A DNA stretch of 64,000 nt, taken from positions 3,596,001-3,660,000 of the forward strand of contig NC_018691.1 in NCBI RefSeq assembly GCF_000300005.1, read 5' to 3'. Shown here in pieces: positions 1 to 64,000 of this stretch; position 1 is the stretch's first letter; every line of letters begins with the position of its first letter. Both the position numbers and the translations under genes were made by a program. Source of the DNA: Alloalcanivorax dieselolei B5 (GTDB taxonomy: Bacteria > Pseudomonadota > Gammaproteobacteria > Pseudomonadales > Alcanivoracaceae). Below the pieces are notes generated by a model. That model saw only the letters and a list, made by a program, of their open reading frames with translations. It did not search any database and had not been told where the DNA came from.

Positions 1-220
1 GCTTGGGCTCTGGTTTGGGCTGCGGCGTCTCTTGCTTGGGCTCGGGACGGGTGGGCGCCGCCGCCCGCTCGGTCTGGTCGGTAACCACCGCCATCACATG
101 AGGAGGAATCTTCGGGGGACGGCGCAGTTCCGGCTCGGAGGTCCAGGTAAACAGCACCATTCCCAACACCAACAGGTGCAGGAACAGGGACAGCCCCGCG
201 CCTACCCCACGGTCACTCAT
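1..220 (-). CDS. tolA: TolA, N-terminal part (cut by window edge)
   Basis: Inner-membrane anchored periplasmic linker of the Tol-Pal envelope-constriction system; only the first 73 or so codons are in the window. A single membrane helix (about residues 8–27) carries the Ser-x3-His pair (S11, H15) that contacts TolQ/TolR in known TolA proteins. It is followed by the start of the Pro/Lys/Glu/Gln-rich linker typical of domain II. The ATG at 220 overlaps the tolR stop as ATGA, so translation is probably coupled. The C-terminal domain that binds TolB and colicins is outside the window and cannot be checked. Confidence 0.9.
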   Translation of the reverse strand, partial: MSDRGVGAGLSLFLHLLVLGMVLFTWTSEPELRRPPKIPPHVMAVVTDQTERAAAPTRPEPKQETPQPKPEPK

Positions 221-669
221 GGCAACTCCGCCGGGTCGGTCACCAGGCCCAGCTTGGTGACGCCGGCGCTCTGCAGCTCCGACATCAGTACCACTACTTT
301 GCCATAGGGCACGTTCTGATCACCGCGCACCAGGAACAGGGTTTCCGGTTTCTCGCTGTGAATGGCGGTGACCCGCTGGGTCAATGCTTCCAGATCGGTG
401 GCGGCTTCACTGTCGTCGCCGACATTAATGTAGTAGCCGCCATCGGCGGCCACCGCGATCATCACCGGCTCGTCATTTTCCGTCGGCAGCGGCGCGCTAT
501 TGGCCTGGGGCAGATCCACGGAGACCCCCTGGGTCATCATCGGCGCGGTGGCCATGAAGATCACCAGCAGCACCAGCATCACGTCGATGTAAGGCACCAC
601 GTTCATCTCCGCGGCCAGCTTCCGCGGAGTATGCCTGCGCATACCTGAAGAAGGTCGGTATCGGGCCAC
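217..669 (-). CDS. tolR: TolR, Tol-Pal proton-channel subunit
   Basis: ExbD/TolR family protein of 150 residues (usual length about 140–150). It forms the proton-conducting channel with TolQ that powers TolA. One membrane helix (about residues 25–44) contains Asp29, in the position of the conserved protonatable aspartate (D23 of E. coli TolR). The rest is the periplasmic domain, ending in the conserved run of small residues around VPYGKVV and LGLVTDP. It starts 3 bp after the tolQ stop and overlaps tolA by 4 bp, so it sits inside the usual tolQ-R-A operon. The N-terminal Arg-rich cytoplasmic tail is consistent with the positive-inside rule. Confidence 0.96.
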   Translation of the reverse strand: MARYRPSSGMRRHTPRKLAAEMNVVPYIDVMLVLLVIFMATAPMMTQGVSVDLPQANSAPLPTENDEPVMIAVAADGGYYINVGDDSEAATDLEALTQRVTAIHSEKPETLFLVRGDQNVPYGKVVVLMSELQSAGVTKLGLVTDPAELP

Positions 670-672
670 GAT

Positions 673-1359
673 CTACTCCTCCCGGCTATGGGCCTGGCGG
701 TGGAGAACGGCGGAAAACTCCTCGGCGAACATTTCGCAGTTGCCCACCAGGGAATCGGACAGAGAAGCGTAGCGGTTGTAGGCCATCACCGCCGGAATCG
801 CCGCGAACAGGCCGATGGCGGTGGCCACCAGCGCCTCGGCGATACCCGGGGCCACCACGCTGAGCGTGGCCTGGGTCACATTGGCCAGGGCGCGGAACGA
901 ATGCATGATGCCCCATACCGTGCCGAACAGGCCGATGTAAGGACTGGTGGAGCCCACCGACGCCAGGAACGGCAGGTAGCGGGACAGCCTCGCCTCTTCC
1001 CGCTGCAGCGCCACGCGCATGGCCCGCTGGGCACCGTCCATCACCGCGTCACTGTCCCGGGAGGTCTTCGACAACCGCACGAATTCCTGGAACCCGGCGC
1101 GGAAAATCGCCTCGGTACCGGAATCCGGATTGGATTTCTTGCGCACCTGGTTATACAGGCTGGCCAGATCACCGCCGGACCAGAATTTTTCCTCGAACGC
1201 CTGCCCCGCCTTGCGCGCCCGGCTCAATACCCGGTAGCGGGTAACGATCACATACCAGGAGAACAGGGAGGCGAACAGCAGCACCAGCATTACCGCCTTC
1301 ACCACCGGCCCGGCATGCAGCACCAGGGAAGCAATGGACATGTCGGAGGCTTCAATCAT
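673..1359 (-). CDS. tolQ: TolQ, Tol-Pal motor subunit
   Basis: MotA/TolQ/ExbB family membrane protein, 228 residues from the chosen start. Three membrane segments are visible: about 15–38, 130–152 and 165–190. The region around GLFGTVWGIM and the later Ala/Ile-rich helix are family hallmarks. A longer reading frame runs upstream to 1440, but the ATG at 1359 has a strong GAGGAG ribosome site 7–8 bases upstream, and the protein then begins like other TolQ. The start overlaps the end of ybgC by 8 bp. With TolR it converts proton motive force into TolA movement at the division septum. Confidence 0.95.
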   Translation of the reverse strand: MIEASDMSIASLVLHAGPVVKAVMLVLLFASLFSWYVIVTRYRVLSRARKAGQAFEEKFWSGGDLASLYNQVRKKSNPDSGTEAIFRAGFQEFVRLSKTSRDSDAVMDGAQRAMRVALQREEARLSRYLPFLASVGSTSPYIGLFGTVWGIMHSFRALANVTQATLSVVAPGIAEALVATAIGLFAAIPAVMAYNRYASLSDSLVGNCEMFAEEFSAVLHRQAHSREE

Positions 1360-1795
1360 TGGCCCGTTCTCCTCGATATTCGGCCTTGAATCTTTGGTAC
1401 AGCGGCGCCGGCAACGCTTTCGGGCGAATACCGTCGGCACTGACGCAGGCTATTTTGATTTCCGCTTCACATAGAAGCTGATCTCCGCGGCGCACCTGTT
1501 GGGCGAACAGCAACGTCGCCTTGCCCAGATGGCGCAGTCCGGCGCTGACACCGAGGGCGTCATCGATACGCGCGGGACTGTGGTAGCGCACTTGGCAGGA
1601 ATGCACCACGAACTGATAATTCTCCTCGGACAACCCATAATGCTGGTAGCCCAGGGAGCGCAGGTATTCGGTACGGGCCCGTTCCATGAATTTCAAATAG
1701 TTCACGTAATAGACGATACCGCCGGCGTCAGTGTCTTCGATATAGACCCGCACCGGTAGGACAAAGTCCTGATCCGTCGAAGATTTTTCAGTCAT
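1352..1795 (-). CDS. ybgC: YbgC, Tol-Pal-associated acyl-CoA thioesterase
   Basis: Hotdog-fold 4-hydroxybenzoyl-CoA thioesterase family protein of 147 residues. The segment [20 protein letters not shown] near the N-terminus holds the catalytic Asp of the YbgC family (D in DTDAGG). YbgC proteins hydrolyse acyl-CoA or acyl-ACP thioesters at the membrane, and the gene is the usual first member of the tol-pal cluster, as here. I use the ATG at 1795, with GGGGA upstream. An ATG at 1810 and a GTG at 1813 are in frame and would add 5–6 residues. It overlaps ruvB by 8 bp and tolQ by 8 bp, so the ruv and tol genes may be co-transcribed. Confidence 0.92.
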
Positions 1796-2816
1796 TAAAC
1801 AAATCCCCATCACTCCCCGGGCGGCGCAGTCCGAAGTGGCGCCAGGCGTGGTTGGTCACTTGCCGGCCCCGCGACGTGCGCTGTATGAAACCCTGTTGAA
1901 TCAGATAGGGTTCCACCACTTCCTCCAGGGTTCCGGCGTCCTCGTTAAGGGCCGCCGCCAACGAGTCCAGCCCCACCGGACCGCCGTCGAACTTATGCAT
2001 CATCATGTTCAGCAACCGCCGGTCGGTGCCATCCAGACCGTGGCTGTCCACCTCCAGCATATCCAGCGCCGCCTCCGCCACCGGTCCGACGATGCGACCG
2101 TCACTTTTCACTTCGGCATAGTCCCGCACCCGGCGCAGCAGCCGGTTGGCGATCCGCGGCGTACCCCGGGCGCGGCGCGCCACTTCCCGGGCGCCATTTT
2201 CATCCACTGGAATGGCAAGGATGTCGCAGGAACGGGCGACGATACGCGACAAGTCGTCGACGTTATAGAATTCCAGCCGTTGCACGATACCGAAGCGGTC
2301 ACGTAACGGCGCGGTGAGCAAACCGGCGCGAGTGGTGGCACCAACCAGGGTGAACGGCGGCAGATCCAGTTTGATGGAACGGGCCGCCGGCCCTTCGCCG
2401 ATCATGATGTCCAGTTGGAAGTCTTCCATGGCCGGATAGAGGATCTCTTCCACCACCGGTGACAGCCGGTGGATCTCATCCACGAACAGCACATCGCCCT
2501 CTTCCAGATTGGTGAGGATGGCGGCCAGGTCTCCGGCTTTTTCCAGCACCGGACCGGAGGTGGACTTCAATTCGGACCCCATTTCCCGGGCGATGATATG
2601 GGCCAGCGTGGTCTTCCCCAGCCCCGGCGGTCCGAAAATCAGGGTGTGATCAAGAGTCTCGCCACGCCCGCGGGCGGCGTCGATGAAAATTTCCAGCCGC
2701 TCCCGGACCTTGGGTTGCCCGTTGTAATCGGCCAGATTGGCGGGCCGGATCGCCCGGTCATGCTGTTCTTCCCGGGGATCCGAAGCGCCGGAGGAAATCA
2801 GGCGATCATTGTCCAT
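1788..2816 (-). CDS. ruvB: RuvB, Holliday-junction branch-migration ATPase
   Basis: Hexameric AAA+ motor that drives branch migration of Holliday junctions with RuvA. 342 residues, near the family norm of about 336. Visible motifs in order: Walker [10 protein letters not shown], Walker [12 protein letters not shown], the sensor/arginine-finger region [18 protein letters not shown], and the C-terminal winged-helix domain with [12 protein letters not shown] and the RGRQVT region. It lies 83 bp downstream of ruvA. The 3' end overlaps ybgC, which links recombination repair genes to the tol operon. Confidence 0.98.
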
Positions 2817-2899
2817 GGTGACATTACACCTTCTCTAATAGAGCAATAGAGCCAGAGCAGCACCCTTTATGGTGCGGGGGCATCACTCTTTACAGGACA

Positions 2900-3502
2900 T
2901 CACTTTGCCAGACCACGCAGAGCCCGGCGAATAAGACCTTCGCTGGTCTCCTCCCCGGCCTCCGCCGCGCGGGCCACCGCCGCCACCGCGTCCTTATTGC
3001 GATAGCCCAGAGCTTCCAGCGCCGCCACCGCGTCGTCACGAACGCCATTGGCGCCGGCCTGGGACACCAGCCCCGACGGCATCGCCGGCGCGCCTTCCAG
3101 CTTGTCCAGGCGATCGGACATCTCGATAACCAGACGCTCGGCGGTTTTCTTGCCGATACCCGGCACCTTCACCAGGGAGCTGGTGTCCTGATCACGGATA
3201 CAGGCGGCCAGCCGATCCGCTTCGATGCCGGAGAGAATCGCCAGCGCCATTTTCGGGCCGACACCGTTGACCTTGATCAGGCTGCGGAACAGCTCGCGCT
3301 CATAACGGCTGTTGAAGCCGTACAGCAGTTGGGCATCCTCGCGAACCACGAAATGGGTATGCAGTGTCAACGACGCCCCGACTTCCGGCATGTCATAGAA
3401 CACCGTCATCGGCGCTTCCACTTCGTAGCCAACACCACCCACATCCAGCAGCAGCCAGGGCGGCCGTTTGTCCAGCAGTTGTCCTTTGAGTTGTCCGATC
3501 AT
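2900..3502 (-). CDS. ruvA: RuvA, Holliday-junction binding subunit
   Basis: RuvA holds the four-way junction in its square-planar form and recruits RuvB. 200 residues from the ATG at 3502 (family about 203). N-terminal OB-fold beginning [10 protein letters not shown], then two helix-hairpin-helix motifs ([16 protein letters not shown] and [17 protein letters not shown]), a variable linker near 150, and the C-terminal RuvB-binding three-helix domain ([12 protein letters not shown]). The frame extends further upstream, but this start is fixed by homology and by its ATGA overlap with the ruvC stop. Confidence 0.98.
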
Positions 3503-4017
3503 CGTATCCGTCTTCGTCTTACCGCGCTGGCGCCGGCGATGCGTGCCAGCGATACGCGCATGTGCGCATGACACAGGGCGATGGCCAGAGCATCGGCGGC
3601 ATCCGCCTGCGGGCGTTTGTCCAAACCCAGCAAATGCCGGACCATTTCCGCCACCTGAACCTTCTCGGCGCCGCCGCTCCCCACCACCGCCTGTTTCACC
3701 TGGCGGGCGGAGTACTCAAATATCGGCGCGCCACTTTGCACCAGCGCCGCCAACGCGGCGCCCCGGGCCTGACCCAGCTTCAGCGCGGAATCCGCGTTGC
3801 GTGCCATGAACACCTTTTCGATACTGATTTCCGCCGGCTGAAAGCGCGTCAGCAGCTCGGTCAGCCCGGTGAAAATCTGCCCCAGGCGTGGCGCCATGTC
3901 CTCACCGCGGGTACTGATGGTGCCGAAGGTCAAAGCGCGGCTGCGATTACCCTGCTGCTCGATGACACCGTAACCGGTGTGCCGGGAGCCAGGGTCGATA
4001 CCGAGCAAAATGGTCAT
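3499..4017 (-). CDS. ruvC: RuvC, Holliday-junction resolvase
   Basis: Homodimeric endonuclease that cuts Holliday junctions; 172 residues, as expected. The four catalytic acidic residues can be placed at D8 ([12 protein letters not shown]), E67 (SIEKVF), D139 and D142 ([10 protein letters not shown]). It is first in ruvC-ruvA-ruvB, overlapping ruvA by 4 bp. A promoter-like pair and an intrinsic terminator lie within 80 bp upstream, listed separately. The C-terminus ends in a short Arg-rich tail that is slightly unusual but does not touch the active site. Confidence 0.98.
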
Positions 4018-4040
4018 AGAGTCCAGCCGATTCTCATAAT

Positions 4041-4066
4041 AAAAAGGCAGGTAGCCGTTACCTGCC
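4041..4066 (-). terminator. Intrinsic terminator between yebC and ruvC
   Basis: Read on the minus strand, an 8-bp perfect stem (GGCAGGTA / TACCTGCC, 5-nt loop) is followed directly by TTTTT and then ATTATG. The T-run ends 23 nt before the ruvC ATG. It should stop transcripts coming from yebC. Confidence 0.8.
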
Positions 4067-4068
4067 TC

Positions 4069-4097
4069 ATATAACCTTTCCGCTGTTCTTATGTCCA
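4069..4097 (-). promoter_or_regulatory. Candidate ruvCAB promoter
   Basis: On the minus strand TGGACA (4097–4092) and TTATAT (4074–4069) are 17 bp apart, a good sigma-70 match. A transcript would begin around 4062, inside the first arm of the terminator stem just downstream. ruvC messages started here could not form the full hairpin, while read-through from yebC could. Confidence 0.5.
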
Positions 4098-4118
4098 GTA
4101 CAAGCGTATGGGCGCCAG

Positions 4119-4259
4119 CACGCTTGCACGCAACACGCTTGCACGCAAAACCCTAAGCAATAGCGTACCGGCGATGACTGACTTGCCGAGCAATCAGCCC
4201 TTCCCGTCTCGCTACTGGGCCGGCAAGCATGGCGTGCAAGCGTGTTGCGTGCAGGCGTG
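4119..4259. repeat. CACGC-rich inverted element, copy 1
   Basis: The ends 4119–4146 and 4232–4259 are inverted copies matching at 27 of 28 positions, built from the core GCTTGCACGCAACACGC. The 85-bp interior is unrelated to the other copies. It is one of five intergenic copies in the window. Confidence 0.8.
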
Positions 4260-4270
4260 AATGCCGTCTG

Positions 4271-5002
4271 TTATTGCTCCGACCACTCGGCGTTGGTGTA
4301 GACGTTCTGCACGTCGTCCAGATCTTCCAGATGGTCGACCATCTTGCCCACGGTCTCGGCGGTGTCGGCGTCCATCTCCGCGCTGGTGGATGGATGCATG
4401 GTGACCTCGGCATCCGCCGGCTCCAAGCCGCCCGCCTTGAGCGCATCGACCACGTCACCGAAGCTGCGATCCGGGGCGGTCACCACCAGGAAGCTGCCGT
4501 CGTCGTTTTCTTCCACGTCCTCGGCGCCGGCTTCCAGGGCCAATTCCATCAGCTTTTCTTCGTCCACGCCGGGCTCGAAGAAGATTTCACCCCGCTTTGT
4601 GAACAGAAACGCCACCGAACCGCTGGTACCAAGATTGCCACCAAACTTGGAGAAGGCATGACGCACTTCGGCCACGGTGCGATTGACGTTGTCGGTCATG
4701 GTTTCCACCAGCACCGCCACGCCACCCTTGCCGTAACCTTCGTAGGTGATCTCTTCCATGTTGGCGCTGTCGTCACCGCCGGCGCCACGTTTGATCGCCC
4801 GGTCGATGGTGTCCCGGGTCATATTGTTGGTCAGCGCCTTGTCCACCGCCGCCCGCAGACGCGGGTTATCGTTGATCTCGCCGCCGCCCATGCGGGCGGA
4901 CACGGTGATCTCGCGGATCAGCTTGGTGAAGATCTTACCGCGCTTGGCGTCCTGGGCCGCCTTGCGGTGTTTGATATTGGCCCATTTACTATGACCTGCC
5001 AT
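4271..5002 (-). CDS. yebC: YebC/TACO1-family regulator
   Basis: YebC-family protein, 243 residues (family about 240–250), beginning with the hallmark [14 protein letters not shown] and containing the conserved GAGGDD-containing segment in the first domain. Members act as transcription factors or as ribosome-associated factors that help translate proline-rich stretches, so the precise role here is open. The ATG at 5002 has CGGAGG just upstream; a longer frame to 5044 runs into a repeat and is rejected. The gene lies between aspS and ruvC, as in many gammaproteobacteria. Unusually, it is bracketed by two copies of the CACGC-rich inverted element. Confidence 0.96.
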
Positions 5003-5013
5003 GAAAAACCTCC

Positions 5014-5095
5014 GCTTGCACGCAACACGCCGGCACGCTGGCACGCCGTTACGCGAGGCCCGCGTTTTTAGCGTACCCGCGTGTTGCGTGCAAGC
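5014..5095. repeat. CACGC-rich inverted element, copy 2
   Basis: Perfect 17-bp inverted ends GCTTGCACGCAACACGC (5014–5030) and its complement (5079–5095) in the 104-bp aspS–yebC gap. Confidence 0.8.
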
Positions 5096-5106
5096 GTGTC
5101 AGCGCT

Positions 5107-6870
5107 TTAGTTATTTTCCTTGCGAACGCTGATGCCCACTTCGCGCAGCTGCTGATTGTCCACCGGCGAAGGCGCGTTGGTCATCAGGCAAGCCGCGGTC
5201 TGGGTTTTCGGGAAAGCAATCACTTCACGAATCGAGTCGCTGCCGGTCATCAGCATCACCATGCGGTCCAGGCCGAAGGCCAGACCGCCGTGGGGCGGTG
5301 CACCGTATTTCAGTGCGTCGAGCAGGAAACCGAATTTCTCGCGCGCTTCCTGTTCGTCAATGCCAAGTGCCTCGAACACGGTCTGCTGCATGTCCGGGCG
5401 ATGAATACGGATGGAACCGCCGCCCAGTTCGGTGCCATTGAGCACCATATCGTAGGCCCGCGACAGCGCGCCTTCCGGGTTGCTCTTCAGTTCCTCGGGG
5501 TCGCACTTGGGCATGGTGAACGGATGGTGCAGCGCATAATAGCGGCCGTCTTCTTCCTCGAACATGGGGAAGTCCACCACCCACAGCGGCTTCCAGTCGC
5601 CCTCGGCCAGACCACGCTCATGGCCGACCTTGACCCGCAACGCGCCGATCGCTTCATTGACGACTTTGGCCTTGTCGGCACCGAAGAAGATCAGATCGCC
5701 GGTGGCGGCCCCGGTCCGTTCCAGGATGCCCTTGATGGCGTCCTCGGTGAGGAATTTGAGAATCGGGGATTGCAGCCCTTCGGCGCCAGCGGCCAGGTCG
5801 TTGACCTTCACATAGGCCAGCCCCTTGGCGCCGTAGATACCGACGAACTTGGTGTATTCATCGATTTCCTTGCGGGACAGATCGGCGCCGCCGGGCACTT
5901 TCAGCGCCACCACCCGCCCCTTGGGATCCTTGGCCGGGCCGGCGAACACCTTGAATTCCACGCCATCCATCAGATCAGCGATGTCCACCAGTTCCATCGG
6001 CACGCGCAGATCCGGCTTGTCGGAACCGTAGCGGTTCATCGCCTCGGCGAACGTCATGCGTGGAAACTCCGGCAGCTCCACATCCAGCAACTCGCGGAAC
6101 AGGGTACGGGCCATACGCTCGGCCACGCCCATGATGTCCTCTTCCTCGACAAAAGACGCTTCCAGGTCGATCTGGGTGAATTCCGGCTGACGGTCAGCGC
6201 GCAGGTCCTCGTCGCGGAAGCACTTGGCGATCTGATAGTAGCGATCGAAACCGGCCACCATCAGCAACTGCTTGAACAACTGCGGAGATTGCGGCAGCGC
6301 GAAGAAGCTGCCGGCGTGGGTACGGCTGGGCACCAGATAATCCCGTGCCCCTTCCGGCGTGGCCCGGGTCAGTACCGGGGTTTCCACGTCCATGAAACCT
6401 TCCTGCTCCAGGAAGGCGCGTACCGCATGGGTGAGCCGGGAACGGAACTGGAAGCGCTGCAGAGCTTCCGGTCGACGCAGGTCCAGATAGCGGTACTTCA
6501 ACCGCACTTCCTCACCGGCGGCGGAATACTCGTCCAGCTCGAACGGCGGCGTCTGTGCTTCGTTGAGAATGGTCAGCGCCTTGCCCAGCACTTCGATATC
6601 GCCGGTGGCCATGCGCGCATTACGCACCGCCTCGTCACGCAGCCGCACCCGGCCGGTGATTTTCAGCACGTATTCGCCACGAACCTTGTCGGCCAGGGCA
6701 AAGGCGTCCACCGTATCGGGATCGAACACCACCTGCACCAGACCAGTGCGGTCACGCACGTCCAGGAAAATAACCCCGCCGTGATCGCGGCGGCGATGTA
6801 CCCAACCGCACAGTTCCACCGTCTCCCCATCATGGGAGGCCCGCAAATCACCGCAATAATGGCTTCGCAT
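5107..6870 (-). CDS. aspS: Aspartyl-tRNA synthetase
   Basis: Class II synthetase charging tRNA-Asp; 587 residues, the normal bacterial length (about 590), with the bacterial insertion domain. N-terminal OB anticodon-binding domain (MRSHYCGDL…VHRRRDHGG), class II motif 2 ([16 protein letters not shown]) and motif 3 near the C-terminus ([13 protein letters not shown]). The in-frame upstream start at 6918 is rejected because homologues begin at MRSHYCG. Whether it also charges tRNA-Asn cannot be judged without knowing if asnS or gatCAB is elsewhere in the genome. It is followed by a repeat and then yebC on the same strand. Confidence 0.98.
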
Positions 6871-7269
6871 GTCCACAGTCCAGTCTTGAGTTCGTTTTGG
6901 CCGGTCCCGGCCCATCACCGGCAGGGCCCGAAAAAGGCGGCCTAGTATAGCGATTCAGGGGCGGCCGGGCCATGCCATCCGGCGCGCGAGGGAGCATTGG
7001 GCGGGGTTGCCGGAAGGCGGGGCGCCCTCTTCGTTATCGCCCATTTTCAGTGCCGGTCTTGCCGCGAATCTGTAAAAAGCCGACAAAGCACGCCAAACAC
7101 CGCAAAAAATAGGTGCCGGACGCCTTGTACGTCGGGAAACGTTGGCATATAACTGACTGCGCACCAGCTCAGTCGTGCCTCTGAGTCAGGCAGTCCAGGG
7201 GTACCCTGACAGGGAAGCAACTAAACAACCTTCTCCAGGAAGTCATCAAACACAGGGGTAAACGATCCT
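6871..7269. other. aspS–HU divergent spacer (399 bp)
   Basis: It carries the promoter for the HU gene and its leader of about 110 nt, which includes a small CTCAG/CTGAG hairpin near 7169–7190. The left half presumably holds the aspS promoter, but I could not place one convincingly. No gene is seen. Confidence 0.7.
7125..7153 (+). promoter_or_regulatory. Sigma-70 promoter of the HU gene
   Basis: TTGTAC at 7125–7130 and TATAAC at 7148–7153 with exactly 17 bp between them. This predicts a start near 7160 and a 5' leader of about 110 nt. Confidence 0.65.
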
Positions 7270-7647
7270 ATGGCTGCAAAGAAAAAAGCGGTGAAGAAAA
7301 CCGCCAGCTCCACTCCCAAGGCCCGAGCCGTGAAAGCCATCGCCGAGCCGATGACCAAAACCCAAATCGTTACTCAGATCAGTGAAACCACCGGTCTCAC
7401 CAAAAAAGACGTCAATGCCGTCTTTGATGAGCTGGCCGTGGTGATGGAAGGTCATCTGAAGAAACGTGGCGCCGGCCAGTTCACCCTGCCGGGTCTGATC
7501 AAAGTCGTCACCCAGAAGAAACCGGCGACCAAGGCCCGCAAGGGCATCAACCCTTTCACCGGTCAGGAAACCACCTTCGCGGCCAAACCGGCCCGCACCA
7601 TGGTAAAAATCCGTCCGTTGAAAAAGCTCAAGGATATGGCGGGCTGA
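7270..7647 (+). CDS. HU-family nucleoid protein with Lys/Ala-rich N-terminal tail
   Basis: DNA-binding protein of the HU/IHF family, 125 residues against about 90 for HU, because of a basic N-terminal extension (residues 1–26, rich in Lys, Ala and Thr). The HU fold starts near MTKTQIVTQISETTGL and includes the DNA-contacting arm around INPFTGQETTF. The tail resembles histone-like or eukaryotic H1-like tails and may add a second DNA contact, which is inference. It has its own promoter and is followed by a terminator, so it is probably monocistronic. Confidence 0.92.
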   Translation: MAAKKKAVKKTASSTPKARAVKAIAEPMTKTQIVTQISETTGLTKKDVNAVFDELAVVMEGHLKKRGAGQFTLPGLIKVVTQKKPATKARKGINPFTGQETTFAAKPARTMVKIRPLKKLKDMAG

Positions 7648-7654
7648 TCCGCTG

Positions 7655-7690
7655 GCCTGGCCGGGAGCTCCTCGCGGCCAGGCTTTCCTC
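7655..7690 (+). terminator. Intrinsic terminator after the HU gene
   Basis: GCCTGGCC (7655–7662) pairs with GGCCAGGC (7676–7683), with a further GGAG/CTCC match inside the loop. A short pyrimidine-rich tail TTTCCTCC follows. Confidence 0.6.
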
Positions 7691-7801
7691 CCCTTCCCCT
7701 TCCATCCCGCGCAACAGATGCGAGTCGCCGCCCAACCCCCTATAATCCCCCGCCCCTGGAGCCTTAAGGTCTCCGTACCGGCATTCCCAAGGTGACACGA
7801 C

Positions 7802-8095
7802 ATGGCTGAACGCAAGGACAAACGCAAAGTCATCGGCGAGCCGATGACCGACGAACAAATCAAACTGTTTCTGGACCTGCCTCCCGAGGAAGGTGAGAAC
7901 GCCGATTTTCATGTGCTGATTCGCGCCTATCGCGCCCTGCGCGTGGAGGATTTCGAGCGTTTCCTGGCCTTCTTCATCGAACAGGACGGTGACCTGCGCG
8001 CCCGGGACGACAAGGGCCGGACCCTGATCGAGGTGATGCGCGGCCACGGCAAGAACGACGACTACATCGCCGTGCTGGAACAGGCCGGCGGCTGA
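7802..8095 (+). CDS. PA4642-like small conserved protein
   Basis: 97-residue acidic, soluble protein with no signal peptide. It resembles the PA4642 family of uncharacterised proteins from Pseudomonas and relatives: MAERKDKRKVIGEPMTDEQI at the start, then IRAYRALRVEDFERFL, and an ankyrin-like end GRTLIEVMRGHGKNDDYIAVL. Function unknown. The assignment rests on remembered similarity and should be read as family membership only. It is separated from the HU gene by a terminator and followed by a repeat-rich spacer. Confidence 0.75.
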   Translation: MAERKDKRKVIGEPMTDEQIKLFLDLPPEEGENADFHVLIRAYRALRVEDFERFLAFFIEQDGDLRARDDKGRTLIEVMRGHGKNDDYIAVLEQAGG

Positions 8096-8124
8096 GGAAA
8101 CATCAATCCTGAGGTCGCCACAAG

Positions 8125-8201
8125 GCCGCTGTGGGAGCTTGTCCGGGCAGCGGGCCGCTGCGTCCAAGGAATTCGCTTGCAGGGCAAGCTCCTACAGCGG
8201 C
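8125..8201. repeat. REP-like inverted pair
   Basis: The segment 8125–8144 (GCCGCTGTGGGAGCTTGTCC) and 8182–8201 are inverted copies matching at 18 of 20. The GTGGGAGC core followed by a GC-rich stem is the pattern of Pseudomonas REP sequences. The flanking CTTCGTAGCA recurs at 38121–38130. Confidence 0.7.
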
Positions 8202-8244
8202 TTCGTAGCAGGGTTGATTCGAGGCGAGTGACTTCAAAGCTCCT

Positions 8245-8314
8245 GGAGAGCCGGCGGGCAGTGTTCCAGGACCGTGCTTCTCCCGTGTCCTGGAACACTG
8301 CCCGCCGGCTCTCC
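8245..8314. repeat. Long-stem hairpin, copy 1
   Basis: A perfect 28-bp inverted repeat (8245–8272 with 8287–8314) around a 14-nt loop. A second copy sits at 20456–20525 with paired substitutions in both arms. No T-run follows on either strand, so it is not a typical terminator. Confidence 0.9.
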
Positions 8315-8340
8315 TCCCTTGGCAAGAGGCACCCTGTTTC

Positions 8341-8518
8341 ATGGCGGTGGCAAAAAGAATCGTCCGGAACGATTCACGACGTCGCGTCAGCGACGGCCCG
8401 CAGGGCCGCCGCCAAGGATGGCGGTGGCAAAAAGAATCGCCGGGAGCGATTCACGACGTCGTACCAACGACGGCCCGCAGGGCCACCGCCAGGGATGGCG
8501 GTGGCAAAAAGCCGCACC
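8341..8518 (+). repeat. 77-bp tandem structured repeat (2.3 units)
   Basis: Unit 1 is 8341–8417, unit 2 is 8418–8494, and a truncated third unit runs 8495–8518 (its first 17 bases match). The two full units differ at 9 of 77 positions. Each can fold into a closing stem plus three hairpins, and the differences preserve pairing: unit positions 23/29 change T-A to C-G, 45/50 change C-G to T-A, and 8/68 change from T·G to T-A. Three other differences fall in loops. It ends 32 bp before the start of the kinase gene. Confidence 0.85.
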
Positions 8519-8550
8519 TTGTCCGCGCTGGCCCAGGTACAATCGCGCCC

Positions 8551-9744
8551 ATGACCGGATTGCCTCCCTACGTAGTCTGGCGCCGCCGCATGCTCTGGCT
8601 GCGGGCGGTGCTGGTGATCGCCCTCGCCCTGGCGCTGCTGGTGCTGCGCCAGTTTTCAGCGCTGGTGCCGCTATCACTCACGCCACTGCTGTGGCTGGGC
8701 GCGCTACTGCTGCCCAATCTGTTGACCCTGCTGACATTGAATCTGGATCCCCGCCCTCAGCAACGTCTGCTGGCGGTGGAGCTGGCCATGGACGTGCTGC
8801 TGTTTCTCGCCGTGGTGCAACTGTTCGGCGGCGCCAGCAACCCGATGACCTTTTACCTGCTGGTACCGGTATTGATGGCCGGCATGACCCTGCCCCCCAT
8901 GACCAATGGCCTGGTGCTGATTCTCGCCCTGACCGGTTATATGACGGTGAGCCAGTGGCACCACATGCCCGCCCCCCATACCGCTCTGCACGCTCTGACC
9001 CGGGAACTGAGCGCCCTGCACAATATCGGCATGGCGGTGGCTTTCGCCGCGCTGGCGGTGACGCTTTCCATCCTCGGTCAGGTGATCCAGGCCTTGACCC
9101 GGCAACAGCAGCGTCAGCAGGACAAGGCCATGGAACTGGCCGGGCGCCGCGAGCGCATGTACCAGGTGGCGGCGACACTGGCCCACCAGGCCCACGAACT
9201 CAACACCCCGTTGAGCAGTCTGGTGATGATCAGCGATAACGCCTTGCAGGAGCCCGGGCTGTCCGGCACCACGCGCGCCGATCTGGAACAAATCCACGCA
9301 CTGGCCCGGCAGGTCGCCGGCAAGCTGCGCCGGGCCGATCACCATGACGTCCCCGAGGACATCGATTTCGCCGCCCTGATCGACCGCTTGCGCCTGCACC
9401 TCAGACATCTGCAACCCACCCTGGAGATCCGCCATCAGGGCCCCGACCACGCCGTGCTCAAACAGGCCAGCGACTGGTTCCGGGTGCTTGCCAATCTCGG
9501 CTACAACGCCATCGATGCCGGCGCCGGCACGCTGGCGATTCAATTGAGCACGGCGCCGGAGGAGTGGCGCCTGCAGATCAGTGATGATGGTCCGGATCAT
9601 CCGGAACGCCCCGGCCGCGAGGGGATGGGCATCGGCCTGGCGCTGGTGGAGAGTACCCTGGAAAACCTGGACGCACGGCTGGAGATGGAATTCAGCCGGC
9701 AATGGACCCAGGCCCGCATCCGTTGGAGTGGTTATGGCGCTTGA
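8551..9744 (+). CDS. RegB/PrrB-like sensor histidine kinase
   Basis: Membrane sensor kinase of 397 residues with an N-terminal bundle of about six membrane helices (residues 15–180). It has a GGASNPM segment near 91 that matches the GGxxNPF quinone-site motif of RegB/PrrB/ActS kinases. The H-box is AHELNTPLSSL, and an ATP-binding domain ends with DDGPDHP and GMGIGLALVES. RegB senses the quinone pool and a redox cysteine; here no cysteine occurs anywhere in the protein. The ATG at 8551 follows CGCGCCC and has no clear ribosome site. It overlaps the response-regulator gene by 11 bp. Confidence 0.85.
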   Translation: MTGLPPYVVWRRRMLWLRAVLVIALALALLVLRQFSALVPLSLTPLLWLGALLLPNLLTLLTLNLDPRPQQRLLAVELAMDVLLFLAVVQLFGGASNPMTFYLLVPVLMAGMTLPPMTNGLVLILALTGYMTVSQWHHMPAPHTALHALTRELSALHNIGMAVAFAALAVTLSILGQVIQALTRQQQRQQDKAMELAGRRERMYQVAATLAHQAHELNTPLSSLVMISDNALQEPGLSGTTRADLEQIHALARQVAGKLRRADHHDVPEDIDFAALIDRLRLHLRHLQPTLEIRHQGPDHAVLKQASDWFRVLANLGYNAIDAGAGTLAIQLSTAPEEWRLQISDDGPDHPERPGREGMGIGLALVESTLENLDARLEMEFSRQWTQARIRWSGYGA

Positions 9745-10297
9745 AACCCTGCTGCTGGTGGAAGACGACGAGCTACTGGCGACCCAGACACGCCGGGCGC
9801 TGGAACGCCACGGCCTGAGCGTGACCCTGGCCGCCGACGCCGGGCAGGCGCGCCAGTGCATGGCCTCCCTGCCCACCCTGGACGCGGCGGTGCTGGATCA
9901 GAATCTGGGTGCCGACAACGGGCTTGATCTGATCGCCCCGCTACTGACGCATTTCCCCCAATGCCGGATTCTGGTGTTGACCGGCTATGGCAGCATTGCC
10001 GCCGCCGTCGCCGCCACCCGCCGCGGCGCCCATAATTATCTGACCAAGCCCGCCGGAGCCGGCGACATTCTCGACGCGCTGCGACTCGACCCGGCGCAAA
10101 TGGAGTCCCTGCCAGACTCGCCGCCATCGTTGCAACGGCTGGAATGGGAACATATCCAGCGGGTACTGGACGCCCACGGCGGCAATATCTCCCACGCCGC
10201 CGCCGCTCTCGGCATCCACCGGCGCACCCTGCAGCGACGCCTGAAGAAACGTCCCAGCCCGGTGCAATTCGAACGGGAACGGCCAGGCAAGAACTAA
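9734..10297 (+). CDS. RegA/PrrA-like response regulator
   Basis: 187-residue regulator: receiver domain (phosphoacceptor Asp55 in AAVLDQNLG; acidic pair near ED11/D12; Lys in YLTKPAG), then a Fis-type helix-turn-helix at the C-terminus (GGNISHAAAALGIHRRTLQRRLKK). This compact receiver–Fis arrangement is that of RegA/PrrA/ActR. In those systems it controls respiration, carbon and nitrogen genes according to redox state; the targets here are unknown. The canonical Asp is followed by QNL rather than LRL, a mild departure. It is translated from within the end of the kinase gene. Confidence 0.88.
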   Translation: MALETLLLVEDDELLATQTRRALERHGLSVTLAADAGQARQCMASLPTLDAAVLDQNLGADNGLDLIAPLLTHFPQCRILVLTGYGSIAAAVAATRRGAHNYLTKPAGAGDILDALRLDPAQMESLPDSPPSLQRLEWEHIQRVLDAHGGNISHAAAALGIHRRTLQRRLKKRPSPVQFERERPGKN

Positions 10298-10616
10298 GGA
10301 ACCTCTAAAAAACGCCATGCCGGACTCGATCCGGCATCTCCCGCCACGAAGTTGTGCGCCCTCCTGAGGGCGGACCCAACTCCTGAAATGTGAAACAATC
10401 CTGCTTCCACTGGCTTTCCGCTAAACTCCTCCAGTAGTCTTTCCAGAGTCAGGGTCTGGTCCCATTCCCCAGGCCAAGCAAGGGGCGAAACCGAAGTCGC
10501 ATCGTCATGATCAGGGATAGAGCTTTCCACCACCGGGATGCCGTTACGCGCACGCCTTGCCCCAACCACGGCCAAACCGGTTGCCCGTTGTCTGACCGCC
10601 GAGTTGTCATTGTGCT
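10298..10616. other. Spacer before tamA (319 bp)
   Basis: It holds a terminator that faces left (10307–10337) and no convincing gene. A minus-strand frame of 93 codons covers part of it, but I see no ribosome site or recognised domain. Confidence 0.6.
10307..10337 (-). terminator. Left-facing intrinsic terminator with no obvious gene
   Basis: On the minus strand ATGCCGGA (10337–10330) pairs with TCCGGCAT (10324–10317) around a 5-nt loop. After GGCG comes TTTTTT (10312–10307). The flanking genes on both sides are on the plus strand, so the transcript it would end is unknown. Confidence 0.65.
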
Positions 10617-12392
10617 ATGAGGACCGAACGCCGCCGCCGGCCCCTGGCGCTCCGCGCCCTGCTCTCCGGACTGCCCCTGGTGCTGGCTGTTACCGTCAAC
10701 GCTCAGGCACGGGCGGCGGACAAAGAGCCGGTGCTGACCATCAAGGGCGATCTGCATGATGAGGTGCGCGACAATGTGCGCGTGCTGGTGGGTCTGGACG
10801 ATGCCGCCTGCCAGCCGGGCCCCGGCCAGAAGGCGTTGATTCTGCGCCAGGTTCGCAACCGGTCAGAAGAAGCGATGCAGGCCCTGGGGTATTACCAGCC
10901 GGACATCGTGCCGCAATGGCAGGACGCCACCGACGACGCCTGCTTCGGCGTTACACTCACCGTCACCCCCGGGCCTCACACCACGGTGGAAACCCTGTCG
11001 ATCACTTTCAATGGCGAGGCGCAGCAGGATCCCGCCTTTCAGAACGCCATCGACAAGGCCAGCCTGTCCCCCGGCGATCCATTGCGCCATGACCGCTACG
11101 AGGCACTGAAACGGCGGCTGCAGCAATTGCTGATTGATCGCGGCTACGCCGAGGGCAGCCTGTCCACCCATCGCCTGGAAGTGGACCGCGCCCGGCATCG
11201 GGCCAAGGTGGTCATGGTGGTGGACAGCGGCCCGCGCTACAGCGTGGGTGAGGTCACCATCAACGAGGTCCCGCTGGACTCGCGCCTGGTCAACGCCTAC
11301 CTGCGTTTCGCCAGCGGCGAGCCATTCAATAACGAGCGTTTGCTGGCAACCCAGCAGGCTTATATGGGCACCAGTTATTTCAGCGCCGCACGGTTGGAGC
11401 GCAGCCAGGTCAACGCCGACAGCAAAACCATCGATGTCGGTATCAATCTGACCGTGCGCAACCGCTGGGCGCTGCTCACCGGTGTCGGGGTCAGCACCGA
11501 TACCGGCCCGCGACTGCGATTGGGGATCGAGAATCGGCGCGTCAACAGCGCCGGTCATCGCGCCCGGGCGGAAACCGAACTGTCCGACCTGCGTCAGGGG
11601 ATCGGCGCCAGCTATCAGATCCCCATGCGCGATCCCAATACCGAACGGCTGGATCTGCACACCCGCTACCTGAACGAAATCACCGACACCCGCGAAAGCG
11701 AAACCCTCAGCACCGGGGTCGACTACATTCGTGAGTTACCGTCGAAGTGGGTGGTCACCACCTCGCTGGAATACCTGCAAGAGAACTTCGACGTAGCCGA
11801 CCAGGCCGAGCACATTGAACTGATCATGCCCGGCATCCAGCTCAGCCGCGTCCACGCCGATGATCCGATCTACCCGCGCTGGGGCTGGCGGCTGGGGGTC
11901 AAGGTGCGCGGCGCCCATGAGTCGATGGCGTCGTCGTCCAGCTTCGTACAGGCGGACAGCTGGGCCAAGTTGGTCCTGCCGCTGGGCAAGGGCCGCATCC
12001 TGACCCGTGCCGAGGTGGGTTACACCGAGATCGACAACGTCCGCAACCTGCCCGCCTCGTTGCGGTTTTTCGCCGGTGGTGACTCCAGCGTACGCGGCTT
12101 CGCCTACGAATCCCTGGGGCCCACCAATGATGATGACGAGATCATCGGTGGTCGCCACCTGCTGGTGACCAGTGTCGAATACGATCACCCGATCAGCCGG
12201 CAATGGAGCCTGGCGGTGTTCTCCGACGCCGGCAACGCCTTTAATGACTTCAACGACTACGACGTGGAACGCAGCGCCGGCTTCGGCGCGCGCTGGCGCT
12301 CGCCGCTGGGACCGATCCGTCTGGACCTGGCCCGCGGCCTCGGCGGCGGCGACACCTGGCGGTTGCACCTGAGCATGGGGCCGGACCTGTGA
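10617..12392 (+). CDS. tamA: TamA, outer-membrane translocation/assembly factor
   Basis: Omp85-family protein of 591 residues (E. coli TamA about 577). N-terminal signal peptide to about residue 34, then POTRA domains to about residue 270 (repeated Y-x-VGEVTI-type segments), then a C-terminal 16-strand barrel. The barrel contains the family motif RFFAGGDSSVRGF and ends in the typical LHLSMGPDL strand. With TamB it moves lipids or autotransporters between the membranes. It is translationally coupled to tamB by a GTGA overlap. The ATG at 10617 has no strong ribosome site, and the start is chosen for its signal peptide. Confidence 0.95.
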   Translation: MRTERRRRPLALRALLSGLPLVLAVTVNAQARAADKEPVLTIKGDLHDEVRDNVRVLVGLDDAACQPGPGQKALILRQVRNRSEEAMQALGYYQPDIVPQWQDATDDACFGVTLTVTPGPHTTVETLSITFNGEAQQDPAFQNAIDKASLSPGDPLRHDRYEALKRRLQQLLIDRGYAEGSLSTHRLEVDRARHRAKVVMVVDSGPRYSVGEVTINEVPLDSRLVNAYLRFASGEPFNNERLLATQQAYMGTSYFSAARLERSQVNADSKTIDVGINLTVRNRWALLTGVGVSTDTGPRLRLGIENRRVNSAGHRARAETELSDLRQGIGASYQIPMRDPNTERLDLHTRYLNEITDTRESETLSTGVDYIRELPSKWVVTTSLEYLQENFDVADQAEHIELIMPGIQLSRVHADDPIYPRWGWRLGVKVRGAHESMASSSSFVQADSWAKLVLPLGKGRILTRAEVGYTEIDNVRNLPASLRFFAGGDSSVRGFAYESLGPTNDDDEIIGGRHLLVTSVEYDHPISRQWSLAVFSDAGNAFNDFNDYDVERSAGFGARWRSPLGPIRLDLARGLGGGDTWRLHLSMGPDL

Positions 12393-15300
12393 AGCGCTGG
12401 CGCTGGTTAAGAATGGCTCTTCTGGTTGTGATCCTGCTGCCGCTGTTGTTGATCGCCGGCGTCTACGGGCTGCTTGCTTCCCGCGCCGGAAATCTGTGGG
12501 TGCTGGAACGGGTCAAACCGGTATTGCCCGGCGAACTCACTATTGAGGACTGGCAAGGTAACCTGCTCGGCGGCGCGCAAGTGGCGCATTTGCAGTACCG
12601 CCAGGATGAGCTGGTGGTGGACCTTCACCAGTTGCGCCTCTCGCTGGTGCCGCTGGAGGCGCTGCGCGGCTGGCTGTACCTGGGCGAACTGCATGCCGAC
12701 CGGGTGCGGGTGTATGTGCCGCCATCGCCGCCGGATCAGGCACCGGATAACACACCGTTCACCCTGCCCGAAAGCATTGCCCTGCCCCTGGGTGTGCGCA
12801 TCGATACCTTCTCGCTGAACGAGCTGATTCTGGAAGGCGCCACCGACCTGCAACTGCAAGATCTGGAAGGGCAGCAGTGGGCCGCCTGGCAACGCCTGAA
12901 CCTGCCCCGAATCGCGCTCACCGTGGCCGACACCCGTCTGGACGCCAGCCTCTCCGGTAACCTGCACGCGCCCTTTCCGGCCCAGGGCGATCTGCTCTGG
13001 CGCCGCCCCGCCGCGGGAGACGAGGTCACGCCGCAACTGGGTGGCCGCCTGATTTTTCGTGGCGACCTGAACAAACTGAACATCAGCCACGACCTCAGCG
13101 CGCCGCTGACGTTGAGCAGTAACGGCAGCCTCGCCTGGCGGGACCAGACCCTGAGTCTGGATCTGATCCATGAATGGCCGGCCCAGGCGCTACCCGTGGA
13201 CACTCCGGTACCAGTGCAACTGGGCGCCGGCAAACTGACCACCGTGGGCACCCTCGACGCCCTCCACATCCAAGGCGATGCCGACCTGGAAGCGGACGGC
13301 CATCCGCTCACGCTGAATCTGGACGCCACCGCCAGCACCCAATCCCTGGCCTTGAAGCAGCTGCATCTGGAAGGCGCCGGCCAGCGCGTCAGCGCCACCG
13401 GCAGTCTGTCCTATCAGGACGGGCTGGCCTGGGACCTCAACGTTAACGGCGACGCCCTCAACCCGGCGCTGGTGGCACCGGACTGGCCCGGCAATCTGAC
13501 CCTGCGAGCCCAAAGCAAAGGGCATTGGCGTGATGACGATTGGCGCGTCAGCGTCGAACCCTTGTCACTCACCGGCACCCTGCAAAAGAAACCGGTGGCG
13601 CTGACCGGCAAGGCCAGCCAGCCCGCCGGCGGCGATCTGAGCCTGACGCTGAATGGCCGCTGGGGCCGGGACCGGATCACCGCCGAAGGCAAGGTGGGGG
13701 AACAGTTGGCGCTGGCGGGAACCGCCGCGGTGGCGGATTTGTCAGCGTGGCAGGGTCAGGCCCGCGGCGCCCTCGATCTGCGCTGGCGGCTGGCCGGCAC
13801 GCTGGAAAACCCGCTGCTCAGCGGTGAACTGGGCGGCCAGCAACTGGCCTGGGAGGATTGGCGCCTGCCCCGTCTCGATGCCCGCTTCAACAACCTCACG
13901 CCCGGCAACGGCCAGCAAAGCCTGACCATGACCCTGGGCCCGGTGAGTCAGGGCGCGGACCAGCGCCTGGAGCAATTGACGCTGGCGGTTCAGGGCACCC
14001 GTTCGAATCACCGGGTGACACTCGCCGCCCACCAGGATGCCGCCGAGATGGAACTCGCTCTGCAGGCGGCGCTAAGTCAGGACTGGCGCTGGCACGGCCG
14101 GGTCGAACAGTGGCGGCTCGGTGAACCACGTGCCGGCCACTGGGCGCTGGATACGCCGACGCCCTTCAGCGTCAGCGCCGCCCGGCAGCAATTGGAAACA
14201 CTGTGCCTGCAGCGCCAAAGTGGCGAGGGCCGTCTTTGCCTAGGCGGTGAGCATGGCGACGGTGGCCGCTTCAACGCCGAAGCCTGGCTCGCCCGCTTGC
14301 CGCTGACGCTGTTGAATCCCTGGCTCGGCGATCAACTCAGCCTGGCCGGAGAGGTCAACCTGGACAGCCGTTTCTCCGGCACCCTGGCCGCCGCCAACGG
14401 GGAATGGACCCTGAGCGCCGACCACACCCGGCTGACCGTACGCGATGTGGGACAGGACCATGTCTTCGACCTGGATACCGCCCGTCTCGACGGCACCCTC
14501 GAACAAGGGCATCTGGCCAGCCAACTGGCCCTGGTGGTGGCCGGACACGGCTCCCTGGACGCGGAGCTGAATACTCGCCTGAGCGCGGCGGCGCCGATTG
14601 ACGGCCGGCTGCGTCTGGATATTCCCAAACTCGATGACTTCGCCGCCTTGATCCCGCAAATCGGCGAGTTGAACGGCGCCGTCCGTGGCCAATTGAACCT
14701 CAGTGGCACGCAGGACACGCCACGGCTAAACGGCCAGATCGATCTCACCGGCGGCCGCGCCAGTGTGCCGGAACTGGGGATCGCCATGGAGGAGATCACC
14801 TTTACCGCCGCCGGCGATGCCGCCGGGCTGCGCCTGGATGGGCGCGCCCGGTTCGGCGAAGGCACCCTCACCCTGGACGGCGAGTGGCGTCCGCAGGTAT
14901 CGCCGCTGGCGGTCACGCTCAACATCGACGGCGAACGCCTGCAGGTGGCCAACCGCCCGGATGCCAAGGTCTGGGTCAGTCCGGCCCTGCGACTCCAGGG
15001 CAACGGCCAGGACCTTACCCTGGACGGTACCCTGACCGTGCCCGAGGCCCACCTGGAACCCCGCGAGCTACCGGAGAGCGCGGTGTCGGTCAGCGCCGAC
15101 CAGGTGATTATCGACGCCGAAACCGAGGACCGCGCGCCGCTGCCCTTCGCCATGTCGGTGGACGTGGTGTTGGGCGACAAGGTCAGCTTCGAGGGCTTCG
15201 GCCTCACCGCCACCCTGGGCGGCGATCTGCGAGTGAGTCAGCAGGTGGATCAGCCGGCCCAGCTCAACGGCAACCTGACCATCAAGGAGGGCCGTTACCG

Positions 15301-15856
15301 CGCCTACGGCCAGAATCTGGCCATCGACAACGGCCGTCTGATGTTCCAGGGACCGCCGGAGAATCCGGGTCTGGATATCCTCGCCATCCGCAAGATTCCC
15401 AGTGAAAACCTGGTGGTGGGGGTACGTCTCAGCGGCACCCTGCAGCAGCCGAAAGCGCTGATCTTTTCCAATCCGACCCTGGAGGAGAGCGAGGCGATGT
15501 CCTACCTGCTCACCGGCCGCGGGCTCAGCAACGCCAATCAAAGCGATGCCGCCATGGTGGCCCAGGCACTGGCGATCTACGGCCTGCAGGGCAGTGGCGT
15601 GACACGCAAGCTCAGTGAAACCCTCGGTCTGGATGAAGTCACTATCGGCAGCGACTGGGGTGGCGCCGAGGACGCCGCGCTGATGCTCGGCAAACAAATC
15701 TCCGAGCGCCTGTACCTGACCTACGCCGTGGGTATCTTCGATGCCATCTCCACGGTGATGCTGCGCTACACCCTGACCCGGCAACTGCACCTGGAAGCCC
15801 AGTCCAGCAGCAAGAACCAGGCCCTCGATCTGATCTGGGAGAAGGAGTTCAGGTAG
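12389..15856 (+). CDS. tamB: TamB, inner-membrane AsmA-like translocation protein
   Basis: 1155-residue protein (E. coli 1259) with an N-terminal membrane anchor (residues 8–28) and a very long periplasmic stretch of beta-rich repeats that forms a hydrophobic groove. The conserved DUF490 domain is at the C-terminus (GGDLRVSQ, INGNLTI-type repeats, MSYLLTGRGLSN, LGLDEVTIGSDW). It bridges the envelope to TamA and, with AsmA-family relatives, carries phospholipids to the outer membrane. It starts with GTG, overlapping the tamA stop by 4 bp, and overlaps the convergent thioesterase gene by 8 bp at its 3' end. Confidence 0.95.
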   Translation: MKRWRWLRMALLVVILLPLLLIAGVYGLLASRAGNLWVLERVKPVLPGELTIEDWQGNLLGGAQVAHLQYRQDELVVDLHQLRLSLVPLEALRGWLYLGELHADRVRVYVPPSPPDQAPDNTPFTLPESIALPLGVRIDTFSLNELILEGATDLQLQDLEGQQWAAWQRLNLPRIALTVADTRLDASLSGNLHAPFPAQGDLLWRRPAAGDEVTPQLGGRLIFRGDLNKLNISHDLSAPLTLSSNGSLAWRDQTLSLDLIHEWPAQALPVDTPVPVQLGAGKLTTVGTLDALHIQGDADLEADGHPLTLNLDATASTQSLALKQLHLEGAGQRVSATGSLSYQDGLAWDLNVNGDALNPALVAPDWPGNLTLRAQSKGHWRDDDWRVSVEPLSLTGTLQKKPVALTGKASQPAGGDLSLTLNGRWGRDRITAEGKVGEQLALAGTAAVADLSAWQGQARGALDLRWRLAGTLENPLLSGELGGQQLAWEDWRLPRLDARFNNLTPGNGQQSLTMTLGPVSQGADQRLEQLTLAVQGTRSNHRVTLAAHQDAAEMELALQAALSQDWRWHGRVEQWRLGEPRAGHWALDTPTPFSVSAARQQLETLCLQRQSGEGRLCLGGEHGDGGRFNAEAWLARLPLTLLNPWLGDQLSLAGEVNLDSRFSGTLAAANGEWTLSADHTRLTVRDVGQDHVFDLDTARLDGTLEQGHLASQLALVVAGHGSLDAELNTRLSAAAPIDGRLRLDIPKLDDFAALIPQIGELNGAVRGQLNLSGTQDTPRLNGQIDLTGGRASVPELGIAMEEITFTAAGDAAGLRLDGRARFGEGTLTLDGEWRPQVSPLAVTLNIDGERLQVANRPDAKVWVSPALRLQGNGQDLTLDGTLTVPEAHLEPRELPESAVSVSADQVIIDAETEDRAPLPFAMSVDVVLGDKVSFEGFGLTATLGGDLRVSQQVDQPAQLNGNLTIKEGRYRAYGQNLAIDNGRLMFQGPPENPGLDILAIRKIPSENLVVGVRLSGTLQQPKALIFSNPTLEESEAMSYLLTGRGLSNANQSDAAMVAQALAIYGLQGSGVTRKLSETLGLDEVTIGSDWGGAEDAALMLGKQISERLYLTYAVGIFDAISTVMLRYTLTRQLHLEAQSSSKNQALDLIWEKEFR

Positions 15857-16262
15857 GCGCCGGCAGTGCGTAGATGCCGGTGACATGGGCCACCATGTCA
15901 TCGCTGTCGACGCTGTAGAGACGCACTTCCAGTACCGCCGAGCGCCGTCCCAGCCGGATGATCTCGGCGTCGGCAATCATGTCCACCGGCGCCGGCTTGC
16001 TGAGAAAGTTGATATTCAGGTTTTGCGTCACCGCCATTTCCAGCGCCCCGAGCCGGCCCAGAATCACCGCGTACATGGCGGAATCCGCCAGCCCCATCAT
16101 GGTCGGGCCGGAAATGGTGCCGCCGGGGCGGATCATGGACGGCTGGAACGGGTAACGCACCCGCGCCCGGTTCCCTTCCACCCACTCCACCTGCAAAGCG
16201 GTATCGGCCGCCGAAGGCAAGCCGTTGTACATGATGGTCTGTACTTCCTGCGCGCTCAGCAC
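15849..16262 (-). CDS. PaaI-like hotdog thioesterase
   Basis: 137-residue single-domain hotdog protein of the PaaI/YigI-like acyl-CoA thioesterase type. Recognisable features are the RPGGTISGPTMMGLADSAMYAVIL helix and the MAVTQNLNINFLSKPA strand. Substrate unknown; the family includes phenylacetyl-CoA and medium-chain acyl-CoA thioesterases. It converges on tamB with an 8-bp overlap and is divergent from proS, so it is likely a single-gene unit. Confidence 0.8.
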   Translation of the reverse strand: MLSAQEVQTIMYNGLPSAADTALQVEWVEGNRARVRYPFQPSMIRPGGTISGPTMMGLADSAMYAVILGRLGALEMAVTQNLNINFLSKPAPVDMIADAEIIRLGRRSAVLEVRLYSVDSDDMVAHVTGIYALPAPT

Positions 16263-16375
16263 GGTTGTTTTCCTTCTTTCTTCAGTAGGCGATTGGCAGA
16301 TGAATAGAGGGGTAGATAGTGCCAGAGGCCCGCTTTGACGGGAAGCGTACCGGTGTCAGCGCCGGGCCGACTATG

Positions 16376-16381
16376 TAGAAT
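16376..16381 (+). promoter_or_regulatory. Candidate -10 box for proS
   Basis: TAGAAT about 62 bp before the proS ATG, within TATGTAGAAT. GTGTCA lies 17 bp upstream as a weak -35. Confidence 0.3.
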
Positions 16382-16442
16382 AGCCCACTTAACGCTTCGG
16401 CACCGTCAATCGCCTTTCATTGGATCCGGATTCGTACAAATT

Positions 16443-18158
16443 ATGCGTACCTCCCGTTATTTGCTTGCCACCGTCAAGGAAACCCCCGCCGACGCGGTGG
16501 TCATCAGTCACCAGTTGATGCTGCGCGCGGGCATAATCCGCAAGCTGGCGTCCGGCCTCTACACCTGGCTGCCCAGCGGCCTGCGCGTGCTGCGCAAGGT
16601 GGAACGGATCGTGCGCGAGGAAATGGAACGGGCCGGCGCCCAGGAAGTACTGATGCCGGTGGTGCAGCCGATCGAGCTGTGGCAGGAATCCGGCCGCGAC
16701 AGCGCCTACGGCCCCGAATTGCTGCGCATCACCGACCGCCACGACAACGGCTTCTGCCTGGGCCCCACTCATGAGGAAGTGATCACCGATCTGGCGCGCA
16801 ACGAAATTCACAGCTACAAACAGCTGCCGCTCAACTTCTATCAGATCCAGACCAAATTCCGCGACGAGATCCGCCCGCGCTTCGGCGTCATGCGCTCGCG
16901 GGAGTTCACCATGAAGGACGCCTACTCCTTCCACCTGAACATGGAATCGCTGGCCGAGACCTATCAGCACATGCACCGCGCCTACTGCGCGATCTTCGAT
17001 CGCCTGGGGCTGGACTACCGCCCGGTGGAAGCGGACACCGGCTCCATCGGCGGCGCCGCCAGCCATGAGTTCCATGTCCTGGCGGCCTCCGGCGAGGACG
17101 ACATCGCGTTCTCCGACATCTCCGACTACGCCGCCAACGTGGAACTGGCCGAAGCGCTGGCCCCCGCCGGCGAGCGGCCGGCTCCCGGCGCTGAAATGAC
17201 ATTGGTGGACACCCCTGACGCCAAAACCATCGAGCAACTGGTGGCGCAATTCGACCTGCCCATCGAGAAGACCGTGAAGACCCTGGTGGTGAAAGGGTCG
17301 GAAGGCGGGCTGGTGGCCCTGCTGGTCCGTGGCGACCATGAGCTGAACGATGTCAAAGCGGAAAAACTAGAGGCGGTGGCGGCGCCGCTGGCCTTCGCCG
17401 AGGAAGCGGAAATCCGCGCCGCCATCGGCGCCGGTCCCGGCTCCCTGGGTCCGGTGAATCTGCCCATTCCCTGCATCGTCGACCGCACCGTGGCGAAGAT
17501 GAGCGACTTCGGCGCCGGCGCCAACCAGGACGGCAAGCACTATTTCAATATCAACTGGGAGCGCGATGTGGCGCTGCCGGAAGTGGCCGACCTGCGTAAT
17601 GTGGTGACCGGCGACCCGAGCCCGGATGGCCAGGGGACCCTGGTGATCAAACGCGGCATCGAAGTGGGTCACATCTTCCAGCTCGGCACCAAATATTCCG
17701 AAGCGCTCAACGCCACTGTGCTGGACGAAAACGGCAAGGCGGTGACCATGCCGATGGGTTGCTACGGCATCGGCGTCAGCCGCATCGTGGCCGCCGCCAT
17801 TGAGCAGAATCACGACGAGCGTGGCATCATCTGGCCCGAGGCCATCGCCCCGTTCCAGGTGGTATTGATGCCGCTCAACCCGAAGAAGAGCCCGCGCGAA
17901 AAAGACACCGCCGAGCAGCTCTACCAGACCCTCACCGAAGCCGGCATTGAGGTACTTTACGACGACCGCGAGAAAGAACGGGTGGGCGTGAAATTCAGCG
18001 ACTCCGAACTGCTCGGCATTCCCCACCGTATCCTGGTGGCGGAAAAAGGACTGGACCGCGGGGTACTGGAATACAAACGCCGGGGTGCCGAGGACAACGA
18101 GGACCTGCCGCTGGATCAGGTGGTGGACGTGCTCAAGGAAAAGCTGGCCGGGCGTTGA
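16443..18158 (+). CDS. proS: Prolyl-tRNA synthetase (bacterial type)
   Basis: Class II synthetase, 571 residues (typical 572). N-terminal catalytic part begins [18 protein letters not shown] and includes motif 2 ([24 protein letters not shown]). The editing (INS) domain at about 225–405 has the fold that removes Ala-tRNA-Pro, and the C-terminal anticodon-binding domain follows motif 3 ([17 protein letters not shown]). The in-frame upstream extension to 16335 does not match homologues. It ends 6 bp before the convergent DUF4062 gene. Confidence 0.98.
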
Positions 18159-18164
18159 CCGCGC

Positions 18165-19163
18165 CTAGCCCCCTTCGCGCCGCCGCGCCAGCAGCTGGGT
18201 CATGGCGGCGTCGCCCGTGGCGGTGAGCCGCCAGCAACCCGCCCCGGCACCTCTCTCATCGTGACGGATCAACCCCAACGCCCGTAACTGCACCTTGATC
18301 TGCTGCAGCACCGGCTCCGCCAGCGTCACATTGCGCACCGCGTGGGCCTCCGGGAAACGGGGTTTCAATTCCTCCAGCGCCCGCCGCGCCAGCGCCTGTT
18401 CCAGCGTCTTGCGCAACACCGCCTCACTGGCGCCTTCCAGCATCTTCGGCGCCAGCGAACCGAATACCGCGTCCCATTGCCAACGACTGCGCCCCCGCGC
18501 CAACTTGCAGGCGCCGCCCTGATACACCGCGCAACTGTATTCCAGTTCCACCGGATCGCCGCCACGGGCCAGCGCCGCCGGCCGTTGATCCGTCAGCCAG
18601 CGTTCGCGCTCCGCTTCCAGGGCCGCCAGCCGCCGGCGCAGAACCGCGTCCTCGGTACCGCCGGCGGTGCCGGGCCGGACCCAGCCCGCCGCCGGATGGG
18701 TTCGCAGCCAATCCGGCAACACCCGCGCCAACCGATCCACCAGATCCGCCGGCTCGCGCCAGGTATGGCAACGGGTCTTGCCCTGCAGCAGACGGGCGAA
18801 ATCGTCACGCCGCACGGCCCCCTCACGGGACCCTTCCCGGGCCACTTCCGGCAACAGCGACGGCGCTTCGTGAATGAACGCCAGCACCGGCTTGCGCTTG
18901 GTGGCGGCATAGACGAACTCACGGTGCATCTGGCTCAGCCCCAGCGGTGACAGAGCGCCGTAAAGCCCGCCCAGAACCAACACCACATAGTCACTGTCGT
19001 CGATCAGACGCTGCGCCAGCGGCATGTGATCGGCGCCGTCATCCAACGCCGTCATCCCCAAAGGCATCAGCGCCTGATTCAACAGCGGCGCCAGCACCTT
19101 CTGGCGCACCCCCAGTGGATCCGGATACCCGGTGCTGAGAAAAACCGGATGGCGTTTTTCCAT
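18165..19163 (-). CDS. DUF4062-domain protein
   Basis: 332 residues from the ATG at 19163, which has AAGGAA 8–9 bases upstream; in-frame codons up to 19211 are less likely. The N-terminal ~115 residues look like DUF4062, a TIR/Toll-like alpha-beta fold: PVFLSTGYPDPL at the start, then the IDDSDYVVLVLGGLYGALS strand-loop and KPVLAFIHEAPSLLP. A middle coiled segment (LRRRLAALEAERERW) and a winged-helix-like C-terminus (ALGLIRHDE…GCWRLTATGDAAM) follow. DUF4062 often sits at the front of signalling or defence proteins; a defence role here is only inference. It is divergent from the ParA gene. Confidence 0.65.
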   Translation of the reverse strand: MEKRHPVFLSTGYPDPLGVRQKVLAPLLNQALMPLGMTALDDGADHMPLAQRLIDDSDYVVLVLGGLYGALSPLGLSQMHREFVYAATKRKPVLAFIHEAPSLLPEVAREGSREGAVRRDDFARLLQGKTRCHTWREPADLVDRLARVLPDWLRTHPAAGWVRPGTAGGTEDAVLRRRLAALEAERERWLTDQRPAALARGGDPVELEYSCAVYQGGACKLARGRSRWQWDAVFGSLAPKMLEGASEAVLRKTLEQALARRALEELKPRFPEAHAVRNVTLAEPVLQQIKVQLRALGLIRHDERGAGAGCWRLTATGDAAMTQLLARRREGG

Positions 19164-19543
19164 CAGCGTGTTTCCTTGCGACCCCATCGCTTTCCCTGTG
19201 CCCCCTGACAATATCGCCCCTCAACCCCTGCCACCCCACGGCTGTAAGCAGCCCGTTTGTGCCCACGCGCGCTCATTCGCTGCTAAAGCAACCTCCCACA
19301 GCGACTTCGTAACCCGGAGAGTGATTCGAAGCGAACGGTTTCAGAGTTCGTGGAGAGCCGGCAAAAGGCCCCGACCCCCACCGTACCTCCTGGTATCGGC
19401 GACCCTAGCACCGATTAAAGCCCCTGCGCGAACACCCGACAAGGAACCTCTCCACAACAGCAGGCCCACGACAGTCATGGCGGGACACACCGGCCGGTTC
19501 GTGCTAGCCTGCCGGACACCGTCCATCACTAACTGTGCCGATC
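19164..19543. other. Divergent spacer between DUF4062 and ParA genes (380 bp)
   Basis: A degenerate REP-like and hairpin half-copy (about 19262–19365) lies in the middle. The rest shows no gene and no clear promoter. Confidence 0.6.
19290..19365. repeat. Partial copy of the REP/long-stem hairpin cassette
   Basis: CTCCCACAGCGACTTCGTA, then a GATTCGAAGCGA segment and TGGAGAGCCGGC, follow the order seen at 8185–8256. The copy stops after the first 11–12 bases of the hairpin arm. Confidence 0.55.
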
Positions 19544-20284
19544 ATGCGAACCATCGCCTTTTATAATCTGAAAGGAGGGGTGGGCAAGACCACCACGGCC
19601 ATCAATGTGGCCTGGCACGCGGCCCGCTGGAAACACCGTACCCTGCTCTGGGACCTGGACCCGCAGGGCGCCGCCAGTTTCTATCTCGGTGTCGACGATG
19701 GCGCCGGCTACAAGGCGGGCGCGGTGCTCAAGGGCAAGCAGCCCATGGGCAACCTGAAGCGGGAAACCCGCTGGCCGCTGCTGGAAGCCATTCCCTCTGA
19801 CCTCAGCCTGCGCAATGCCGACCTGAAACTGGCGGAGACCGGGCGCGGCCAACTGCGACAGTTGGTGGCACCGTTCGGCGAAAGCTACGAGTTAATGCTG
19901 CTGGATTGCCCGCCCACCCTGAGCCCGGTGGCCGAGAGTATTTTCTCCGCCGCCGACTACCTGGTGGTGCCGGTGATCCCGACGCACCTTTCCCTGCGCG
20001 CGCTGGAACAGGTGCGCGATTGGCTGGACAGCAAGAAGCTCAAGAACCTGGAGCTGATCCCGTTCTACAACATGGTGGACCGGCGCCGGGCCCTGCATCT
20101 GGATTTGCTGGTGAAGCGGCCGCCGATCATGCGTAACGGCCTGCAGACCTGGATCCCCTACTCCACCCATGTGGAGCAGATGGGCGATCACCGCGCACCG
20201 GTGGCGGAATTCGCCCCGCACACTCCGGCCGCCCACGCCTACCGGGCGCTGTGGTTCGAACTGCTGGATCGCATCAAGCTCTGA
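19544..20284 (+). CDS. Orphan ParA-family ATPase
   Basis: 246-residue deviant Walker-A ATPase of the ParA/MinD superfamily. P-loop KGGVGKTT at residues 10–17 with the signature Lys10 and Lys15, switch I around DLDPQGAASF, and Walker B LMLLDCPPTLSP. No parB or centromere repeats follow, so it is not a normal partition pair. Orphan ParAs position various cargos or regulate other systems. An in-frame GTG at 19535 would add three residues. It is divergent from the DUF4062 gene and followed by a repeat cassette. Confidence 0.85.
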   Translation: MRTIAFYNLKGGVGKTTTAINVAWHAARWKHRTLLWDLDPQGAASFYLGVDDGAGYKAGAVLKGKQPMGNLKRETRWPLLEAIPSDLSLRNADLKLAETGRGQLRQLVAPFGESYELMLLDCPPTLSPVAESIFSAADYLVVPVIPTHLSLRALEQVRDWLDSKKLKNLELIPFYNMVDRRRALHLDLLVKRPPIMRNGLQTWIPYSTHVEQMGDHRAPVAEFAPHTPAAHAYRALWFELLDRIKL

Positions 20285-20309
20285 GCGGGGAGCAAAGCAG
20301 CCTCCCACG

Positions 20310-20400
20310 GAAGGGGCTGCGAAGCTACTGTAAGAGCTTGCCTTGCAAGCGAATTCCCCAACGCTGGGGGACCTGGTTGGTCAGCAGGGCTAGCTCCTGC
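20310..20400. repeat. REP-like segment, inverted relative to 8125–8201
   Basis: CTGCGAAGCTACTGTAAGAG and GAGCTTGCCTTGCAAGCGAA read as the complement of the block found at 8160–8210. The cassette orientation is therefore reversed here, while the adjoining long-stem hairpin keeps the same orientation. Confidence 0.55.
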
Positions 20401-20455
20401 GGCGGCGTCAAACAAAGCCAGGTGGCAAATCGAACCGGACGGTTGCAGAGCTCGT

Positions 20456-20525
20456 GGAGGGCCGGCGGGCAGCGTTCCAGGACCGTGCTTCTCCCACGTC
20501 CTGAAACGCTGCCCGCCGGCCCTCC
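20456..20525. repeat. Long-stem hairpin, copy 2
   Basis: Arms 20456–20483 and 20498–20525 pair at 27 of 28 positions around a 14-nt loop. Compared with the copy at 8245–8314, two base pairs are changed on both sides (A-T to G-C and T-A to C-G), and the loop is the same except for its last two bases. Confidence 0.9.
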
Positions 20526-20582
20526 TTACCTGGCAAAGAACTCCCCCCAACCCACATCTGACTTCATGTCTCCAATGTCGGC

Positions 20583-22274
20583 CTATTCGTTCCAGGGATC
20601 GGCCCGTTGCAGGATCGTATCCAGATCCAGACCACGCGGCAGGGTGCCGTAGTTGCGATCACCGTGCTCACCCAGACGGGAGGCGATGAAAGCCTCCGCC
20701 ACGGCGCTGTTGCCAGCGGCCACCAACTGACTGGCCTGCATGGTCAGCGACAGACGGTCGACGATGTCGCGGGCACGGTATTCCGCATCCGCCATATCGG
20801 AGAACTCACCTTTCAACGCGGTCACGGCCTGGTCCAGACGACTGTCGGCGCCGGCCGCCCGGCCCAGTTCCGTGAACCACACGTCCAGTACTTTGGGCGT
20901 CTTCGCCAGAGCGCGCAGCATATCCAGCGCCTGCACATTACCGGACCCTTCCCAGATCGCGTTGATCGGCGCTTCCCGGTACAAACGCGCCATCATGAAC
21001 TCCTCGATGGCGCCGTTGCCGCCCAGACATTCCATGGCCTCGTAGGCATGGAACGGGGTGCGCTTGCAGATCCAGTACTTACCCGCCGGCAGCCCCAACC
21101 GCAACAGCAGCTGTTCATGTTCGTTGTCGCTGTCCAACGCGGTGTTGTCCAGCGCCTCCCCCATGCGCATGGCGATGGCCAGGGAGCCTTCCACTTCCAA
21201 TTGCAGGTCGGCGAGTACGTTGCGCATCAGCGGCTGGTCAATCAGCGTTTTGCCGAACGCGGCCCGGCCGCTGGCGTGATTGACCGCCTGCGCCACCGCC
21301 TGACGCTGCCCCGCCGAAGAGCCGATCATGCAGTCGAAGCGGGTCATCGCCACCATCTCAATGATCGCCGGCACGCCGCGCCCTTCCTCGCCAACCATCC
21401 AGCCCAGGGCTCCGCGCAGCTCGATCTCGGAGGAGGCGTTGGAGACGTTCCCCACCTTGTTTTTCAGGCGCTGCACCTGAATCGGGTTCTTGCTGCCGTC
21501 CGGCCGCCAGCGCGGCACCAGAAAACAGCTCAGGCCGTCGTCCGTCTGCGCCAGTACCAGGAAGGCGTCGCACATGGGCGCGGAGGTGAACCACTTATGG
21601 CCAATCAGTTCGTAGGCCTCGCCGGGGCCGCCAGCGCCGATCGCATAAGCGCGCGTGGTATTGGCACGCACATCGGAACCGCCCTGCTTCTCGGTCATGC
21701 CCATGCCGATGGTCAGGGATTGCTTTTCATAGTGCGGCACATTGCGCGGGTCATAACCGTTGTTGAGGATCTTCGGCAGCCATTCCTCCGCCAGGGACGG
21801 GGTCAGCCGGATCGAGGGCACCGCCGCGAAGGTCATGGTCAGCGGGCAGCCATGGCCCGCTTCCGCCTGGGCCTGCAGGTAGCTGCGCGCCGCCCGGGCC
21901 ACATGGGCGCCGGGCTTGGGATCGGTCCAGGGCGCGGAATGGATGCCGCTCTCCAGCCCTAACGCCATCAGGTTGTGATAGGCCGGGTGATATTTCACCT
22001 CATCCACCCGGTAACCGTGACGGTCATGAGAGAAGAATTGCGGTTTGTTTTCGTTGGCCAGAAAGCCCCACTCGATCACCTCGGCACTGCCGGTCCTGGC
22101 ACCGTGGGCGGACAATGCCGGTTCCGCCCAGCCCGCCCCGTGGCGGCGCACCGCTTCACGCAGGGCATTGTCGGTGTCATAGGCGTTGTAATCCTGCAGA
22201 TCGCCGGACTGGTTGAACACCTCATGGGTGTCGGCCAGGGCTTCCACATTCAAAGCATCGTGTTGAGCATTCAT
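20583..22274 (-). CDS. aidB: AidB-type acyl-CoA dehydrogenase-like flavoprotein
   Basis: 563-residue flavoprotein of the acyl-CoA dehydrogenase superfamily, AidB branch (E. coli AidB 541). AidB-like features are the N-terminal helical domain (FNQSGDLQDYNAYDTD), GMGMTEKQGGSDVRAN at the FAD site, EMVAMTRFDCMIGSSAG, the EAMECLGGNGAIEE segment, and a long C-terminal DNA-binding-like domain. AidB responds to alkylation and binds DNA; the enzymatic substrate is unsettled. It is second in a tetR–aidB operon with a 4-bp overlap, so it is likely controlled by that TetR rather than by Ada. Confidence 0.88.
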   Translation of the reverse strand: MNAQHDALNVEALADTHEVFNQSGDLQDYNAYDTDNALREAVRRHGAGWAEPALSAHGARTGSAEVIEWGFLANENKPQFFSHDRHGYRVDEVKYHPAYHNLMALGLESGIHSAPWTDPKPGAHVARAARSYLQAQAEAGHGCPLTMTFAAVPSIRLTPSLAEEWLPKILNNGYDPRNVPHYEKQSLTIGMGMTEKQGGSDVRANTTRAYAIGAGGPGEAYELIGHKWFTSAPMCDAFLVLAQTDDGLSCFLVPRWRPDGSKNPIQVQRLKNKVGNVSNASSEIELRGALGWMVGEEGRGVPAIIEMVAMTRFDCMIGSSAGQRQAVAQAVNHASGRAAFGKTLIDQPLMRNVLADLQLEVEGSLAIAMRMGEALDNTALDSDNEHEQLLLRLGLPAGKYWICKRTPFHAYEAMECLGGNGAIEEFMMARLYREAPINAIWEGSGNVQALDMLRALAKTPKVLDVWFTELGRAAGADSRLDQAVTALKGEFSDMADAEYRARDIVDRLSLTMQASQLVAAGNSAVAEAFIASRLGEHGDRNYGTLPRGLDLDTILQRADPWNE

Positions 22275-22933
22275 GATTGACCTCCAGCGCCAACGGCGCC
22301 TGTGGTGGTGTTTTGTTGTGGTTGTCTCGATTGCGATGGCGTGGCGCCCACCGCCCGCAGGCAGAAGGCCACCATCTGATCCGGCAGGGCGGCATCCGCC
22401 AGCGGCGCCGCCAGTGGCCCCACCAGAGCTTCGGCCACCGCCCCCACCAGCGCCGCGGCGCTGGGAGCGGTGGCCTGGGGCGGCAGCTCGCCACTGGCCA
22501 CGCCGTGATCCAATACATCCCGATACAGCGCCGCATAGGTGGCCCGATAATGCAGACGCTCGGCATCCACCTCCGGCTCCACCGGTTCGGCGATCAGCGC
22601 CCAGGCCAGCTTGGGCGCCGCCATGGCACGGCCGGCGAACACCCGCAACGCCTGCTCCAGACGGGCGCCGGCGCCGCCCGGCCCGGACAGTGCCCGCGCC
22701 ACGGCGTCCACTTCCCGCTCGGTGGCGACACGGAACACTTCCGCCGCCAGGGTCGCCTTGTTGTCGAAATAGCGATACAGCGTGCCGACGCCAACGCCGG
22801 CGCGTTCCGCCACCGCCTGCATGGTCATGGCGGCGAAGCCCCCTTCCCGCACCAGCCTCTCGGCGGTCTGCAGCAAATTCTCCCGCTGCGCCGCCTTACG
22901 CGCCCGCACCTGAGCGGTTTCCCGGTATGCCAT
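22271..22933 (-). CDS. TetR-family regulator upstream of aidB
   Basis: 220-residue TetR repressor. The N-terminal helix-turn-helix is clear: TMQAVAERAGVGVGTLYRYFDNKATL at about 37–62. The C-terminal ligand domain is Ala-rich, and a Gln/Thr/Gly-rich tail follows. It is first in the operon and translationally coupled to aidB (ATGA at 22271–22274), so both are probably autoregulated. A palindromic site lies 5–18 bp upstream of its start codon, in the position expected for autorepression. The ligand is unknown; acyl-CoA or a lipid-damage product is a guess. Confidence 0.88.
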   Translation of the reverse strand: MAYRETAQVRARKAAQRENLLQTAERLVREGGFAAMTMQAVAERAGVGVGTLYRYFDNKATLAAEVFRVATEREVDAVARALSGPGGAGARLEQALRVFAGRAMAAPKLAWALIAEPVEPEVDAERLHYRATYAALYRDVLDHGVASGELPPQATAPSAAALVGAVAEALVGPLAAPLADAALPDQMVAFCLRAVGATPSQSRQPQQNTTTGAVGAGGQS

Positions 22934-22937
22934 GATC

Positions 22938-22978
22938 GGAATCCTGATTCCTACTTTTAAAGAATTGAATCATGGTTC
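22938..22978. promoter_or_regulatory. Candidate TetR operator
   Basis: GGAATC-CT-GATTCC (22938–22951) is a perfect palindrome. A related imperfect one, GAATCATGGTTCC, follows at about 22966–22978. Both sit directly in front of the tetR start in a divergent region. Confidence 0.5.
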
Positions 22979-23090
22979 CGGGTTTGAGGCAAGGGAGGGG
23001 GTGGGGTGGGGGAACACGCCCTCTCTCGATACCATTCAGATTGTTATAGTAGAGTTAAGAAAAGCAGACGGGTCGGACATCACCACAACC

Positions 23091-24620
23091 ATGAAACGCA
23101 TCCTTTTGGTCCTTGCCTCGATCCTGTTGCTGATCCCGATCACTGTGGTTCTTGCCCTTACCATCACCCGTGATGTGCCCGGGGGGACCTACTTCCCTCA
23201 GCCCATCAACTCCAAGTTTGACTCCTATGCCGAGGTCACCTGGGCCGAGGTTGACCGCCTGTTGCCGGTAATGCGGCTCTATGGGCCGGACGGGACCAAA
23301 CTGCGCAGCTATTTGATGGTGCCGTTCAAAAAAGAGGCCCTCCCGCTGCGTGGTCATGGCAAGGAGTATGTTGCCGAGACGGACGGCTCGGTTCGCTTTA
23401 TTCAGGAAGAAGGCTTATTCGGTAATAGCTATCCGGACATCAAGGACGAGAGTGACCTCGATGCGCTGAAAGAGCGAAGCAAGGACAACCTCGCTACCGA
23501 CATAAACGGTATCCAGGCACTGAAACTCGTCCCGGTCGAGCCAGACAACCCCGAACTCCTGCGCATCCAGGCCGAGTGGCGGGACGCGCGAAACCGGACG
23601 CAAGAAGTATTCCAGCAGCTCGCCCAGGCCAAGGTGACGCCAACATGGCAGACCTCCCACGAGGGCATGCTGTCGTTGAAGCTGCCAGAGAATTATGTTC
23701 TCAGGTATCCCGAAGCGGCGTCCGATGCCATCGCGTTCAAGGTTTGGCAGCGGCGTGGAACCGATGTCAAAGCCCACCAAATGACCCTCTTTGCCACCAC
23801 CAACGAAGATAAATACCAACGACGGAAAGTGGCAAAAAACTTTTTCTCCATTCACCCCGATCACCAAAACCTCGGACACGACATCCACATCGCCCGAGAG
23901 GCAAACGGCTACTATTTTATTCAGGCCGAACGCGATATTGGCGACACTTATATCCATGCCAGGGCGGAAACACCCGATACTCAGGTAGCCAGTGATTTTA
24001 TCGGGATCATCAAACAGCTGGGGACGGAAGATCTCTCCATGCAGTTGCTTTCAGGCGAGTATATCCCCTCCATGGACTCCACTATGACGCCAAAAGACTA
24101 TGCGGAATTCGTGGGCTTTCTCGGGCAGCGGCTGGACCCTTTCTTCAATCCCGACGCCGATTTATTTCACGGAAGATCAAACCGTATGACGTCGCCGGAT
24201 CATCCATGGAGGCTTGACTTTTTTTCCTTCGATCAAGAGGGGGCGGCGTCCATACAGATCTTTCTTCTACGTTGGGAAAGCGCCAATCCACCGGCTCTCC
24301 AGGACATCTGGCCCCATGCCCCCGCCGAAGAAGAATATGGCAAGACGGTGGCGACGGCCGGCCCGGCCTTGAAACTGCGCATCAACCCGCGGCGGAGCAC
24401 TTGCAACAGCCGTTACCATTTGCCCATCACCCGGATAAACGAACATCAGGAATTGAGCTTGCTGTTCGATGTCAACTCCAACAGCCTGCCGGAGTGCCAG
24501 GAAGCGGCGGCCTGGTTCAAACAACTTGATCTGGCGGCCTTGAAAAAGGCGATTCCCGCGATCAACAACGAAACCGCTTGGCGACCCTTTTTTCAGAACG
24601 CCGCCCTCAAAAAGCCGTGA
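23091..24620 (+). CDS. Uncharacterised membrane-anchored/exported protein
   Basis: 509 residues, no family recognised. A strong N-terminal hydrophobic helix (residues 3–25, signal peptide or anchor) is followed by a soluble extracytoplasmic domain with many charged and aromatic residues and only two late cysteines (near SRRSTCNSRYH and LPECQEAA), which could form one disulfide. The region has visibly lower GC and freer codon use than its neighbours, suggesting recent arrival. The start is the ATG at 23091 because the hydrophobic helix begins there; the frame is open further upstream. Its 3' end overlaps the convergent chrA gene by 14 bp. Confidence 0.7.
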   Translation: MKRILLVLASILLLIPITVVLALTITRDVPGGTYFPQPINSKFDSYAEVTWAEVDRLLPVMRLYGPDGTKLRSYLMVPFKKEALPLRGHGKEYVAETDGSVRFIQEEGLFGNSYPDIKDESDLDALKERSKDNLATDINGIQALKLVPVEPDNPELLRIQAEWRDARNRTQEVFQQLAQAKVTPTWQTSHEGMLSLKLPENYVLRYPEAASDAIAFKVWQRRGTDVKAHQMTLFATTNEDKYQRRKVAKNFFSIHPDHQNLGHDIHIAREANGYYFIQAERDIGDTYIHARAETPDTQVASDFIGIIKQLGTEDLSMQLLSGEYIPSMDSTMTPKDYAEFVGFLGQRLDPFFNPDADLFHGRSNRMTSPDHPWRLDFFSFDQEGAASIQIFLLRWESANPPALQDIWPHAPAEEEYGKTVATAGPALKLRINPRRSTCNSRYHLPITRINEHQELSLLFDVNSNSLPECQEAAAWFKQLDLAALKKAIPAINNETAWRPFFQNAALKKP

Positions 24621-25740
24621 CAGCCCATCCCAGCAACGCCATACCCACGACCAACCAGAGCAACGGCACTTTTCCCGACCGTAATAACAAAAAACCCACC
24701 ACCACCATCGCCAAGTCTCCTCCACCGGCCACCGCCGAGCGAAAAACCGGGTCGTAGAGGGCGGCCAGCAGCAGTCCCACCACGGCGGCGTTGACGCCGG
24801 CGATCGCGCCGGCCATGGCCGGGCGGCCGGCCAGACCGCGCCAGGCGTCGGCCAGTGCCCATACCAACAGAAAGCCGGGCAGGAAAATCGCCACCGTGGC
24901 CAAAGCCGCGCCGGACCAGGGCGCCGCTGGCATCAGCAGCGCGCCCAGATAGGCGGCCAGGGAAAACATCGGGCCGGGTACCGCCTGGGCGGCGGCGTAG
25001 CCGGTCAGAAAGGCGTCGGTACCGACGCGGTCACCGACGAAGCCCTGCAGCAACGGCAACACCACATGGCCGCCGCCGAACACCAGGGCGCCGGCACTGT
25101 AGAAGTCCCGCAGCAGCCACAGGCCTCCAACCAGCGTGAACAACAGCCAGAACCCGACGAACAGCGCCAGCGGGCGCACCCTGATGGCGCCGCTTTCCAG
25201 CACCGACTCCACGGTACGCTTGAGCCGGCCGGCGCCGATCGCCGCCGCCAGCAGCAAGGCCAGCAGTTGCGTGACGATGCCCGGCCACCACCACAGCGAC
25301 ACCGCCGTGGCCAGTGCCAGTCCCCGGGTCAGGGTATCGGGACAAAAGCGGCGTCCCATGTTCCAGACCGCGTCGGCCACCACCACCACGGCCAGCCATT
25401 TCAGCCCCCGCACCACACCATCCAACCCGTCGCCGGCCCACTGGGCGGCGAACAGGGCCACCAATACCATGATCACGAACGACGGCAGGGTAAAACCGAG
25501 GAACGCCGCCACCGCCCCGGCCAGCCCGGCGTGATGGCGGCCGATGGCGAACCCCAACTGGCTGGAGGCCGGACCGGGGAGAAACTGGGTCAACGCCAGC
25601 AGACGGGCGAACTCGTCCTCGTCCAGCCAGCCCAGGGAGGTGACGAAACGGCGGTGGAAATACCCCACATGCGCCGCCGGACCACCGAAGCTGATCCAGC
25701 CCAACAGAAAAAATTCACGAAAAACCCGCCATGCCTGCAT
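24607..25740 (-). CDS. chrA: Chromate transporter ChrA (two-domain CHR family)
   Basis: 377-residue membrane protein of the CHR superfamily with duplicated domains. The first starts [22 protein letters not shown] and contains [19 protein letters not shown]. The second repeats this as [15 protein letters not shown] and [18 protein letters not shown]. The paired FGGP/FGGGH and PGP motifs define the family. ChrA exports chromate using membrane potential; some members carry other oxyanions. The start is the ATG at 25740 (GGGGAAC upstream), and the frame extends uselessly further into recQ. It is divergent from recQ. Confidence 0.9.
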
Positions 25741-25845
25741 TGTCGTTTTGTTCCCCGTCACGGTTTTGTCACAGTCGCGCCGGATTGTGCGCGGCGCACA
25801 TGTCACGCGGATGTCACCGCGTCCACGGACAGGTATACTGCCGCC

Positions 25846-27645
25846 ATGCAACGCGATCCCCTTTCGATTCTCCAGCACGTATTCGGCTACCACGAGTTCC
25901 GTAACCAGCAGGCCGCCATTATCGACACCCTGGTCAGCGGTGGCGATGCCCTGGTATTGATGCCCACCGGCGGCGGCAAATCCCTGTGTTACCAGATCCC
26001 CGCCCTGGCGCGGGAAGGCGTCGGCGTGGTGGTCAGCCCATTGATCGCGCTGATGCAGGATCAAGTGGACGCGCTCAATGCTCTCGGGGTCAGCGCCGGT
26101 TTCCTCAATTCCACTCTGGACGCCGGCCGCGCCCGGGAACTGGAACAACAGGTCCGCGACGGCACTCTCGACCTGCTCTACGTGGCGCCGGAACGGCTGA
26201 CCCAGGCACGCACTCTGGAACTGCTGCACCAGTCGCCGCTGGCGTTGTTCGCCATCGACGAGGCGCATTGCGTGTCGCAGTGGGGCCATGATTTCCGCAG
26301 CGACTATCTGCAACTGTCCCTGCTGCACCGGGAGTTCCCCCAGGTGCCACGCATCGCGCTCACCGCCACCGCCGATCCGCGCACTCGCCAGGAAATCGCC
26401 GAGCGGCTCGATCTCGGTGGTGCCCGCCACTTCGTTTCCAGCTTCGACCGGCCCAATATCCAGTACCGGATCGAACGCAAGGACAGCGCCCGCCAGCAGT
26501 TGCTAAGGCTGATCCGCAACGAACACGCCGGCGACGCCGGCATCGTTTATTGCCTGTCCCGCAATAAAGTGGACCAGACCGCCGACTGGCTCAACCAGCA
26601 GGGCATTGCCGCCCTGCCCTACCACGCCGGTCTCGGCGGCGAGATGCGCGCTCGCCACCAGCAGCGTTTCCTGCGCGAGGATGGCCTGGTGATGGTGGCC
26701 ACGGTGGCGTTCGGCATGGGCATCGACAAACCGGACGTGCGTTTCGTCGCCCACCTGGATCTGCCCAAAAGCATTGAGGCCTATTACCAGGAAACCGGCC
26801 GCGCCGGCCGTGATGGCGCCCCCGCCACCGCCTGGATGGCCTATGGCCTGGAAGACGCCATCCGTCACAAGCAGATGCTGGCGCAATCGGAAGGCAACGA
26901 ACAGTTCAAGCGTCACGAGCATCAGCGGCTGGAGGCCATGCTCGGTCTCTGTGAAGTGACCCAGTGCCGGCGCCAGGCGCTGCTGAATTATTTTGGCGAA
27001 ACCCTGGAGCAACCCTGCGGCAACTGCGATACCTGCCTGAATCCGCCGCAGACATTCGACGCCACCGAGGTGGCGCGCAAGGCGCTCAGCTGCGTTTACC
27101 GCACCGGCCAGCGCTTCGGCGTCAACCATCTGGTCGATGTGCTCACCGGCAATCGCAGCGACAAGGTGGCCTCCGCCGGCCACGACCATGTCTCCACCTG
27201 GAACATCGGCGGCGAGCTTTCCGCCAATCAGTGGCGGGCCATTTACCGGCAACTGGTGGCACTGGGCCTGCTCGCCGTGGATGCCGCCGGCTATGGCGCG
27301 CTGCAACTCACCGAGACCTGCCGTCCGTATTTACGCGGTGAACGATCGCTGCAACTGCGCAAGGACGTGGCCCGTGCCCAGACCCGCTCCCGCCGTGCCG
27401 AGCGGGTTCCGGTGACGGACGCCGAGCGCCCGCTTTGGGAAGCCCTGCGCGCCTGCCGCAAGCAACTGGCCGAAGAAGCCGGCGTGCCGCCCTATGTGAT
27501 CTTCCACGACGCCACCCTGCTCGACATGATGGCGATTCACCCGACCTCTCTGCGCGACATAGCCAGTGTCAGCGGGGTCGGCGACCGCAAGCTGGAAGCC
27601 TACGGCGACGCTTTCCTGGAAGTGTTCCACCGCTACGCCTCGTGA
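25846..27645 (+). CDS. recQ: RecQ, ATP-dependent DNA helicase
   Basis: Superfamily 2 3'-5' helicase, 599 residues (E. coli 609). Motif [15 protein letters not shown], motif [17 protein letters not shown], the aromatic-rich loop within it, motif [12 protein letters not shown], zinc-binding Cys cluster (C-EVTQC… CGNCDTC), winged helix, and C-terminal HRDC domain (about 525–599, ending LEVFHRYAS). It acts in RecF-pathway recombination and stalled-fork repair. The start [19 protein letters not shown] matches homologues, so the longer upstream frame is discarded. A TATACT-like box at 25833 may be its -10. Confidence 0.97.
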
Positions 27646-27867
27646 CGGTCCGCCTTAACGGACTATCCGGTTAAGCACGGGCGATCATCAAACCGTCATT
27701 TCAATGACGCCAAATCATCACATCCTTTATCCAGCATAGGCAGCGCTTCGGGAGTCCGCTCCCGACCCGGGTTCCACACCCAGCCTCCGTCTCCACGGAG
27801 AAGCGCGAAGCAAGGCGCGTGATGGGGTGCACCCGGGCATACCAATACCTATCTGGGGGTTCACATC

Positions 27868-29835
27868 ATGCGATTCACGGCACTACCGCTGTACGCGGTG
27901 CTGCTCGGCGGCCTGTTGTCCGCCTGCGGCGGTTCTTCGTCCTCGTCCGATTCCGGCACGCCACCCACCGATCCCGGCGACGGCGGCGAAACACCCACAC
28001 CCACGCCCACACCGGTTTCCACCCTGCGCATTGGCTTGTTACCCGATACCCAGGGCGGTGGCGATAACGTTTCCATGCATCCGATGAAAGCGGTGCTCGA
28101 CAAAGAGCAGGAACTGGGCGTGGACATCGTGATCCCGGTGGGCGACCTCACCGACCACGGCACCACCCGCGAGTTCGAGCAATGGACCTCGGTGGCGGAA
28201 AGCTACCGCGACGCCGGCATTGAGTTCCTGCCACTGATGGGCAACCACGAAGACAGCTACGCCTACTCGGTGGAATGGATCGAGAACATGAAGCACTACA
28301 TCCCCGAGGATGCGGTGCACATGGCCGGCGCCCAGTACCTGAACTACTACGTGATCCGCGACAACGTGATGATCATCCTGCTCAAGTACTACAACCTGCC
28401 GATCGCCTTTGAATGGATCAAGCAGGAAGTGGCCGCCAACGAAGGCAAATTCGACCATCTGGTGATCGCCAGCCACGACGGCCTGATCGGTGCCAAATAC
28501 GGCGAAACCCGCGAGATGATCGTCGAGGGCACCAAAGGCGATAATGCCCTGATGGACATGTGGGACGACATCCGTGCCTTCTTCGCCCGCTATGACGTGC
28601 TCTGGGTACAGGGCCACGAACACATGTATCAGCGCTCCGTGGTCACCGCGCCGATCTGGGTCGACCCGTCATCCTGGACCACCGCCGACGGCAATTACCG
28701 CCTGCCGCAGTACACCCAGATCATGTCCGGCAACGCCTCCTATAAAGGCTATGAATTCCGCTACGGCGAGCGCGAGCTGGTGCAGCGCATCGTGCAGCAG
28801 AAGATGAACACTCGCAGCAACGGCTCCCCGGCCTATGACGCCAACGCCTCGGTGCTCACCTTCCAGGGCGACCGGGTCGACTATGAGTCCTGGTACGTCG
28901 AACACACCATCGGCAGCAACGAAGACGGCGTCAAAGAACTGGCCGACCCGCAATGGAAACTGATGGACCGCTTCTCACGCACCAAGAACCGCTGCGAGCG
29001 GCTGGTCTACCCCAACTCCATCCCCGAGGGCACCCGCCCGGTGATGTACCTGGACGCCAGCTACATCAGCAACGACTGCACCGGCGACGACGGCAGCGTG
29101 GCGCGCATGGTGGCCGGCACCAACAACACCTTTAACCGGGTCGAAAGCCGTACCCGCGACATGGGCGTGACCCCTGGCTTCAGTCGTGCCGAAACCGTCA
29201 CCGACCTGATGCGCCTGGGCTACCAGTTCCTGTTCCAGTATCACCAGAACTGGACTCCCAATCTCAATGGTAACAACCGTCTGGTGCCGCTCAACGAATC
29301 CGAAGTGGAGATTCCCGAAACCACCATTGATCTGAAAGAGCTGGTGACCATGAGCTGGCAGCAGGGCAACGGGGAAACCGCCTCGGACATCCTGATCGTC
29401 AGCGGCACCCAGAACCAGACCGGCACCTACTCCAGCGCCTACGGTGCGGTGAAGGACATCGAAAGCATGGTCGGCCTGCCCGGCAGCCAGCCCGACGGCA
29501 CCGCCAAGCAGCCCCACACCCTGCCGGCCACCGCCAGCAAGGATTGGGATCTGGCCACCGCCGTGTCCGACACCTACGCCATCACCTTCGACACCGCCGA
29601 GGGCCTGGACGCCACCAGCCATATCCTGGGCTGGCGCACCGCCGACGGCTGGCAACCCATCGCCAGCAGCGATTGCGTGGTGCAACAACCGTTCGACGGC
29701 GCCTTCGTGAATACCCCGCCAACCCGCCCCGAGGCCTGCGCCGACGCCCCCCTGGTGGGCTTCGACGCGGATCACGGCCGGCGCTGGTGGGCGGTACTGC
29801 AGCAGGACGCCGAGTTGGCTTTGCTTCAACGCTGA
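27868..29835 (+). CDS. Calcineurin-like metallophosphoesterase lipoprotein
   Basis: 655-residue predicted lipoprotein. The signal peptide ends with the lipobox LSAC (Cys20), then a Gly/Ser-rich and Thr/Pro repeat linker to about residue 50. Metallophosphoesterase motifs in order: LLPDTQGGGD (D-x-H variant with Q), GDLTDHG, LMGNHEDS, the later ASHDGLIG and VQGHEHMYQR. The C-terminal ~300 residues have no family I can name. The substrate is unknown; such proteins include extracellular phosphodiesterases and nucleotidases. Monocistronic, followed by a nested palindromic element. Confidence 0.82.
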   Translation: MRFTALPLYAVLLGGLLSACGGSSSSSDSGTPPTDPGDGGETPTPTPTPVSTLRIGLLPDTQGGGDNVSMHPMKAVLDKEQELGVDIVIPVGDLTDHGTTREFEQWTSVAESYRDAGIEFLPLMGNHEDSYAYSVEWIENMKHYIPEDAVHMAGAQYLNYYVIRDNVMIILLKYYNLPIAFEWIKQEVAANEGKFDHLVIASHDGLIGAKYGETREMIVEGTKGDNALMDMWDDIRAFFARYDVLWVQGHEHMYQRSVVTAPIWVDPSSWTTADGNYRLPQYTQIMSGNASYKGYEFRYGERELVQRIVQQKMNTRSNGSPAYDANASVLTFQGDRVDYESWYVEHTIGSNEDGVKELADPQWKLMDRFSRTKNRCERLVYPNSIPEGTRPVMYLDASYISNDCTGDDGSVARMVAGTNNTFNRVESRTRDMGVTPGFSRAETVTDLMRLGYQFLFQYHQNWTPNLNGNNRLVPLNESEVEIPETTIDLKELVTMSWQQGNGETASDILIVSGTQNQTGTYSSAYGAVKDIESMVGLPGSQPDGTAKQPHTLPATASKDWDLATAVSDTYAITFDTAEGLDATSHILGWRTADGWQPIASSDCVVQQPFDGAFVNTPPTRPEACADAPLVGFDADHGRRWWAVLQQDAELALLQR

Positions 29836-29865
29836 ACTGGCTATATCGGCCGGTTCGTCTTTGCA

Positions 29866-29992
29866 GAGGGGGAGCGTTGCCGGTCAGGGCGTTGAACCTT
29901 TCGGTTGGCTGTGACCGAGGGTCTTGCGTGTTCCCCCGGGGGAACACGCAAGACCCACCTCCGGAGCACCCTGACCGGCAACACTCCTCCCT
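29866..29992. repeat. Nested inverted repeat with a perfect 38-bp palindrome
   Basis: The outer arms 29866–29889 and 29969–29992 match as inverted copies at 20 of 24 positions (14 contiguous). Inside, 29919–29956 is an uninterrupted palindrome: 19 bases GGGTCTTGCGTGTTCCCCC followed at once by their complement. No T-run follows on either strand. Confidence 0.9.
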
Positions 29993-30126
29993 AGAAAGAC
30001 ATCCCCTGCTGGAAAGGAAAAACTTCCCCCTATCCGCGATAAACCCAACAAAACCCTCGTACACCCCCCGCCAATCAGGTACCCTTCCCCGCCTCTCACC
30101 CTCCTGAACCTCTAAAGACTCCCTCT

Positions 30127-31491
30127 ATGGATTTCGCTTCCCTCGGATTGATCGATCCCCTTTTGCGTGCCGTGGCCGAACAGGGTTACGACCGTCCCTC
30201 GCCGATTCAGGCCCAGGCCATTCCCGCGGTTCTGGGTGGCAGTGATGTGATGGCCGCCGCCCAGACCGGCACCGGCAAGACCGCCGGCTTCACCCTGCCG
30301 CTGCTGCAACGGCTGGAGCCAGGCAAGCCGGCAGCCAGCCGCCAGGTGCGCGCGCTGGTGCTGACGCCCACCCGTGAGCTGGCCGCCCAGGTCGGCGAAA
30401 GCGTGGCCGAGTACGGCAAATATTTGCCAGCGCTGCGCTCCGCCGTGGTGTTCGGCGGCGTCAACATCAACCCGCAGATCAACCGTCTGCGCGGCGGTGT
30501 GGATGTGCTGGTGGCCACCCCCGGACGGTTGCTGGACCTGTATCAGCAAAAGGCGATGTCCTTCGATCAACTGGAAATCCTGGTACTGGATGAAGCGGAC
30601 CGGATGCTCGACATGGGCTTCATCCACGACATCCGCAAGGTGCTGCGGCTGCTGCCGAAGCAGCGGCAGACGCTGATGTTCTCCGCCACCTTTTCCAATG
30701 AGATCCGGACGCTGGCGAAAACCCTGGTGCGCAGCCCCAAGGAAATCGACATCAGCCCGCGCAACAGCACCGCCGAGCGGGTGCGTCAATGGGTGGTGAC
30801 CGTGGACAAACGGCACAAGGCGGCACTGCTCACCCATCTGATCGGCGAGCAGCAATGGTTCCAGGTGCTGGTGTTCACCCGTACCAAACACGGCGCCAAC
30901 CGCCTGGCCAAACAGTTGGAAAGTGCCGGCATCGAGGCCGTCGCGATCCATGGCAACAAGAGCCAGAACGCCCGTACCCGCGCCCTGGCCGGATTCAAAA
31001 GCGGTGACGTGCGCGCCCTGGTGGCCACCGACATCGCCGCCCGTGGTCTGGATATCGACCAGTTGCCGCAGGTGGTGAACTTCGACCTGCCCAACGTGGC
31101 CGAGGACTACGTGCACCGGATCGGCCGTACCGGCCGCGCCGGCGCCGACGGCGAAGCGGTGTCCCTGGTCAGCGGCGAGGACCAGAAACTGCTCAAGGGC
31201 ATCGAGCGGCTGATCAAGCAGCCCATCGAACGCCGCCAGGTGGACAACTTCGAGCCGCCGGCGGTGGCCGATATCCCTGATGAGAGGGAGCCGCGTTCCC
31301 GTCCCAATGGTTCCCGCTCCGGCTCTCGCTCTGGCCCCCGTTCCGACAGTGCCTCTCCCAACAAGGGCGGCCAGCGTCGCTCCGCGCCCCGCGGCGCCGA
31401 CGGCAAACCGGCGCCACGCCGGCGCCGCCGCAGTGGCGGTGGTGGTGGCCAACGCAGCGGCAACGGCGGCAATCGCGCCAGCCGCGGCTGA
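30127..31491 (+). CDS. RhlE-type DEAD-box RNA helicase
   Basis: 454-residue DEAD-box helicase. Q motif and motif [12 protein letters not shown], motif Ia PTRELAAQ, motif [15 protein letters not shown], motif III SAT, motif [11 protein letters not shown], motif [12 protein letters not shown]. After about residue 380 comes a Ser/Arg/Gly-rich basic tail, typical of RhlE-family RNA-binding extensions that bring the helicase to ribosomal RNA or the degradosome. Which paralogue it is (RhlE, SrmB-like) cannot be fixed without a tree. It has its own leader after the palindromic element. Confidence 0.93.
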
Positions 31492-31500
31492 TCGAACCCA

Positions 31501-31530
31501 CGCTCGCGGCGCCTTGCCCCGCCGCGAGCG
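31501..31530 (+). terminator. Stem-loop after the rhlE-like gene
   Basis: CGCTCGCGGCG (31501–31511) and CGCCGCGAGCG (31520–31530) form an 11-bp perfect stem with an 8-nt loop, 10 bp after the stop. No T-run follows, so it may protect the 3' end or need Rho. Confidence 0.4.
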
Positions 31531-31569
31531 ACTCCTCACCATCCACTATCCGGTCTAATTGTTCCTCTA

Positions 31570-31590
31570 CTGTTCAAAAATCATGAACAG
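31570..31590. promoter_or_regulatory. Operator-like palindrome upstream of the SDR gene
   Basis: CTGTTCA and TGAACAG face each other across 7 bp, in an AT-rich patch 88 bp before the SDR start. The form suits a dimeric regulator, but none is adjacent. Confidence 0.45.
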
Positions 31591-31677
31591 TGATATCGAA
31601 TTTCTCCTGATTATTCGCTCTGCACACAGGCGTATGGTGTCCCGGTTTCCCGCATAAACCGATCAAGGAGAACCTGC

Positions 31678-32418
31678 ATGTCCGCTCCCCATCACAACGT
31701 TGCCATCGTCACCGGCGCCTCCCGCGGTATCGGTGCCGCCATTGCCGAACGTCTGGCCGCCGATGGCCATGCCGTGGTGATCAACTACGCCGCCAGCGCC
31801 CCGGCGGCGGAAGCCCTGGCGGCGAAAATCGAGCAGGCCGGCGGCACCGCCCTGCCGGTCAAGGCCGATGTCAGTGACCCGGAGGCGGTGGCGCGCCTGT
31901 TTGATGCCACCGAAACGGCGTTCGGTGGCGTCGACGTGCTGATCAACAACGCCGGTATTCTCAAGCTGGCGTCACTGGCCGACGGCGACGACGAGCTGGT
32001 GGACAGCCAGATCGCCATCAATCTCAAGGGCACACTGAATACGTTGCGCCAGGCATCGCGGCGCCTGCGCGAGGGTGGTCGCATCGTCAATTTCTCCACC
32101 AGCGTGGTGGGCCTGAAGCTGGAAAACTACGGCGTTTACGCCGCCACCAAAGCGGCGGTGGAAACGCTGACCGGCATTCTCGCCAAGGAACTGCGCGGTC
32201 GTGACATCACCGTCAATGCGGTGGCCCCGGGCCCCACCGCCACCGATCTGTTCCTGGATGGCAAATCGGAGGAGCTGGTGGAACGGCTGGCGAAACTCAG
32301 CCCCATGGAACGGCTCGGCACGCCAAGGGATATCGCCGGCACCGTGGCGTTCCTGGTCGGCGCCGATGGCGGCTGGGTCAACGGCCAGGTCCTGCGCGCC
32401 AATGGTGGCGTGATCTAG
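31678..32418 (+). CDS. Short-chain dehydrogenase/reductase
   Basis: Classical SDR of 246 residues. NAD(P) motif TGASRGIGAA at 11–20, NNAG at about 88, catalytic Ser in NFSTSVVGLK, and the YGVYAATKAA catalytic Tyr-Lys pair. The Arg after the first Gly (SRGIG) suggests NADPH preference. Substrate unknown; neighbours do not settle it. The ATG at 31678 has AAGGAG 8–9 bases upstream, the clearest ribosome site nearby. It is probably monocistronic, with a repeat-rich spacer after it. Confidence 0.9.
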   Translation: MSAPHHNVAIVTGASRGIGAAIAERLAADGHAVVINYAASAPAAEALAAKIEQAGGTALPVKADVSDPEAVARLFDATETAFGGVDVLINNAGILKLASLADGDDELVDSQIAINLKGTLNTLRQASRRLREGGRIVNFSTSVVGLKLENYGVYAATKAAVETLTGILAKELRGRDITVNAVAPGPTATDLFLDGKSEELVERLAKLSPMERLGTPRDIAGTVAFLVGADGGWVNGQVLRANGGVI

Positions 32419-32894
32419 ATCCAACACGGCGGGCAACCGCGGCTCGTGAGCCGCTCCCACGACCAATCCGGGGTTACCGGAAGGTCTCTATACCCTCGTC
32501 CCATAATTCGCTGACACGCTTACACGCAACACGCTGGCACGCTAACCGCCCGGCATGCCAGCCGGTTTTCGAGACATGAATTCCGGTCGGATGCGCGGTT
32601 CGTGGGCACTGCTGCCCGATCCATTTTGGCGGATTGGGCGCCGGGCTCAATTCGCGTGTGTATACACGCTTCCCACAAGAGGGCTACAGGGTCGCTGTGG
32701 GAGCGGCCTGGGCCGCGAATGGAGCGTGTTAGCGTGCCGGCGTGTTGCGTGCCAGCGATGCTTTCACGTCCAGCCCGCCCAAAAAGCCGACCATCGTCTA
32801 CTGGCATCCCGACAGCTCCGGTGCTTGGATAACAGCACGGCGTGCCGACGTCGCCTCCGCGCGCCACAAAACAACAAACGGCAAGGAATCGGAA
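32419..32894. other. Repeat-rich spacer between SDR and prpE (476 bp)
   Basis: It holds REP-like cores (32439–32454 and 32697–32719) and one large copy of the CACGC-rich inverted element (32515–32757). No gene and no clear promoter seen, though prpE has AAGGAATCGG before its start. Confidence 0.75.
32515..32757. repeat. CACGC-rich inverted element, copy 3
   Basis: The ends (32515–32546 and 32728–32757) match as inverted copies over about 27 of 30 positions and share the core ACACGCAACACGC. The interior is 181 bp and contains a REP-like core, CTGTGGGAGCGGCCTGGGCC at about 32696–32715. Confidence 0.75.
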
Positions 32895-34802
32895 ATGAGC
32901 TATCGGAATGCCTTTCAGCAGGCCCGCCAACAACCGGAAGTCTTCTGGGCCGAACAGGCCCGCAACGTGGCCTGGTACCAGCCGCCCACGCGCATCCTTG
33001 AAACCCTGGACGACGGTACTCACCGCTGGTTCGGCGATGGCCGCCTGAACACCTGCCATCTGGCTCTGGACCATCAGGTGGAGCAGGGCCGGGGTGAGCA
33101 GGATGCGCTGATCTTCGATTCCCCGGTCACCGGCATCCGCCAACGTTTCACCTACAATCAGCTGTTGGCGCGGGTGGCGGAGCTGGCCGGTGCGCTCACC
33201 CGTCTTGGTGTCGGCGCCGGCGATGGTGTGGTGATCTATATGCCGATGGTGCCGGAAGCGGCCATGGCCATGCTCGCCTGCGCCCGCATTGGCGCGGTGC
33301 ATTCGGTGGTATTCGGCGGTTTCGCCGCCAACGAACTGGCGGTGCGCATCGACGACGCCCAACCCAAGGTGATCCTGACCGCCTCCTGCGGCATCGAGAT
33401 CGATCGCGTGATCGAATATCCGCCGCTGGTTCACGGCGCGCTGCAACAGTGCCGACACCCGGTGGATCAGGTACTGGTGCTGCAGCGGGAAAACGCGCCG
33501 GCGGACCTGGCCCGCTTCGGATTTCTGGATTGGGAGGAGACCGTCACCGGCAGCGAACCGGCACCGCCAGTGGCGCTCAACGCCACCGATCCGCTCTATA
33601 TCATGTACACCTCCGGTACCACCGGTAAGCCCAAGGGCATCGTCCGCGACCACGGCGGCCATGCCGTCGCGCTGCTCTACGCACTGCGCAATGTCTATGG
33701 CATGGAAGCCGGGGAAATCTGGTGGGGCTGCTCCGACGTGGGCTGGGTGGTGGGCCACTCGTTCATCGTCTACGCGCCGCTGCTGGGCGGCTGCACCACG
33801 GTGATGTTCGAAGGCAAGCCGGTGAAGACGCCGGACGCCGGCGCCTACTGGCGTCTGGTGGAAGAGTACGGCATCAACGGTCTGTTCGCCGCGCCCACCG
33901 CGTTCCGCGCCATGCGCAAGGAAGATCCCGAAGGCCGGTTGTTCCAGCGCTACCGGATCGACACGCTCAAGCACCTGTTCGTCGCCGGCGAGAAGCTGGA
34001 TACCCCCACTTACCAATGGCTCAGCGATCTCACCGGGCGGCCGGTGTACGACCACTGGTGGCAGACCGAGACCGGCTGGCCGGTGACCGCCCCCTGCGCC
34101 GGCCTGGGCGAACGGGAAGTGCGCAACGGCTCCACCAACCGGGCGGTACCCGGCTATCTGGTGGAAGTGCTCGGCGAGGACGGCCAGCCGCTGCCGCCCA
34201 ACCAGGAAGGCGATATCGTGCTGCGCCTGCCGTTGCCGCCGGGCTGCGCGCAAACGCTTTGGAACGATCATCCGCGCTATCTGGAAAGCTATTTGCGCAC
34301 CTATCCCGGCTATTACCACACCGGCGATGGCGGTTACCTGGACGAAGACGGTTTCGTGCACATCATGGGCCGCACCGATGACGTCATCAACGTGGCCGGT
34401 CACCGGCTTTCCACCGGGATCATGGAGGAGCACATCGCCACCCATTCGGCGGTGGCGGAATCGGCGGTGGTGGGCCGCCACGATGAACTGCGGGGGGAAG
34501 TGCCGCTGGGTCTGGTGGTACTCAAGGACGGCGTGGCGCAATCGTCGCAACAGGTGGAACAGGAACTGATCGCCCTGATCCGCCACCAGGTGGGCGCCGT
34601 GGCCTGCTTCCGCCGTGCGCTGATCGTGCCACGGCTGCCGAAAACCCGCTCCGGCAAGACCTTGCGCGCCGCTTTGCGTAAGATGGTCAACGGTAAGGAT
34701 TTCCCCCTGCCGCCCACCATCGACGACCCGGCCATTCTCAACGAGATCAGTGATGTGCTGATCCGTGAGGGCGAAGTCGCGCGACCCGGGCAGGTTCTAT
34801 GA
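32895..34802 (+). CDS. prpE: Propionyl-CoA synthetase (acyl-CoA synthetase, ANL family)
   Basis: 635-residue adenylate-forming enzyme converting a short-chain acid, CoA and ATP to acyl-CoA. ATP/AMP motif YTSGTTGKPKGIVRDHGGH, later YDHWWQTETGWPV and the hinge region YHTGDGGYLDEDGF. The acetylatable catalytic Lys is in PKTRSGKTLRAALRKM near the C-terminus. Overall wording (AYRNAF-like start, CGIEIDRVIEYPPL) follows PrpE rather than acetyl-CoA synthetase. The ATG at 32895 follows AAGGAATCGGAA. The rhodanese gene begins 10 bp after its stop, so the two are probably one operon. Confidence 0.9.
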   Translation: MSYRNAFQQARQQPEVFWAEQARNVAWYQPPTRILETLDDGTHRWFGDGRLNTCHLALDHQVEQGRGEQDALIFDSPVTGIRQRFTYNQLLARVAELAGALTRLGVGAGDGVVIYMPMVPEAAMAMLACARIGAVHSVVFGGFAANELAVRIDDAQPKVILTASCGIEIDRVIEYPPLVHGALQQCRHPVDQVLVLQRENAPADLARFGFLDWEETVTGSEPAPPVALNATDPLYIMYTSGTTGKPKGIVRDHGGHAVALLYALRNVYGMEAGEIWWGCSDVGWVVGHSFIVYAPLLGGCTTVMFEGKPVKTPDAGAYWRLVEEYGINGLFAAPTAFRAMRKEDPEGRLFQRYRIDTLKHLFVAGEKLDTPTYQWLSDLTGRPVYDHWWQTETGWPVTAPCAGLGEREVRNGSTNRAVPGYLVEVLGEDGQPLPPNQEGDIVLRLPLPPGCAQTLWNDHPRYLESYLRTYPGYYHTGDGGYLDEDGFVHIMGRTDDVINVAGHRLSTGIMEEHIATHSAVAESAVVGRHDELRGEVPLGLVVLKDGVAQSSQQVEQELIALIRHQVGAVACFRRALIVPRLPKTRSGKTLRAALRKMVNGKDFPLPPTIDDPAILNEISDVLIREGEVARPGQVL

Positions 34803-34812
34803 TCAGGAGAGA

Positions 34813-35211
34813 ATGATGACAACACTGACCCTGAGCAGTGACGAACTGGTACGGCGGGCCAAGGCCCGCATCGAATCCCTGACGGCGGAGGACGCGGTGG
34901 CGCTGCTTGATGACCCCGGCACCCGCTTCGTTGATCTGCGCGACGTGCGCGAGCTGCAGCGCGAAGGCACCGTGCCCGGCGCCCTGCACTGCCCGCGCGG
35001 CATGCTGGAGTTCTGGGTCGACCCGGATTCCCCCTATCACAAGGAGGCTTTCGATACCGGCCAGCGTTTCGTCCTGTTTTGCGCCCTGGGCCATCGTTCC
35101 GCCCTGGCCACCCAGCAGTTGGTGGAGATGGGCTTTGGCCCGGTGTGTGACATCGAAGGCGGCTTCAAGGCCTGGCGCGAAGCCGGCGGCGCGGTGGACA
35201 AGAAAGACTGA
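34813..35211 (+). CDS. Rhodanese-domain protein
   Basis: Single rhodanese domain of 132 residues. The domain begins at FVDLRDVRELQREGTVPGALHCPRG and has the active-site loop CALGHRSALA, whose Cys would carry the persulfide, then FGPVCDIEGGFKAW at the C-terminal end. It may move sulfur or act in a stress role; there is no partner to say which. Start at 34813, with a second ATG at 34816; AGGAGA lies just upstream and fits either. It follows prpE by 10 bp. Confidence 0.88.
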   Translation: MMTTLTLSSDELVRRAKARIESLTAEDAVALLDDPGTRFVDLRDVRELQREGTVPGALHCPRGMLEFWVDPDSPYHKEAFDTGQRFVLFCALGHRSALATQQLVEMGFGPVCDIEGGFKAWREAGGAVDKKD

Positions 35212-35220
35212 ATCCGGCGC

Positions 35221-35928
35221 TCACTTGAGCGGACCGCACACCCGTTCGAATCCCGCCACCACGAACGGGATCATGCGGTCGTAGGCGGTCTGAAAGTCGT
35301 CGGAGCGGCACAGGCCGCCGGACATGACGTTGATACGGCCGGTGTTGGCGAACGTCAGTGACATGGCACCGGACATGAAGTGGTAGCACCAATACAGATC
35401 GGCGCGCTCCGCCCGTGGCAGGGCCGCCGCCAACGCCTCCACGAACGCTTCCATGGGGCCATCGAAATGGCGGCTCATCAGTACCGGTCCCCACACCGGC
35501 GAGGTGTTCACGTAGGCCAGCAGCGCGCAATAGTTACGCCACCCCTGATCCTCGCTTTCCTGGGCCATTTCCAGTGGCCGCAGATACGCCTCGATGATTT
35601 TTTCCAGCGGTATCGGATCGCATTCGGCACGGGCCGAAGCCAGTGCCGCCAGGCGGTCTTCGTTGAGAATGCGCGCGCGGCGCTGAAATACGGTATCGAA
35701 CAGCTTCTGCTTGGCGCCGAAGTAATAGCCGATCAGGGCCAGATCGACATCGGCTTCGCCGGCCACCGCCCGTAACGTGACGGCGTCATAACCGTGGTAG
35801 GCGAACAGACGCTCGGCGGCGTCCAGAATCAGCGTGTCGCGGTTGCCCCCGCCATCGCGGGAACGCGGCCGGCCCACGGCTTTCTTCCTGGCCGGGGATT
35901 TCGCGGACTTGGGGGGCTTGGTCGTCAT
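35221..35928 (-). CDS. TetR-family regulator
   Basis: 235-residue TetR protein with a basic N-terminal extension (Lys/Arg/Pro to residue 30). Helix-turn-helix VTLRAVAGEADVDLALIGYYFGAKQKLF at about 50–77. The C-terminal domain has the EYAYLR-type and LYWCYHFMSGAMSL segments seen in regulators of fatty-acid or aromatic degradation. It converges on the rhodanese gene with 9 bp between stops, and may control the PHB depolymerase gene that precedes it on the same strand or prpE; neither is shown. Confidence 0.86.
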   Translation of the reverse strand: MTTKPPKSAKSPARKKAVGRPRSRDGGGNRDTLILDAAERLFAYHGYDAVTLRAVAGEADVDLALIGYYFGAKQKLFDTVFQRRARILNEDRLAALASARAECDPIPLEKIIEAYLRPLEMAQESEDQGWRNYCALLAYVNTSPVWGPVLMSRHFDGPMEAFVEALAAALPRAERADLYWCYHFMSGAMSLTFANTGRINVMSGGLCRSDDFQTAYDRMIPFVVAGFERVCGPLK

Positions 35929-35993
35929 GGACGGATAGTACGCAAGCCCCCCGGCTTCAACAACCGCCGGTTTTTCCCGGCGTCAGTCTCACT

Positions 35994-37901
35994 TCAGGGA
36001 CAGTCCCCCAGCCGCCAGACGTTACCGCCATCCTCGCTGTACAACGCGCTCACCCCCCAGGTGGAGCCGGCCATCGGTTCATCACTGCCCTGGGCGAAGT
36101 AGTCCGGCGCATAGTAATTGCCGGTGCTGTAAGCCCGCCCCGCCACCTTGTGGTAGTAGTTGTAAGTGGACTGAGCCTGGCACTCGTCGCCCGGCTGCGG
36201 CTGCGGGTCGCCGCCACCGCCGGATCCGGAACAGGCCTGTACCGGTCCCTCACAGCTGGCGTCGTCGTCCCGCCATTGGCACTGGCCACTGACCGGCGCT
36301 TCGGTCAGCTTGAACGCCTGCGCACCGTATTCCAGATAGCAATCGGCGTAATTGGTGTAGTCCAGCCGTCCGGCGCTGATGTGCTGATCCAGGGTCGCCA
36401 CCTGGCCGGCGTCGATAACGAAGTCGATCTGATCGCTGCTGCTCAGCCCGCCTTCGTCCTCGGCGGTTACCGTGGCGTTCTGGGGACCGCCCGGCAAATC
36501 GCAGGTCCGGGCGCTATAGCGCATACCGTCGATCTCCGCCGCCTGCGCTCCGCTGGCGAAGGTCACCGTCACCCCGGCCAGATCCTGATTGTCGTCCACC
36601 ACCTGGCCACTGATCGTCGCGCACTGCCCATCCACGCTCACCGCGATGTCACTGAGTACCGGAGCACTGGCAGGCGGTTCCGGCCCCACCCGCACGGTAC
36701 GGATAGCCGGTTCGCTTTCACCGCCGTCGTCATCGGCGGCGGTCACCGCCACGGAGTACAGGCCGTCCGCCAGCGGATCGCTGGTGGCCTGGAAGTAACC
36801 GTCATTGTCGGTGGCGGCGGACAGGGTCGTGCCGCCTCCGCTCACCCCCTCGATGACGATGGATACACCACTGACCACACCGTCCTCGTCACTGGCCTGG
36901 CCGCTGACCTGGATCCGGTCCGCGCTGGCGGTAACGTCCACCTGGACCAATACCGGCACCCGGTTACGATCGATCCGCGCATTGTGTTCGGCGAAGAAGC
37001 CACCGAGATAACCGGCGTAATTGATGCTGGCGCCGCTGACATAGCTGCCGGAGGCGCCCTGACCGCCGGACCAGGAGTGATCCAGGCCGTGAAACCAGAG
37101 CATGGAGACGCGGCCATCCTGCCACAGGAATTCCTCGGCGCTACCGCCGTCGGCGCTGATCACGGTGCTGCCAGGGATCTCGCTGACACCGTACAGCGCC
37201 GCCATGCCTTCCGCGTTTTGCCGGTTATAGCAGGTGTCCACGGTGGTATCGGCATCACCATGGGCGATCGAAGCGATCTGGGTGTCGAAGGCGCCTTGAT
37301 AACTGCCGCCGAGGTTGCGGCAGCGGCTTTCCACGTCCGCCTGCTCACAGGTCCCGATAGCACCGCCGGAGCTGGTGCCGACACTGGGGCCGGCGCTGAC
37401 CCCGACCCCGGCGAACACATCCGGCGCCAGACAGGCGGTGGTATTGGCGAAGCTGGCGCCGGAAGACAAACCGGCAATATAAACCTGGTTCGGATCAATG
37501 CCGCGAGCGGCGTCGCTGGACAGGGTATTGGCCAGGTTGATCAGGTTCTTGTAGTCGCCAGCGGAACGGGACTTGCTACCCTGCCAGTAGGACCAGCAGC
37601 TGAACCCGGCCTTGTTCATGGCATCCGGCACCGCCACCACCATGCCGTACTCTTCCGCGGCCACTTCCAGATTGGCGGTTTTGTAGGCGTCGATGGATTG
37701 GGTACAACCGTGCAGCACGATCAGCAGCGCCTTGCCGTTGCCCACCGGCGAGTCGCCGTCCGGGGTATAGAGATGAACCTTGTTGAAGCCGCCCAGGGAC
37801 AGGTTGTTCTGCCAGGCACCGGCGCTGGCCAGCGCCGGGATGGCGGCGGCCGTCAGGGTCAGGAACGCGATCATCAGGGACCGCATTGGTCTTCTGGTCA
37901 T
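35994..37901 (-). CDS. Secreted PHB-depolymerase-type esterase with Ig-like repeats
   Basis: 635 residues: signal peptide (about 1–27, cleavage near ALASA), esterase domain of the PHB depolymerase family to about 315 with oxyanion segment LHGCTQS, lipase box GLSSG (Ser146), and the GLDHSWSGG His region. Then two Ig-like or cadherin-like repeats (about 320–500) and a Cys-rich C-terminal module ending in a WGVSALYSEDGGNVW substrate-binding-like repeat. It probably degrades extracellular short-chain polyester; the polymer is not certain. The start is the ATG at 37901 with AGGAGAACAACA upstream; a longer frame is rejected. Confidence 0.82.
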   Translation of the reverse strand: MTRRPMRSLMIAFLTLTAAAIPALASAGAWQNNLSLGGFNKVHLYTPDGDSPVGNGKALLIVLHGCTQSIDAYKTANLEVAAEEYGMVVAVPDAMNKAGFSCWSYWQGSKSRSAGDYKNLINLANTLSSDAARGIDPNQVYIAGLSSGASFANTTACLAPDVFAGVGVSAGPSVGTSSGGAIGTCEQADVESRCRNLGGSYQGAFDTQIASIAHGDADTTVDTCYNRQNAEGMAALYGVSEIPGSTVISADGGSAEEFLWQDGRVSMLWFHGLDHSWSGGQGASGSYVSGASINYAGYLGGFFAEHNARIDRNRVPVLVQVDVTASADRIQVSGQASDEDGVVSGVSIVIEGVSGGGTTLSAATDNDGYFQATSDPLADGLYSVAVTAADDDGGESEPAIRTVRVGPEPPASAPVLSDIAVSVDGQCATISGQVVDDNQDLAGVTVTFASGAQAAEIDGMRYSARTCDLPGGPQNATVTAEDEGGLSSSDQIDFVIDAGQVATLDQHISAGRLDYTNYADCYLEYGAQAFKLTEAPVSGQCQWRDDDASCEGPVQACSGSGGGGDPQPQPGDECQAQSTYNYYHKVAGRAYSTGNYYAPDYFAQGSDEPMAGSTWGVSALYSEDGGNVWRLGDCP

Positions 37902-37980
37902 TGTTGTTCTCCTGATTGTCGTTGTTGTTTTTCGATGGTGTTTCCGGACCGGCGCGCAACACGATGCCCGGCCGGCCGCC

Positions 37981-38002
37981 TTATTCATCACCCGATGAAT
38001 AA
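37981..38002. promoter_or_regulatory. Palindrome upstream of the depolymerase gene
   Basis: TTATTCATC and GATGAATAA are separated by ACCC, 80 bp before the start codon in an AT-rich patch. It fits an operator or a small stem-loop. Confidence 0.45.
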
Positions 38003-38045
38003 AAACTCATCAAGCGTTGAATATTTGCGCGAAGGAGTCAAGACT

Positions 38046-38130
38046 GCTGTGGGAAGCTTGCTTGCAAGCGAATGGCCAACGGCCCGGGGGCATTCGCGGC
38101 CAAGGCCGCTTCCCACAGCGGCTTCGTAGC
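38046..38130. repeat. REP-like inverted pair
   Basis: CTGTGGGAAGC (38047–38057) and GCTTCCCACAG (38108–38118) face each other. The interior has GCTTGCTTGCAAGCGAA, and the right end GCGGCTTCGTAGCA is identical to that at 8197–8210. Confidence 0.7.
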
Positions 38131-38191
38131 ATGATCCGTGGGAGCTTGTAGCAAACGGAGGGAGAGTCACCGTGCCGGCTGGCTGGTCGGC

Positions 38192-39313
38192 CTAGTCCTG
38201 TTGCCGGCGCTGGCTGTCGGCACGGACTTCTTGCAGGCCGGCGTCGCTGATCAGCCCCAGACGATGGGCGTGGCTGGCCATCTCCAGACTGTCGCGAGCC
38301 AGGATCATTTCGCAGCCCTGGGCCGATACCTGCCGCGCCAGCTGGTGAATCTCACAGTCCCGGGACGGACTCTGATGGACATGGCGAATGTAGATCGCCT
38401 TCACCCGCCCCGGGTGCTCGGCGACGATCTGAGCATACACTTCCGGATCGCGCTGGCCGCTGTCGCCAATCAGCACGAACGGCAATTGCGGATACAACGC
38501 CATCATGCGCCGGATCAGCAGCGCCTTGTGATCCTTGGCGCGGCGCGGCCAGGGCCGTTGCAGCGTCAGCCCCCATTCACGCAGGAACAGAATCGGGCCA
38601 TGGGGAATGCGGTTGAGGTGAAAGAATTCCGACAGCATTTCATAGAGGGTCCAGGGCGCCCGGGACACATACAGCATGGGCCGGCGCCGTTCACCATCGA
38701 GGCCTTGAAACAAGGCGCGGTACAACGCGGAGACGCCGGGAAAGGCGGTGCGATGACGGGCTTTTTCCACGAACAACCGGTACAGCATCCACAGCTTGTT
38801 GGCGACGCCGGTGAACATCACGGTATCGTCGATATCGCTGACCACCGCCAGGTCCACATCCACGGGCGGGATATACACTTTGGCGTCCGCGTTGGCCGGC
38901 TCGTCACTGTCCCGCTCCGGCAACAGCGTCAGTCGCACGGTCTGCCAGGACGATTCGGCGGGCAACGTATCCTGAATCGGCAGGCGCACGGTAAAGTAGC
39001 CGTCACCGTCGGTTTTCACTTCGTCCCGGGAGCCCAGAGCGCGTACCCGCACCCGGGCTCCGCCAATGCCCCAACGCACCGTGCGCCGCCCCACGTTGAC
39101 CAGATCGTTGAGCGGCCCCTCCGCCAGGTCCAACCCCAGGCCCGGCTGGCGAAACACGCGACCGATGAGAAACAGCTCCTGGCGCGAGCCATAGCCCCGA
39201 TAGCATTGAATCACCCGCGCTCCCCGCCCCTCGGCGCGGCGCACCGGGCGAGCAAGAAAACGCAGCAGGTTCCGCAGCCCCCGGTACAGGGCCCGGGGTG
39301 AAGGCACAGGCAT
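38192..39313 (-). CDS. App1-domain phosphatidate-phosphatase-like protein
   Basis: 373 residues of the App1 (actin-patch protein 1) phosphatase family. The first ~150 residues form a beta-rich domain (GRVFRQP, GDGYFTVRLP). The HAD-like catalytic domain then starts at VVSDIDDTVMFTGV, whose first Asp is the nucleophile. LYVSRAPWTLYEML and the PFVLIGDSGQRDPEVYAQI motif, with the final acidic pair, follow. In yeast App1 dephosphorylates phosphatidate; bacterial members are uncharacterised. It has no signal peptide. It precedes the AstE-like gene on the same strand by 51 bp, reading downstream of it. Confidence 0.82.
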   Translation of the reverse strand: MPVPSPRALYRGLRNLLRFLARPVRRAEGRGARVIQCYRGYGSRQELFLIGRVFRQPGLGLDLAEGPLNDLVNVGRRTVRWGIGGARVRVRALGSRDEVKTDGDGYFTVRLPIQDTLPAESSWQTVRLTLLPERDSDEPANADAKVYIPPVDVDLAVVSDIDDTVMFTGVANKLWMLYRLFVEKARHRTAFPGVSALYRALFQGLDGERRRPMLYVSRAPWTLYEMLSEFFHLNRIPHGPILFLREWGLTLQRPWPRRAKDHKALLIRRMMALYPQLPFVLIGDSGQRDPEVYAQIVAEHPGRVKAIYIRHVHQSPSRDCEIHQLARQVSAQGCEMILARDSLEMASHAHRLGLISDAGLQEVRADSQRRQQD

Positions 39314-39364
39314 GGTGTCTCCCCATCACGATCAGTGGGACAAAGAATAGCGAAAGCGGCAACG

Positions 39365-40441
39365 CTAAACGATGGGCGGCTCCCCCGCCAGGGTGGGGCC
39401 GTGTTCGATGTCGGAGGTAAACACCTCCAGATTCTGCGCCACTTCCTGCACCTCATCGAAGCGGGCGATGTGATAAAGCGCCTCGCCCTCGTTCACCAAT
39501 GGCAGATTGTTGCGGCCCACCAGAATGCCGGCGCAGGGGGAATGGATCGATACATCGTCGCCACCGAACGGGCTGGAGATACGGCCGATCAGTTGGCCTT
39601 TCCTCAGCCAGGCGCCGAGCGCCACCAACGGCAGGAACACGCCGTCCCGGTCCGCGCGGACCCAACTGGAAGAGCGAGCGATATGGGGCTCAAGCGGCGC
39701 CCGGGTCTTGCGCGAACCGGTCATGCCCAGATGGTGCATGACATTGAGCACGCCCCGCACCCCCGCGCGGATACAGCCTTCCTCGAAGCGCAGCGCCTCG
39801 CCGGCTTCGTAGGTGACCACCGGGATACCCTGGGCCTCCGCCACTTCCCGCAGAGTGCCCTCGCCCAGCACCGAATTGATCACCACCGGCACACCGAACG
39901 CGCTGGCCATCTCGGCGGTGGCCTGGTTGGACAGGTCGGCGCGGATCTGCGGCAAATTGGCACGATGGATGGCGCCGGTGTGCAGATCCACCGCGTGGGT
40001 GGCGCGATCCAGCACCTGGGTCTTGAACTGCCAGGCCATGCGGGCGCCCAGGCTGCCCGTCTCCGAGCCGGGGAAACAGCGGTTGAGATCCCGGCGGTCC
40101 GGCAAATAACGGGTCTTGTGAATGAAGCCAAACACATTGACCACCGGCACCGCCAGCAAGGTGCCATTAAGCCGGCGCAAGGAGGAATGGCGCAGCAGGC
40201 GGCGGATGATTTCCACGCCGTTGAGTTCATCACCGTGAATGGCCGCGCTGACCATCAGCACCGGCCCGGGATGGCGGCCATGAATGACATGAATCGGCAC
40301 GTTCAACGGCGTCTGTGTATAAAGCTGCGCCAACGGCAACTCCACCTTGGCGCGGGTACCCGGCGCCACGGTGATACCGTTCAACTGAAACGGCGCCGCT
40401 TTTTGTTCTTTAGGGTTCTTGGTATTACTGTTTTTCATCAA
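39365..40441 (-). CDS. AstE/AspA-like zinc carboxypeptidase
   Basis: 358-residue zinc hydrolase of the succinylglutamate desuccinylase/aspartoacylase family. Zinc-binding HGDE near residue 70 and the later His in DLHTG (about 152), and a flexible C-terminal beta domain (SIHSPCAGIL). Members remove an acyl group from an amino acid or cleave a C-terminal residue. Here it lies third in a rimB–rimK cluster, so a role in trimming or recycling Glu-type tags is possible, but this is inference. It is 122 bp after rimK, the gap holding a TGTCAAC-type repeat. Confidence 0.82.
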   Translation of the reverse strand: MMKNSNTKNPKEQKAAPFQLNGITVAPGTRAKVELPLAQLYTQTPLNVPIHVIHGRHPGPVLMVSAAIHGDELNGVEIIRRLLRHSSLRRLNGTLLAVPVVNVFGFIHKTRYLPDRRDLNRCFPGSETGSLGARMAWQFKTQVLDRATHAVDLHTGAIHRANLPQIRADLSNQATAEMASAFGVPVVINSVLGEGTLREVAEAQGIPVVTYEAGEALRFEEGCIRAGVRGVLNVMHHLGMTGSRKTRAPLEPHIARSSSWVRADRDGVFLPLVALGAWLRKGQLIGRISSPFGGDDVSIHSPCAGILVGRNNLPLVNEGEALYHIARFDEVQEVAQNLEVFTSDIEHGPTLAGEPPIV

Positions 40442-40527
40442 TTACCCGCGTCTGATCGTACCACCGACGAGGCCAGCGGCGTTCGCCTGCAGGCAGGCTC
40501 CTACAAATTCCTTTGATTTTGCCTTTC

Positions 40528-40559
40528 GCTGTCAACTGTCAACTATCCACTGTCAACTG
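40528..40559. repeat. TGTCAAC-type repeat, copy 1
   Basis: CGCTGTCAACTGTCAACTATCCACTGTC and the next bases are a run of near-7-bp units between rimK and the AstE-like gene. Further copies are at 52767–52797, 56738–56768 (reverse) and 56903–56920. Confidence 0.75.
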
Positions 40560-40563
40560 CTTT

Positions 40564-41472
40564 TCACCCTTTCGCCCCCTTGGTCTGGGTGCGGAAAGGC
40601 CTCGCGTCCTTTTCAATGAAACGAATCAGCATGCCGGCCACGTCCTTGCCGGTGGCCGATTCAATACCTTCCAGGCCCGGCGAGGAGTTCACTTCCATCA
40701 CCAGCGGACCATGATTGGAACGCAGGATATCCACGCCGGCCACGTTCAACCCCATGATGCGGGCGGCACGGACCGCGGTGGCACGTTCTTCCGGGGTAAT
40801 GCGGATCAGACTGGCGGTGCCGCCACGATGGAGATTGGAACGGAACTCTCCGGCCTTCGCCTGCCGCTTCATCGCCGCGATCACCTTGCCGCCCACCACG
40901 AAACAACGAATATCGGCACCGCCGGCTTCCTTGATGTACTCCTGCACCATCACCGAAACGTTCAGCCCCATGAAGGCCTCGATCACCGATTCCGCCGCCT
41001 TCACCGTCTCCGCCAACACCACGCCGATGCCCTGGGTGCCTTCCAGCATTTTGATCACCAGCGGCGCGCCGCCGACCATGCTGATCAGATCGGGAATGTC
41101 ATCCGGGGAGTGGGCAAACCCGGTCACCGGCAACCCCACGCCCTTGCGGGATAACAACTGCAGGGAACGCAGCTTGTCCCGGGAGCGGGAAATGGCCACC
41201 GATTCGTTCACCGGGAACACACCCATCATCTCGAACTGACGCAGCACCGCGGTACCGTACTGGGTGATGGACGCCCCGATCCGCGGGACGACGGCGTCAA
41301 AGCCTTCCAGCACTTCACCTTTGAAATGAATCTCCGGCTTGTGCGAGACCATGCTCATATAGCAGCGCAGCGTATCGATGACGTGCATCTCATGGCCGGC
41401 TTCCCTGCCCGCCTCCAACAGACGGTGCGTGGAATACAACTGCTTGTTACGGGAAAGAATGGCGATTTTCAT
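40564..41472 (-). CDS. rimK: RimK, ATP-grasp glutamate ligase
   Basis: 302-residue ATP-grasp ligase of the RimK family (E. coli 300), which adds Glu residues to the C-terminus of ribosomal protein S6. N-terminal lid domain ([21 protein letters not shown]), ATP-binding loop [19 protein letters not shown], and metal-binding [14 protein letters not shown] with its Asn and Glu. The start ATG overlaps the rimB stop by 4 bp (41469–41472). With rimB and the AstE-like gene it forms a three-gene unit seen in several gammaproteobacteria. Confidence 0.95.
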
Positions 41473-41903
41473 GGCTGACGCTCATTACCACCGAGTAAGA
41501 AAGAAGACCGGGGATCCACCATGACGCGTCCCATGGCGGTGCGTCCCAGCAACATGCGAAATTTCATCGTGTCACGATCCGTGAGGGTCACCTCGATCGG
41601 CCACCGTTGCCCGCCCATCACCACTTCGGTGACGATCACCGGGCGCCGTTCACGGTGACCACCGGAATCCGACACCACCCTGTACTCCAGCACCGGCGCT
41701 TCGCACTCACGAACATCGTCGGAATGCTGGAATGGATGAATGAGAAAACGTACCCAATCACCGCCATCACGCTGAAAGTGCTCGACACTGAAGGCGTGCA
41801 ACGCCGAAGTGCGCGCCCCGGTGTCCACCTTGACCTTGATCGCCTGAATACCCAGCTGCGGCAGGCTGGCCCACTCCCGCCAGCCAACGACGGATTTCTT
41901 CAT
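41469..41903 (-). CDS. rimB: RimB-like retropepsin-fold protease
   Basis: 144-residue protein of the family annotated as ATP-dependent zinc protease (PF05618). The [13 protein letters not shown] segment is the aspartyl-protease DTG-type catalytic motif of a retropepsin fold, followed by the second-half motif [10 protein letters not shown]. In Pseudomonas fluorescens RimB works with RimK and RimA to control S6 glutamation. Here it is translationally coupled to rimK. The zinc claim in the usual name is not supported by any visible HExxH motif. Downstream of argG and 65 bp after a REP-like pair. Confidence 0.85.
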
Positions 41904-41965
41904 CCTGAACCCTCACCACTTCTCTGCGCAGACTACACAGAAGCGCGCGCGACGTCTTCTCAAAC

Positions 41966-42037
41966 GATCGCGGCCCGTGGGCCGCTCCTACACTGGCATC
42001 GACCACCAACTGTAGGAGCGGCCCACGGGCCGCGATC
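41966..42037. repeat. REP-like perfect inverted pair
   Basis: Arms 41966–41992 and 42011–42037 are perfect 27-bp complements, with an 18-nt spacer. The GTAGGAGCGGCCCACGGGCC core is the Pseudomonas REP type. It lies 32 bp after the argG stop. Confidence 0.85.
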
Positions 42038-42068
42038 TGCTTTTTACAGGCCGTTGATGACGGCCCGG

Positions 42069-43292
42069 TTACGACAACTTGCGACCGTTCTTGGCGGCGA
42101 TGCGCAAACGCAAGGCGTTGAGCTTGATGAAGCCCTCGGCGTCCTTCTGATTGTAGGCGCCGGCGTCGTCCTCGAAGGTGGCGATGGAGGCGTCAAACAG
42201 GCTGTCGTTGTCGGAGCGGCGGCCGACCACGGCCACATGGCCCTTATACAGTTTGACCCGCACTTCCCCATTGACGTGTTCCTGGGTGGCGTCGATCAGC
42301 TTCTGCAGTGCCAGACGTTCCGGGCTCCACCAGTAGCCGTTATAGAGCAGTTCGGCGTACTTGGGCATCACCGAATCCTTCAGATGCGCGGACTCACGGT
42401 CCAGGGTCAGGGATTCGATGGCGCGGTGGGCCGGCAGCATGATGGTGCCGCCGGGGGTTTCGTAGCAACCCCGGGACTTCATGCCGACATAGCGGTTTTC
42501 GACGATGTCGAGACGGCCAATGCCGTTGTCACCGCCCAGTTTGTTCAGTTTGGTGAGCACCTCGGCGGGGCTCAGACGCTCGCCGTCGATGGCGACGATA
42601 TCACCCTTCTCGTAGGTCAGGGTGATGTAGGTGGGCTGATCCGGGGCGTTTTCCGGGCTCACGCTCCAGCGCCACATGTCTTCTTCGGCTTCCCACCACG
42701 GATCTTCCAGATTGCCGCCTTCATAGGAGATGTGCAGCAGGTTGGCGTCCATGGAGTACGGGGATTTCTTCTTCTTGCTGGTGAAATCCACCGGAATCTC
42801 GTGGTCCTCGCAGAAGGCCATCAACTTCTCGCGGGAATTCAGTTCCCACTCCCGCCACGGCGCGATTACCTGGATGCCGGGCTTGAGCGCGTAGGCGCCC
42901 AGTTCGAAGCGCACCTGGTCGTTACCCTTGCCGGTAGCGCCGTGAGAGATGGCGTCAGCGCCGGTTTCCTCGGCGATTTCCACCAGACGCTTGGCGATCA
43001 GCGGGCGCGCGATGGAGGTGCCCAGCAGGTACTCGCCCTCATAGATGGTGTTGGCGCGGAACATCGGGAACACGTAGTCACGCACGAACTCCTCGCGCAG
43101 ATCCTCGATGTAGATCTCCTTCACGCCCATGGCCTGGGCCTTGGCGCGGGCCGGCTCCACTTCCTCACCCTGGCCGATATCGGCGGTAAAGGTCACCACC
43201 TCACACTGGTAGGTTTCCTGCAACCATTTGACGATCACCGAAGTATCCAGGCCACCGGAATAGGCCAATACCACTTTATTGATGCCGGACAT
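42069..43292 (-). CDS. argG: Argininosuccinate synthase
   Basis: 407-residue enzyme joining citrulline and aspartate with ATP, the penultimate step of arginine synthesis. N-terminal PP-loop [19 protein letters not shown], the [15 protein letters not shown] segment, and the conserved [13 protein letters not shown] and [18 protein letters not shown] stretches. The start is the ATG at 43292 with GTGGAGC upstream; the open frame to 44219 is spurious. It is apart from argD–argF (49456–51542), so the pathway genes are scattered. Divergent from rnt. Confidence 0.97.
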
Positions 43293-43361
43293 GCAAAGCT
43301 CCACACGATGGACGCGCACCGCCGGCCTGGCCGGACGATGGCAGTGAACGAAAGACCGCGT

Positions 43362-43367
43362 ATTGTA
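43362..43367 (-). promoter_or_regulatory. Candidate -10 box for argG
   Basis: TACAAT on the minus strand, 70 bp before the argG ATG, with TGACGG 17 bp upstream as a modest -35. Confidence 0.35.
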
Positions 43368-43514
43368 CCCGCCACCGTCCGTCGCCGTCACCTGTCCCCG
43401 AGAGCAACGTCCTGCCGCCCGGTTTTGTGTAGAATGGCGCCTCAGCCCGGGGCCGGCGGCCTTGTGCGGGGATATCTGGCCCCGTAGCATGGGCACGCTT
43501 TGTACGGAGACCCC

Positions 43515-44183
43515 ATGAGCGAGAAACACCCTTCCCTTGCCTTGCGCTTCCGGGGCTTTTTGCCCGTCGTGGTGGACGTGGAGACCGGCGGCTTTGACGC
43601 GCGCCACGACGCCCTGCTGGAAATCGCGGCGGTTTTGCTGGAAATGGACTCCGGGGGCTACCTGCGTCCAGCCACCCGCATCCACTTCCACGTGGACCCG
43701 TTCCCCGGTGCCAACATCGAGCAGGCGGCCCTGGATTTCACCGGCATCGACCCGAGTAACCCGTTGCGCGGCGCGGTGGCCGAGGACATCGCGCTCAGCG
43801 GAATCTTCGATCCGGTACGCAAGGCGGTGAAGCAGAACGGCTGTAACCGGGCGGTGCTGGTGGGACACAACAGCTTCTTCGACCAGGGGTTCCTTAACGC
43901 CGCTTCCGAGCGCAACGACGTCAAACGCAACCCGTTCCACCCGTTTTCCAGCTTCGATACCGCCGCCCTGGCCGGTCTGGTCTACGGTCAGACGGTGCTG
44001 GCCAAAGCCTGCGAGGCGGCTGGCATCCGCTTCAGCCAGCGCGAGGCGCATTCGGCCCTGTACGACGCCACCCGCACCGCCGAGCTGTTCTGCTCCATGG
44101 TCAATCGCTTCCGCGATCTGGGCGGCTGGCCGCCGCCGCCGCCCGCCAAGATGCCGCCGACCCTGGTGCGGGAACTGGACTGA
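43515..44183 (+). CDS. rnt: Ribonuclease T
   Basis: DEDD-family 3'-5' exonuclease of 222 residues that trims tRNA and stable RNA ends. Exo [22 protein letters not shown] (catalytic D and E), Exo [14 protein letters not shown], Exo [17 protein letters not shown] near the C-terminus. The first motif has Gly where E. coli has Ala. The ATG at 43515 follows ACGGAGACCCC; a TTG at 43500 is not used. Divergent from argG, convergent with the peroxiredoxin gene. Confidence 0.95.
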
Positions 44184-44219
44184 GGGACACCGGGCAGGGT
44201 ACCGGCATCCGGAAACCAT

Positions 44220-44270
44220 CGCGGCCCGTGGGCCACTCCCACGGATTGTAGGAGCGGCCCACGGGCCGCG
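44220..44270. repeat. REP-like inverted pair between convergent genes
   Basis: 44220–44242 and 44248–44270 are inverted copies at 21 of 23, with a 5-nt loop and the same GGCCCACGGGCCGC core as 41966–42037. It lies between two converging genes. Confidence 0.8.
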
Positions 44271-44313
44271 CTGGTTTCAGCTTCCCGCGCCAAACGTCCG
44301 GCGCGCTACGCTT

Positions 44314-44916
44314 TTACAGCTTGTCGGCGTTCTGGGACAAATAGGACGCCACGCCTTCCGGGCTGTCCTTCATGCCCGAGTCCCCTTTCTGCCAACCGGC
44401 CGGACACACTTCGCCGTGCTCTTCGTGGAACTGGATGGCGTCCACCAGACGCACCAGCTCGTCGATATTACGGCCCAGCGGCAGATCGTTGACGATCTGG
44501 CTGCGCACCACGCCGTTGTTGTCGATCAGGAAGGCACCACGGAACGCCATGCCGCCTTCGGATTCGACATCGTAGGCCTGGGCGATCTGGTGATTCATGT
44601 CGGCGGCCAGGGTGTATTGCACCGCGCCAATACCGCCGTCGTTCACCGGGGTGTTACGCCAGGCGTTGTGGGTGAAATGGCTGTCGATGGAGACACCGAT
44701 CACTTCCACGCCGCGCTCCTTGAACGCATCCATGCGGTGATCCAGAGCGATCAGCTCGGACGGGCAGACGAAGGTGAAGTCCAGCGGGTAAAAGAACACC
44801 AGACCATATTTGCCCTTGATCGCCTCGGACAGGGTGAACTCGTCGACGATGCTGCCATCGCCCAATACCGCGGGAACGGTGAAGTCGGGTGCGGGTTTAC
44901 CTACCAATACGCCCAT
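44314..44916 (-). CDS. Typical 2-Cys peroxiredoxin (AhpC/Prx1 type)
   Basis: 200-residue peroxidase. Peroxidatic Cys51 in FVCPSEL, resolving Cys171 in GEVCPAGW, and the GGIGAVQYTL/YL-type C-terminal arm features that make the enzyme prone to over-oxidation. It reduces peroxides using thioredoxin or AhpF; no ahpF is beside it. It follows grxD on the same strand across 83 bp that contains a terminator. GGAGAG precedes the ATG at 44916. Confidence 0.96.
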   Translation of the reverse strand: MGVLVGKPAPDFTVPAVLGDGSIVDEFTLSEAIKGKYGLVFFYPLDFTFVCPSELIALDHRMDAFKERGVEVIGVSIDSHFTHNAWRNTPVNDGGIGAVQYTLAADMNHQIAQAYDVESEGGMAFRGAFLIDNNGVVRSQIVNDLPLGRNIDELVRLVDAIQFHEEHGEVCPAGWQKGDSGMKDSPEGVASYLSQNADKL

Positions 44917-44942
44917 CTCGTTTTCTCTCCAGTTAAATCACA

Positions 44943-44969
44943 AGGGAAAACCCGCCGTGAACGGCGGGT
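44943..44969 (-). terminator. Intrinsic terminator between grxD and the peroxiredoxin gene
   Basis: On the minus strand ACCCGCCGT pairs with ACGGCGGGT (44969–44950), followed by TTTTCCCTT. The T-tract ends about 30 nt before the peroxiredoxin ATG. Confidence 0.75.
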
Positions 44970-44999
44970 GTGCCGGTGCGTTCTCGTCGCATCCGACGT

Positions 45000-45332
45000 T
45001 TATTCGGCGTCGCTTTCCGCCGCGGCGCTCTCGACCAGCGTTTGCAGCTGCCCGGAGCGGAACATGTCCATGATGATGTCGCAGCCGCCGACCAACTCGC
45101 CATTGACCCACAATTGCGGATAGGTCGGCCAGTTGGCGTACTCCTTGAGCGACTCACGGATTTCCGGGGCTTCCAGGATGTTCACGTAGGCGAACGGCTT
45201 GTTCACCTTGGTCATCGCTTCCACCACTTGGGCGGAGAAACCGCACTGAGGAAATTGCGGGGTGCCTTTCATGTAGAGCAGCACCGGGTTTTGGGCTATC
45301 TGGTCTTTGATGACCTGAAGCACGTCGTCCAT
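45000..45332 (-). CDS. grxD: Monothiol glutaredoxin Grx4
   Basis: 110-residue monothiol glutaredoxin with the CGFS active site (Cys30 in PQCGFSAQ), WPTYPQLWVNGELVGGCDI and glutathione-binding residues, typical of E. coli GrxD. It carries [2Fe-2S] clusters, often with BolA, and supports iron-sulfur protein assembly. The normal start MDDVLQVIKDQIAQNPVLLYM is at 45332. It is followed by a terminator and the peroxiredoxin gene. Confidence 0.96.
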   Translation of the reverse strand: MDDVLQVIKDQIAQNPVLLYMKGTPQFPQCGFSAQVVEAMTKVNKPFAYVNILEAPEIRESLKEYANWPTYPQLWVNGELVGGCDIIMDMFRSGQLQTLVESAAAESDAE

Positions 45333-45449
45333 AAAAGACTACCTGGCTGGGTGGCTGATTGAAGTTACCGGTCAGTGTAGCACTTCCGGCGCCGTGGGCA
45401 GAGGGTGGGGACGGCACCGGGCCCTTTCAAGCCCGGCGCCGGAGGTCGC

Positions 45450-47630
45450 TCAGAAATGGGCGCGAATGCCGAGCGCGGCGGTACGCGGCAGGTTCGGGCG
45501 GGCGCCGTCCGGGCTGCGGGCGACGATTTTCTGCTCATCGAACAGGTTGTCCACCTTGCCGTAGACCTCCACCGCGCTGGTCAGATAGTAGGACGCCGTC
45601 AGGTCCACCACCAACAGATCATCGGTACGCTCCAGCCCGTTGTCGCAGCCGCCGGTGACGCACATCCCCTCCACGTACCGGGTGGTCAGATAACCGCCCC
45701 ACTGGGCCGGCTGCTCCAGCCCCACGGTCACACTGGCCTGGTGCTCCGGCAGGTAAGGCAGGCGGTCTCCGCTTTCCACCGCGGCATCACTGGACTCCGA
45801 GGATTGGGTGATCTTGCCGCGGGTGTAGGTGTAAGCCAACCGCAGCGGCACGGTCAGGCCATTGGCCGCCCGCCAGAGTGTGCTGCCGACCGCCAGCTCC
45901 ATCCCGTATACGCGCGATTCACCGAAGCTCACCGAGCCGGAGTCCTGGCTGCCGCCGCCGGCCAGATCGCAAGGATAGGCCAGCGAGCAATTCTGCAATG
46001 TGTTCTCGTAATCACTGTAGAAACCGATGGCGTCCACGTTCACACGCTCGCCCCAGTAGCGGGCGCCGGCCTCGTAATTCACGCTTTTTTCCGGGTCGGT
46101 GCCATCGGTGGCGGAAGCGCCCGCCGGGGCGAACCCCTGATGCACGCCGGCCAGCAAGGACCATTGATCGCTCAGCAAATAGGTGGCGCCCAATCCGGCC
46201 AGCACCTCGCTGACGTCATTGCTGTCGCGCCGGCTCACGGTATCGCGCCCCGGATCACCGTAGCGGCGGGCTTTGGACTGGATATCCTCATAACGCAGCG
46301 AGCCGGTCAGAATCAACTTGCCGATATAAACCTTGTCCACCAGCCAGGCCGACCAGGCGTCGGCCTCTTCCACCCGGTTATCACCGCCGGTGGGCGCCAC
46401 GTAGCCGCTGGGCACCAGCACGCCGTTGGTCTGCGAGAACACCTCCACCGGCTGATAGCGATCCACCTCGTCCTGATGGAAACGCGCCCCCACCACCATC
46501 TCATGCTCCAGAGCGGCGGTGGTGAAGGCGTGGGCCAGCTCGCTCTGGACCCCCTTGGCGGTGTATTCCCGGTTATTGTGTTTCACCGTCACGTCGGACA
46601 CGTCCTGGCTGCCGTCCAGGATGGCCCGGGCAGCGGCGTCGCCGCCGTTGGCGTCATCGATCAGGCCGCCCAGGCCGCGGCCACCGGCACCGCTGACCTT
46701 GAACCAGTCACGCTGAAACTCATTGCGGTAAATCACCGACGTCAGTTGGGTGCGGTCGCCGAGCACCAGAAGATGGCGCAGGGCGATACCATCGTGATCG
46801 TTGTCCATCTGATCCAGGGCACTGAGTCCATAGCGCCGGTTGGGATCAGCGTGAAAATCGCCATCGCTGAGGCCCAGGTAGGTTTCGTTGGAGACTTCAC
46901 TGGAATGGGACAGCTTCAGTTCCAGCGCCTGCCGCAGCGACGCCTCCGCCGGGCTGGTCCAGCGCAGCTTGGCGATATAATCGCGCTTGTCGAAACCGGT
47001 ATCGCGGTCGGAGCGGTCCACGTCCTTGAATCCGTCGCTGCTTTGCTGATGGGTTTCCAGCAGGAAGCCCCATTGTCCATGCGTGGCGCCATACCAGGCA
47101 TGGCCACGCTGGTGGCCGTTTTCACCGGTTTCCAGTTGCACCATGCCGGCCGGGGAGTCGGGAATCGGCGTGGACAGGAAGTTGATCGCCCCGCCCACGG
47201 TAAAGGGACCGTAACGCAAGGTGCCCGGCCCTTTCAGCACCTCGATGCCGTGAAAGCGGCCGGCACTGGGAAAATAATACGCCGCCGGGGCCGCGTAGGG
47301 CGCCGGCGCCATCAGCACACCGTCCTCCATCAGCGACACCCGTTCGGAACGGCCGCTGGCGGCACCGCGAATGCCGATATTCGGGCGCAGTCCGTAGCCG
47401 TCTTCCTCTTGCAGGTAAACGCCGGGAGCGCCCTGCAGCATGCGATGTACGTCCGTGTACTCTTTCTTTTCCAGATCCTCATTGCTCAACACGTAGGCGG
47501 AGCCCGACAGACTGAAAGCGTCGGCGGAGGAGCCGATGATGTCCACCGCCGGCAGCCGGTGGGACTCGGTTTCGGCAAGCACCAGGGCTGGCGTTAGCGC
47601 CGCGCCCCAGAAAAGAGTACGAATTTGCAT
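45450..47630 (-). CDS. TonB-dependent outer-membrane receptor, FecA-like
   Basis: 726-residue receptor with a signal peptide (about 1–19, TPALVLA), TonB-box region, plug domain (NIGIRGAASGRSERVSLMEDGV, then GIEVLKGPGTLRYGPFTVGGAINF) and a C-terminal 22-strand barrel that ends with an F (IRAHF), as outer-membrane proteins do. The plug wording resembles FecA, the ferric dicitrate receptor, but no FecA-type signalling extension is present and no FecIR is adjacent. Ligand not settled. Fur-like site upstream noted separately. Confidence 0.88.
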   Translation of the reverse strand: MQIRTLFWGAALTPALVLAETESHRLPAVDIIGSSADAFSLSGSAYVLSNEDLEKKEYTDVHRMLQGAPGVYLQEEDGYGLRPNIGIRGAASGRSERVSLMEDGVLMAPAPYAAPAAYYFPSAGRFHGIEVLKGPGTLRYGPFTVGGAINFLSTPIPDSPAGMVQLETGENGHQRGHAWYGATHGQWGFLLETHQQSSDGFKDVDRSDRDTGFDKRDYIAKLRWTSPAEASLRQALELKLSHSSEVSNETYLGLSDGDFHADPNRRYGLSALDQMDNDHDGIALRHLLVLGDRTQLTSVIYRNEFQRDWFKVSGAGGRGLGGLIDDANGGDAAARAILDGSQDVSDVTVKHNNREYTAKGVQSELAHAFTTAALEHEMVVGARFHQDEVDRYQPVEVFSQTNGVLVPSGYVAPTGGDNRVEEADAWSAWLVDKVYIGKLILTGSLRYEDIQSKARRYGDPGRDTVSRRDSNDVSEVLAGLGATYLLSDQWSLLAGVHQGFAPAGASATDGTDPEKSVNYEAGARYWGERVNVDAIGFYSDYENTLQNCSLAYPCDLAGGGSQDSGSVSFGESRVYGMELAVGSTLWRAANGLTVPLRLAYTYTRGKITQSSESSDAAVESGDRLPYLPEHQASVTVGLEQPAQWGGYLTTRYVEGMCVTGGCDNGLERTDDLLVVDLTASYYLTSAVEVYGKVDNLFDEQKIVARSPDGARPNLPRTAALGIRAHF

Positions 47631-47674
47631 ATTATCGTTCCCGCAACTTTGTCAGTTTTGTAAAGAAGCAGGAA

Positions 47675-47692
47675 GAATAATGAAAACAATTC
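47675..47692 (-). promoter_or_regulatory. Weak Fur-box-like site
   Basis: GAATAATGAAAACAATTC, 45 bp before the receptor's start codon, fits about 12 of 17 positions of the Fur consensus when aligned by hand. It would make the gene iron-repressed. Confidence 0.35.
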
Positions 47693-47733
47693 GCGTTTAC
47701 AGCGAAGTCACTTTACCTTTTGTGACTCTCTTG

Positions 47734-49308
47734 TTACCGCCGTCCCTGGTGGTCATCCTCCGGGCCGTAGCCGCCGCCGCCGGGAGAGGCCAGCAACAGC
47801 CGGTCTCCGGGTTTGGCGCGGGCACTCACCTTGGCCGGCAGCAGCTCACCGTTGAGCCGGTTCTCCCCCATCGCCCCGGCGCCGCCACCGGTCAGCCCCC
47901 AGGGCGGGTGGTAGCGGCGTTCGGTGAGCAGGGTAAAGCGGGCTGGCGCCAGGAACTCCAGTTCCCGCTCGATGCCGTCGCCGCCACGGTGATGGCCTTC
48001 GCCACCGCTGCCGCGCCGCAGCCGGTACCGCCAGACGCGCAGCGGATAGTGTTCTTCCAGGCTTTCGATGGGGGTATTCAGGGTATTGGTCATGTGACTG
48101 TGCACCGCCGACAGCCCCGGTCCCAGGGCATGGCCGCCAGTGCCGCCGGCCATGGTCTCGTAATAATCCCAGGGCCGCTCGCCGCCTTCGCCCATGGCCA
48201 GGTTGTTCATGGTGCCCTGGCTGGCGGCGGGGATTGCTTCAGGCTCCGCCTGGGCCAGCGCCCCCAGCACCACGTCAACGATACGTGAACTGGTTTCCAC
48301 ATTGCCGGCGGCCACCGCGCCAGGGCGGCGGGCGTTGACCAGACTGCCCTCGGGCGCTTCCAGGGTGATCGGCCGGAACAGCCCGGCGCAGGACGGCGCA
48401 TCGTCCGGCAGCAGGCAGCGGAAGCAGTAATAAGCCGCGGCCGCCGCCACCGACAGCGGGCAATTGATGTTGCCCTCGACCTGGCCGGCGCTGTCACTGA
48501 AATCCAGATGGGCCCGTTCGCCGTCCACCGTCAACGTCACGGCAATGGCGATGTCGCGGTGGCCCTGGCCATCGTCGTCCATCCAGTCACGGAAGCGATA
48601 AACGCCGTCACGCAGCGCCGCCAGGCGCTGACGCATACGCCGCTCGCCATAGCGGTTCAGAGCGCCCATCGCCGCCACCACCCACGCCGTGCCCCGCTCC
48701 CCGGCCAGTTCCGCCAGACGGCGGGCACCGGCCAGGCAACTGCTGGCCTGGGCGGCGAAATCGGCGAACCGGGGCACATCCACCGGCAGCGGACCGGGAC
48801 CGTCCAGCCCGGCCAGTCGCCGGCATAGCGGCACCTGCCATTCACCGCGCCGTTTCAGCCACTGCGGCGCGATCACCAGGCCTTCTTCTTCCAGCGTCCG
48901 GGACACCGGCATGGATCCCGGCGAATGGGCGCCAATGTTGGCGTGATGAGCACGGGTAACGGCGAAACCGATGAGTTCATCGGCCACCAGTACCGGCGCC
49001 ACCACGGTGACGTCCGGCAGATGGGTGCCGCCCAGGTAAGGGTCGTTGACCACCAGCAGGTCGCCGGCGGCCCAGTCCCGCTGCCCCACCAGATCGGCCA
49101 TGGCGTAGGCCATGGAACCCAGATGCACCGGTATGTGGGCGGCCTGGGCGCAAAGCTGGCCGGCGGCGTCGAACAGCGCGCAGGACAGATCCAGGCGATC
49201 CTTGATGTTCGGTGACAGCGCGCTGGCCCGCAGCAGCGCCCCCATCTCGTCACAGATGCCGGCCAGGCGGTTGGCGAAGATACTCAATTGTACCGGGTTC
49301 ATGGACAT
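47734..49308 (-). CDS. Hydantoinase B/oxoprolinase family protein (HyuB-like)
   Basis: 524 residues of the HyuB (N-methylhydantoinase/5-oxoprolinase beta) family. Family segments: MNPVQLSIFANRLAGICDEMGALL at the start, the NDPYLGGTHLPDVTVVAPV core and TRAHHANIGAHSPGSMP, and SHMTNTLNTPIESLE late. These proteins normally pair with HyuA, which binds ATP; no hyuA lies near. It is divergent from argD, and the receptor gene follows it on the same strand 103 bp on. Either the partner is elsewhere or the function differs. Confidence 0.87.
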   Translation of the reverse strand: MSMNPVQLSIFANRLAGICDEMGALLRASALSPNIKDRLDLSCALFDAAGQLCAQAAHIPVHLGSMAYAMADLVGQRDWAAGDLLVVNDPYLGGTHLPDVTVVAPVLVADELIGFAVTRAHHANIGAHSPGSMPVSRTLEEEGLVIAPQWLKRRGEWQVPLCRRLAGLDGPGPLPVDVPRFADFAAQASSCLAGARRLAELAGERGTAWVVAAMGALNRYGERRMRQRLAALRDGVYRFRDWMDDDGQGHRDIAIAVTLTVDGERAHLDFSDSAGQVEGNINCPLSVAAAAAYYCFRCLLPDDAPSCAGLFRPITLEAPEGSLVNARRPGAVAAGNVETSSRIVDVVLGALAQAEPEAIPAASQGTMNNLAMGEGGERPWDYYETMAGGTGGHALGPGLSAVHSHMTNTLNTPIESLEEHYPLRVWRYRLRRGSGGEGHHRGGDGIERELEFLAPARFTLLTERRYHPPWGLTGGGAGAMGENRLNGELLPAKVSARAKPGDRLLLASPGGGGYGPEDDHQGRR

Positions 49309-49371
49309 TATCGGGTCGGCGGAGAGTGGACAGGCAGTATGCCACAGGCCGGACGCCCCAGGGCCCGCGCG

Positions 49372-49400
49372 TTGCGCCGCCCTTCAAGCGTGAGTATTAT
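49372..49400 (+). promoter_or_regulatory. Candidate argD promoter
   Basis: TTGCGC (49372–49377) and TATTAT (49395–49400) are 17 bp apart. The start would be near 49406, about 50 nt before the argD ATG. Confidence 0.5.
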
Positions 49401-49412
49401 CGTTGGTCCACT

Positions 49413-49438
49413 GGCAGCCTCGGCTGCCGTTTTTATTT
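49413..49438 (+). terminator. Terminator in the argD leader
   Basis: GGCAGC and GCTGCC close a CTCG tetraloop (49413–49428). GTTTTTATTTT follows at once. It is oriented with argD and ends about 18 nt before the ATG at 49456. GGTCC (49405–49409) and GGACC (49443–49447) could pair outside it. No gene lies upstream on this strand. Confidence 0.6.
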
Positions 49439-49455
49439 TCACGGACCCTAATATC

Positions 49456-50637
49456 ATGAGCGAGCAGTTCCTGATCCCCACCTACGCGCGGCAGCCCATC
49501 GCTTTCGTTCGCGGCCAGGGGGTATGGTTGTACGATGAACAAGGCAAGGCGTATCTGGACGCGGTGTCCGGTGTCGCCGTGTGTAATCTCGGTCACTGCC
49601 ATCCGGCGGTGGTCCAGGCGCTTCGCGAACAGAGCGAACGCCTGATGCACACCTCCAACCTGTATCGTATTCCCGTTCAGGAACGACTGGCCGAGCGACT
49701 GTGCCAGCTGTCCGGCATGGACAAGGTGTTCTTCGGCAATTCCGGCGCCGAGGCCAACGAGGCCGCGATCAAGCTGGCGCGGCTGCATGGCCGCCGCCGC
49801 GGCGTGGAAAAGCCGGTGGTGCTGGTAATGGAAGGCAGCTTCCACGGCCGCACCATGGCAACACTGTCCGCCACCGCCAACCAGAAAGTCCAGGAAGGCT
49901 TTGGACCGCTGCTGGAAGGTTTCCGCCGTTTGCCCTACGACGACCTCGATGCGGTTCACCAAGCCGCCGATGACAATGTCGTGGCGGTGCTGGTGGAACC
50001 GGTCCAGGGCGAAGGCGGCGTCAACGCGGCCAGCCCCGGCTATCTGCAAAAGCTGCGCGAACTCTGCGATCAGCGCGGCTGGCTGTTGATGCTGGACGAG
50101 ATCCAGACCGGCAACGGCCGCACCGGCACCTATTTCGCCTGCCAGGCGGAACAGGTCCGTCCCGACGTGCTGACCACCGCCAAGGGGCTGGGCAACGGCT
50201 TCCCGATCGGCGCCTGCCTGGTCAGCGGCGCGGCCAGCGATCTGTTCGGGCCCGGCAATCACGGCAGCACCTTCGGCGGCAACCCACTGGGCTGCGCGGT
50301 GGCGCTGGCGGTGATTGATACGCTGCAGGACGGCGTACTGGAACAGGTCGCCGACAAGGGTGAAGCATTGCGCACGCAACTGCGCGAGGCGCTGTCCGAT
50401 CTGTCCCTGGTCCAGGAGGTCCGCGGCCGGGGCATGATGGTGGGCATTCAACTGGATCGTCCCTGCGGCGAGCTGGTGGACCGGGCCCGCGAAGCCGGGC
50501 TGTTGATCAATGTCACCGCCGGCTCGGTGATCCGGCTGCTGCCGCCGTTGATTATCAGCGACGCGGAGCGCGATCAACTGGTCCACACCCTGAGCACCGT
50601 GATCCACCGCCATGCCGATGAGCAGGAGGCCTCATGA
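49456..50637 (+). CDS. argD: Acetylornithine aminotransferase
   Basis: Class III PLP-dependent aminotransferase, 393 residues, converting N-acetylglutamate semialdehyde to acetylornithine (and often succinyl-diaminopimelate). [59 protein letters not shown], and the Schiff-base Lys in [14 protein letters not shown]. The ATG at 49456 is preceded by weak ACGGACC; the frame opens further upstream without homology. It overlaps argF by 4 bp. Confidence 0.95.
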
Positions 50638-51542
50638 CCCGCCACTTTCTGACTTTGCTGGACCTGACCCCGGAAGAACTGGGCTACCTGCTCCAACGGG
50701 CGGTGGAGCTGAAAACCATGCAGCGCACCGGCCAGTTCCATGAGCCGATGCGCGGCAAAACCCTGGGCATGATCTTTGAAAAGTCCTCCACCCGTACCCG
50801 GGTGTCCTTCGAAGTGGCCATGACCCAGTTCGGCGGCGCCAGTATTTTCCTGTCTTCCCGCGACACCCAGTTGGGCCGTGGCGAACCGGTGGAGGATTCC
50901 GCCCGGGTGCTCTCGCGCATGGTGGACGCGGTGATGATCCGTACTTTTGATCACGGTACCGTGGAAACCTTCGCGCAACATTCCCGGGTACCGGTGATCA
51001 ATGCCCTCACCGACGATTTCCACCCCTGCCAGTTGCTGGCCGACATGCAGACCTACGTGGAGCATCGGGGCGAGATCAAGGGCCGCAAGGTGGTCTGGGT
51101 CGGCGACGGCAACAACATGTGTAACAGCTACATCAATGCCGCCCGCCAGTTCGATTTCCAACTGGTGGTGGCCTGCCCGGAAGGCTTTGAACCCGACGCC
51201 GCCCTGATGGCGGACAACGCCGGGCGGGTGTCGGTGGTGCGCGACCCGCGCGAGGCGGTGGCCGGTGCCCATCTGGTCACCACCGACGTGTGGGCCTCCA
51301 TGGGCCAGGAGCAGGAGCAGCAGGAACGGGCCCGGCATTTCGCCCCTTATCAGGTAACCCCGGCGCTGATGGACCTGGCCGACGAGCAGGCGCTCTTCAT
51401 GCACTGCCTGCCCGCCCACCGTGGCGAGGAAATCAGCCACGACATGCTCGACGACCCGCGCTCCGTGGTCTGGGACGAAGCGGAAAACCGCTTGCACGCG
51501 CAGAAGGCGCTGTTGGAATTCCTGCTCCACGGCCAGCACTGA
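50634..51542 (+). CDS. argF: Ornithine carbamoyltransferase (anabolic)
   Basis: 302-residue carbamoyltransferase making citrulline from ornithine and carbamoyl phosphate. Carbamoyl-phosphate motif [12 protein letters not shown], later [12 protein letters not shown], and the ornithine loop [10 protein letters not shown]. Translationally coupled to argD (ATGA 50634–50637) and followed 14 bp on by an ABC ATPase. The length and DDFHPCQ wording suit the anabolic enzyme. Confidence 0.96.
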
Positions 51543-51556
51543 CAACACCGCGGCCC

Positions 51557-52609
51557 ATGTCCCAGCCCCTGCTGACCGTTACCGACCTGGCCTGTCAGTA
51601 TGGTGAATACCGCGCCGTGAATGGCGTCAGTTTCACCCTGGAGGAAGGCCGGATCGCCTGTCTGCTGGGACCCAGCGGCTGCGGCAAGACCACCACCCTG
51701 AGAGCCGTGGCCGGGCTGGAACCGATCCAGGCCGGCCGCATTCATATCGGCGGCGAGGAAGTGGCCCGCCCCGGCTATCAACTGGCTCCGGAACGCCGGC
51801 GGCTGGGTATGGTGTTCCAGGAACACGCCCTGTTTCCGCATCTGACGGTGGCCGAGAACGTGGCTTTCGCGTTGCGCCGGGAGACGGCGGAGCAACGCCG
51901 CGAACGGGTCGCCCAGTGCCTGCGCCGGGTACGCCTGGAAGGGCTGGATCAGCGCTATCCCCACGAACTGTCCGGCGGTCAGCAACAGCGGGTGGCCCTG
52001 GCCCGCTCCCTGGCGCCGCGTCCACGCCTGCTGTTACTGGACGAGCCTTTCGCCAGCCTCGACCTGGATCTGCGCCGGGCCCTGGCCGAGGAACTGGGTG
52101 ATATCCTGCGCCAGGAGCAAGTGGCGGCGCTGATGGTTACTCACGATCAGGAAGAGGCGTTTCTACTCGCCGACCAGGTCGGCGTCATGCAGGCCGGGAC
52201 CCTGGCCCAGTGGGACAGCCCCCATCGCATCTATCACGCCCCGAGCAGCCGGTTCGTGGCGGAATTCGCCGGCTACGGCACCTTCCTGCGCGGCACCGTC
52301 ACCAACGAAGGCACCGTCAGCACCGTGCTGGGAGAACTGCGTGACGGCCCCCTGCCCTGGCCGGCCGGCACCGAGGTGGACGTGCTGTTGCGACCGGATG
52401 ACCTGTTGCCGGATCCCCAGGGCGTGCTCCTGACCGTGGAGAAAAGCCTGTTCACCGGTCCCACGGTCCTGCACCGGTTACGGCTGCCGGACGGCGGTAC
52501 CTTGTTGTGCCAGACCAGCGGCCGGGAACCGCCGGCGGGCCCCGGCGAGATGATGCCGGTGACCATGGCGCCCACGGCCCTGGTGGCCTTTCCCCTTGAA
52601 GACAACTAG
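51557..52609 (+). CDS. ABC transporter ATP-binding protein (FbpC/PotA-like)
   Basis: 350-residue ATPase: Walker A GPSGCGKTT, Q-loop, signature LSGGQQQRVALARSL, Walker B LLLDEPFASLD, switch His in VTHDQEEAF. A C-terminal TOBE-type domain (FRGTVTNEGTVSTVL, DVLLRPDDLL) follows, as in the iron(III)/polyamine/sulfate importers. No permease or binding protein lies nearby, so the substrate cannot be inferred. It starts 14 bp after argF, and the arginine operon therefore has an unexplained third gene. Confidence 0.88.
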   Translation: MSQPLLTVTDLACQYGEYRAVNGVSFTLEEGRIACLLGPSGCGKTTTLRAVAGLEPIQAGRIHIGGEEVARPGYQLAPERRRLGMVFQEHALFPHLTVAENVAFALRRETAEQRRERVAQCLRRVRLEGLDQRYPHELSGGQQQRVALARSLAPRPRLLLLDEPFASLDLDLRRALAEELGDILRQEQVAALMVTHDQEEAFLLADQVGVMQAGTLAQWDSPHRIYHAPSSRFVAEFAGYGTFLRGTVTNEGTVSTVLGELRDGPLPWPAGTEVDVLLRPDDLLPDPQGVLLTVEKSLFTGPTVLHRLRLPDGGTLLCQTSGREPPAGPGEMMPVTMAPTALVAFPLEDN

Positions 52610-52620
52610 GGTAGCCAATT

Positions 52621-52746
52621 CGCTGGCACGCTTACATGCAACACGCCGGCACGCCAAACCCAAAGCCCTTGCGAGGACCTTGCGCTTGCCCGGGCAGCGC
52701 TCCGCTTTAGCAGCGAATAGCGTGTAAGCGTGTAAGCGTGTAAGCG
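52621..52746. repeat. CACGC-rich inverted element, copy 4
   Basis: The left end CGCTGGCACGCTTACATGCA (52621–52640) continues into CACGCCGGCACGCC; the right end is three exact copies of TGTAAGCG (52723–52746), an amplified piece of the inverted core. Confidence 0.65.
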
Positions 52747-52766
52747 ATTTATGGGCTGTTTGTTTC

Positions 52767-52797
52767 GCTGTCAACTGTCCACTATCAACTGTCAACT
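52767..52797. repeat. TGTCAAC-type repeat, copy 2
   Basis: CGCTGTCAACTGTCCACTAT and then CAACTGTCAACT, preceded by TTT as in copy 1. Confidence 0.75.
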
Positions 52798-52866
52798 CTA
52801 CTGCGGCCTCATAGCAAGGCCATGGCCGCGATTAACGTGTTGGCGTCAGCATGTTGCACGCCGCGC

Positions 52867-53973
52867 CTACCCCGTCCGCACCTGATTACGGCCATGGCTC
52901 TTGGCCAGGTAGAGGCCGTGATCGGCGCGGGCCAGCAAGGCCTCCACGGTTTCCCCCGGCTGATAACCGGCGACGCCGGCGGACAACGTCACCGTGGCCG
53001 GCCCGCCCATATGGTCGAAAGCGGCGTTGGCCCACTGCTGGCGCAGGCGCTCCACCACGCGCAGGGCGCCAGCCTCGTTACTTTGCGGCAGCACCATCAG
53101 GAACTCCTCGCCGCCGAGCCGCGCCAGGTAGTCCCCCTCGCGCAACAGAGCGGCGGCGTGTTCGGCGAAGGCACGCAGCACCTGGTCGCCCCATTGATGG
53201 CCGTAGTGATCGTTGATTGCCTTGAAGTGGTCCATGTCCAGATAACACACCGCGAACGGATAATGATGGCGGTCCGCCAGACTCTTCTGATAATCCAGCA
53301 CTTCCACGATATGACGGCGGTTGAACAGCCCGGTCAGATCGTCACGGATCGCCAGTTCCCGGCTTTGCCGTACCATCCGCGCCAGTTCCCGATTGTGCCG
53401 GCCGAGGGTGCGGCGCAGGGCGTTGACGCCGCCCCCGGTAATGGTGAAGCAAGCGCTCACCGCCACGAAAGCCAGCCACTGCAGCAGCGCCGACGCCAGC
53501 TCCAGTTGCTCATCCCGGTGCTGATACAGGCCGAGCAACGCCAGCCCGTAAGCCGCGCTGACCACCGCCGACAACAGCCCCAGTGCTCTGGGCTCCAACC
53601 GGAACGACAGCAGCAACAGCAGCGGGAAATACAGCAACATCACGGCGAGACGCCCGTCCGTGGTGTGTACCGCCGTCAGCAACAGCATGGCGGCCAGCAT
53701 GATCCCGGCCGGAAACGACAGCGTCGGTTCCTGCCAGGCCCGGGTCAGACCACGCTCGATCATCGCCAGGTAAGGCACCATCAGACTCCATAGCAACACC
53801 AGCGCCCACGCCAGCACTTCCCCGTCGACACGGTTGTGCCCCAGCTTCCACAGTACCGTCGCCACCGCCGAATAGAACAGCGCCACCGCCACCACCGAGC
53901 GGCCGTGCACCCGCAGCAGGCGGCGTTCATTCACTGTCAGGCGACCCAGCGGCTGCCAGTCCGGCTTCATCAC
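52867..53973 (-). CDS. Membrane diguanylate cyclase A (with I-site)
   Basis: 368 residues: about five to six membrane helices (to about residue 195), a short coiled linker (RHNRELARMVRQSRELAIR), and a GGDEF domain with active GGEEF (ARLGGEEFLMVLP). An RxxD inhibitory site (REGD) lies 5 residues before it. It makes c-di-GMP from two GTP and should be product-inhibited. The start overlaps the upstream paralogue's stop by 4 bp. Confidence 0.9.
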   Translation of the reverse strand: MMKPDWQPLGRLTVNERRLLRVHGRSVVAVALFYSAVATVLWKLGHNRVDGEVLAWALVLLWSLMVPYLAMIERGLTRAWQEPTLSFPAGIMLAAMLLLTAVHTTDGRLAVMLLYFPLLLLLSFRLEPRALGLLSAVVSAAYGLALLGLYQHRDEQLELASALLQWLAFVAVSACFTITGGGVNALRRTLGRHNRELARMVRQSRELAIRDDLTGLFNRRHIVEVLDYQKSLADRHHYPFAVCYLDMDHFKAINDHYGHQWGDQVLRAFAEHAAALLREGDYLARLGGEEFLMVLPQSNEAGALRVVERLRQQWANAAFDHMGGPATVTLSAGVAGYQPGETVEALLARADHGLYLAKSHGRNQVRTG

Positions 53974-55058
53974 GCGTCCTCCAGCAAGCGGTCACGGCCG
54001 GCCTGCTTGGCCTGGTACAGCAGCCGGTCGGCGCGGGCCAGTACCTGATCCGCCTCTTCCCCGGTACCGGCCAGGGCGAGACCGGCGGAAGCGGTCACGT
54101 TCAAGTCCGGCTGGTCCTCGAAGCCCTGTTCGCGCAGTTCCGCCAGTATCCGTTCCACCAGTTCCCGAGCCTGCTCCCGGTGACTGACCGGCAGAATCAG
54201 CAGGAACTCCTCGCCCCCCATCCGCGCCGCCAACGCCGGCGGTTGCAGATGGCGGCGCAGCAAATCGGCGAAACGGATCAGGACACGGTCACCGATCAGG
54301 TGTCCGTATCGGTCGTTGATGGCTTTGAAATGATCCAGGTCGACGAACACCACCGCCAGCAAATAGGCACCCCGACGAGCCTGGCCACAGGCCTTGGTCA
54401 GCAGCTCCATGGCGTGGCGGCGGCCGTACAGGCCGGTCAGCTCATCGCGGATCGCCAGATCACGAACCTGGCGCGCCATTTGCTGCAAGGCTTCGTTGCG
54501 GCCGTCGATGCGGCGGCGAATGCCGACGATCTCCAGCGCCAGCAACATCATCAGCACCACCGCCAGGGTGAACAGCAGCCAGTGCTGCCACTCCACCATG
54601 GCGTTGAAGGCGCGCGGCTCACTGCTTTGCAGTTCCAGCAACACCAGCGCGTAACCGCCCACGCCGAGCAACGCCAGGCGCAGCAATTGCCAGCGACCGA
54701 CACGGAACACTCCGATTTGCAGCACGGCGAGAAAGAACACCATGACCAGCAGGCGGTGGTCACTCAGGAACAAGGCGCTGACCAGTAGCGCCACCGTGCT
54801 CCACACCAGCACCGGCTCGGTAAAACGGCGGACGTCGCCACCATTGCGAAGGGTCAGGCAGGCCAGGCTCCAGACCACCAGATGGCCGAACCAGAGCGCC
54901 AGGAAGGTGAGGAAGAACGCCTCCGGGGACAGCGCGAAAAAACCCCATTGCAATGCCAGCCAGCACACCAGGGTGTGAGCACCGGCACCCAGCAGCGCCG
55001 CCAGGGACAGCCGCCGGAATTCCTGTTTGTCATATCCCCGCGAGATTCTTTGCTGCAT
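53970..55058 (-). CDS. Membrane diguanylate cyclase B (no I-site)
   Basis: 362 residues, a paralogue of the next gene: membrane helices (to about 190), linker, GGDEF domain with intact GGEEF in AARMGGEEFLLILP. In the I-site position it has QPPA instead of RxxD, so product inhibition is probably absent. It is first of the overlapping pair, reading from glpK. The tandem arrangement suggests duplication with divergence in control. Confidence 0.9.
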   Translation of the reverse strand: MQQRISRGYDKQEFRRLSLAALLGAGAHTLVCWLALQWGFFALSPEAFFLTFLALWFGHLVVWSLACLTLRNGGDVRRFTEPVLVWSTVALLVSALFLSDHRLLVMVFFLAVLQIGVFRVGRWQLLRLALLGVGGYALVLLELQSSEPRAFNAMVEWQHWLLFTLAVVLMMLLALEIVGIRRRIDGRNEALQQMARQVRDLAIRDELTGLYGRRHAMELLTKACGQARRGAYLLAVVFVDLDHFKAINDRYGHLIGDRVLIRFADLLRRHLQPPALAARMGGEEFLLILPVSHREQARELVERILAELREQGFEDQPDLNVTASAGLALAGTGEEADQVLARADRLLYQAKQAGRDRLLEDA

Positions 55059-55252
55059 GCGCCGGGTCCCCGAATGATGGCAGGCGGGGGCCTATGCACC
55101 ACACGCCGAACGCTGTTCCGGAGCCGGATCCGGGTTTGCCGGAGCCGCGCAGGGGCGGTATCGGCAACAGGCATCAGGCTATTTTCCTAGAGCAGCCCGG
55201 AAATGATACTGAAACCCGGTGAGGCGGCCCATGCCGCCTGTGTAAAAGAAAG

Positions 55253-56722
<1,470 letters not shown>

Positions 56723-56737
56723 GAGAACCCCGGAAAT

Positions 56738-56920
56738 CAGTTGACAGTTGATAGTGGACAGTTGACAGCTGCGCGAGAAATTTTTATCTACCCCCAAAGC
56801 AAAGAGGCCGCGCTCATAGGGTGTGACAGTCTCCTGGATAAAAAACAATGGCCTGCGGATGCGCAAACGATCTTTGCGGTTCCGCAATGCCTTTGCTTTT
56901 CGCTATCAACTGTCAACTTT
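56738..56920. repeat. TGTCAAC-type repeats 3 and 4, facing each other
   Basis: The reverse copy CAGTTGACAGTTGATAGTGG (from 56738, to 56768) and the shorter forward copy CTATCAACTGTCAAC (56903–56920) bracket about 130 bp between the sensor-kinase stop and glpK. The second lies within 6 bp of the kinase stop. Confidence 0.7.
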
Positions 56921-56925
56921 CTTTT

Positions 56926-58599
56926 CTACCTTCCCAGCACATGTTGGCGCTGCTGTTCGCGGGGCAGGATAACCTGGAAACGGGCGCCGCCCCAGTCGCT
57001 TTCCAGCACCCTTACTTCGCCGCCGTGCCAGTCGACAATGCGCTTGACGATGGACAGCCCCAGGCCGTAGCCGCCGCTGGCGCGGTGCCGGGACTGGTCC
57101 AGACGGGCGAAGGGCTTGAACACCCGCTCGCGTTGATGTTCGGGGATCCCCGAACCGTCGTCGTCCACTTCCACCACCACCCGTTCGCCGCCTTCTTCCA
57201 GGCGTATGGTCATGAGGATGCGCGCCCGTGCGTAGCGTAGAGCGTTGGTGACCAGATTCTGCAGGATACGGTGCAGATAGCGGGGGTCGCCATCCACGGC
57301 CAGGGTCCGGTCCCCTGCCACCTCGATGACGATATCCCCGCGAATCGTGTCCAGTTCCCCTCGCAGCTGCTCGCACACTTCCACCAGATACACCGGTTGG
57401 AAATCGATGGTCGGCGTGCCCTGCTCCAGCCGCGCATAGGTGAGGATCTCATCGATCAACTGATCCAGTTGGTCAATGTCCCGGTCCAGAGCGTCCAGGC
57501 GCTCCCGGCGGGCCTCGGCGGATTCGCTGTCGGCCAGCATTTCCAGACCGAAACGCAGGCGCGCCACCGGCGTGCGCAGCTCGTGGGAGACCGCCCGGGT
57601 CATCTCCCGCTGAGCATGGATCAACCGGCGGATGTGAGCGGTCATGCCGTTGAAGGTGGCGGCCAGTTGGCCAATGGAATCGCTGCCGCGCACGTCGGCG
57701 TGGGCGGTAAGATCGCCACCGCCGAGCCGTTTCACCGCGCGCTCGAGATGGCGCAGGCGGGTTTGCAGCGGCCGGACCTGGAGATAGGTGGACAACGCCA
57801 CCATACACAAGGCCAGCAGGCTGGCGACCACCAGTAATTCCCAGGGGAACGGGTCGAACAGGGTCATCGGCCCGAGCACCAGCACCCGATGGTCCCGCGG
57901 GATCGGCACGTAAAGGTAGAGGGTGGCGTCCCGGCGCGTGCTGTCGGTGAGCAGCAGCACCATCTCGTTGCGATCCAGGCGCTGGTACTGCTCCTCGTCC
58001 AGACCAACTTCCCCCCACTCCGCCAGGGACAGTGGAAATCCGAAGTACGGCACCAGCCGCGCCAGGGACTGGGCCCGCTGCTCCGGCGCCACCACCTTGA
58101 GACGGTCCAGGATCAGGCCGGCGGTGGCGCGTGCCTGCTGCTCGGAGAGACGTTCGAGGCTGGTGACCAGATAATCGTCCCCACCGGGAACGTGATAGAG
58201 CACGGTGATCCGCTCGGACTCCCGGTGTTCGCGGATCACCACCCGGCCTTCATCCAGATGCAGTCGCTCCCGGTAGGTCAGGCTGAGATCCGCCCCCGGG
58301 TGTATCCGCAAGGACGCGCCGAGCCGGCGGCTCATCTCCCGCAGCCATTCAGCGCGGTCGGCTCCGGATTGCTCCCGCAGCCCCTCCCCGAGCAGAAAGA
58401 AGGTCCCTTCCGCCATGCGCTCGCGGTACTGATCGGCGCGGTACTGATTGATCAGATCAACGCCAACATAGGTGGCGGCACCAATGATCAGCAAGGCCAC
58501 CAGGATGCCACCGTAGATGCGCACGAAAATGCTGTTCAAAAGGCCTCTCCGGTCAACCCGGGCAAATGGCGCCGACAGCCGGGCCCGCGCCGCCGGCAC
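56926..58599 (-). CDS. RstB-like sensor histidine kinase
   Basis: 557-residue sensor kinase. Membrane helix 1 (about 24–47), a periplasmic domain of about 200 residues, helix 2 (about 252–272), HAMP, then HisKA with His339 in VSHELRTPVARLRFGLEM. The ATPase domain has LVTNALRYA, DDDGSGIPEHQRERVFKPF and GYGLGLSIVKRIV. It resembles RstB, an acid/Mg-linked sensor, but the signal here is unknown. Its regulator lies 37 bp upstream on the same strand. The start at 58599 is the longest; later in-frame starts are possible. Confidence 0.9.
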   Translation of the reverse strand: MPAARARLSAPFARVDRRGLLNSIFVRIYGGILVALLIIGAATYVGVDLINQYRADQYRERMAEGTFFLLGEGLREQSGADRAEWLREMSRRLGASLRIHPGADLSLTYRERLHLDEGRVVIREHRESERITVLYHVPGGDDYLVTSLERLSEQQARATAGLILDRLKVVAPEQRAQSLARLVPYFGFPLSLAEWGEVGLDEEQYQRLDRNEMVLLLTDSTRRDATLYLYVPIPRDHRVLVLGPMTLFDPFPWELLVVASLLALCMVALSTYLQVRPLQTRLRHLERAVKRLGGGDLTAHADVRGSDSIGQLAATFNGMTAHIRRLIHAQREMTRAVSHELRTPVARLRFGLEMLADSESAEARRERLDALDRDIDQLDQLIDEILTYARLEQGTPTIDFQPVYLVEVCEQLRGELDTIRGDIVIEVAGDRTLAVDGDPRYLHRILQNLVTNALRYARARILMTIRLEEGGERVVVEVDDDGSGIPEHQRERVFKPFARLDQSRHRASGGYGLGLSIVKRIVDWHGGEVRVLESDWGGARFQVILPREQQRQHVLGR

Positions 58600-58636
58600 C
58601 GGTCACGGCGCGGGCGGGGAAGCGGGCACGGTGTCT

Positions 58637-59359
58637 TCAACCGGAACTCATTTCCTTGACGAACAGGTAGCCCTTGGAACGCACGGTCTTGATACGCTTG
58701 GGATTTTCCGGGTCGTCGCCGACTTTCGGACGGATCCGGGATATGCGCACGTCGATAGAACGGTCCTGGCCATCGTACTGAATGCCGCGGAGTTTCTCGA
58801 AGATGGTCTCCCGAGAGAGCACGGTGCCGGCATTGGAAGCCAACAACCAGAGCAGATCGTATTCAGCGCTGGTGAGATCCACCGATTCGCCTCTCAGCGT
58901 CACTTCGCGGGCGGCGTTGTCGATCACCAGAGCGCCGAATTCAAGGCGGGCCGGTGAATTGTCACGCTCATTGTCGGTTTCCACCCGCCGCAGCAGGGCG
59001 CGGATCCGCGCCAGCAATACCCGCGGCTTGACCGGTTTGGCGACGTAGTCGTCGGCGCCCATCTCCAGCCCCAGTACCTGATCCATGTCGTCGGTGCGCG
59101 CGGTCAGCATCAGGATCGGCTTTTTGTACGCCCCCCTGACTTCCCGGCACACCGTCAGACCGTCCGCCCCCGGCAGCATCAGATCCAGTACCACCAGATC
59201 CGGTTGCTCGGCGCGGATCCGGCGGATCGCGTCTTCCCCATCGCGCACCACGGTAACGGCAAGGCCGTTGGATTCCAGGTATTCTCGGGTCAGATCGGCG
59301 AGGCGGTCATCGTCCTCGACGATCATGATGGTCGGCGGGTTATCCTGCACGGTTGTCAT
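58637..59359 (-). CDS. RstA-like OmpR-family response regulator
   Basis: 240-residue regulator with receiver domain (acidic pair near ED, phosphoacceptor Asp59 in LVVLDLMLPGADGL, Lys in YVAKPVKPR) and a C-terminal winged helix of OmpR type (LTSAEYDLLWLLASNAG, RSIDVRISRIRPKVGDDPENPKRIKTVRSKGYLF). It is first in the operon with the sensor kinase. Targets are unknown. Confidence 0.94.
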   Translation of the reverse strand: MTTVQDNPPTIMIVEDDDRLADLTREYLESNGLAVTVVRDGEDAIRRIRAEQPDLVVLDLMLPGADGLTVCREVRGAYKKPILMLTARTDDMDQVLGLEMGADDYVAKPVKPRVLLARIRALLRRVETDNERDNSPARLEFGALVIDNAAREVTLRGESVDLTSAEYDLLWLLASNAGTVLSRETIFEKLRGIQYDGQDRSIDVRISRIRPKVGDDPENPKRIKTVRSKGYLFVKEMSSG

Positions 59360-59501
59360 CCCGTCGTTATCCTTATCCGTTTCTGTTCACAAGGGACCGG
59401 GTTGCCCCGGTACAAACTGCCCCACCCCCAGTGGCGTGGCGATATTCTTCTTTTAGCGCATACACCCCGGCGGCGGCAACCATGATGATGGCGGCAAGAT
59501 G

Positions 59502-59517
59502 ACACAATATATGGGAT
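59502..59517. promoter_or_regulatory. NrdR-box-like site 1
   Basis: ACACAATATATGGGAT fits about 13 of 16 positions of the remembered NrdR box. Confidence 0.45.
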
Positions 59518-59578
59518 AGCGGCGCCGCACTACCACTGTCATTGCCGGCGCCGGAAAAGACTCACAGAAGTTCACACA

Positions 59579-59587
59579 TTATCCACA
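59579..59587 (+). promoter_or_regulatory. DnaA box
   Basis: Exact TTATCCACA, followed by GG. In E. coli DnaA binds such boxes at nrdAB and links dNTP supply to replication. Confidence 0.7.
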
Positions 59588-59625
59588 GGATTTCCCCAGG
59601 CCGGCATCTTGCAAATCCGCCCGCT

Positions 59626-59641
59626 CAACTATAACTTGTAC
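59626..59641. promoter_or_regulatory. Degenerate NrdR-box-like site 2
   Basis: CAACTATAACTTGTAC fits 10 of 16. It lies exactly 32 bp from the strong site at 59658, the usual spacing of paired boxes. Confidence 0.3.
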
Positions 59642-59656
59642 CCAATCAGAGCCAGC

Positions 59657-59674
59657 AACCCAATATATTGGGTT
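59657..59674. promoter_or_regulatory. Perfect palindromic NrdR-box-like site 3
   Basis: AACCCAATATATTGGGTT is a perfect 18-bp palindrome; its central 16 bases fit about 14 of 16 of the NrdR box. Confidence 0.55.
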
Positions 59675-59717
59675 TTGTAAAATGTCACCACCCCGGTTAT
59701 TTGGCCATGGCTGAAGG

Positions 59718-59773
59718 CAGCTGGAGACGGTGACGGGCCGGCGCCACGGGGCCGGCGGCAGCGTCTCCAGCTG
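59718..59773. repeat. Inverted repeat in the nrdA leader
   Basis: CAGCTGGAGACG (59718–59729) and CGTCTCCAGCTG (59762–59773) are perfect complements. The 32-nt interior contains GGCCGGCGCC-type self-complementary runs, so the whole could fold as a long hairpin. Confidence 0.7.
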
Positions 59774-59793
59774 GGTACCCGCCCCATTCGGGC

Positions 59794-59809
59794 ACACAAG
59801 ATATAGTGG
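59794..59809. promoter_or_regulatory. NrdR-box-like site 4
   Basis: ACACAAGATATAGTGG fits 14 of 16 of the remembered NrdR box, about 180 bp before nrdA. Confidence 0.5.
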
Positions 59810-59991
59810 CATCCAGACAGTCCGGATACACCGGAATGTCCCGGAAAAGGCGGGAGAAGACGGTGAAAGCGGCGCCCGGGCCGCGGACAGAACACGAACC
59901 CGACACCACGGCAGCGCCGTAACGACGCTGCCCCGGACCACCGGGCCGGACACTAAACAGCATCGCACCACACTTTTACGGAGAGGGCATC

Positions 59992-62871
59992 ATGCAAACG
60001 GAGATGAATCGCGACTCGCAACCCGGCGACGACCGCGATGCGATCGACATCGAGGACGCAGGCGTATCCACCACCGCCCCGGGCCAGCTGCGCGTGATCA
60101 AACGCAACGGCAAGGTGGTTCCCTACGATGACGACAAAATCACCGTCGCCATAACCAAGGCCTTCCTGGCCGTGGAGGGCGGTACCGCCGCGGCTTCCTC
60201 TCGCATCCACGACACCGTCGCCCGGCTCACCGAGCAGGTCAGTGCCACCTTCAAGCGCCGCATGCCCTCCGGTGGCACCATCCACATCGAGGAAATCCAG
60301 GATCAGGTGGAGCTGGCGCTGATGCGCGGTGGCGAACACAAAGTGGCACGGGATTACGTCCTCTACCGTGAGCAGCAGGCGCGCAAGCGCGCCGAGCGCG
60401 ACAGCCAGTTCCCCGAGCCCACCCACCAGGTGGATCTGGCCGTGACCATGGAAGACGGCAGCCGCGCGCCGCTGGACATGGGCCGCCTGGAACACCTGAT
60501 CCGCGAGGCTTGCCGCGGCCTGGACTACGTGGACGCCGACAAGATCATCGCCGAGACCGTCAAGAACCTGTACGACGGCGTCTCCATCAAGGACGTGAAC
60601 ACCTCCATGGTGATCACCGCCCGCACCCTGATCGAGGTGGAACCGAACTACTCCCTGGTCACCGCCCGCCTGCTGCTGGACAAGATCCGCGCCGAAGCGC
60701 TGCAGTACCTGGACGTGGCCGAGCGTGCCAACCAGGAAGAAATGGAAGCGCTGTACAGCCAGACTTTCGCCGCTTACGTGCACAAAGGGATCGAGTGCGA
60801 GCTGCTGAACCCGGAACTGGCGGACTTCGATCTGGAAAAACTGGGTGCCGCGCTCAAGGGCGAACGCGACCTGCAGTTCTCCTACCTGGGCCTGCAAACC
60901 CTGTACGACCGCTATTTCATCCACCATAACGACACCCGCATCGAGCTGCCGCAGTGCTTCTTCATGCGCGTGGCCATGGGCCTGGCGATCCGCGAGGACA
61001 ACCGCGAAGAGCGCGCCATCGAGTTCTACAATCTGCTGTCCAGCTTCGATTACATGAGCTCCACGCCGACCCTGTTCAACGCCGGCACCCTGCGTCCGCA
61101 GCTCTCCAGCTGCTACCTGACCACGGTGCCCGATGACCTGTCCGGCATCTACAGCGCCATCCACGACAACGCCATGCTGAGCAAATTCGCCGGCGGGCTG
61201 GGCAACGACTGGACCCCGGTGCGGGCGCTGGGCTCCTACATCAAGGGCACCAACGGCAAGTCCCAGGGCGTGGTGCCGTTCCTGAAAGTGGTCAACGACA
61301 CCGCGGTGGCGGTGAACCAGGGCGGCAAGCGCAAGGGCGCGGTCTGCGCCTACCTGGAAACCTGGCACATGGACATCGAGGAATTCCTCGAGCTGCGCAA
61401 GAACACCGGTGATGACCGCCGTCGTACCCACGACATGAACTCCGCCAACTGGATTCCGGATCTGTTCATGAAGCGGGTGGTGAACGAGCAGGAGTGGACC
61501 CTGTTCAGCCCCAACGACGCGCCGGACCTGCACGATCTCTACGGTGAAGCGTTCGAGCAACGCTACAACGAATACGAGGAAATGACCCGTGACGGCCGCA
61601 TCACGCACTACAAGCGACTGCCAGCGATCAACCTGTGGCGCAAGATGCTCTCCATGCTGTTCGAGACCGGCCACCCCTGGTTCACCTTCAAGGATCCGTG
61701 CAACCTGCGCAGCCCGCAGCAGCACGTGGGTGTGGTGCACTCCTCCAACCTGTGCACCGAGATCACCCTGAACACCAACCGCGAGGAAATCGCGGTGTGC
61801 AACCTGGGTTCCGTGAACCTGGCCCAGCACATCGGCGACAACGGCCTGGACCGGGAAAAGCTGGCGCGCACCGTGAAAACCGCCGTGCGCATGCTGGATA
61901 ACGTGATCGACATCAACTACTACAGCGTGCCCCAGGCGGAGAACTCCAACCTCAAGCACCGCCCGGTGGGCCTGGGCATCATGGGCTTCCAGGACGCGCT
62001 GTATAAGCAGGGCATCAGCTACGCTTCCGCCGACGCGGTGGCGTTCGCCGACCAGTCCATGGAAGCGGTCAGCTACTACGCGATCCAGGCTTCCGCCGAT
62101 CTGGCCGAGGAGCGCGGCGCCTACCAGACCTTCGACGGTTCCCTGTGGAGCCAGGGCGTGCTGCCGATCGACTCCATCGACATCCTGGTGAAACAGCGTG
62201 GCGAAGACTATTGCACGGTGGATCGCAGCCAGACCCTGGATTGGGACAGCGTTCGTGAAAGAGCGCGCCAGGGCATGCGCAATTCCAACGTGATGGCGAT
62301 CGCGCCCACCGCCACCATCGCCAACATCACCGGCGTGTCCCAGTCCATCGAGCCCACGTATCAGAACCTGTACGTGAAATCGAACCTGTCCGGCGAATTC
62401 ACCGTGGTCAATCCGTATCTGGTGAACGCCCTCAAGGAACGCGGTCTGTGGGACAACGTGATGGTCAACGACCTCAAGTACTACGACGGTTCCGTGCAGC
62501 CGATCGAGCGGGTGCCGGCGGACCTGAAGGAACGCTTCCGTACCGCCTTCGAGGTGGAGCCGCGCTGGCTGGTGGAATCCGCCAGCCGCCGCCAGAAGTG
62601 GATCGATCAGGCCCAGTCCCTGAACCTGTACATCGCCGAGGCCAATGGTAAGAAACTGGATGTGACCTACAAAATGGCGTGGCTGCTGGGTCTGAAAACC
62701 ACCTATTACCTGCGTGCCATCGGCGCCACCCAGACCGAGAAGTCCACGGTCAACGACAACAAGCTCAACCGGGTATCCGCCGTGGCGGAGGAGCCGGCCC
62801 AGTTCGACAAGGCGGCGGATGTGCCGCAGGCCTGCTCCCTCGACGACCCGGACTGCGAGGCGTGCCAATAA
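59992..62871 (+). CDS. nrdA: Ribonucleotide reductase class Ia, alpha subunit
   Basis: 959 residues, longer than E. coli NrdA (761) because of two N-terminal ATP-cone regions (about 33–130, intact; 145–235, more degenerate), as in Pseudomonas aeruginosa NrdA. Active-site cysteines: Cys374 (SSCYL), Cys588 (NLCTEI; with Asn586, Glu590), Cys603 (VCNLGSVNL). Radical-transfer Tyr pair Tyr905–906 (TTYYL) and redox pair Cys955/Cys958 near the C-terminus (DCEACQ). It makes dNDPs with NrdB and is allosterically controlled through the cones. Confidence 0.98.
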   Translation: MQTEMNRDSQPGDDRDAIDIEDAGVSTTAPGQLRVIKRNGKVVPYDDDKITVAITKAFLAVEGGTAAASSRIHDTVARLTEQVSATFKRRMPSGGTIHIEEIQDQVELALMRGGEHKVARDYVLYREQQARKRAERDSQFPEPTHQVDLAVTMEDGSRAPLDMGRLEHLIREACRGLDYVDADKIIAETVKNLYDGVSIKDVNTSMVITARTLIEVEPNYSLVTARLLLDKIRAEALQYLDVAERANQEEMEALYSQTFAAYVHKGIECELLNPELADFDLEKLGAALKGERDLQFSYLGLQTLYDRYFIHHNDTRIELPQCFFMRVAMGLAIREDNREERAIEFYNLLSSFDYMSSTPTLFNAGTLRPQLSSCYLTTVPDDLSGIYSAIHDNAMLSKFAGGLGNDWTPVRALGSYIKGTNGKSQGVVPFLKVVNDTAVAVNQGGKRKGAVCAYLETWHMDIEEFLELRKNTGDDRRRTHDMNSANWIPDLFMKRVVNEQEWTLFSPNDAPDLHDLYGEAFEQRYNEYEEMTRDGRITHYKRLPAINLWRKMLSMLFETGHPWFTFKDPCNLRSPQQHVGVVHSSNLCTEITLNTNREEIAVCNLGSVNLAQHIGDNGLDREKLARTVKTAVRMLDNVIDINYYSVPQAENSNLKHRPVGLGIMGFQDALYKQGISYASADAVAFADQSMEAVSYYAIQASADLAEERGAYQTFDGSLWSQGVLPIDSIDILVKQRGEDYCTVDRSQTLDWDSVRERARQGMRNSNVMAIAPTATIANITGVSQSIEPTYQNLYVKSNLSGEFTVVNPYLVNALKERGLWDNVMVNDLKYYDGSVQPIERVPADLKERFRTAFEVEPRWLVESASRRQKWIDQAQSLNLYIAEANGKKLDVTYKMAWLLGLKTTYYLRAIGATQTEKSTVNDNKLNRVSAVAEEPAQFDKAADVPQACSLDDPDCEACQ

Positions 62872-62876
62872 AGACG

Positions 62877-62948
62877 CAAGCACGCTTACACGCTGGCACG
62901 CACCACGCCTTTTTGCGTGCCAGCGTGAAGCGTGTTGCGTGTAAGCGG
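62877..62948. repeat. CACGC-rich inverted element, copy 5
   Basis: CACGCTGGCACGCA (62889–62902) and its complement (62914–62927) form a 14-bp stem with an 11-nt loop; GTGTTGCGTGTAAGCG extends the right side. It lies between nrdA and nrdB. Confidence 0.75.
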
Positions 62949-63011
62949 CTTCTTTAAAGAATGCACCACCAGTGACGCCAAGGCGCCACCCTGAAAGAAT
63001 GGAGAAATCAC

Positions 63012-64000
63012 ATGCTGAGCTGGGACGATTTTGATGCGCAAGAGACGCCCGCCAACAAGCAGCCCCGCGTCGCACAGCCGACGCCGCCGCAATCTGAGCC
63101 GGTCGCTGAGAAAGCGGCATCTGCACCTCAAGCACCGGCAGCGGGAAGTGCAGCGAATGCTGAACCTCAGAAAGAGCGAGGAAGAGCCGCTGACGCCGCC
63201 AACGAAAGCGCCCGGGAACGCGCCCTGAGCGATGCCGTGGCCCGTGCCCGGCAGGCGGTGGAGAAAATGGACATCGCCGAAGGCGTGGCCGAGCTGGAAG
63301 GCACCGCCGGCCGCGTGCAAGTGGACGACAAGCGGATGATCAACTGCCGCGCCGACCTCAACCAGCTGGTGCCCTTCAAGTACGACTGGGCCTGGCAGAA
63401 ATACCTGGACGGCTGCGCCAACCACTGGATGCCCCAGGAAATCAACATGAACGCGGACCTGGCGCTGTGGAAGCGGACGGACGGCCTGACCGAGGACGAG
63501 CGCCGCATCGTCAAGCGCAACCTGGGCTTCTTCTCCACCGCCGATTCCCTGGTGGCCAACAACCTGGTACTGGCTCTGTACCGGCTGATCACCAACCCCG
63601 AGTGCCGCCAGTACATCCTGCGCCAGTCCTTCGAGGAGGCGATCCACACCCACGCCTACCAGTACTGCATCGAATCCCTGGGCATGGATGAAGGCGAGAT
63701 CTTCAACATGTACCGGGAAATCCCCTCCGTGGCCAAGAAGGCGCAATGGGGCATTGAGTACACCCGCGAACTGTCCGATCCGAAGTTCACCACCGGCACC
63801 GAGGAAACCGACAAGGCGCTACTGCAGAACCTGATTGCGTTCTACTGCGTACTGGAAGGTATTTTCTTCTATTGCGGCTTCACCCAGATTCTGTCCATGG
63901 GCCGTCGCAACAAGATGACCGGCGTGGCCGAACAGTTCCAGTACATCCTGCGTGACGAGTCCATGCACGTGAACTTCGGCGTCGACGTGATCAACCAGAT
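63012..64000 (+). CDS. nrdB: Ribonucleotide reductase class Ia, beta subunit (cut by window edge)
   Basis: The first ~329 residues are inside the window. [10 protein letters not shown] start, then an Ala/Pro/Glu-rich low-complexity segment (about 13–75) not seen in E. coli NrdB, then the diiron domain. Metal and radical residues align with E. coli as Glu209, His212 and Tyr216 (EAIHTHAY). The radical Tyr is present, so it is a class Ia/Ib-type tyrosyl-radical protein. It is 140 bp after nrdA with an inverted element between. The start has GGAGAAATCAC upstream. Confidence 0.95.

Follow-up and report, generated by a model that had tools for sequence, protein, structure and literature searches.

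The DNA in front of a sensor kinase gene of Alloalcanivorax dieselolei B5 raises the question of what kind of element a short tandem repeat with covarying stems represents. The repeat lies at positions 8341-8518 of the window, the whole stretch of 64,000 nucleotides that was analysed (NC_018691.1, positions 3,596,001 to 3,660,000). An initial annotation described two full 77-bp units and a truncated third, and the repeat is real: TRF finds a tandem repeat at 8341-8511 with a period of 77, 2.2 copies and 0% indels, both full units align without gaps, and the third copy, in the frame of that annotation, comprises 17 matching bp (8495-8511). A by-eye recount of the sites that differ between the units gave the same number as before, nine (23, 25, 29, 45, 46, 47, 50, 68 and 75), and from 8518 to the kinase ATG at 8551 the distance is 32 bp, as first given for the end of the array. 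The neighbours are a 97-aa ORF without a Pfam match on one side and, on the other, the sensor kinase, which has HATPase_c above the cut-off and HisKA under it and is followed by a response regulator. An orthologous array is present in three sister genomes, with 2, 1 and 1 full units plus partial ends (L031, L032 and L033). In RNA folds, both units surpass all 200 shuffles (plus strand, z -4.6 and -4.2; minus strand, z -3.1 and -4.0), and the folds contain the stems 17-23/29-35 and 40-45/50-55, the short GC hairpin and the closing stem in the numbering of the initial annotation. The initial annotation knew of no described element with such a form, and an Rfam scan of the window returned 0 families at the gathering threshold.

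Two other types of repeat were noticed in the window. One is a second hairpin family (8245-8314 and ~20452-20529) with a 28-bp perfect inverted repeat, a core of GTTCCAGGAC..GTCCTGGAAC and changed outer stems; six distinct copies occur in the window and the fetched loci, four of them in loci that were fetched for the 77-bp element (L005, L032, L156 and L157). The other consists of REP-like GTAGGAGCTTGCC repeats (<=2 mismatches) at ~8131-8195, 20330-20400 and 40504, and L112 has a Y1 transposase gene flanked by repeats of a similar type.

The frame of the unit was taken from single-copy members of the family, which, read on the minus strand of the window, consist of a T-run, the hairpins H4, H3, H2 and H1, and a further T-run that closes the unit. 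The unit is 74-77 bp long (74-76 bp at the eight sites measured), with stems of ~9 bp in H4, 2-3 bp in H3, 6 bp in H2 and 7-9 bp in H1. The frame first proposed is thus a permutation of the natural order H4-H3-H2-H1, and there is no closed cloverleaf. The stems of the initial annotation all occur in the folds, and in that respect it stands; its closing stem, on the other hand, joins half-hairpins of neighbouring units, the arms of which form the local hairpin H4 in single-copy members. Of the 75 positions at which the left arms of neighbours differ (47 arm sets), 41 preserve local pairing and 20 preserve cross-unit pairing. The natural frame and the preference for local over cross-unit pairing led us to reject a cloverleaf or tRNA-like RNA, in agreement with the earlier view that the arms are not tRNA-like.

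All features of the window array are read on the minus strand. Unit 1 (8429-8505, 77 bp) comprises the four hairpins and its own T-run (8429-8433); the covariance model matches 8431-8516 (G000:3604431-3604516, minus) with 96.5 bits, and with DNA parameters the unit folds at z -6.0 on the minus strand and -6.3 on the plus strand. Its parts were placed from the folds and from alignment A2, which holds 46 hand-picked genus units (59 regex hits, minus nine spurious or partial ones and four near-copies of array siblings). H4 (8482-8505; alignments and DNA fold) has the plus-strand loop CAGGGATG, the family form being CANGGANG. It is followed by the short CC..GG hairpin H3 (8474-8481; A2), by H2 (8457-8472, CGTCGT..ACGACG; A2 and DNA fold) and by H1 (8434-8452; A2 and DNA fold), which forms a terminator-like right end with the T-run behind it. 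Unit 2 (8352-8428) has the same layout and a model match at 8354-8434 (G000:3604354-3604434, minus) of 84 bits. The partial third unit (8341-8351) retains the left arm of H4 only, as a third GGCGGTGGC adjoining an A-run, and partial H4 copies occur at array ends elsewhere too. The array begins at a T-run (8506-8510) behind a moderate hairpin (dG -9.0; row L267); this T-run is presumed to be the target, no empty allele of this particular site having been found.

The search with a covariance model that the initial annotation suggested uncovered a large dispersed family. In the home genome (G000, one contig of 4.93 Mb; other G numbers denote genus genomes), the array as blastn query matched 36 times at E<=1, and model R1, which was used for the family searches, found 41 matches at E<=0.01 in ~35 places, with no clear replication-strand bias as judged by eye. 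R1 matched all 13 genomes of the genus (2 to 80 times each, G000 being one of the 13) and 83 of 390 genomes drawn from the order, in 44 of 142 genera, the own genus included. A pattern scan of named genomes returned at least 120 stretches; the 80 matches listed were mostly from Pseudomonas and Alloalcanivorax/Alcanivorax, and the rest came from Salinicola, Stutzerimonas, MAGs and one each of Kluyvera and Brenneria. A blastn search with one unit (L049) gave no match at E<=1e-3 in plasmids, phages or E. coli. In the literature searched, which holds few subscription papers, the titles and abstract openings among the matches listed did not describe this element, and three core sequence strings had no literature match. 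Several loci carry further structure: in L106 (1268-1971), a 0.7-kb stretch of repetitive coding-like sequence, by eye resembling a type I restriction specificity gene, contains four copies; the element sits inside longer inverted repeats, the outer arms of which differ between both loci, in L098 and L102 (~1440-1660); and three copies at 234-bp spacing lie in a larger tandem repeat near a tRNA gene in L100 (1501-2054). An Rfam scan of seven related loci gave only a tRNA neighbouring the element in L100 at threshold.

The copies show a marked preference of place. The 80 loci from named genomes yielded 95 array-first units, or 84 sites once near-identical upstream flanks were removed, a set that retains a few internal units (e.g., in L185 and L178). 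A T-run of at least 5 precedes 71 of these 84 sites, and a hairpin of dG <=-10 kcal/mol ends at the run in 48 of the 71, compared with 128 of 488 other T-runs in the same loci (Fisher 3e-11). In the home genome, a strong hairpin plus T-run was found at 18 of 31 sites against 7 of 53 T-runs of the window (p 4e-5); this count was made by hand from 40 rows, with six internal units and three lacking a left end set aside. Thus, in Alloalcanivorax and the pseudomonads, most copies lie behind a T-run, mostly the tail of a terminator, with H4 on the T-run side. Order-wide, only 11 of 31 sites follow five or more Ts, 8 of these 11 with a hairpin of <=-10 compared with 9 of 147 control runs. The target rule is therefore not strict, as these sites and the alleles of L057, L050 and L056 indicate; our impression from the order-wide loci is that the element's own end is often less T-rich, and that target and end may change together. 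A special link to the kinase, which the position of the window array had suggested, is not supported, given that the model matches ~35 places in the genome and that 18 of 31 countable sites lie behind strong terminators. The window copy might influence the kinase leader, but no feature sets it apart from the others.

Comparison of orthologous filled and unit-free alleles shows insertion of single units. At the cleanest site, L056, a single unit of exactly 75 bp lies between CCATTTATT and GAATCC in G005 when compared with G007 and G003; the gain (or loss) took place at a TT/G junction, and no more than TTG (3 bp) is common to both ends. At two more sites, the unit stands exactly behind the T-run of a terminator that is also present in unit-free sisters. 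The site at G000:842831 is filled in G000 and G012 and unit-free in G001 and G011, where the terminator of the upstream gene is intact; this terminator, more diverged, also occurs without the unit in eight further sister genomes fetched. The unit of G012 at this site is broken by a further insertion of ~0.3 kb, and this insert (L265, 1652-2087) holds a second, diverged set of unit-like hairpins (22 bits). At G000:2106451, the unit is present in G000, G001 and G011, and G012 lacks it. A terminator plus T-run without a unit was also seen in G007 and G008 at L049 and in G010 at L052, the right flank differing in both cases. Other alleles fit less well: G007 and G008, unit-free at L057, lack a T-run there, and G002 offers only TTTCTT at L050. 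The target at L056 is TTTATT, and at L048, the G004 allele consists of the terminator and then a short H4-like remnant. The model found no unit in 23 of 24 comparison alleles, the exception being G012 at G000:842831. By parsimony, the direction would be gain rather than loss. An apparent REP-associated tyrosine transposase gene is interrupted by a copy in two distant genomes, at an identical CTTTT site; three of the four gene pieces, scanned apart, match below the family cut-off (Y1_Tnp, E 0.0035; REP_Tyr_transpos, 4e-4 and 5e-5) and one has no match. The four clustered copies of L106 come from a third genome.

The explanation that we favour, and regard as probable rather than secure, takes the repeat for a short array of a 74-77 bp mobile DNA element that is non-autonomous and favours terminators. 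An enzyme acting in trans would probably move it in the form of folded single-stranded DNA. The L057 and L050 alleles slightly reduce our confidence in this explanation. Alternatively, a passive terminator-associated repeat could spread through recombination between T-runs, with no enzyme involved. Many junctions do have T-run homology, and the search for an enzyme, described below, tied none to the element; however, the exact difference of one unit where only TTG is common and the presence of copies within genes make passive spread very unlikely.

The initial annotation had read the paired changes between the units as the trace of selection on a folded RNA or a cruciform, a reading that copies breaking the stems as often as keeping them would have refuted. 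Across the family, the stems are kept far more often than they are broken. In A2, 93.5% of cells are paired, and changes occur on both sides in 17 of 26 pairs. Two further alignments, A3 (106 distinct units from named genomes) and A4 (33 from order-wide loci), are model-fitted and hence biased towards the model; they have 93.2% and 93.1% of cells paired, with 16 pairs and 21 of 26 pairs changed on both sides, respectively. When partners were slid by 1-3 columns as a control, 26-54% of cells paired, and the covariation score was reached by 0 of 500 shuffles in A2 and in the model-fitted A3 and A4. Mispairs bear on which molecule is constrained, as an RNA under selection should tolerate G-U more readily than A-C. 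On the strand read, G-T and A-C cells number 30:30, 55:67 and 10:26 in A2, A3 and A4, a modest test since the cells are not independent. Constraint on one RNA strand is not indicated, although the A-C excess in A4 would favour the complementary strand; the structure thus seems to be held by constraint on the DNA or by a mutational process that acts symmetrically. Of the two forms first proposed, a fold that is selected for (or preserved by a mutational process) stands, and the data lean to folded DNA in view of the insertion polymorphism and the lack of a G-T excess over A-C.

The symmetric process would be template switching in the hairpin, which copies arm onto arm without selection; quasi-palindrome correction of this type is a known process. 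It predicts the near-equal G-T and A-C mispairs, but conservation of the H4 and H1 loops, the layout common across genera, the dispersal and the target choice are left unexplained. As a full account, mutational compensation is therefore quite unlikely, though it can operate alongside the mobile element.

The conserved loops also permit a reading as functional RNA, in which plus-strand GGA-loop hairpins would bind CsrA/RsmA, either as a decoy or, here, as the leader of the kinase mRNA. Among 179 distinct units, H4 reads CANGGANG on the plus strand in 155 and H1 reads YCNGGAR in 151; both resemble the CsrA/RsmA consensus. Sub-threshold scores were obtained on the corresponding strand for rsmX (35.9 bits, L099) and RsmY (20.9 bits, L034; 19.3 bits, L099). 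These are far under the gathering thresholds (56 and 57 bits), L099 also gives RsmY 27.7 bits on the opposite strand, and the rsmX/RsmY scores in the seven related loci were judged to be chance or loop resemblance. Moreover, A2 and A3 show no wobble bias that would mark one RNA strand, and a protein reading DNA hairpins would explain the loops equally well, so a functional RNA seems unlikely.

Arrays and partial copies offer a view of how units are added. Of 20 array units in the named loci, 5 have their nearest relative within their own array, as do 12 of 22 in the genus, where orthologous copies were kept in the comparison. Arrays thus appear to lengthen in two ways, through units that insert independently behind an older one and through local duplication; the former fits the target rule, as H1, the T-run and the following G resemble the target. 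Partial copies in the home genome (E<=1e-3) keep the left half more often, with 17 left-only and 7 right-only copies on a strict reading (p 0.06) and 15 against 5 in a narrower count (p 0.04). This excess slightly favours copying begun at the T-run, and decay under selection for the terminator would match too. In such an RNA-templated insertion, a plus-strand RNA ending in an A-run would be reverse-transcribed from the 3' end of a nicked terminator T-run, with H4 copied first and incomplete copies lacking H1. Group IIC introns, which are retroelements, likewise insert behind terminator stem-loops, according to the accessible part of PMC7923331. The truncation bias is weak, however, and selection keeping the upstream terminator could produce it; full copies have a sharp right end, and the RNA-strand constraint is not seen. 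We therefore regard RNA-templated insertion as improbable.

For the favoured mobile DNA element, a mechanism can be outlined. The moving form would be folded single-stranded DNA. Hairpins near both ends share a TCCN loop core, which suggests reading by a single-strand transposase: an enzyme of the HUH/Y1 type, acting in trans, might cut and join the DNA after recognizing H4 and H1 through these common loops. Against this mechanism, H4 begins almost at the left junction and leaves little room for a left guide of the IS200/IS605 kind. The right end of a unit (hairpin, T-run and G) would mimic the target, so that new units could land behind old ones, and local duplication may add further units. 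Landing behind terminators presumably does little damage, which would help the element to spread.

The search for the mobilising enzyme tied none to the element. No copy with an ORF between its ends was found in the 80 loci with both half-models, where the pattern that chose the loci requires H3, H2 and part of H1 at once. Five Y1 matches (E<=0.01) occur in the home genome, and 2 to 5 (E<=1e-3) in each genome of the genus with no visible relation to copy number, the profile missing some relatives. The five home-genome Y1 transposases gave no tblastn hit at E<=1e-4 in 120 contig stretches. Among the 58 plus five Y1 loci fetched, only one orthologous place, in the four high-copy genomes, has a unit next to a Y1 gene; wider relatives of that gene (E<=1e-20) co-occur loosely with the element, in 37 of 83 carriers and 62 of 307 non-carriers, a comparison uncorrected for kinship. 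A RAYT as dedicated mobiliser is accordingly not supported by the tblastn, Y1-locus, copy-number and co-occurrence comparisons. Separately, in L113 and L114, Y1 transposase genes lie near CTGTCCCCTTTTT tracts that fit GGGGWSAS, the terminal-repeat motif given for TIR-flanked tyrosine transposases in the accessible part of PMC3733652. A bolder and rather unlikely reading is that the family represents a ~75-bp mobile class that homes to intrinsic terminators and founds growing arrays through the terminator mimic at its own end, by means of an enzyme tied to no repeat family so far, possibly with T-run-primed copying of its own RNA.

Short dispersed repeats are common in bacteria, but only for a few of them have the target choice and the mobiliser been established. 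Here, the preferred target (a terminator T-run, TT/G), the ~75-bp unit, its orientation and its unit-free alleles can all be deduced from the sequence, and sister species with few or many copies are available (2 to 80 matches), which together make the search for the enzyme tractable. The window array also carries a warning that covarying hairpins in tandem need not mean a functional RNA.

Among known systems, REP, BIME and REPIN sequences with their RAYT (TnpA-REP) are, like the element, short, palindromic, dispersed, non-coding and common at gene 3' ends, and the hairpins of both are thought to be read as single-stranded DNA. The element differs in its unit of 74-77 bp with four hairpins, its TT/G junction, where TnpA-REP cleaves at CT or CA according to the accessible part of PMC8266576, the lack of a GTAG tag beside the hairpin in any of the 46 units of A2, and the lack of a regularly adjoining RAYT gene. 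CGTC-REPs (Di Nocera 2013, PMC3733652) have no known transposase, and many units of the element share with them a CGTC before H1; the accessible part of that paper, which does not mention Alcanivorax, gives them a CGTC, an 8-9 bp stem beginning with AT residues and mostly a CCA tail. Compared with these features, the CGTC of the element is an arm of H2 and variable (CGTT, GGTC, TGTG), its stem is A-rich with an AA or CA start in most units, and its tail is TG.

MITEs resemble the element in being non-coding, dispersed, 70-300 bp long and hairpin-folding, and target-site duplication is one of their traits; the element has no clear target duplication, at most 3 bp (TTG) being shared at L056. They are also defined by terminal inverted repeats of 15-30 bp (PMC3733652, in its accessible part), whereas no such pair joins the ends of the element, H4 and H1 being different hairpins. 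Integron attC sites were set aside by inspection, as the consensus has neither a GTTRRRY nor a RYYYAAC core box. Group IIC introns share insertion directly behind terminator stem-loops (PMC7923331, in its accessible part), but they are ribozymes with a reverse transcriptase, and 75 bp is too short for an intron core. Non-autonomous elements derived from IS200/IS605 come closer. The rules of that type, namely end hairpins, little duplication and oriented placement, are partly those of PMC8266576, and the element likewise has a hairpin close to either end, lies in a set orientation 3' of a short sequence and shows no duplication; as differences, no relative of tnpA/tnpB with the same ends was found in the 80 loci, and no left-end guide tetranucleotide was identified. 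GTAG-REP, CGTC-REP, MITE, attC, group IIC intron and Rfam thus each fail on a defining feature. By analogy, the element appears to work most like a non-autonomous IS200/IS605-type or REP-type element, a likeness rather than an identification.
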